From the NCBI GenBank assembly GCA_947627515.1, contig CANQWI010000009.1:1-32836 (forward strand): a stretch of 32,836 nucleotides of DNA, written 5' to 3'. Below are positions 1-32,836 of the stretch, in pieces; position 1 is the stretch's first letter; each line of letters begins with the position of its first letter. The notes beneath the pieces are model-generated. The model had not been told where the DNA came from, did not search any database, and saw nothing but the letters and a program-made list of their open reading frames with translations. The position numbers and the translations under genes are program-made. The stretch comes from an uncultured Clostridia bacterium. Its GTDB lineage: Bacteria; Bacillota; Clostridia; Christensenellales; Borkfalkiaceae.

Positions 1-2
1 GA

Positions 3-86
3 AACTCCCTGAAAGAACTGACCGTTGCCTTCGTCTCCCGCTCCTACTCCGTCTCCATTACCCTCACCTTCTACTATGCCTCTTGA
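3..86 (+). CDS. possible C-terminal end of an upstream CDS, truncated by window start
   Basis: Frame 3 reads NSLKELTVAFVSRSYSVSITLTFYYAS followed by TGA; no homology assignable from 27 codons. Confidence 0.3.
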   Translation, partial: NSLKELTVAFVSRSYSVSITLTFYYAS

Positions 87-126
87 GCTTTTGTAAGAAT
101 TCGGTTGAAAAATTTTGTTTCATCGA

Positions 127-155
127 TTGACAAATGTGTGCGGACAGGCTATAAT
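127..155 (+). promoter_or_regulatory. sigma-70/SigA-type promoter for the MscS gene
   Basis: TTGACA (127-132), 17-bp spacer, TATAAT (150-155); GGAGG RBS at 163-167 and ATG at 176. Confidence 0.85.
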
Positions 156-175
156 ACCCTTCGGAGGTAAAATCT

Positions 176-1147
176 ATGGAAAATGCACCCAAAAAAGGAA
201 GTAAAACCTTTGTGGTAGGCTTGATCCTTCTCGTGCTTTTTGCGGCGGTCACAGTTCTGAGCTTTGTGTTCTATAATCAGATCAACGACCCCGTCAACGG
301 CTGGTTTGCGATCTACAAGGTCGACCCCGAGGATTCTTCCAAGCTCATTGAGCTCTCGATGAGCCCGCTTCTCAAATTCATCTATTCGATCATCCCCAAG
401 CTTATCGGTACGATACGGGTACTCTTTGTCACATTGCTCGTTCTGTACATCGTTTGCGGCGTGATCAAGGCCATCTTCAAGGGGACCCCGCGGAAAATCA
501 CGATCGGCAAGCTTGTCAACAGCATCGTCAAGGTCGTCATTTGGGTCGTCTGTGTCATTGCCGTCCTCGCAGTCTGGGGCATGAACGTCGGCGCACTCAT
601 CGCAAGCGCAGGCGTCCTCACGCTCGTCGTCGGCCTCGGAATGCAGAGCCTGATCGCAGACGTCGTCGCGGGCATCTTCCTTGTCTGTGACGGAACGCTT
701 CAGGTAGGGGACATTGTCACCATCGACGGCTGGCGCGGCACCGTGCAGGAGATCGGAATCCGCAATACCAAGCTCATCAACTACAGCGGAGACATCCGTG
801 TTGCCAACAACTCCACTATCAAGGTGTATGTCAACCAGAGCAGAGAGGATTCCTATCCCACCGTGCTCGTCGGCATTCCCTATGAGGAGAACGTGCAGAG
901 GGTCAAGGAGGTATTTGAGGCCAACCGTGCCCGCATCCAATCCATGTGCCCGTCTCTTGTCTCCGACATCGACTTCAACGGGGTCGAGGAGCTTGCCGAT
1001 TCCAGCGTAAATCTTCACTTCGGCGCAAAGTGCAAGGAGGATAACTTCTTCGCCGCCCAGCGTGAGATGCGCGGAGCCATCAAGACCGTGTTCGAGGAGA
1101 ACGGCATCTCCGTTCCTTTCCCTCAGGTCGACGTGCACAACAAGTAA
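176..1147 (+). CDS. mechanosensitive ion channel, MscS family
   Basis: 323 aa; several N-terminal TM segments, then MscS-like pore/beta region (VGALIASAGVLTLVVGLGMQSLIADVVAGIFLVCDGTLQVGDIVTIDGWRGTVQEIGIRNTKL). Confidence 0.93.
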   Translation: MENAPKKGSKTFVVGLILLVLFAAVTVLSFVFYNQINDPVNGWFAIYKVDPEDSSKLIELSMSPLLKFIYSIIPKLIGTIRVLFVTLLVLYIVCGVIKAIFKGTPRKITIGKLVNSIVKVVIWVVCVIAVLAVWGMNVGALIASAGVLTLVVGLGMQSLIADVVAGIFLVCDGTLQVGDIVTIDGWRGTVQEIGIRNTKLINYSGDIRVANNSTIKVYVNQSREDSYPTVLVGIPYEENVQRVKEVFEANRARIQSMCPSLVSDIDFNGVEELADSSVNLHFGAKCKEDNFFAAQREMRGAIKTVFEENGISVPFPQVDVHNK

Positions 1148-1162
1148 ATTTTGCCAAAAAAG

Positions 1163-1192
1163 AGCTCTTCCTTCAAACGGGAGAGCTTTTTT
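1163..1192 (+). terminator. rho-independent terminator after the MscS gene
   Basis: AGCTCTTCC - TTCAAAC - GGGAGAGCT (9-bp stem with one T.G wobble) followed by TTTTT. Confidence 0.75.
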
Positions 1193-1336
1193 GCTTTATC
1201 GGGCAAATTTTCGAAAGCAAAAAAATCGCAAAAAAAGCAATATTATTGCAAAAATCCCCTGAAAAATGTATGCAAATTTCATTTCAGTGAATTTTCTCTG
1301 TGAATTCGACACATTTGCGGAATGCTCGCAATTTTC

Positions 1337-1365
1337 TTGACTTTGACATAAAATCATGATATGAT
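1337..1365 (+). promoter_or_regulatory. probable SigA-type promoter upstream of the lipoprotein gene
   Basis: TTGACT (1337-1342), 17-bp spacer, TATGAT (1360-1365). Confidence 0.65.
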
Positions 1366-1386
1366 GAATAAACCTTTGACCGCGGA

Positions 1387-1425
1387 CTGCCCTCGCGAGG
1401 GCAGTTTGTCAAGCATTGACAAACT
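1387..1425 (+). repeat. two abutting perfect inverted repeats in the lipoprotein leader
   Basis: CTGCCCTCGCGAGGGCAG (1387-1404, perfect 18-bp palindrome) and AGTTTGTCAA-GCA-TTGACAAACT (1403-1425, 10-bp arms), sharing AG. Confidence 0.8.
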
Positions 1426-1475
1426 AAAAAAACTTTTAACAGAAATTTTCGGTCAAATGACAATTAGGAGAAAGG

Positions 1476-4244
1476 ATGAAAAAATCAAAAACCATCTGCC
1501 TGAAGCTCATGCTCTTCGTTGCGATGCTCGTAACGCTTGCTCTCTCCTTTGTGCTTGCCGCATGCGGCGGGGAGGATGCGCGCATCGAATTCAACGCTCC
1601 CTCGGCTCCCGCAAGCGGCACTGCGCTTCTTATCGTGGACGGAACGCCCGATGCCGCTTTAGGCGAGGAGGGAGATGTCTGCTTCTCCGCGCAGTCGCGG
1701 ACTCTCTTTTGCAAGGTGCAAAACTGCTGGGAGAAGCTCGACTATGAGGATTACACCCTCGCCGAGGACGGCCTCACCGTCAGATATCGCAGCGGAAGCG
1801 TCGGGACGTATTCCTTTGCCGAAGCTAATGACGAATGCGCCCATTCCAACCTCGGGGAGACGGTCGTGATCTATGAGCCGCTCTGCGTGGTCCCCGGGAT
1901 CGGCGTGCAGTACTGCAATGACTGCAAGGCCTCCTTCCCCGTGATCATTCCCGCCGAGCCTGAAGCGCACATTTATCATCATGCAGTCTGTAGCTTCTGC
2001 ACGAGGGCCTCTTTGGACACCGTGCGCGTCGCCTTTGAGTACGGCGACCATACCTCAGCCGCCGAGCCCGCGGCCGTTACCTATGATGTGAGCGAGACTG
2101 TTCCCCTTGAAGAGCCGAGTTCGAATGAGGGCTACAGCTTTGTCTATTGGAGAGTGGGCGGCAGCCGTCTGCCCGACCTCAGGGAGAGCACGCAGGCGCA
2201 GGAGCTTAAAGCTTATGCGGAGAAAGGCACCGTTACGCTGACCGCGGTATGGGCTCAATCGGCGGCTCCCGATGCGCAGATCCTCCATGTCACAGACGAT
2301 GAACCGATGGAGCTCGAGGCAAAGGAGCCCTCCTCCGCTGCAAATCTCAGCGCAATTGAGACCGCTTTGGGCGAGAGCCTCTCCTTCCGGGATGTCAACG
2401 GAGACGCCGTCGAGGTCGATGCGGAAAATTACACCTTTACGCTCAATTCCATCCATAACGGCAGCATTTACTATGGCGAGAAGCCGAGTGATGAGGGGCT
2501 CACAGCGGCAGATACGACGAAGCCCGTCGTTGGCAGCACCTATCTTGCCCGCGGGACCATCTCGCTGAACGAGTCGGCCCCCGTTTCCTACCGTCTCAGG
2601 GGGAGAAATGCGGGCGAATATGCCTTTGAGGCAGACGTGGAGCTTGTCGTCAAGCTTCGCACCGTCCGTCTCGGTACCACCGTCAATAATGACAAATGGG
2701 GTAGCTTCTCCGAGGCGTGGTACACCGTTGAGGAGGCCCTTGACGCCGCCGCGCACAACTCTACATATAATACTGTATATGTCTCAGGCGGTGACAGCAC
2801 CGTCAGGACGGAGTTTTCCTGCCTCGATCCCGCCCTCACAGGCTACACGGCAAGGGAGGGGGAGGAGGTCAACTACCACTATACGGTGAAAGGCGGCGTG
2901 ACGCTCCTTCTCCCCGTCGCCGCCATCGACGCAGCCTATCCTTATACCTCTGGGACGAATCAGGAGTATGAAAGCAACAAAAAAGCCACCCCTACAGCAT
3001 ATAACATGGCAGAAAAGCCGTTTTCCGAGCTTGTGATCCCCGAGAATGTCACCTTGACGGTGGAGCAGGGCGGCACGCTGACCGTCGGTGCGATCACGGG
3101 TGCGCTGACAGAGCAGAACAACAGCATAGCTCGTTGTGTGCATCTGAATGCGATCTCGGGAAATTGGTCACAGCTCATTCTTGAAGGAAAAGTCAATTCA
3201 AACGGCGCAGTCAATGCATATGGTGAAATCACGGGAAACGGGACAGTCGAGGCAATGCGCGGAAGCACAGTGCTGGAGCGGCTTGAGATTCTCGATTGGC
3301 CGAATACCAGAGGTGCGGTCGGAAGATATATCGGGAATCAAACTGTTCCAATATCTAACCACCTTGATGTCAAAAATCCCAATGAGTTTCCCTTTGAGCA
3401 TTATCAACCTGCTGCAATTTCCGCAACTTTGATTATTCATTACGGTTCTAACTATGCAGGCGAAGTCCGTGCCGATGTATCAAAAGAGGATGTAGGTGGT
3501 ATTCTTACCTTACCTGAGCAGTTTCTATTTTCTAAAATTACAATTGCGAGCCAATATGATCTTGAGAAGGAATCAGATGGGGAAGGCATATTCCTGTTAA
3601 AAGAGGGCTCAACTCTTATAAAGACAATCAATCGGGACGCCAAAAGATTCACGATTGAAATCTGCGGCGATGCAGTCGGTGGGATCGTAAGCTTAATATT
3701 AAATGTTTTCTCCATTTCATTTAATGCGAGTTCAAAGGATGTCAAGCTTCCGATTTCCGCAAATCTCGATCTCGTTGTCAAAAACGGTACGCTTGAGCTT
3801 TTGCATGGCTATGAATTTATGGGAAGCACAGAGATCAGCTATTTCGGGCCCGGTGAGCGAGAGGGGAGTGCCTCTCTTGACGGTGCGACCCTGACCCTTG
3901 AGAACGGCGCCCATGTTGTCATGAATAACGCAGATGACGGCATCATCCTCTATGAAGGCGCGACGATCACTGTGGGGAAGGACTGCTCCCTTGAAGTTGG
4001 GGGGAGGTTTGGCGGCAATATCAATGGCGCGGAAGGTGCAAAACTTACCATTCTTCCCGATACAGAACGTGCAACCGGCTATATAGCCGGAACCGGATCA
4101 GGAACACGTAGCGGTTTTACCGGTATAAAATGTTCATTTATGTGTATTCTCACAAATGGCATCATACAGGAGGAGCTTCAACAGAGCACGAATAAATTTG
4201 CCCCCGGCACCTACATCCACAACGGTGCATACTGGGCCCTCTGA
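1476..4244 (+). CDS. secreted lipoprotein / surface protein with InlB/Listeria-Bacteroides-type repeat
   Basis: 922 aa; signal peptide with lipobox (LSFVLAAC); repeat-like segment VAFEYGDHTSAAEPAAVTYDVSETVPLEEPSSNEGYSFVYWRVGG...VTLTAVW; CxxC pairs; C-terminal half beta-rich. RBS AGGAG upstream. Confidence 0.85.
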   Translation: MKKSKTICLKLMLFVAMLVTLALSFVLAACGGEDARIEFNAPSAPASGTALLIVDGTPDAALGEEGDVCFSAQSRTLFCKVQNCWEKLDYEDYTLAEDGLTVRYRSGSVGTYSFAEANDECAHSNLGETVVIYEPLCVVPGIGVQYCNDCKASFPVIIPAEPEAHIYHHAVCSFCTRASLDTVRVAFEYGDHTSAAEPAAVTYDVSETVPLEEPSSNEGYSFVYWRVGGSRLPDLRESTQAQELKAYAEKGTVTLTAVWAQSAAPDAQILHVTDDEPMELEAKEPSSAANLSAIETALGESLSFRDVNGDAVEVDAENYTFTLNSIHNGSIYYGEKPSDEGLTAADTTKPVVGSTYLARGTISLNESAPVSYRLRGRNAGEYAFEADVELVVKLRTVRLGTTVNNDKWGSFSEAWYTVEEALDAAAHNSTYNTVYVSGGDSTVRTEFSCLDPALTGYTAREGEEVNYHYTVKGGVTLLLPVAAIDAAYPYTSGTNQEYESNKKATPTAYNMAEKPFSELVIPENVTLTVEQGGTLTVGAITGALTEQNNSIARCVHLNAISGNWSQLILEGKVNSNGAVNAYGEITGNGTVEAMRGSTVLERLEILDWPNTRGAVGRYIGNQTVPISNHLDVKNPNEFPFEHYQPAAISATLIIHYGSNYAGEVRADVSKEDVGGILTLPEQFLFSKITIASQYDLEKESDGEGIFLLKEGSTLIKTINRDAKRFTIEICGDAVGGIVSLILNVFSISFNASSKDVKLPISANLDLVVKNGTLELLHGYEFMGSTEISYFGPGEREGSASLDGATLTLENGAHVVMNNADDGIILYEGATITVGKDCSLEVGGRFGGNINGAEGAKLTILPDTERATGYIAGTGSGTRSGFTGIKCSFMCILTNGIIQEELQQSTNKFAPGTYIHNGAYWAL

Positions 4245-4281
4245 GTGAGGCGAGGCTTTCTCAGACAGACATCTTCATTTC

Positions 4282-4322
4282 AAACGGCGTTCGCATCCCT
4301 GCCCTCGCCGTTTTCTTTTTTT
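4282..4322 (+). terminator. rho-independent terminator after the lipoprotein gene
   Basis: AAACGGCG ... CGCCGTTT stem (8 bp) followed by a T-rich tract TTTTCTTTTTTT. Confidence 0.7.
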
Positions 4323-4403
4323 CCTCGCCCGTTCTCCCGCCGCCTGCAAAAGTCCCATCCCGTATCTTTTTTGCAAATCGACAAAAAATTTTTCGGATAT
4401 CTA

Positions 4404-4432
4404 TTGAAATTTGACGGAATTTCTCTTATAAT
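4404..4432 (+). promoter_or_regulatory. SigA-type promoter of the arabinose cluster
   Basis: TTGAAA (4404-4409), 17-bp spacer, TATAAT (4427-4432). Confidence 0.75.
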
Positions 4433-4439
4433 ACAAAGG

Positions 4440-4453
4440 GTACGAGTGCGTAC
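4440..4453 (+). promoter_or_regulatory. candidate operator at the predicted transcription start of the arabinose cluster
   Basis: Inverted repeat GTACG-AGTG-CGTAC starting 8 bp downstream of the -10; GTAC-centred like GntR-type AraR sites, but spacing differs. Confidence 0.35.
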
Positions 4454-4474
4454 TTAAACAATAGGGGGAAGGAT

Positions 4475-6064
4475 ATGGATATTGCAAAAATCATCACATC
4501 AGGCAAGACCGCCCTCGGCATCGAATTCGGCTCCACACGCATCAAGGCGGTGCTCGTGGACGAATGCAGCAATCCGATCGCATCGGGGAGCCATGACTGG
4601 GAAAACCGCCATATCGGCAACATTTGGTCCTATACGCTCGACGACATTTTGGGCGGTCTGCAGGACGCCTATGCCTCTCTTGCCGCGGACGTGAAGGAAA
4701 AATACAACGTGACCCTTCAAACGGTCGGCGCGATCGGCATTTCGGCCATGATGCACGGCTACATGGTATTCGATAGGGACAACAAACTCCTTGTTCCGTT
4801 CCGCACGTGGCGCAACAACACGGCGGCTGAGGCGGGGGAAAGGCTTACAGAGCTCTTTGGCTACCACATTCCCGCACGCTGGTCGATCGCCCATCTCTAT
4901 CAGGCGATTCTCGACAAGGAACCGCATGTCAAGGACATCGTCTATCAGACGACGCTCGAGGGGTATGTCCACTGGCTTCTCACGGGAAAAAAGGTCATCG
5001 GCATCGGCGAGGCGAGCGGCATGTTCCCCGTCGACCCCGTGACTAAGCAATACAATTCCCGCATGCTCAAGCAGTTTGACGAGCTCGTCGAGGGCAGGGT
5101 CCCCTTCAAGGTAGAGGACATTCTGCCGAAGATTTTGCTCGCGGGCGAGGACGCGGGGACGCTCACGGAGGAGGGAGCAAGGCTTCTCGACCCGACAGGG
5201 AATTTGAAGGCGGGGATCCCGCTCTGTCCCCCCGAGGGCGATGCGGGCACGGGCATGGTGGCCACAAATTCGGTCAAAAAGCGCACGGGCAATGTCTCGG
5301 CGGGGACATCCGTCTTTGCAATGATCGTGCTCGAGAAGGAGCTCTCAAGGCCCTATCCCGAGATCGACCTTGTAACAACGCCCGTCGGCGACCTCGTCGG
5401 CATGGTGCATTGCAACAACTGCACGTCCGACCTCAATGCATGGGTGGACGTCTTCAGTCAATTTGCGGAGCTTATCGGCGCGGAGATACCGAGGACAGAG
5501 CTCTACAGACTGCTCTATACGCATTCCGAAAAGGGCGACAAGGACTGCGGCGGGCTTTTGTCCTACAACTATGTCTCCAACGAGCACGTCACGCAGGTTG
5601 AGCACGGCAGGCCTCTCTTTGTGAGAAAGGCCGACAGCAATTTCAGCCTTGCGAATTTCATGCGCTGCCATCTCTATTCCGCATTCGGAGCCCTCAAGGT
5701 CGGGTGTGACATCATGCTCAAAGAGGAGGGGGTAAGGCTTGACCGCATCACGGGCCACGGCGGCCTCTTCAAGACGGAGCATGTCGGGCAGAGCTACCTT
5801 GCCGCGGCGATCGACGCGCCCGTCACCGTCATGAAAACGGCAGGCGAGGGCGGCGCATGGGGCATGGCGATCCTTGCAAATTATATGCTCCGCAGGGAGA
5901 AGGGCGAATCGCTCGAGACATACCTTGAGGACAAGGTCTTTGCAGGGCAGGAGGGGGTCACGCTTTCACCCGATCCCGCCGACGTTACGGGCTTTGACGC
6001 CTTCACAGAACGGTACGTGGACGGCCTTCCAATCGTGAGAGAGGCGGTCAGGAGTTTAAAATAA
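4475..6064 (+). CDS. araB: FGGY-family carbohydrate kinase, probable L-ribulokinase
   Basis: 529 aa; FGGY kinase features ([62 protein letters not shown]); directly upstream of araD. Confidence 0.8.
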
Positions 6065-6073
6065 GGAGTACAT

Positions 6074-6772
6074 ATGTTAGAAGAATTAAAGCGCAGGGTT
6101 TTGCAGGCAAATTTACAGCTGGTAAAGAACAAGCTCGTCCTCTTTACATGGGGAAATGTGTCCGAGATCGACCGTGCGTCGGGACTTATCGTCATTAAGC
6201 CCTCGGGCGTCAGCTATGACGATATGAGGGCAGAGGACATGGTCGTCGTGGACCTCAACGGCAGGGTCGTAGAGGGGGACCTTCGTCCCTCGTCCGATAC
6301 GCCCACGCACATCGAATTTTACAAGGCATTCGGGAATATCGGCGGCGTGACGCACACCCATTCCACGTTTGCGACCGCTTGGGCACAGGCAGGGCGGGAC
6401 ATTCCCTTCTACGGCACGACCCACGCAGATTATTTTTACGGAGATATCCCCTGCGCACGCTCACTGACGCAGGAGGAGATCGAAGGGGAGTACGAAAAGA
6501 ACACGGGGCTCGTCATCATCGAGCGATTCCACGAGAGCGGGCTTGACCCCATGGAGGTCCCCGGGGTGCTCATCAAGAGTCACGGCGTCTTTGCATTCGG
6601 CAAGGACGGGGATAATTCCGTCTACAATGCGACGGTCATTGAGGAGGTCGCCAAAATGGCCTTTCTCACCGAGCAGCTGAACCCCGATGCTCCCCGCGCG
6701 GATCAGTTCATGATGGAAAAGCACTACCTGCGCAAGCACGGCAAAAATGCCTACTACGGACAAAAAAAATAG
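6074..6772 (+). CDS. araD: L-ribulose-5-phosphate 4-epimerase
   Basis: 232 aa; class II aldolase/AraD signature (TWGNVSEIDRASGLIVIKPSGVSYDDM, THTHSTFATAWAQAGRDIPFYGTTHADYF, VLIKSHGVFAFG). Confidence 0.95.
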   Translation: MLEELKRRVLQANLQLVKNKLVLFTWGNVSEIDRASGLIVIKPSGVSYDDMRAEDMVVVDLNGRVVEGDLRPSSDTPTHIEFYKAFGNIGGVTHTHSTFATAWAQAGRDIPFYGTTHADYFYGDIPCARSLTQEEIEGEYEKNTGLVIIERFHESGLDPMEVPGVLIKSHGVFAFGKDGDNSVYNATVIEEVAKMAFLTEQLNPDAPRADQFMMEKHYLRKHGKNAYYGQKK

Positions 6773-7284
6773 TTTCGAGCGATTTCTTGCTCCTCAGCCT
6801 TGCCTGCCCCTTTGAAGGGTGGAGTGGCGCAATTCTGCTCAACAGCCCAGTGGGCTGTGAGCTGCGCCGCGACATGAGGCGTGGCCTCGCCGAAGGGGTT
6901 GCGGCGGTCCCTGCCGCCGCAACCGGGTGGCGTGGCAAAGCCGCGTCAGGTGGGGGTTGAAGTCGGGGGCAGGCAGCCTCGTCGTAATAAATACGCTCGA
7001 CCGGAAGTGCTTTATTCATCAATCATCTTGTTTCGTAAGGCACTTTGACCGACATTAAGGTTCTCGTAGGGTACCAAATTGGGTGCGCTTAGGCGGGGAG
7101 CCCCGCCACGCGCAGTGATTTGGAAAGGGTCTGTCCTTAAACAAGTCCTCTTGGCACCCCTTCGAGGGGGAGCTGTCACCGCAGGTGACTGAGGGGGTGT
7201 CGTCCCAATTATCTCCCACCACAATTTTTCATTTTTAATTTTCAATTTTTAATTTATCAAAAAATCCATAAAGGGGTATGAATC
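6773..7284. repeat. 512-bp palindrome-rich intergenic segment splitting araD from araA, probably REP/MITE-like repeats
   Basis: Stem-loops: GGTTGCGGCGG-TCCCTG-CCGCCGCAACC (6897-6924), CAGCCCAGTGGGCTG, GTCACC-GCA-GGTGAC; 14-bp-period AT tract at 7223-7255. No supportable CDS. Confidence 0.55.
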
Positions 7285-8745
7285 ATGAAAGAAAAGGTAG
7301 TTTATTGGCTCACAGGCTCACAGACGCTGTACGGGGACGATGTTCTCGCACATGTTGCACAGCACTCCAAGGAAATGGCAAATTACGTCAACAAGCACGT
7401 TCCCGTCACGGTGAAGTATCTCACCACCTGCAAGAGCTCGGATGAGGTCGTCGAGGCCGTGAAGAAGGTCAACAGCGACGAGAGCTGCATCGGCATCATC
7501 ACATGGTGCCACACCTTCTCGCCCGCAAAGATGTGGATCAAGGGCCTTAAAATGCTGCAAAAGCCCATGTGCCACTTCGCAACGCAGTATAACGAAATGC
7601 TTCCCTATGACACCATCGACATGGACTTCATGAACGAAAATCAGGCCGCTCACGGTGACAGAGAGTTCGGCTACATCGTCGCCCGCCTTCGCATGGACAA
7701 CAAGGTCATTGTCGGCTACTATAAGGATCCCGAGGCCCTCAGAGAGCTCGCCTCGTGGTGCGTCACCGCGGCAGGGTATGCCTTCTCCAAAACGGTGAAG
7801 GTTGCCCGCTTTTCCGACAACATGCGCGACGTCGCCGTCACCGAGGGCGACAAGATCGACGCCCATATCAACCTCGGCTGGCAGGTCGACTATTATCCCA
7901 TCGGCGACCTCGTGGACTACATCAATGAGGTCACAGAGGAGGAGGTCGACGCTCTCATGACCGAATATGCGGAGAAGTACACGATGGGCACCGACCGCAT
8001 CGACGTCGTCCGCGAACAGGCAAAATACGAGATCGCCATCGAAAAGCTCTGCAGGGAAAAGGGCGGTTACATCGGCATTGTCGACCACTTCGGCGCACTT
8101 CACGACATGAACCAGCTTCCGGGGCTCGCCATTCAGGACCTGCAGAGCAAGGGCTACGGCTTCGGTGCAGAGGGGGATTGGAAGATCGCCGCACTCGGTG
8201 CCACCATGCAGTACATGGCAGGGCAGAAGGGAACAGGCCTTATGGAGGATTATACCTATGATCTCAAGGACGGACTTTGTCTCGGTGCCCACATGCTCGA
8301 GGTCTCCCCGCAGTTTGCGTCTACAAAGCCCGAAATTCAGGTCCACCCGCTCTCCATCGGCGGGAAGAGCGACCCCGCGCGCCTTGTCTTTGAAGGCATC
8401 GAGGCTCCCGAGGCCATTGCCGTCTCCATGATCGATATGGGGGACAGGATGCGTCTCATCGTGCAGAAGATCTCCCTTGTCAAATATCCTCATCCGATGC
8501 CCAAGCTTCCTGTCGGCGGACTCATGTGGAAATATCAGCCCAATTTCAAGGACGGCGTTGCCGCTTGGATCTATGCGGGCGGGGCGCATCACACCGTCGT
8601 CTCCTCCGTCGTCACGGCACAGCAGATGGTTGACCTCGGCAACATGTGGGGCGTAGAGGTTGTCCTCATCGACGAGAACACCGAGATCAATTCTTTTAAA
8701 GAAAAGCTCATGTGGTCGGACGCCGTTTGGAAGACGAGAAGATAA
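7285..8745 (+). CDS. araA: L-arabinose isomerase
   Basis: 486 aa; WLTGSQTLYGDDVL, CHTFSPAKMWIKGL, GFGAEGDWKIAALGATMQYM, HMLEVSP, GGAHHTVVSS; RBS AGGGG upstream. Confidence 0.97.
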   Translation: MKEKVVYWLTGSQTLYGDDVLAHVAQHSKEMANYVNKHVPVTVKYLTTCKSSDEVVEAVKKVNSDESCIGIITWCHTFSPAKMWIKGLKMLQKPMCHFATQYNEMLPYDTIDMDFMNENQAAHGDREFGYIVARLRMDNKVIVGYYKDPEALRELASWCVTAAGYAFSKTVKVARFSDNMRDVAVTEGDKIDAHINLGWQVDYYPIGDLVDYINEVTEEEVDALMTEYAEKYTMGTDRIDVVREQAKYEIAIEKLCREKGGYIGIVDHFGALHDMNQLPGLAIQDLQSKGYGFGAEGDWKIAALGATMQYMAGQKGTGLMEDYTYDLKDGLCLGAHMLEVSPQFASTKPEIQVHPLSIGGKSDPARLVFEGIEAPEAIAVSMIDMGDRMRLIVQKISLVKYPHPMPKLPVGGLMWKYQPNFKDGVAAWIYAGGAHHTVVSSVVTAQQMVDLGNMWGVEVVLIDENTEINSFKEKLMWSDAVWKTRR

Positions 8746-8806
8746 TGCTGAAAACGGGGCGGCGATTCTTGCCGCCCCGAAGCATCTTGATTTTTTGAGG
8801 AGTAGC

Positions 8807-10864
8807 ATGTTTTTCAAGAAATATATTTTCGGAAGGACTGCGGTGTATTATATCGAGACGCCCGTCGAGGGCCATGAGGACAAAACGGTCGTCGGCCTTG
8901 CGGTCTATCCGAAAAATCAGAGGCCCGACCCCGCAGGACTCTGCTGCGATAGCCTGATACAGGTTGCCTTCAAGGGGGACGACGCGCTCATCGACTACAC
9001 GCTCGGTGCTACCATGCGGAACAGGACCTCCACCCTTCTGAGAGTTTGTAAGCAGACGCGGAGGGGCAATACAGTCACGACCGTTCTCACCGACGGCCAT
9101 AAAAATACCTATACCCATGTCCTGACCTATTCCCCTGAAACCGCAGTTTTCACCACCCATGTCCGCTATACCAACAATTCGGACATGCTGCGCACGCTTG
9201 AGCTCCTATCGAGCTTTTCCCTGAGCGGCATCACGTCCGTCAAGGGTGGCTGCAGGAACACGATGGGGCTCTCTCTGACCCGTCTCACGAGCGCATGGTC
9301 GCGGGAATGCAGGCTGAAGAGGGAAAGCTTCTCTTCTCTCGGCTTTGACATGAGCTGGGCAAGATACGGCGTAAAATGCGAAAAATTCGGACAGGTCGGC
9401 TCGATGCCGAACAGGGGCTACTATCCCTTTGCGGCGGTCGGGGACGAGAAATTCTGCCTCGGCGTGCAGATTGACGCACCCGCCTCATGGCAGATTGAGC
9501 TCTATGAGGAAAAGGAGAGCTGTGCGCTCTCGGGCGGCCTCGGCGACTATGAATCCGCCCATTGGAGAAAGGAGCTGCTCCCCGGCGAAAGCTTTGAGAC
9601 GGACAATGCATACTTTACCGTGCAAAAAGACCTCAACGCCGTCTTCAACGCCCTCGTGCATGAGCAGGACAGGCGGCTTGTCGTCCCCGAGAGCGAGGAG
9701 GACATGCCCGTCATGTACAACGAGTACTGCGCGACATGGGGTAATCCCACCGAGGAGCTCATGTTCCGCATGCTGGACGCTCTGAAGCCCTTCCCCGACG
9801 TCAGGTATTTCATCATCGACAGCGGGTGGTACAAGCCCGAGGACAGGGGTTGGTGCAATGCGATCGGCGACTGGGAGATCAACCGTAAAATTTTCCCGGA
9901 CCTTACCGCAATTTCAAAAAAAGCACGCTCCCTCGGCATGAAGGCGGGCATCTGGTATGAGTTTGAGGTCGCGGGGCGGGACAGTAAGACGTTTTATCGG
10001 GACGACATGCTCCTTCAGCGGGATGGCCACACGCTCACGAGCAAAAACCGCCGCTTCCTCGACCTCAGGCTGGAGGAGACGGAGGAATTTCTGCAGGAAA
10101 AGCTTCTCAGACAGCTTTCAGACAGCGGATTTGAATACATCAAGATCGACTACAACGACACGATCGGCGTCGGCTGTGACAGCGAGGACGGCGCGGCCCT
10201 CGGCGAGGGGCTCAGGCAAGTGACGGAGGCAAGTCTTGCGTGGCTTGAAAAGCTCAAGGACAGCATCCACGGTCTCGTCATAGAGAACTGCTCCTCGGGC
10301 GGGAGCCGCATTGAGCCAAGACGCATGGGGATGGTCTCCATGTGCTCCTTCTCGGACGCCCATGAATGCCCCGAGATCCCGCTTGTTGCCGCAAACGTCT
10401 CCCGCATCATCCCCGCACGTCAGGAGCAGATTTGGGCAGTTTTGCGGAAGGGCGAGAGCGACAGCCGCACGATCTATTCCCTGTGCGCCGCCATGATGGG
10501 CAGGATCTGCCTCTCGGGGGACATCCTAGAGCTGTCGGAGGAAAAGGTCGCACTCATCCAAAAAGGACTTGCGTTTTACAAAAATATCAAGGATATCGTT
10601 CGATTCGGCGATATTATTCGCATCGATTGCAGCGTCGAATACTACCGCGAGCCCAAGGGCATACAGGTCTACATCAAGGAATATGCGGGGAAGCGGCTCG
10701 TTATAGTCCACTTCCTTGACGATGCCGAAACGGTAAGGGTCGACATCAAGGGCTACAAGCTCATCGGGAGTTACACCGACCTGCAGTTCGAAGCAGACAG
10801 CAGGCTTGCGATCCGCGGAGAAAAATTCCATGCGGGCGCATGGCTTTTCAAAAAGGAGCAATGA
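8807..10864 (+). CDS. GH36-like glycoside hydrolase (alpha-galactosidase family, clan GH-D)
   Basis: 685 aa from ATG 8807 with TGAGGAG RBS; YIKIDYNDT (nucleophile-like) and NCSSGGSRIEPRRMGMVSMCSFSDAHE (acid/base-like). The track start at 8660 overlaps araA and is unlikely. Confidence 0.85.
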   Translation: MFFKKYIFGRTAVYYIETPVEGHEDKTVVGLAVYPKNQRPDPAGLCCDSLIQVAFKGDDALIDYTLGATMRNRTSTLLRVCKQTRRGNTVTTVLTDGHKNTYTHVLTYSPETAVFTTHVRYTNNSDMLRTLELLSSFSLSGITSVKGGCRNTMGLSLTRLTSAWSRECRLKRESFSSLGFDMSWARYGVKCEKFGQVGSMPNRGYYPFAAVGDEKFCLGVQIDAPASWQIELYEEKESCALSGGLGDYESAHWRKELLPGESFETDNAYFTVQKDLNAVFNALVHEQDRRLVVPESEEDMPVMYNEYCATWGNPTEELMFRMLDALKPFPDVRYFIIDSGWYKPEDRGWCNAIGDWEINRKIFPDLTAISKKARSLGMKAGIWYEFEVAGRDSKTFYRDDMLLQRDGHTLTSKNRRFLDLRLEETEEFLQEKLLRQLSDSGFEYIKIDYNDTIGVGCDSEDGAALGEGLRQVTEASLAWLEKLKDSIHGLVIENCSSGGSRIEPRRMGMVSMCSFSDAHECPEIPLVAANVSRIIPARQEQIWAVLRKGESDSRTIYSLCAAMMGRICLSGDILELSEEKVALIQKGLAFYKNIKDIVRFGDIIRIDCSVEYYREPKGIQVYIKEYAGKRLVIVHFLDDAETVRVDIKGYKLIGSYTDLQFEADSRLAIRGEKFHAGAWLFKKEQ

Positions 10865-10865
10865 C

Positions 10866-12080
10866 ATGAGACAGCTTACAGGTTTTCTCGCCGAAAAGGG
10901 CCAGACGCACATTTTACAGGGCTTTGACGGGCTTTCCGAGGCCGAGCAGGACAAATTCGTCAGGCAGATCGAGAACATCGATTGGGACACGGTGGAGCTT
11001 TGGAGGCACCCCGAAGACCTCAGCGGAAAGGGGCATGTGGAGCCCATCGAGGGACTCTCCTTGGGTGAGATCGAACGTCGCAGGGAGGAGTACCTTTCGA
11101 TCGGCACAGACGCCATCCGAGGGGGCAGGGTCGCCTGTGTACTGCTTGCGGGCGGGCAGGGGACGCGGCTCGGCTCGGACGGCCCGAAGGGCGCGTATGA
11201 CATCGGGCTAACCCATCCGCTGTATATCTTTGAGCTGCAGATCAAAAATCTTCTCGACGTTTGCAATGCCTGCCATGCCTATGTCCCGCTCTTTATCATG
11301 ACGAGCGACAAAAACGACGCAATCACCCGCGAATTTTTGAAAAATCACGGCTATTTCGGCTATCCCGAGGAATATATCCGCTTCTTTGTGCAGGACATGG
11401 CTCCAAGCGTGGATTTTTCGGGAAAGCTATTTTTGGAGGGAAGAGGCAGGCTTGCGCTCTCCCCCAACGGGAACGGGGGATGGTATTCCTCGCTCAAGCG
11501 TGCCAAGGTGGGTGAGGCCTTCCCCGAGATCGAATGGTACAATGTCTACGGCGTCGACAATGTCCTCCAGCGCAGTGCGGACCCCGTCTTTGTGGGTGCC
11601 GTCATTGCGAGCGGGATGAACAGCGGCGCAAAGGTCGTCCGCAAGACGCAGCCGCACGAGAAGGTGGGCGTCCTCTGCCTTGAGGACAAGAAGCCCTCCG
11701 TGATCGAGTACTACGAGCTCACCGAGGAGATGGCGAGCCTGCGGGGCGCGGACGGGAATCTGAGCTATTCCTTCGGCGTTATTTTAAACTATCTGCTCTC
11801 CGCAAAAAAGCTCGAGGAGATCGCGCGGGAACGCATTCCCGTCCATGTTGTCAAGAAAAAAATCGCACATATCGACGAAAACGGCGCACTTGTGAAGCCC
11901 GAAATTGAGAATGGCTACAAGTTCGAGACGCTCATTCTCGACATGATCCGTCTCATGGACAGCTGTCTTCCCTTCGAGGTCGTGCGCGAGAGGGAGTTCG
12001 CCCCCATCAAGAATAAGGAGGGGGTCGACAGCGTTGAAACCGCCCGTGCGCTCCTTCGGGAGAACGGGGTAGAGCTATGA
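10866..12080 (+). CDS. UDPGP-family nucleotidyltransferase (eukaryote-like UDP-sugar / UDP-GlcNAc pyrophosphorylase)
   Basis: 404 aa; LLAGGQGTRLGSDGPKGAYDIGL, LSPNGNGGWYSSL, YNVYGVDNVLQRSADP, KVGVLCLEDKKPSVIEYYEL. Confidence 0.85.
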   Translation: MRQLTGFLAEKGQTHILQGFDGLSEAEQDKFVRQIENIDWDTVELWRHPEDLSGKGHVEPIEGLSLGEIERRREEYLSIGTDAIRGGRVACVLLAGGQGTRLGSDGPKGAYDIGLTHPLYIFELQIKNLLDVCNACHAYVPLFIMTSDKNDAITREFLKNHGYFGYPEEYIRFFVQDMAPSVDFSGKLFLEGRGRLALSPNGNGGWYSSLKRAKVGEAFPEIEWYNVYGVDNVLQRSADPVFVGAVIASGMNSGAKVVRKTQPHEKVGVLCLEDKKPSVIEYYELTEEMASLRGADGNLSYSFGVILNYLLSAKKLEEIARERIPVHVVKKKIAHIDENGALVKPEIENGYKFETLILDMIRLMDSCLPFEVVREREFAPIKNKEGVDSVETARALLRENGVEL

Positions 12081-12415
12081 GCGGGACGGCACGGGAAGAG
12101 CTTTTGCGGGTGCTCTACACGCTCAATCGGACGATGAAGGAGCTCTTTGAAAGCGGCAGCATGCAGCTTTTCTCCGAGATGAATGCCGAGGTCAAGGAGC
12201 TGTACCGCCTTCAGCACGGGAGCGAGGAGCCAATTCTCAAGGAATTTGACGACGAATGCGGCATCATCTATCAGAACTTCAACATGATCGTTGCAGTCTT
12301 GCGCACGACTGAGGACGGTGAGATCGACAGCGGGGCACAGTCTGCCCTCAATAAGCTCCTGCACAATATCGACGACGCGGTCATAACCATTGCGGCCGCC
12401 CTCGGTGCAGTTTGA
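12077..12415 (+). CDS. hypothetical 112-aa protein, translationally coupled to the UDPGP-family gene
   Basis: ATGA overlap with the upstream stop; predicted helical; no family recognised. Confidence 0.65.
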   Translation: MSGTAREELLRVLYTLNRTMKELFESGSMQLFSEMNAEVKELYRLQHGSEEPILKEFDDECGIIYQNFNMIVAVLRTTEDGEIDSGAQSALNKLLHNIDDAVITIAAALGAV

Positions 12416-12473
12416 TTTCAGCTTTGAAAACGGGACGCACGGGACCGAGACCCCTGCGCCCTTGGGAGTTTTT

Positions 12474-13685
12474 ATGACAAAAAAGATCGTACGCTATCTC
12501 CTTTCCCTTGCCCTTCTTCTTGCCCTTATTTTGGGTGCCTGCGCTTGCTCGCTCTTTGGCACGAATGCGGGCAATGCGGGGGAGCAGGGCGACACGGGAG
12601 GCACACAGTCGGGCGATAACAATGGCGCGGGGAGCACCGCGGGACCGGATGGCTCCGACGATACGGATAAAGGTGATGCGGGCAAGGACGACCCCGACGA
12701 CCCGATGGACGACGGGAACGACTTTCAGGGACTTAAGATCATTTTCCCCGAGCTCGGGAATACCAGTAACGGCGATTGCACCCTGCTGAAGACGGGGGAC
12801 ACGGAGGTCCTCATCGACGCGGGCTCCAAGAGGGAGTCTGCGAAAAGGCTTGTGCCCTTCCTCAGGGAGCACTGCACGGACGGCATTCTCGAGTACGTGA
12901 TCGTCACGCACGCCCACGAGGACCACATTGCGGCCTTTGTCGGCCAAAACGGAACAGACGGCATCTTTTCAAGCTTCAAATGCGGCACGATCATCGATTT
13001 TGTCTCCAAAAATACGACCTCAAGGATCTCCTCGGATTACATCGCATGGCGCGACAATGAGGTGAAAAACGACGGAGCCGTCCATTACACCGCTCTTCAA
13101 TGCTGGAACGAAACGGACGGAGCGCAGAGGGAATATACGCTCGCCGAGGGGATCTCCTTTCAGATATTGTATCAAAAATATTACGAGACCAAGGCCTCGG
13201 AGGAGAACAATTACTCCGTCTGCACCCTCTTTACGCAGGGGGATGAGCATTATCTCTTCACGGGAGATTTGGAGAAGGGGGGAGAAGAGAGCCTTGTGCA
13301 AAACAACGACCTTCCCCATTGCAAGCTCTACAAGGCGGGGCACCATGGGAGCAAGACGTCCTCAAACGACGTCCTTCTCTCCGTCATTCAGCCGAAATAC
13401 GTCTGCATCTGCTGCTGTGCGGGCTCCGCGGAGTATACCTCCACGAATGAAAACACCTTCCCCACGCAGGACACGGTCGACCGCCTTGCAAGGTATACGA
13501 AAAATATCTTTGTGACTACCCTCGGGAGCAATCTTACCTCAAAATACGGGTGCATGAACGGCGACATCACGATCCTTACCGACGGGACGCAGTTCTCGCT
13601 CACGGGGAGCAACAATTCCACGATTTTAAAGGACACCGCGTGGTTTCAGGCGAACAGAACGTGGCCGTCCTATGGCGTTGAGTAA
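12474..13685 (+). CDS. MBL-fold lipoprotein resembling the ComEC/Rec2 C-terminal hydrolase domain
   Basis: 403 aa from ATG 12474; lipobox LILGAC; Gly/Asp-rich linker; VTHAHEDHIAAF, LFTGDLEKGGEESL, YKAGHHGSKTSS. Confidence 0.85.
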   Translation: MTKKIVRYLLSLALLLALILGACACSLFGTNAGNAGEQGDTGGTQSGDNNGAGSTAGPDGSDDTDKGDAGKDDPDDPMDDGNDFQGLKIIFPELGNTSNGDCTLLKTGDTEVLIDAGSKRESAKRLVPFLREHCTDGILEYVIVTHAHEDHIAAFVGQNGTDGIFSSFKCGTIIDFVSKNTTSRISSDYIAWRDNEVKNDGAVHYTALQCWNETDGAQREYTLAEGISFQILYQKYYETKASEENNYSVCTLFTQGDEHYLFTGDLEKGGEESLVQNNDLPHCKLYKAGHHGSKTSSNDVLLSVIQPKYVCICCCAGSAEYTSTNENTFPTQDTVDRLARYTKNIFVTTLGSNLTSKYGCMNGDITILTDGTQFSLTGSNNSTILKDTAWFQANRTWPSYGVE

Positions 13686-13695
13686 AGGAGAGAGT

Positions 13696-14310
13696 ATGGC
13701 AGAGATCACCGCGATCACACCGCAGCTCCATGACAAGACCCGTTGCAGCATTGAGGTCGACGGGAAATTTTACTGCGGCATGAAGCTTGTCACCGTGATG
13801 CAATACCGTCTCAAGGTCGGCAGTGCGGTGACGGCAGAGCGGCTCTCGGAGATCCAGCTCGAGAGCGAAAAGGAGACCGCGCTCGACAAGGCCCTCTTTC
13901 ACATCACCGCGACGATGAAGACCGAGCGCGAGATCAGGGACTTTCTCAAAAAGAAGGGGTACCTCGAGGATGTGCAGGATTTTGTCGTCGGAAGGATGAA
14001 GGAGTATCACTTTCTCGACGACGAGGCCTATGCCCGCGCCTATGCCGAGAATCAGGGCAGGAAAAAGAGTGCCCGTGTCATCGGAATGGAGCTGAAGCGA
14101 AGGGGCATTTCGGACGAGGTGATCCGCGAGACGCTTGAGGGACTCACGGGAGAGGATGAAGCGGCTTCGGCCGCTCTTTCAAAATATCTTCGCGGAAAGG
14201 ACGTTACAGACGAAAGGGTGATCCGTAAGGCGTATGCTCACCTCCTTTCCAAGGGGTTTGATTACGAGACCGCAAGGCGGGCGATCGAGGGGCTTTGCGA
14301 TGAGGATTGA
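13696..14310 (+). CDS. recX: regulatory protein RecX
   Basis: 204 aa; helical repeats ALDKALFHITATMKTEREIRDFLKKKGY, FLDDEAYARAYAENQGRKKSARVIGMELKRRGI, GFDYETARRAIE; AGGAGAG RBS. Confidence 0.9.
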   Translation: MAEITAITPQLHDKTRCSIEVDGKFYCGMKLVTVMQYRLKVGSAVTAERLSEIQLESEKETALDKALFHITATMKTEREIRDFLKKKGYLEDVQDFVVGRMKEYHFLDDEAYARAYAENQGRKKSARVIGMELKRRGISDEVIRETLEGLTGEDEAASAALSKYLRGKDVTDERVIRKAYAHLLSKGFDYETARRAIEGLCDED

Positions 14311-14992
14311 GAACTTAAAATGCGTCGGCTCGACCAACGAGTACGTGAAGGGTTTCCTCCAAAATCGGGGAAACATGGCCGTCTTTGCCGACGTGCAGAC
14401 GCACGGAAGGGGGACCAAGGGACGCAGCTTCCTCTCGGACATGGGTGGGGTATTTTTATCCATTCTCTTCTTCCCCTCGGACATGGTACCCGCAAATTCC
14501 TTTCGGATCATGGCGCATGCGGCCGTCGCGGTATGCCACACCGCAGAGGAATTCGGCATTTCTCCCGAGGTCAAATGGCCGAACGACATCCGCGCGGGAG
14601 GAAGGAAGCTTTGCGGTATTCTTATCGAAAACGGTCTCAGGGAGGGGCGCGTCGATTACAGCATCGTCGGGATCGGGCTGAACGTTTTGAACGACGTCTC
14701 CGCACTCGGCGGAATTGCCGTGAGTATGAAGGAGCTTCTCTCTACCCCTCCTTCCGTCGAGGCGGTCAAGGAAACCCTTCTCAAGCACCTTCTTCAGCCC
14801 TCCGAATTTGAAGAATATCTCAAATATGTGCGATTTTTGGGGAAAAGGATCGAGGTCGCGGAGGGGGATCGAAGGTACAGTGCGATCGCCCGCCGCATCC
14901 ATTCGGACGGCAGATTGGAGGTTGAACGTGAGGGCGAGGTCCGCTTCCTTTCGAGCGCGGAAATTTTTCTCGATCCGAGGCAGAGCTCATGA
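14300..14992 (+). CDS. birA: biotin--[acetyl-CoA carboxylase] ligase, no HTH domain
   Basis: 230 aa; GSTNEYV, QTHGRGTKGRSFLSDMGGVFLSILF, KWPNDIRAGGRKLCGILIE, IVGIGLNV; overlaps recX by 11 bp. Confidence 0.92.
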   Translation: MRIENLKCVGSTNEYVKGFLQNRGNMAVFADVQTHGRGTKGRSFLSDMGGVFLSILFFPSDMVPANSFRIMAHAAVAVCHTAEEFGISPEVKWPNDIRAGGRKLCGILIENGLREGRVDYSIVGIGLNVLNDVSALGGIAVSMKELLSTPPSVEAVKETLLKHLLQPSEFEEYLKYVRFLGKRIEVAEGDRRYSAIARRIHSDGRLEVEREGEVRFLSSAEIFLDPRQSS

Positions 14993-16446
14993 AATTTGCT
15001 TATTCAAATGCGCAGATGCGCAGATTTGACGAACAGGAGATCGCGCGGGGTGTGCAGAGCCTCGCGCTTATGCGTCGTGCGGGGAGGGCACTCGCGGACG
15101 CCGTCGAAGAGGCCCTGCGCCGTCTTCATGCGTCGGACGCCGTCCTTGTCTGCGGCGGTGGAAACAACGGCGGGGACGGGTTCATCGCCGCTGAGCTTTT
15201 GCGGGAAAGGGGCTATGACATCTGCGTCCTATGCCTTGCGGAGAGGCTTTCACCCGACTGCGCCGCGGCAAAATCGGCATATAAGGGTGAGATTTTGCAA
15301 AGGATCCCCCGCCGCGTCTATTCCGTCGCGGTCGACTGTCTCTTCGGTACAGGGCTTTCCCGCCCCGTCGAGGGAACTGATCGAGACCTCGTGCAATTCA
15401 TCAACAGTGCCCGCTACATTGTCGCCTGCGACCTTCCCACGGGGCTCATGGAGGGCGGTATTGCCTCTGACCCCTGCGTCATGGCCGACGAGACGGTCTC
15501 AATGGGGCAGTTAAAATCCACCCTCATCCTTGCGGACGGGACGGACTGTGCGGGGAAGGTCTCTGTTGCTGAAATCGGCATCCCTGCAGAGGGCGGCGCA
15601 GAGGTCTGGGAGGATGAGGATGTCCGACGCTATTTTCCCAAAAAGCGTTCGCACTCCAACAAGGGTACCTACGGCTCTGTCGCCATTCTTGCAGGCTACG
15701 GGGCTCTCGGCGCACCGCTCATGTCTGTCGGAGGGGCGTTGAAATCGGGAGCAGGCTATACCGAGCTCTTTGTCCCGCCTGCGGAGAACAGGACAGAGGA
15801 CGAGCTGCACCGCACCGTCTTCACTGCGAAATATCCCGCGATGCTCTTCCACTTCTATAGCGGCGCACCCTTTCATGAGAAGGCGGTGGCGTTCGGAATG
15901 GGCGCGGGCGTGGGCCTTCAGCAGCGGGAGATGCTCGAAAGCCTTCTCACCACCTATGAGAGTGGCACGCTCATTCTCGATGCGGACGCCCTGAATACGC
16001 TCTCCGCCTACCATTCTGTGGAACTGCTTAAGAAGAAAAGCTGCCCCGTGATCATCACCCCGCATCCCATGGAGCTCTCCCGTCTCACGGGCCTGAGCGT
16101 CGGGGAGCTTCTCAGGGACCCCGTGGGTGTCGCGAGGGATTTTTCTAAGGAATACGGCGTCACTGTTGTTTTCAAGAACAACCGCACCGTCGTCGCCGAG
16201 GGGGAGCGGGCCGCGATCAACCCCACGGGCTCTCCCGTGCTTGCAAAGGGGGGAAGCGGTGATGTGCTTGCAGGCCTCCTTGCAGGTACGGTCGCACGCG
16301 GTGTCCCGCCCTTTGAGGCTGCTGTCGTCTCCTCCTATATTCTCGGCCGTGCGGGTGAACTCGCCGCCGCGGAGCTGGATGAATATTCTCCAGACGCCAC
16401 CGACATCATCCGTATGCTTTCCAAGGCGATCCGCTCGGTCATGTGA
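14989..16446 (+). CDS. nnr: bifunctional NAD(P)H-hydrate epimerase / ADP-dependent dehydratase
   Basis: 485 aa; epimerase (YSNAQMRRFDE, GGGNNGGDGFIAAELL) fused to dehydratase (HSNKGTYGSVAILAG, LILDADALN, KGGSGDVLAGLLAG). ATGA overlap with birA. Confidence 0.95.
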   Translation: MKFAYSNAQMRRFDEQEIARGVQSLALMRRAGRALADAVEEALRRLHASDAVLVCGGGNNGGDGFIAAELLRERGYDICVLCLAERLSPDCAAAKSAYKGEILQRIPRRVYSVAVDCLFGTGLSRPVEGTDRDLVQFINSARYIVACDLPTGLMEGGIASDPCVMADETVSMGQLKSTLILADGTDCAGKVSVAEIGIPAEGGAEVWEDEDVRRYFPKKRSHSNKGTYGSVAILAGYGALGAPLMSVGGALKSGAGYTELFVPPAENRTEDELHRTVFTAKYPAMLFHFYSGAPFHEKAVAFGMGAGVGLQQREMLESLLTTYESGTLILDADALNTLSAYHSVELLKKKSCPVIITPHPMELSRLTGLSVGELLRDPVGVARDFSKEYGVTVVFKNNRTVVAEGERAAINPTGSPVLAKGGSGDVLAGLLAGTVARGVPPFEAAVVSSYILGRAGELAAAELDEYSPDATDIIRMLSKAIRSVM

Positions 16447-17203
16447 CCTCTGCAAAGCCGACTGCCCGCACGAGTACAGCCGTCACGAGCAGGACGCAGC
16501 CCGAGACGAGATAATAGACGGGAAAAAGCGTAAATAGGCTCATGATCAGGAGAATAAGTCCGCTCACGAAGAAGGGGCGGGCATTTTTCTTGGAAAAGGA
16601 CCTTCGAAGGCTTGCCCGCACGGTTCTGCGGGGGAGTTGTCCGCAGATGAGGGGATTCGGCGTCGTGGATGTCCTCGAAAAGAGGGAATACACCTCATCG
16701 GCTCTCAGGATGCCCTTACCGAAACGGAGGAGGAGTCTTTCAGCCTCGTCGGAGAGCGCGTTGCAAAGGACGGTAAGGGGAGCGTCCCCGTATGTTCTCA
16801 GAAGGCCTGCAACGGAGTCTGCGGAAAGGGGTTCCATCGTAAAGAGGGGCACGAGCAGAACGCCCTTTTCCTCGAGGACGTCTCCCTTGAGGTTGGCTTC
16901 CCTGCCGTCTGCAACGAGGGCGGTCAAAAGCGAGGCCCGCACCCGCTCCTCCTTTTCAAGGGCAAGGTGCAGCATCAGCGCGTCCCGATCCTCCCGCTCC
17001 CGTTTGGTACGCACCTTTTTTTGTCGGCTCCCCGAAAGGAGCAGCCCGCTCCCGAAGCCCGCCGCTACGGCAAACAAAAATGCAAACAAAACACACAGCC
17101 ACACGTTCAGACGGAAATATCGCAGGATGCCGAAGGAGACAAGCCATGCCGAGAGACTGTAAAAGAGGACGTCTAAGACGTCTGCAAGCGTAAAATGCTT
17201 CAT
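16439..17203 (-). CDS. hypothetical membrane protein with N- and C-terminal TM hairpins around a soluble domain
   Basis: 254 aa; hydrophobic pairs at both ends (VLFYSLSAWLVSFGILRYF / LCVLFAFLFAVAAGFGSGLLL; FVSGLILLIMSLFTLFPVYYLVSGCVLLVTAVLV). Convergent 8-bp overlap with nnr. Confidence 0.75.
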   Translation of the reverse strand: MKHFTLADVLDVLFYSLSAWLVSFGILRYFRLNVWLCVLFAFLFAVAAGFGSGLLLSGSRQKKVRTKREREDRDALMLHLALEKEERVRASLLTALVADGREANLKGDVLEEKGVLLVPLFTMEPLSADSVAGLLRTYGDAPLTVLCNALSDEAERLLLRFGKGILRADEVYSLFSRTSTTPNPLICGQLPRRTVRASLRRSFSKKNARPFFVSGLILLIMSLFTLFPVYYLVSGCVLLVTAVLVRAVGFAEVT

Positions 17204-17238
17204 AGCGAAATTTTTGCCCGAGAATTCACAAATTAAAC

Positions 17239-17267
17239 TTGCAAACGCCTGAAAAGTGTTGTATAAT
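17239..17267 (+). promoter_or_regulatory. SigA-type promoter of nadD-yqeK
   Basis: TTGCAA (17239-17244), 17-bp spacer, TATAAT (17262-17267), only 6 nt before ATG 17274. Confidence 0.7.
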
Positions 17268-17273
17268 CAAGGT

Positions 17274-18413
17274 ATGAAGATCGCACTCTTCGGAGGCTCC
17301 TTCGACCCCGTTCACACAGAGCATCTCCGTCTTGCATCAGAGGCGCAGCGGCAGCTCGGGCTCGACAAGCTCTTTTTCATCCCATCCTATCGCGCCCCGC
17401 ACAAGGCCCTGGGCCCCGTCGCGAGCGGGGAGGAGCGGCTGCGTCTGCTTCAGGCTGCCTGCGCTCAGCTGCCCTTTGCCGAGGCCGACGACCTCGAGCT
17501 TACAGCCGGCGGGACGAGCTACACCTACCTCACCTGCCGCGCCTTTCGGGAAAAATACCCCGACGCCGAGCTCTTCTTTCTCGTCGGTGCAGACATGCTC
17601 GAGGACTTTTTTTCGTGGCGTTCTCCCGAGGAAATTTTACGTTGCGTCACCCTTGTCGCATGCGGAAGGGGAGAAAATTATGCGCATAATATGCATGACC
17701 GCTTCCGTACCCGCTTTGGCAAGGATTTCCTTGAGCTTGACTTTTGCGGCAGGGAGATCTCCTCGTCCGACATCCGCGTTGCCCTTGCCTTTCGGGACAA
17801 TGCCCTTGCCCGCAGCTATCTTCCCGACGAGGTCCTTTCTCTCATTGAGAGTGAGGGCATGTACCGCATCCCCTCCATCGAGGGCGGGCTTGCGCTTCTG
17901 ACGGAGCGGCGCAGGGAGCACAGTGAACGGGTCGCACGCATGGCGGTAAAGCGTGCCCGCTCGCTCGGCATTCCCGAATGGAAGGCCCTCACCGCTTCCA
18001 TGCTCCACGATTGCGGCAAAAACGTGCAAAAAACGGACAAAATTCTGCAAAATTTCCTCTTTCCCGCCGATGTTCCCCCGCCCGTTCTGCATCAATTTAC
18101 GGGGGCGTATCTCGCGGAAACGCTCTTTCACGTCACCGATCCCGACGTCCTCAACGCCATCCGCTACCACACGAGCGGCCGCCCCGGGATGTCGCAGCTC
18201 GAAAAGCTTATCTTCCTTTCCGACCTGCTCGAGGAGGGCCGCAGTTTCGACGGTATCGACACGCTTCGCGCGGCCTATTATGAAGATCTCGACCGCTGCT
18301 TATATCTCAGCCTTAAGCATCTTCTCGAGTATCTTCACACGCAGAGCGAGCCCGTTTATTCGCTGACGGAGCGGGCATTTGAATGGATCAAATCGTGCAT
18401 ACGTTTTGAATAA
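17274..18413 (+). CDS. nadD-yqeK: NadD nicotinate-nucleotide adenylyltransferase fused to YqeK-like HD phosphohydrolase
   Basis: 379 aa; MKIALFGGSFDPVHTEHLRLA and REISSSDIR (NadD) then REHSERVARMAVKRARSLGIPEWKALTASMLHDCGKN (HD/YqeK). Confidence 0.93.
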   Translation: MKIALFGGSFDPVHTEHLRLASEAQRQLGLDKLFFIPSYRAPHKALGPVASGEERLRLLQAACAQLPFAEADDLELTAGGTSYTYLTCRAFREKYPDAELFFLVGADMLEDFFSWRSPEEILRCVTLVACGRGENYAHNMHDRFRTRFGKDFLELDFCGREISSSDIRVALAFRDNALARSYLPDEVLSLIESEGMYRIPSIEGGLALLTERRREHSERVARMAVKRARSLGIPEWKALTASMLHDCGKNVQKTDKILQNFLFPADVPPPVLHQFTGAYLAETLFHVTDPDVLNAIRYHTSGRPGMSQLEKLIFLSDLLEEGRSFDGIDTLRAAYYEDLDRCLYLSLKHLLEYLHTQSEPVYSLTERAFEWIKSCIRFE

Positions 18414-18436
18414 ATACAAAATAGGGGGTACCAAAT

Positions 18437-18784
18437 ATGGAAAGCTATGAGCTTGCAAAAAAAGCCTGCAGAGCCCTGTCCGACAAGAAGGGGGAGGATA
18501 TCGTCATCCTGAATGTCGGCGATCAGACAGTCGTCTGCTCCTACTTCGTCATCGCGAGCGGCAGGTCGACCACGCAGGTCAAGGCACTGTGCGAGAATGT
18601 CGAGGAGGAGCTCAAAAAGCTCGGTCTCTCACCCGTTCGCACGGAGGGCGTCCGCGAGGGGAGATGGGGCGTCCTCGACTATGGCGACGTCGTTGTCCAT
18701 GTCTTCAATGAGGAATCCCGTCTCTTCTATTATCTTGAACGCCTCTGGGACAGCGGTCAGAATCTCGAGCACTACGAGGGCTGA
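18437..18784 (+). CDS. rsfS: ribosome silencing factor RsfS
   Basis: 115 aa; KKGEDIVILNVGDQTVVCSYFVIASGRSTTQVKALCENVEEELKK, EGVREGRWGVLDYGDVVVHVFNEESRLFYYLERLW; follows nadD-yqeK. Confidence 0.95.
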   Translation: MESYELAKKACRALSDKKGEDIVILNVGDQTVVCSYFVIASGRSTTQVKALCENVEEELKKLGLSPVRTEGVREGRWGVLDYGDVVVHVFNEESRLFYYLERLWDSGQNLEHYEG

Positions 18785-18785
18785 C

Positions 18786-19037
18786 TCATTTGAAGGTAAA
18801 ACGCTTGGGGTCGGAGTATTCCGTCTTCAGGCGTTTTTTCTTGCGCTCAACGATGTAATAGACGGGCTCGCCTTTTTCCTCCGTCTCCGAAGGGGACGCA
18901 TTTCTCCTGCCTTTGTCGCTGTCCCTTTTCCGCATGGCTCTGTAGCCGACAGCGGCGAGTCGGAGGGCGTGGATGATCAGAAAGCAGACTCCAAGCAGGA
19001 TCACGGTGTAGATGGCTCCGAGGGTTTGAATGCTCAT
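18786..19037 (-). CDS. small hypothetical membrane protein (83 aa)
   Basis: N-terminal TM (LGAIYTVILLGVCFLIIHALRLAAV) and charged C-terminus; stop 1 bp from the rsfS stop; fills the gap. Confidence 0.6.
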   Translation of the reverse strand: MSIQTLGAIYTVILLGVCFLIIHALRLAAVGYRAMRKRDSDKGRRNASPSETEEKGEPVYYIVERKKKRLKTEYSDPKRFTFK

Positions 19038-19112
19038 GCCCTCATTTTAGGCTCCGCATACTGTCACATTCTGCAAAAAATTGGCATACCGAACGCAATT
19101 TTCGGGAAAAAT

Positions 19113-19847
19113 ATGCCCATGGAAATGACGAATGGCAAAATTTTCTTACCACCCGAGGAGAAAGTGGCATACACCGAGTTCAAACGCAGTCGCAGGGAAG
19201 CGCAGGTCCTTCTCACCCTCAGAAAGCTTCTCTTCGACGCCTCTCACCGCGAGACCGACGGCCCCGTCCTCAAAAAGATCTGCGAGTTTGCAAAGAAGAA
19301 CGACCTCAGCGGCGTCCTCGTCTCTCCCGTCAATGTGTCTGCGGCGAAAAGGCTGCTTGCGGGCTCCCACGTTCGCGTCGTGTGCCTTGTAGGCGGCAGT
19401 GGAGAGACCCTTCCCGCGGTCAAAAAATACGAGGCCAAGAAGGCTGTGCGCTGCGGTGCCGACGAGCTCCGTCTCGTGCCCTGCTACTCTGCGCTCCTTC
19501 GCGGGAATCTCGCTTTTCTTCGCCGTGAGGTCAGGCGGGTCAAACGCGCCGTAAGACTCCCCGTGACCGTCTCCCTCGAGGACCGCACGCTCGGCGAGGA
19601 GGACGTCGCGCTCGGCGTCAGGGCTGCCTGCGACGGGGGTGCGAACGCCGTCTGCGTCCGTGGGGAGACCCCGCTCCTTCTGCGGGCAGTGGAGGCCGCC
19701 GCGGGCCGTGCCGAGGTCGACTGCGCGGGGGTCGAGAATGCCGAACAGCTCCGCTCGCTCATTGCCCTCGGAGCCCTCAGGCTCGTCTCCTCCTGCGCCG
19801 ATAAGGTCTCCGACGAGCTCCTTTCTCTCATCCCCGAGAAAGAATAA
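19113..19847 (+). CDS. DeoC-like (deoxyribose-phosphate aldolase family) protein, probably non-catalytic
   Basis: 244 aa from ATG 19113; ETLPAVKKYEAKKAVRCGADELRLVPCYSALLRGN aligns with DeoC beta/alpha region but Schiff-base Lys motifs absent. The track start 18513 overlaps rsfS. Confidence 0.65.
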   Translation: MPMEMTNGKIFLPPEEKVAYTEFKRSRREAQVLLTLRKLLFDASHRETDGPVLKKICEFAKKNDLSGVLVSPVNVSAAKRLLAGSHVRVVCLVGGSGETLPAVKKYEAKKAVRCGADELRLVPCYSALLRGNLAFLRREVRRVKRAVRLPVTVSLEDRTLGEEDVALGVRAACDGGANAVCVRGETPLLLRAVEAAAGRAEVDCAGVENAEQLRSLIALGALRLVSSCADKVSDELLSLIPEKE

Positions 19848-19872
19848 CATGTGTTATATAACATATGTTATT
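19843..19872. repeat. 30-bp near-perfect palindrome at the DeoC-like stop codon
   Basis: AATAACATGTGTTAT / ATAACATATGTTATT: 15-bp arms with one mismatch; right half contains the perfect palindrome ATAACATATGTTAT. Confidence 0.85.
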
Positions 19873-19883
19873 TTAAACATAAC

Positions 19884-19911
19884 GCTCCCTCAGATGAGGG
19901 GCTTTTCTTTT
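19884..19911 (+). terminator. rho-independent terminator after the DeoC-like gene
   Basis: GCTCCCTCA-GA-TGAGGGGC (one bulge) followed by TTTTCTTTT. Confidence 0.65.
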
Positions 19912-20227
19912 GCAAAAGGCTCCGCATCCGTCCTGCGTCCGTCCCCGCTCCCGTCCCCGTTCTCGTCCTCCCGTCTGCTCCTGTTCCGCCCCTCGCGTCC
20001 GATCCGCGTCTTCTCCGATACCGGCGTCCGCGCCGTCCCGATCCTGCGTCCTTGCCAAAATACACCCCGTCGCCGCAGGCAGTCGGCCCGTTCCTTGTTT
20101 CCGTCCCCGTCGGCCCGATGTCGTTCCGCTTGCACAAATTATGTTCGATATTTTCAAAAACCGCCCCCGTCGGGAAAATTTTTTTGAAAAAAAGCGCATT
20201 TTATGAAACTTTTTTCACTCCAAATCA

Positions 20228-20256
20228 TTGACTTGCCTTGTCAATCGTGATATAAT
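20228..20256 (+). promoter_or_regulatory. SigA-type promoter of the giant surface-protein gene
   Basis: TTGACT (20228-20233), 17-bp spacer, TATAAT (20251-20256). Overlapped by inverted repeat ATTGAC-TTGCCTT-GTCAAT (20227-20245). Confidence 0.8.
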
Positions 20257-20276
20257 CAACTCGTATGACATAGAGT

Positions 20277-20349
20277 CTACACTTCTGTCCCTGTCTCGCG
20301 TGTGCGCGTGTATTGTTATGCACCGTGTGCGCACAAGGGCTCGGTGTAG
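20277..20349 (+). promoter_or_regulatory. structured 5' leader of the giant surface-protein gene
   Basis: Nested complementary segments: CTACAC (20277-20282)/GTGTAG (20344-20349); CCCT/AGGG; GTGTGCGC (20300-20307)/GTGCGCAC (20327-20334, two G.U wobbles). Confidence 0.45.
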
Positions 20350-20393
20350 GCGAAAAGAAACAAAATCTAATTCTGTGTCAAGAGGAGAAAAGC

Positions 20394-23300
20394 ATGAGTG
20401 CTCAAGGCAAAAAGAAGGACAAGGGCTTTATTGCGTTGCTCGTACTGATCATCGTATGCGCTTGTCTCATGGTCGCCGCCGTCACTACGCTCGGCATCGG
20501 TATGTCGAACGGCATGGGCGAAAGCGGTCAGCAGGGTGAACAGGGCGAGCAGGGCGTTCCCGGCTCGAAATGGCACACCGATAAGGGCGCACCGAAGGCC
20601 ACCGTCGGCGTTGAGGGCGATCTGTATCTCGATACGGATTCCGGCGACGTCTACGAGAAAAAGGCCGGCGGCTGGACCAAGGTTTTGAACATTAAGGGCG
20701 CGTCCCCGAAGCTCGAGATCAAGGACGGCTACTGGTACGTTGACGGTGTAAACACCAACGTGAAAGCAGCGGGCGCGGACGGCAAGGACGGCCTTAAGGT
20801 TGAGATCGGCGACAACGGCAACTGGTTTGTCGGCGGTAAGGATACCGAGGTCAAAGCCGGCCATTCGTTCGAAATCAAGAACGGCAAGTGGTACATCGAC
20901 GGCAAGGAAGCGGGCGATGCGACCGTCGTGCCCCGCATCAGCGACGGCTCCAACGGTGAGAAGGCCGGCTATTGGTATATCGGCGATACCTGCACAGAAG
21001 TCAAGGCGCAGGGCGAAAGCGGTAAAAACGGCGTCACGCCCTCTATCAGCGACGACGGCTACTGGGTCGTGAACGGCGAAAAGACCACGGTCAAGGCCGA
21101 GGCCAACAGCATCACCATCGTCTACAACGAGTCCAAGGGCTGCGGTGAATGGTGGATCGACGGCGTCAACACAGGGTATCCCGTGCAGGGTGCTCAGGGT
21201 GCCGACGGCTATACGCCCTACATCGACGAGACCTCTGGTGAATGGTACATCAACGGCGAGACCACAGGCGTCAAGGCAAAGGGCGAGGACGGCAAGGACG
21301 GCCTCACTCCCTATATCGAAGATGGCAAATGGTATATCGGCCAAGACCAAGCCAAGCAGGAGCTCGGCCCCGCGACGGGTGCCGCAGGTAAGGACGGTAC
21401 GCTTTGGTTCTCAGGCGAAGGCGCACCTACGGACCAGTCTCCTGCACCCGATGGTCAGGTTTATGTTGAAGGTGCCGTAGAGGGCAGCTTCTACGTCGAC
21501 ACCAAAGCTGCGGGTGGCTTCGAAATTTATCGTTATGGCACAGACGGCTGGCAGTCTCTTACCAAGGTCACCGTTGAGCTCAAGAACGGCAGAGAGTGGG
21601 TGATCAACGGTACGCAGACTCATCTCTATACCACGATGTGGTTCAGCGGCGAAGGCGACCCGACGAGTGAAAATCTCGGCTATGCGGGTGACCTTTACCT
21701 TAACTTGACCTCCGGTCAGGTTTGGCGTAACACGGGCGCAACTCCCGATGTAAACGGCTTGAGCTCCACATGGGAAAAGCACGTCAGCCTCAAGGGCGAA
21801 ACGGGCGAAACGGGCGAAACCGGTCCCACAGGTCCTGAGGGCCCTCAGGGTACAAGAGGCACTCTTTGGTTCTATGGCCAAGGCGATCCCAACAACTTGA
21901 CAAACGACCAAAAGGAAACCGTCTTCGGAAGCCAAACTCCCGACCTCAAGAACGGTGACCTCTATCTCGATGCAACTCGTAATGAGGAGACCAGCGACGG
22001 CTTCCAGGTTTACCAGTACAGAGAGAGCGATGAGAAGTGGGTTGCGATCGAAGGCTTGAAGCTGCAGGGCGTCAAGGGCGAGCGCGGCACCCGTCTCTTC
22101 GCAGGCAAGGGCGACCCCAACGACGCCGGGAACACGGCCCTTCAGGCTACTCTCGAGGGCGCGCAGAACGGCGACTACTTCTTCGATACGCAGGACGGCG
22201 TTATCTATACATATGTAGAAGCCAACAAAGCGGGCGAGAAGTGGCAGCCTCTCAATGACGACGATCCTCTTGCGGGTACCAAGTGGCTCAGCGGCCCCTA
22301 TGATCCTGACGATGTCAAAGAGGACACCGCTCCCGAGCTCTATGCGCTTGTTCAGGCCGCGAAGGATTACGACGTATACTTTAATACGGAAAGCAAGACC
22401 CTTTGGCAGCTCACGCCTCAAGTAGGCAGCGAAAGCAAATGGGCTCGCCTCGGCGTGCTCTCCGACCAGCGCGGCACCAAGTGGTTCTACGGCTCGGCGG
22501 ATCCCTTCACAGCCGAGAACTTTGACGAGACCGTACCGGGCGCGATCAATGACGACTTCTATCTCCAGACCTTCTATGCCTTCAGCGGCGTAAAGGGCTT
22601 CAAGCTCTACGTCCTTCATACGGAAGGCTGGGTCCTCCTCCTCGACATGAGCGAGAAGATTGTAGATCCCAGCTCGTTCGAGATCCCGAACCTCGACGCT
22701 CTTACCGAATTCCGCAACAGCGTCAATAATAAGGATGGCACGTACGGCGACTTCACCGGTAAGACAGTTACCCTCACGGGTGTCGTCACGGTTCCCGAAA
22801 ACTTCGACGCGATCGGCGATCCTGATTCTCACGTCTTCAACGGTACCTTCGACGGCGGCGCAGGCAGTGACCCGCTCAACGAGCTTGAGGGTCAGGCTGC
22901 TATCCATATCGAAGGCATCACGAGTACACTCTTTGATACGCTTGGCTCGGCTGCCGAGATTTATAACCTCGACCTCCACGGCAAGCTGACATCTAATTTC
23001 GCACTTACGACTGACAGAACAATTGAAAACAATGTTGTTCCTCTCCTCGCGAACACATATGGTCTTGCAAAAGAAATTCAGAATACAGACAAAACTAAGA
23101 TTCACAACGTCCGCATCACGCTCGAAGATGAGACAATGACCTTCGTCGCTTACTGGAATGCGGAAGGCGAAGTCACGGTCACCGTCACGGGTAAGGCACA
23201 GACGGCGAAGGGTAGATATGCCCCTCAGGAGCAGCCTACATCGCTCACACTGGCGAATGCTTACATCCTCGACAGCGCAAGCTACGTCTTCGACAACGTC

Positions 23301-26300
23301 CACCTCAACGGCGGCTACATCAATGTCGACAGCGCAACTGCTCTCACTGTCAAGAACAGCGTGATCGAAAAATACAGGATCGGTACAGGTACCACCGAAC
23401 TCCACGACGCTCCGATTTACGGCGGCTATGGCCACAGCCTTGAATCGCTCGTTCTCGAGAACAACCTCTTCAACTCCGACCGCGCTGTCTATATGTATAA
23501 TAGTATCGCACATGCGACTATTAAGGATAACCGGTTCGGTTCGAGCGAATCCCGCATGAACAACGAATGGGCCGTCAAGTTCATGGCCATTCCTCAAGAA
23601 GCCACTTTCGACATCAGCGGCAACACTGTCTATGGCGAAACCTTGGCAGAGGGCGACGATGCGTCCTTCTATGCCTTCGACTTCTATGCAGATGCAACGA
23701 ATAAGGATCATGCCTATACCGTTAAGCTCGCAGAGAACGAGGTCAATGTCAAGAACTCTGCAGTCGACGCCGGCAAGTTCGGCATCGTAAAGGTCGAATC
23801 GCAGGGCGAAAACGGCGCAAAGGCAAGAGTCTACTTCCTCAGCACAGGCGAAGGGAATAAGCTCTCCGAACAGAAAGAGGCAGCCACCGAGGAAATTTCG
23901 CTCTACAAGGCAATCGCATATACTGCTTACAACCTTGGCGCGGCGGAAACTGCAAACGTGGAGAATTCCTTCGACTTCATCGCGTTCAAAGCAACTCTCG
24001 ACGAGCATAACCTGCTCTCCAAGGCATCCGTCTATCTCGGCTCCAACTTCGGTAGCAAACACAGCTTCACGGCAGGCTCGCTTGAAGGTCAGGTCGTCTC
24101 CGGTAAAGAGAATGATGTTGAGATCATTGACCTTGCGTTTGAGGATCCCGAAGGGTTTGTGCAGCACGTAGCGGATTACACTACCCACTACTATGTGAAC
24201 AACGCCCACGGCCTCGCCTCCTTCCGCGACATGGTCAATAAGGGCAAAGACACAGGCGACTTCTTCAAGGAAAGCAATGTCGTTGTCACCACGCAGGATA
24301 TTGACCTCAACGGTATGAACTGGACGCCTATCGGATACTACGAAAGCGCAGAAAACAACAAGTCCTTCATCGGTACCTTTACCACGAAGTATCAGGGTAA
24401 CCAGTATGCGATCAAGAATCTCAAGATCGACAGTGCAGCAGACGATTATGCCCTCTCAGATAAACCCGATGAAGCCAACCTGGGTCTCTTCGGATATGCT
24501 CACCATGTCACACTCAGTGATATCGTTCTTACAAATGTAAAGATCATCGCGAAGGATGGCGTGCAGGGCAATTCCATTGGTGCCTTGGTCGCAAACAAGG
24601 GCATGAACTGCAACGTGTCTAACGTCACAGTCAACAACTCCGAAGACGGTAAAATTGAAATCCAAGGTAAAGAATACGGTGCCGTCGGTGGCGTATTCGG
24701 TCACAGCTATCGTGAAGTGATCGGTGTTAAGCTCGAAGCTACTGTGGGAAGCAATAGCACGATTTCTGCAACGAAATTCGAGGGCGATACATTTGTCGGC
24801 GGTATTGTCGGACACATGGGCGAAGGTGGAGATACATACTCTGACCTTACAGTCAAGAATGTGACGATCACAGGCTACAGGAATGTTGGCGGTATCTTTG
24901 GCGTTGCCTTGAACGGTACCACCATTTCCAATGCAACCGTTGAAAATGTGATACTGAATGTCGCGGCCCACACCGTGGAAGAAGTATCCACAGTCGCTGC
25001 AGACGATGCAAGGCGCATCGGTGCACTTGCAGGCTCTATCGGGAATAATCACAGCACGATCACAGTTACCGATGCAACTGTTTCGGGCGTCGAGCTTAAC
25101 CGTGCAACAAATTCCGACGGATCCTATGTTCCCATGGGTGTCGTATTTGACGGCTATGTCGGTACAGTCTTCAATAACGGCAGCGACACAGAAAATGTCG
25201 TCTTCAGTGGGACGAATAAGATTGAAGCTAGGCTTGACAAGGGTCTCTACATCCATGACGGCGTTTATGAGATCAGAGAAGCTGCAGGCTTGCAACGCTT
25301 CGCAGATATGGTCACCAAGGGTGGCAATATCAACGATAAAGACTACAGAGCTGACACGACTGGTATGACCGTGAAGCTCATGGAGAACATCAACGTCGCC
25401 GACCTCAAGACTGAAGGCGAATGGGAAAAGACCGTAGGTGGCTATGAATATGCTCTTACCTCCGCTACGCTTGAGGATAAACCCTTCGCGGGCACCTTCG
25501 ACGGCGACGGCAAGGCCATTAAAGGCCTCACCTCTGCACTCTTTGCCTTCACCGACGGCGCAACGATCGAGAACGTCAAGCTCGATAGCCTCAATGTCTC
25601 CGGTGACAGGATCGTCGGCGGTGTCGTCAATCTCGCTAAGGGCAAAACGCACCTCATCGACGTTGCAGTCGAAGGTAAGGTCACTCTCACGCTTGATTCC
25701 AACTTCACCCTGTTCGCCCGTTCGATCGGCGGCCTCATCGGTGCCGTGGACGGCAACGAGGTCACTCTCAGCAGTGTCTCCTTCGAGGGTGAGCTCGACA
25801 ATCAGGCCGAAACAGATCACCTCAACTACCTTGTTTACAACGCAGGTCTCGTCGGTTCGACCTACAATGAAGATTATGCAAATGACCTTTGGGCACAGAA
25901 GAGCAGCACAGCCGTCCTGGCCGCAGGGTATGTGAATGTCAATGCCGACGGGAAAGGCACATTCCTTGGCTCGAATCTCTACACAGCATCCACGAACATT
26001 GCCGTCACAGCAACCGACCTTGGCCTGAGCGAAACGGCCACGGTTGCCGGCCCGCTTAGCAACGCAACCGTTTACGGCTTGCTCGTCACTGTCAAGAGCG
26101 ACAAGGGCCTTGCAAGCGTTGCCGAGCTCGTCAACAACGGCATCACCTTCGAGAATCAGACCGTCCTTGTCGGTAAGACATTCAGCATGCTGGCTTACCA
26201 GCAGTCCTTCAAGGGAATCGGTGCGGAAGGCCATCCTTTCAAGGGCACCTTCAACGGCGGCAACACTGAGATCGGCCATGTCTATGGCGCACTCTTTGGC

Positions 26301-29300
26301 AACACCAATGGCGCGACCATTGCCAATCTCAAGCTTGTCGACGCAGTCGCGCAGGGCAACGGGTTTGTCGTAGCGGATGCAACGGCGACCAAGTTCGAAA
26401 ATGTCAGCGTCAGTGCGTTCGTCCAATACATGAATGGCGTCGGCGTGCTCAAGCCCTCCGACCTTGCACAGGCTCCTTACGGGCTGTATGGCAGCGCGAT
26501 CGGTGAAAACACGGTTGCAGGCGAACCGGGTGCCTTGATCACGGTGAAATTCGGCGCAGACCAAGCTCTCACTTTCACCGCAAAGATCGATGAAAACCTC
26601 AACTCCGTCGTTGCCTACACGGGCGACACCTTCGAAGAAGGCGAGAAGGTCAGCGACCATGCAACCTACAAAGCCGTGATCAAGGATGAAACGTTCCATC
26701 TTGGCTCCTTCAACCATAATGTGGGCGCGAATACGCCTACAGCGGCATTTAGCTTCAAGGGTATTAAGTTCACTGGTTACAGCTATATCGATCTTAGCCA
26801 TGATAGTGTCGCATCCTATCCCGCAATTACATCCTTCACGATGGAAAATTGCTATGCCGATGTTACACCTGAAACGGTTTCAGGAATGTTCCCTTCATTT
26901 ATCCTTAATAGAAGTGAACGCAATGCCTTATATTCAATACCTTTCAGGTTTGTAAATAACGTTGTCCTTCTCGGAACAAGCATTACAACGGATAGCGTAT
27001 ATAAGAACGGCTTCTCAGCAATCTATTCGTGGGAACCTTTTGCGGATGGCTCGCTCATCAAGGATAATATCTTTGGTTCAGAAGACAAACCTTTCCATGA
27101 GGCAATCGTCAGTATTCATGGATTCGGCGGTACGAAGGAATCGGCAGAATCTGTGCCTCAAATCACATTTGACGGCAACATCTTCTATAGCGATGCCAGC
27201 AAGACGCTCGCTGCACCTGGTACCCGTTCTCCTGGATATGTTGGGGCGGCAATCGACCTTGCACCCAATAGCTCTTGGGAAATACCTTACATGGTATGGG
27301 TGAAGAACAATACACTCAATATCAATTCCGAGAATCAAGAAGAGATTGACGCTTACACACTTGTCAAAGTGCAGGGTTCGAAGACTCCTCATTCGAGAGT
27401 GTTCCTGCTTGGCGGTGATTCTGCAAATGTTGTAAATGTCAACGGCGAACAGATTGATATCGATTACAATTACGTATCGAAATCAGTTGTGTACTCGAAG
27501 TTCGACTTTGTTGGCTACAACGTGGAGCTCGATGCGAAGGGCAAGATCACGAGCGGCGACTTCATCTTTGGGTACAGCACGCAGCCTCGTGAGACCGTTG
27601 ATGAAAACGATAAGGCACTCGCAACAGCTCTTCAGCCCCTTGTCGCAGCGGACCATACGAAAGACGTCCACATTGTGATTGGCGAGCAGTTTGGCCGCAG
27701 ACTCAGCGATCTTCTTAAAGACGAATACAACACATACTACAACTTCGCGCTTGAAGGCCTGCAGACCTTTGTCTCCCTCGTCAACAGCGGCAACTGGTCG
27801 GGCGAAAAGGCTGACGGCAGCGCCAAGCTCACCGTCAAGCTCGCCGACGAGCTCAATGACCAGCTCGCCAAGGCTTACACGCTTGACATCGCTACATATG
27901 AGTCAGCACTCAAGACGACATGGACTCCGATCGGCGACGAGGATAATCCCTTCAGGGGCACCTTTGACGGTAGCTATGAGAAGGCGGTCGAGGGCGCAGA
28001 CCCTGAGAAAGCATCGTGGATGATCACGGGTCTTACCGTCAGCGGTGAAGACACGCTGGTCGGCCTCTTCGGCGTCACCGATGGCGCAGTGATCAAGAAT
28101 CTTGACATTCAGAGCTTCAGCTTTGAGCTTACCGGCAACCTTGCACGCAACACGGGTGCGCTCATTGCCAAAGCGACGAACACGACCGTCAGCAACGTCA
28201 ACGTTTCGGGCGTCACGCTGAGCGGCTACCTCGGCAACGCGGGTGCGCTTATCGGCTCGGCTGTCGGCGGCACGGTTGAAAACGTCAAGGTCACGAATCT
28301 GAACGCTTCCAATCTTGAAACCTCCAAGTCCGACATGGCGGTCTTCGGTGCGGTCGTCGGCCTTGCAGAGGGCGGCACGTATCAGAACATCCTCGTCGGC
28401 GTCACAAACAATGAAGGCAAATACAAATCGACCAATGATGTCAATGTGACGGCTCTGTATGAGGTCGGCGGTGTGATCGGCCTTGCAAAGGGCAGCGTGA
28501 CCGTCGGTGCGGCAGAGAAACCCGTTTGGGTCGGTGCCGCTGTCAAAGCAAACTCTGTTACCGATGAAAAAACCAACCTTCAGATCGGCGGTATCGTCGG
28601 CGCAGTGGAGGCGACGGACGGGGCTTCTACCTTCACCTTCGAAAATGTGCACTTCATCGGTAAGCTTGAGCGTGTGGCCTTCGGTATGGAGACGAGCACA
28701 AAGTACGAGAACTACGGTCTTGTCGGTGCAAATGTCAGCGCTGAGAATAAAGCGACTGTGAACATCAGCAATTCCACGCTCTATGTTGTGCACAATGAAG
28801 GCTTTGAGCAGGATACGGACTGGACAGAGACCAACAATGTCGATTCCGAATATCGGATCAGCAGCTATGCAGGTCTCAAGTTCTTCCGCGAACAGGTCAA
28901 CAAGGGCAACTCCTATAAGGGTGAGACGATCCACCTTGTTACAGATATCGATCTTGCTGCAGAGCTCGAAAAGGAGGGCGTTGACAGCTGGACGCCTATC
29001 GGCGGAGAAAGGAGTGCAGATCGCTGGGTACATTCCGGTTATCCTTTCGAGGGTACATTCACTGCTAAGAAGGAGAATGTAGAACCGAATGCTGAGGGCG
29101 CGACGATTTCCGTCAAGGGTGTAGCTACAGAGTACAAGTTTGACCCTGAAGCTTACACGATCTCCAACATCAATGTGTTTGAGCACAATGCGCATGGCGC
29201 ATCACAGGACTGCGTCAACGGTAACCTTGTCGGCTTCTTCGGATACACCAACGGTGGGACCATTGAGTATCTGAATATCAACACTGCCAAGGTGACAGGT

Positions 29301-32300
29301 CACACCTACGTAGGTGTGCTTGTAGGTAGCGGTACTAGTACTGACCTGAATCGAATCACGATTGCAAATGCTGTCGTCAAAGGACATCATTGGGTTGGAG
29401 CGCTTTCCGGCATGAGTGATTTGCAGCATGCAAAGGGCAAGACAATTGCCAACTGCACAGTCGTAGGTGCCGAGCTGACCGCAACACCTGAGCTCACTGC
29501 CGAAGGCGGAAGCTTGAAGTTCGACAATGGCGACAAGGTCGGCGGTTTGAGTGGCTGGACGAAGCTTGCGACATTCAGCAACAACATCGTTGCAGAAGCT
29601 GTCATTACCGGCTATCGCGGTGTGGGCGGCTTGGCTGGTTTCTTACAGAGTGACACAGATCAGACGAACAATAAGGTTGAGAATACGGTTATCAACGTTA
29701 AACGCGAAGGATTCACAACCGATGATGGCGATGGTCTGATGGGCTACCAGAAGGATTACGAGTACAATGGTGTCAAGCCTCAGTGTGCTGACTGGATGTT
29801 TGGCGATATCACAAATACGACTGATCCCGCAAGCCACGGTGTCAACGTTGACGACCTTGATGGCAACGAGGAGACTGGTCTCAACAACCACAAGTACAAT
29901 GTCACCATCAACCTTTACAACACTCCCAATGCGGAAAGCCTCATCTACGACAACAATGCATGGCGTGTGATCGATGAGAAGGGCCTTCTCACCCTCGCCT
30001 CGCTCCTTGCAAAGAATGAGGGCGGCACGCATGCAGATCACGCCTACAATGCGGGCTTTGAGGGTGAAACGATCGTTCTCGATCAGGACTATGACCTCGG
30101 CAAGCTCAACGAACAGGGCGAGCTTCAGACAGCCAGCGCATATGTATGGCAGCCTCTCAAGAACTTCAAGGGTACTCTTGACGGGCGCAACCACGTTATC
30201 AGCAACCTGAATGCAAGCTTCTTTGGTGAGCTTGCGGGCACTGTGAAGAATCTCACCTTCACGAACGCAACAACTGCAGCAGGCGTCCTCGCGACGTCTG
30301 CCGCGGGTGCCACCGTTGAGAATGTGACCGTCAACGGCACGGTCAACGCGACGGAGGGCAACGCGGGCGGTCTCTTCAACGCTGTCAGCGGCGCAATCAC
30401 CGTCAAAAATGTGACCTTTAACGGCACAGTCAGCGGCACCAATGTCGGCGCATTCGCAGCGAACTATGAAGGTGCTACGGGCACGGTCGATGGGTTCACG
30501 TTCAGCGGTACCCTCACGGCTGCAGAAGGTGGCAAGGCTACCCTTCTCAAGGGCGATGCAAACGTTACATTCAGCAACTCCTCCGTCAGCCTGCCGAAGC
30601 CCGCGGGCTATGAGGACCTTAACGTCCTCTATGGCGCATATGCGGACAAAGACGGTGCCGTGATCGAGGGTGCAAAGGCGCAGTTTATCCTCAAGAATGA
30701 GGCAGACCTTGCAGCGTTCAGAGACTTTGTGAATGCTGCGAAAGCGCACTCCTTCGCAGGTGAGACCGTTATCCTTGCGGACAACATCACGCTCAAGGAC
30801 AATTGGACGCCCATCGGTACAATGGGCAACCGCTTCCTCGGCACGTTTGACGGCAACAACAAGACGATCAGCGGCCTTCAGGTCAGTGGCTCAAACGATC
30901 TCGGCTTGTTCGGGCTTATCGGCTTTAACGATGGCATATCCGCGCATCCCGTTGTCAAGAACCTCACGCTTAACGGCGGCACGGTCACGGTGACCGGTCA
31001 GGTCGCGGACTATCAGAACCGTGCGGGTCTCCTCGCGGGCTATGCCGCAAATACCACGTTTGAGAACATCACGCTCAGCGGCACGATCACTGTCAAGGTC
31101 GACGACGCGGCATCTGCCACGAGCTTCTACTCCGATCTCGGCGGTCTCGTCGGCAGGTCGCAGGCCTGCACCTACAATAAGATCTCGGTCACTGCTGCAG
31201 AAGGCTCTGCGGTCGGCGCGAAACACGCATGGAGCGTTGGCGGTCTCATCGGTATGTCGATGCACGACACCGTCGGCGGCGAGGGCGAGGGTGAAACAGT
31301 CACTCTTAGCGGCCTCAGCGTCAACGGCACAGAGGGCGTCGGCGGCCTCGTCGGTACCGCCTTTGGGTACAATAAAGAGGTCAAAACCTACACCTATCAG
31401 AACATCACTCTCACCAACGTCACCGTGACGGACAACGGCGATGTGAAATTTGGCGACGTGAGAGATGAAAAGCTTGTCGGCGGGCTCATCGGCGCGTACG
31501 ACGGCAAGTTTGAGCTCAAGAACAGCAGCTTCAGCGGCATGATCGTCCGTGCAAAGGGCTACGGCGAGCTTGCGAACTGCGGCCTTGTCGGCGGCTTCTC
31601 GAGCGTCTACGGCGGTTTAACGACAGAGCCTTCCCTCAAGATCACCGATTCCTCCATCGAATACACGATGAAGACGGGCGAGGCTGAGGACTACAAGGCG
31701 GCCTTCGAATGGGATGCAGCGGGCACTGCAAGCGCGAAGAATATCGCAGAGGGCAGCGTTGCGATGCTCATCAGCACCGAGAGCGGGCTCAAGTACTTCG
31801 CGCAGCTTGTAAACGGCGGCCTCACGTTTGAGAACTCCACCGTCAAGCTCGCAGAGGACATCACTCTGACCGCTGCTTGGACTCCCATCAGCGGCACCTT
31901 CTCCGGCACGTTCGACGGCGAGGACGCTACGGGTGTAAAGCATTCGATCAGCGACCTCACGATCGATGCTCAGGAGGATGCTACCGAAAACAAGTACGGC
32001 TTCTTCTCCTCGCTCAATGGCGCAACCGTTCAGAACCTTATATTTAAGAACGTTAAGGTCAACGCACCCAATGCGAACAGCGTTGGTACAATTGCGGCCA
32101 AAGCAGAGGGTGCTACGATCAAACACGTTCACGTGTATGTTGGAAGCGAAGGCCTCAAGGGCGGTCGCTGGGTCGGCGGTATCGTCGGCTACGCGCTCAA
32201 CACGATCCTTATGGGCAACTCCGTGGAGGGTGCGCTCTCCGTTACCGATTACAAGCTCGGCGGCATCGTTGGCTATCTTGCAGGCGATACGTCTGCCGTA

Positions 32301-32836
32301 ACGGGGAACACCGTCGGTAAAGAAAGCAATTATGCTACACTCACTGCAGACGGCGGCTGGGGCATGATCGGTGGCCTTATCGGCGGCACGAGTGCTAGCA
32401 GGATTCTTGTCGAATCCAACACCGTCTATGCGCAGATCGATGCTTCCACGGCAACTGAAGGCACGACCGCAGAGGAAGATTTTCAGAAGTACAATGGCGC
32501 ACTCCTTGCCAACGGCGGCCAGGATGTTGCCCTTAACAAGAATACCGGTAAGGTTACCCTTAAATTAGCACTCGAGAACCTTTACAACAACGGTCTTGCA
32601 GGTGTCAACAATGCGGGTAGCTATGCTATCGGTGCTGGCGAAAATGCCAACTCCGTCGAGGTTACGCTTGAGAACACCGTCTCTGTGCTCAATAACACCT
32701 ACACGCTGTTGGGCGAGACGGGCGCGGGCCTCACGTGGTTTGCAAATCAGGTCAACGCCGCCAATTCCTTCGTCGGGAAAAAGGTCGTGCTCGGCTCCAA
32801 TGTCACACTCGACAATGGGGGGGGGGGTCTAACTGG
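20394..32836 (+). CDS. giant repeat surface protein (collagen-like, DG-WY repeats, GLUG-type beta-helix blocks), 3' end outside window
   Basis: Start ATG 20394 with AGAGGAG RBS; MSAQGKKKDKGFIALLVLIIVCACLMVAAVTTLGIG signal anchor. Manual translation in this frame to 32836 showed no stop. Not in the ORF track, presumably because it lacks a stop. Confidence 0.93.
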   Translation, partial: MSAQGKKKDKGFIALLVLIIVCACLMVAAVTTLGIGMSNGMGESGQQGEQGEQGVPGSKWHTDKGAPKATVGVEGDLYLDTDSGDVYEKKAGGWTKVLNIKGASPKLEIKDGYWYVDGVNTNVKAAGADGKDGLKVEIGDNGNWFVGGKDTEVKAGHSFEIKNGKWYIDGKEAGDATVVPRISDGSNGEKAGYWYIGDTCTEVKAQGESGKNGVTPSISDDGYWVVNGEKTTVKAEANSITIVYNESKGCGEWWIDGVNTGYPVQGAQGADGYTPYIDETSGEWYINGETTGVKAKGEDGKDGLTPYIEDGKWYIGQDQAKQELGPATGAAGKDGTLWFSGEGAPTDQSPAPDGQVYVEGAVEGSFYVDTKAAGGFEIYRYGTDGWQSLTKVTVELKNGREWVINGTQTHLYTTMWFSGEGDPTSENLGYAGDLYLNLTSGQVWRNTGATPDVNGLSSTWEKHVSLKGETGETGETGPTGPEGPQGTRGTLWFYGQGDPNNLTNDQKETVFGSQTPDLKNGDLYLDATRNEETSDGFQVYQYRESDEKWVAIEGLKLQGVKGERGTRLFAGKGDPNDAGNTALQATLEGAQNGDYFFDTQDGVIYTYVEANKAGEKWQPLNDDDPLAGTKWLSGPYDPDDVKEDTAPELYALVQAAKDYDVYFNTESKTLWQLTPQVGSESKWARLGVLSDQRGTKWFYGSADPFTAENFDETVPGAINDDFYLQTFYAFSGVKGFKLYVLHTEGWVLLLDMSEKIVDPSSFEIPNLDALTEFRNSVNNKDGTYGDFTGKTVTLTGVVTVPENFDAIGDPDSHVFNGTFDGGAGSDPLNELEGQAAIHIEGITSTLFDTLGSAAEIYNLDLHGKLTSNFALTTDRTIENNVVPLLANTYGLAKEIQNTDKTKIHNVRITLEDETMTFVAYWNAEGEVTVTVTGKAQTAKGRYAPQEQPTSLTLANAYILDSASYVFDNVHLNGGYINVDSATALTVKNSVIEKYRIGTGTTELHDAPIYGGYGHSLESLVLENNLFNSDRAVYMYNSIAHATIKDNRFGSSESRMNNEWAVKFMAIPQEATFDISGNTVYGETLAEGDDASFYAFDFYADATNKDHAYTVKLAENEVNVKNSAVDAGKFGIVKVESQGENGAKARVYFLSTGEGNKLSEQKEAATEEISLYKAIAYTAYNLGAAETANVENSFDFIAFKATLDEHNLLSKASVYLGSNFGSKHSFTAGSLEGQVVSGKENDVEIIDLAFEDPEGFVQHVADYTTHYYVNNAHGLASFRDMVNKGKDTGDFFKESNVVVTTQDIDLNGMNWTPIGYYESAENNKSFIGTFTTKYQGNQYAIKNLKIDSAADDYALSDKPDEANLGLFGYAHHVTLSDIVLTNVKIIAKDGVQGNSIGALVANKGMNCNVSNVTVNNSEDGKIEIQGKEYGAVGGVFGHSYREVIGVKLEATVGSNSTISATKFEGDTFVGGIVGHMGEGGDTYSDLTVKNVTITGYRNVGGIFGVALNGTTISNATVENVILNVAAHTVEEVSTVAADDARRIGALAGSIGNNHSTITVTDATVSGVELNRATNSDGSYVPMGVVFDGYVGTVFNNGSDTENVVFSGTNKIEARLDKGLYIHDGVYEIREAAGLQRFADMVTKGGNINDKDYRADTTGMTVKLMENINVADLKTEGEWEKTVGGYEYALTSATLEDKPFAGTFDGDGKAIKGLTSALFAFTDGATIENVKLDSLNVSGDRIVGGVVNLAKGKTHLIDVAVEGKVTLTLDSNFTLFARSIGGLIGAVDGNEVTLSSVSFEGELDNQAETDHLNYLVYNAGLVGSTYNEDYANDLWAQKSSTAVLAAGYVNVNADGKGTFLGSNLYTASTNIAVTATDLGLSETATVAGPLSNATVYGLLVTVKSDKGLASVAELVNNGITFENQTVLVGKTFSMLAYQQSFKGIGAEGHPFKGTFNGGNTEIGHVYGALFGNTNGATIANLKLVDAVAQGNGFVVADATATKFENVSVSAFVQYMNGVGVLKPSDLAQAPYGLYGSAIGENTVAGEPGALITVKFGADQALTFTAKIDENLNSVVAYTGDTFEEGEKVSDHATYKAVIKDETFHLGSFNHNVGANTPTAAFSFKGIKFTGYSYIDLSHDSVASYPAITSFTMENCYADVTPETVSGMFPSFILNRSERNALYSIPFRFVNNVVLLGTSITTDSVYKNGFSAIYSWEPFADGSLIKDNIFGSEDKPFHEAIVSIHGFGGTKESAESVPQITFDGNIFYSDASKTLAAPGTRSPGYVGAAIDLAPNSSWEIPYMVWVKNNTLNINSENQEEIDAYTLVKVQGSKTPHSRVFLLGGDSANVVNVNGEQIDIDYNYVSKSVVYSKFDFVGYNVELDAKGKITSGDFIFGYSTQPRETVDENDKALATALQPLVAADHTKDVHIVIGEQFGRRLSDLLKDEYNTYYNFALEGLQTFVSLVNSGNWSGEKADGSAKLTVKLADELNDQLAKAYTLDIATYESALKTTWTPIGDEDNPFRGTFDGSYEKAVEGADPEKASWMITGLTVSGEDTLVGLFGVTDGAVIKNLDIQSFSFELTGNLARNTGALIAKATNTTVSNVNVSGVTLSGYLGNAGALIGSAVGGTVENVKVTNLNASNLETSKSDMAVFGAVVGLAEGGTYQNILVGVTNNEGKYKSTNDVNVTALYEVGGVIGLAKGSVTVGAAEKPVWVGAAVKANSVTDEKTNLQIGGIVGAVEATDGASTFTFENVHFIGKLERVAFGMETSTKYENYGLVGANVSAENKATVNISNSTLYVVHNEGFEQDTDWTETNNVDSEYRISSYAGLKFFREQVNKGNSYKGETIHLVTDIDLAAELEKEGVDSWTPIGGERSADRWVHSGYPFEGTFTAKKENVEPNAEGATISVKGVATEYKFDPEAYTISNINVFEHNAHGASQDCVNGNLVGFFGYTNGGTIEYLNINTAKVTGHTYVGVLVGSGTSTDLNRITIANAVVKGHHWVGALSGMSDLQHAKGKTIANCTVVGAELTATPELTAEGGSLKFDNGDKVGGLSGWTKLATFSNNIVAEAVITGYRGVGGLAGFLQSDTDQTNNKVENTVINVKREGFTTDDGDGLMGYQKDYEYNGVKPQCADWMFGDITNTTDPASHGVNVDDLDGNEETGLNNHKYNVTINLYNTPNAESLIYDNNAWRVIDEKGLLTLASLLAKNEGGTHADHAYNAGFEGETIVLDQDYDLGKLNEQGELQTASAYVWQPLKNFKGTLDGRNHVISNLNASFFGELAGTVKNLTFTNATTAAGVLATSAAGATVENVTVNGTVNATEGNAGGLFNAVSGAITVKNVTFNGTVSGTNVGAFAANYEGATGTVDGFTFSGTLTAAEGGKATLLKGDANVTFSNSSVSLPKPAGYEDLNVLYGAYADKDGAVIEGAKAQFILKNEADLAAFRDFVNAAKAHSFAGETVILADNITLKDNWTPIGTMGNRFLGTFDGNNKTISGLQVSGSNDLGLFGLIGFNDGISAHPVVKNLTLNGGTVTVTGQVADYQNRAGLLAGYAANTTFENITLSGTITVKVDDAASATSFYSDLGGLVGRSQACTYNKISVTAAEGSAVGAKHAWSVGGLIGMSMHDTVGGEGEGETVTLSGLSVNGTEGVGGLVGTAFGYNKEVKTYTYQNITLTNVTVTDNGDVKFGDVRDEKLVGGLIGAYDGKFELKNSSFSGMIVRAKGYGELANCGLVGGFSSVYGGLTTEPSLKITDSSIEYTMKTGEAEDYKAAFEWDAAGTASAKNIAEGSVAMLISTESGLKYFAQLVNGGLTFENSTVKLAEDITLTAAWTPISGTFSGTFDGEDATGVKHSISDLTIDAQEDATENKYGFFSSLNGATVQNLIFKNVKVNAPNANSVGTIAAKAEGATIKHVHVYVGSEGLKGGRWVGGIVGYALNTILMGNSVEGALSVTDYKLGGIVGYLAGDTSAVTGNTVGKESNYATLTADGGWGMIGGLIGGTSASRILVESNTVYAQIDASTATEGTTAEEDFQKYNGALLANGGQDVALNKNTGKVTLKLALENLYNNGLAGVNNAGSYAIGAGENANSVEVTLENTVSVLNNTYTLLGETGAGLTWFANQVNAANSFVGKKVVLGSNVTLDNGGGGLT
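21794..21820 (+). repeat. three perfect tandem copies of a 9-bp unit GGGCGAAAC
   Basis: GGGCGAAAC at 21794-21802, 21803-21811, 21812-21820; encodes GET-GET-GET before GPTGPEGPQG. Confidence 0.9.
32817..32827 (+). repeat. G11 homopolymer in the giant surface-protein gene
   Basis: GACAAT-GGGGGGGGGGG-TCTAACTGG at the window end. Confidence 0.9.

Follow-up and report, generated by a model that had tools for sequence, protein, structure and literature searches.

A poly-G tract at a block start of a giant GLUG-repeat gene in an uncultured gut Clostridia bacterium as a probable slipped-strand switch

Close to the end of a contig from an uncultured Clostridia bacterium, a run of eleven Gs interrupts the reading frame of a very large gene at the start of one of its repeat blocks, which raises the question of whether the run is a genuine switch in the coding sequence of a surface protein or an artefact of sequencing and assembly. 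The window, by which we mean the whole stretch of DNA analysed here, is the entire contig C9 (32,836 bp) of a draft genome of 1.53 Mb in 125 contigs that is 71% complete. The window encodes a NadD-YqeK that shares 60% and 59% identity with its counterparts in the uncultured Clostridia bacterium MAGs Lapin-023 bin48 and Lapin-001 bin47, respectively, and 47% with that of Candidatus Borkfalkia excrementavium. At the loci they have in common, three genomes of the genus are identical to named MAGs of this type. Borkfalkia is placed in Christensenellales (NCBI), and the window's genus is presumably close to it. The best-documented cases of homopolymer phase variation come from Gram-negative pathogens, and examples from commensals are few; for Christensenellales we found no report of phase variation in the open-licence literature. 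The relevant features of the window are as follows.

20228..20256, plus strand: probable promoter, TTGACT-17-TATAAT with an extended -10 (consensus scan, 11/12 matches), with no G tract in its spacer.
20394..32836, plus strand: 5' part of the giant exported-looking GLUG-repeat gene, with its ATG at 20394, preceded by AAGAGGAG; no stop before the contig ends, and continued in contig C123.
20415..20507, plus strand: N-terminal hydrophobic segment, a putative signal or membrane anchor (hydropathy windows).
30804..30818, plus strand: comparison site, a WTPIG block start that lacks a G tract, NITLKDNWTPIG.
31878..31892, plus strand: comparison site, a WTPIS block start that lacks a G tract, DITLTAAWTPIS.
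32817..32827, plus strand: G11 tract at which slippage is proposed to occur; a length of 11 is out of frame.
32828..32836, plus strand: start of the next block (SNW), TCTAACTGG, continued in C123.

The product of this gene has one hydrophobic segment, at its N-terminus, a collagen-like stretch and a series of GLUG-type blocks that begin W-T-P-I-G, the conserved motifs of this type that the preliminary description of the locus had pointed out. PF07581 is matched in the C123 part and PF05342 in both the C9 and the C123 parts, all above the curated cut-offs; the PF05342 match is confined to the repeat region, and no peptidase domain was found. An LPXTG-type sorting signal is absent from the C-termini of the intact homologues in four related genomes (G030, G032, G043 and G051), the C-terminus of the window gene itself being unassembled. 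An AlphaFold model of one block is almost all beta (mean pLDDT 70) and has no significant match among solved structures, and a sequence search of solved structures likewise gave no credible match. From its sequence the giant protein looks exported, and it is a putative surface-exposed adhesin.

Inspection of the sequence shows that positions 32817-32827 are exactly 11 Gs, followed by TCTAACTGG up to the window end, and that this is the sole run of six or more Gs in the 12.5-kb giant ORF, from whose ATG at 20394 it is separated by 4,141 codons (frame translation). Translated from that ATG, the tract reads ...VTLDNGGGGLT as assembled and ...GGG(G)SNW with 12 or 9 Gs. Both the count and the translations agree with the preliminary description, which had reported 11 Gs after VTLDN in the frame DNGGGGLTG and the restoration of SNW by 12 or 9 Gs, and which had left to be established the length that keeps the ORF open. 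Extension of the upstream frame across 8-15 Gs gives a clear answer: with 9, 12 or 15 Gs the frame stays open, and with 8, 10, 11, 13 or 14 a stop is reached no more than nine codons from the tract start.

The downstream continuation was sought in the same genome by a search for runs of Gs, which led to contig C123 (3,380 bp). Its first bases are A-G13-TCTAACTGGACGCCC (also A-G13-TCTAACTGGACGCCCGTAGGC), its positions 4-23 are identical to the last 20 nt of the window, and one frame is open from end to end (1,126 aa), starting GGGG-SNWTPVGDAEKPFEGTFDG (also GGGG-SNWTPVGDAEKPFEGTFDGNNKTISNLNVEG), so that the predicted block start is present in the predicted frame. The contig break falls at the tract and its two ends differ in G count, with 11 in C9 versus 13, preceded by A, in C123 (or 12, allowing for a misreading of the T in front of the tract); assembled G-tract lengths may be off by one or two bases. 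A break at the tract with ends that read 11 and 12-13 is in keeping with the earlier suggestion that the contig had broken as it would with a tract of heterogeneous length, and real G tracts are in any case places where contigs can be expected to break, given that Illumina reads fail once past such a tract ('G's end', PMC9187656). A search with the end sequence of C123 found no contig following it, and contig C54, considered as a continuation, was rejected as encoding a separate protein of 1,821 aa. Neither flank of the tract was found in viral contigs.

Chance does not explain the tract. Among 40,538 codons of the giant gene family from seven genomes, we counted 11 runs of eight or more Gs, against a mean of 0.5 when codon order was shuffled and 0.17 when synonymous codons were shuffled; such runs are 20-60 times commoner than in the shuffles, none of which reached the observed count (0/300). 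The 11 runs represent 10 sites, since C9 and C123 show one that is shared. Runs of five or more are below chance expectation in the family, and C runs of six or more are absent, as are A or T runs of eight or more. The placement of the G runs is equally uneven: nine of the ten sites, which are not fully independent in that three have the form DLGGV(N/S)W, lie within nine codons upstream of W-x-P-I, although such stretches make up about 1% of the protein, and the sole exception is the second tract of G051 (aa 4267), which is away from this motif. A plain count of runs of nine or more Gs in the window's genome was set aside as evidence because a rough base-composition estimate gives a similar number; the evidence resides in position and length.

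Comparison with relatives relied on the 103 genomes of the genus, in which a search for G8 closely followed by W-x-P codons identified further giant genes. DNA homology to the 580 bp upstream of the tract was limited, in 40 relatives, to a 40-bp motif match, and protein searches were therefore needed. Poly-G tracts similar to that of the window, which the preliminary description had proposed to look for, are present as G8-G9 in the giant protein family and lie inside unbroken contigs. G030 has three G8 tracts, all in frame and at block starts, and G051 has two, also in frame. G106 and G103 carry two tracts each, of which only the longer, distal one is out of frame: in G106 an in-frame G8 is followed by an out-of-frame G9 (...QDVENGGGY*), with 1,353 codons open in another frame, and in G103 an in-frame G8 is followed by an out-of-frame G9 (...NLAGGGDL*), behind which another frame is open for 1,538 codons or more. 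All G8 tracts in these genes are in frame, and short tracts may therefore be stable. The G9 site of G103 is orthologous to the window tract, the two proteins being co-linear with 34% identity over 300 aa upstream and 47% over 365 aa downstream; orthology with the distal tracts of G030, G051 and G106 is unestablished because the blocks are shuffled. The orthologues in G043 and G032 have the same junction without a tract, in open frames of 6,005 and 6,222 aa, respectively, and the tract is thus not conserved. The existence of relatives with and without it shows that the tract has been gained and lost in evolution; in-frame and out-of-frame forms both exist.

There is also direct evidence that poly-G tracts vary in length within this lineage. 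In an alignment of about 450 bp between homologous promoters of two species (G001 and G055), the only indel is G8 versus G9, and in the window's own genome (G000) the paralogous promoters at C1:56267-56295 (L002) and C40:7024-7048 (L216) have near-identical flanks around tracts that differ, with spacers of 17 and 13 nt.

Taken with the continuation in C123, the effect of length on frame, and the in-frame and out-of-frame alleles of relatives, all of which back the frame switch proposed in the preliminary description, these observations indicate that the G run is very probably a real random switch rather than a sequencing artefact, and we think it likely that it acts as a slipped-strand contingency site that lies within the region coding for the giant, exported-looking GLUG-repeat protein. 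DNA polymerase would add or drop Gs at the tract during replication by slipped-strand mispairing and so shift the frame. A count divisible by three (9, 12, 15) would allow read-through via SNWTPVG into at least 1,120 further residues; any other count would give an early stop and a protein of about 4,150 residues which, since the stop comes within nine codons, would end at a block boundary without the distal blocks. If the tract slips, the same surface protein should occur in a population in both long and truncated versions, and switching within such a population is presumably reversible. Because the N-terminal segment is the only anchor-like one and the intact homologues have no C-terminal sorting signal, the truncated form may stay attached to the cell and simply lack its distal end. 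We offer more tentatively, as a possibility that we do not favour over a simple ON/OFF switch, that several tracts in one giant gene form a truncation ladder, in which the site of slippage sets the number of distal blocks displayed.

The alternative that fares best, albeit an unlikely one, is that the tract is real but fixed at an in-frame length of 12, forming a tolerated poly-glycine loop before the block, with a miscount by the assembler and constant read-through. It would accommodate the 12 Gs that C123 may have if the preceding base was misread, the glycine-rich stretches that are natural before NW in this family (e.g. DLGGVNWTPIG), and the G8 tracts of relatives, all of them in frame. 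Against it, GGG contributes only 5-8% of glycine codons and synonymous shuffles almost never yield such runs; moreover, G103 and G106 have out-of-frame tracts although their contigs are unbroken there, and the comparisons of homologous promoters demonstrate that G-tract length changes in the lineage.

Considerably less probable is a restoration of the frame in expression, with slippage of RNA polymerase or the ribosome giving a long and a short protein from one DNA length. Known transcriptional slippage occurs mainly on A or T runs (PMC3711429), and tract lengths differ among alleles and contigs as DNA slippage predicts, even though long homopolymers can cause slippage in expression, which would also fit an out-of-frame tract that is followed by a long open frame. 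The competing explanation put forward in the preliminary description, a poly-G sequencing or assembly artefact of two-colour chemistry at a contig end, is refuted. It drew on the position of the tract, nine nucleotides from the contig end, and could appeal to the degradation of reads into Gs behind real G tracts (PMC9187656), but it is excluded at this site because TCTAACTGG and the open frame of C123 follow the Gs; this is genuine coding sequence, found together with the tract in C123, and equivalent tracts lie inside long contigs of relatives, so that we regard an artefact as extremely improbable. No more credible is a decaying gene with an ordinary inactivating frameshift, which would account for the out-of-frame assembled allele but not for the lack of any further stop or frameshift across 4,174 + 1,126 codons (C9 and C123), nor for a shift whose position coincides exactly with a block-start G tract, as in G103 and G106.

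A slipped-strand switch of this kind is already known; its lineage, its position deep within the gene, and the presence of several tracts per gene appear to be new. By analogy, its nearest experimental parallel is in Bifidobacterium breve UCC2003, where replication slippage at G tracts switches the sortase-dependent pilin genes bbr_0113 and bbr_1889 (PMC9187656). A pilin tract of G11 was found in culture as 37% G11, 59% G12 and 3% G10, and in mice the in-frame length made up 30% (PMC9187656). In both cases a gut commensal has a large surface protein whose coding sequence contains 10-12 Gs in a row, the number of which sets the frame; in B. breve the assembled length differs from that of the population (PMC9187656). 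They differ in that the B. breve tract, situated close to the 5' end, controls the pilin as a whole together with its operon, whereas the window tract follows about 4,140 codons and only distal blocks would be lost, and in that the phylum and the protein family are different and no sorting signal was found in the intact homologues examined here.

Campylobacter and Helicobacter likewise have coding poly-G tracts in surface-related genes, in which one-base changes switch the frame, and in H. canadensis there is C-terminal sequence switching, such that ends are altered and the protein is not wholly lost (PMC2823697). These genera belong to another phylum, and their tracts act on other proteins. 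We know of no instance among them of several tracts at the repeat-block starts of one giant gene, as in G030. Phase variation through the promoter spacer is described for Haemophilus fimbriae in the account given by PMC9187656, which also mentions G tracts in promoter spacers. This arrangement, shared by Neisseria porA, is the transcriptional form, whereas the window tract is coding and the gene's own promoter has none; a poly-G counterpart of the spacer arrangement is nonetheless widespread in the window's genus. Within Clostridia, CwpV of Clostridioides difficile is similar as a large repeat-bearing surface protein that is randomly ON or OFF, but its switch, by the description in PMC2784873, is a site-specific inversion of DNA upstream of the gene and not slippage at a coding homopolymer.

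The marks of homopolymer switching extend across an uncultured gut Clostridia genus, as coding tracts and as promoter spacers, the latter mostly before exported proteins. If these tracts switch, much of the surface of a commensal would vary randomly within one host, and the genes concerned would wrongly appear broken or split in metagenome-derived genomes. A G tract can also interrupt a metagenome assembly right at the switch.

The pattern TTGACA-N{0,7}-G8-N{0,7}-TATAAT occurs 138 times across 61 of the genus's 103 genomes, against 11 times for its C8 version and 0 for the reversed pattern, and the spacers are mostly 15-18 nt long. Across the order, the G8 spacer pattern is present in 33/297 genomes and 17/125 genera (control, 0). 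The genus has 27 tracts that are exactly 11 Gs long, and promoter spacers of this type account for 10 of them. Of 26 genes behind such spacers, 21 encode a product with a signal-, lipoprotein- or membrane-like start, compared with 42 of 124 control ORFs that are unmatched in other respects (Fisher p = 1.5e-5).

Several individual sites merit mention. The C1 and C40 promoters of the window's own genome have the form TTGACAAT-Gn-..TATAAT and lie upstream of paralogous exported proteins (MSIRKKLIG..), and in the same genome C52:6013-6023 (L011, L242) reads TTGACAATTC-G11-TAAAAT, with a spacer of 15, before a lipoprotein-like gene (MKKSKLWMILATGSLCVGLLAAAVACGG). G002 (18 sites) and G029 (8 sites) contain dispersed families of near-identical poly-G promoters, e.g. 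TTGACAAGCAGGGGGGGGTGGTATAAT, which look as if they had been copied along with a gene or element. Among the matches listed, poly-G promoter spacers occur in many uncultured gut Clostridia and Bacilli (L053-L132), and in a Candidatus Ancillula MAG (JAIRWY) they are present at least six times. Runs of 19 and 15 Gs at the end of C20 (L214) and the start of C68 (L215) of G013 have no clear coding or promoter context and could be artefacts. As for further coding tracts, a G11 at 7571 on the minus strand of G105:C18 (L295) has a PF02018 carbohydrate-binding domain behind it, out of frame, and a G11 at 8487 on the minus strand of G056:C5 (L296) splits an N6_N4_Mtase DNA methylase (PF01555) out of frame, which makes the latter a candidate phase-variable methyltransferase.
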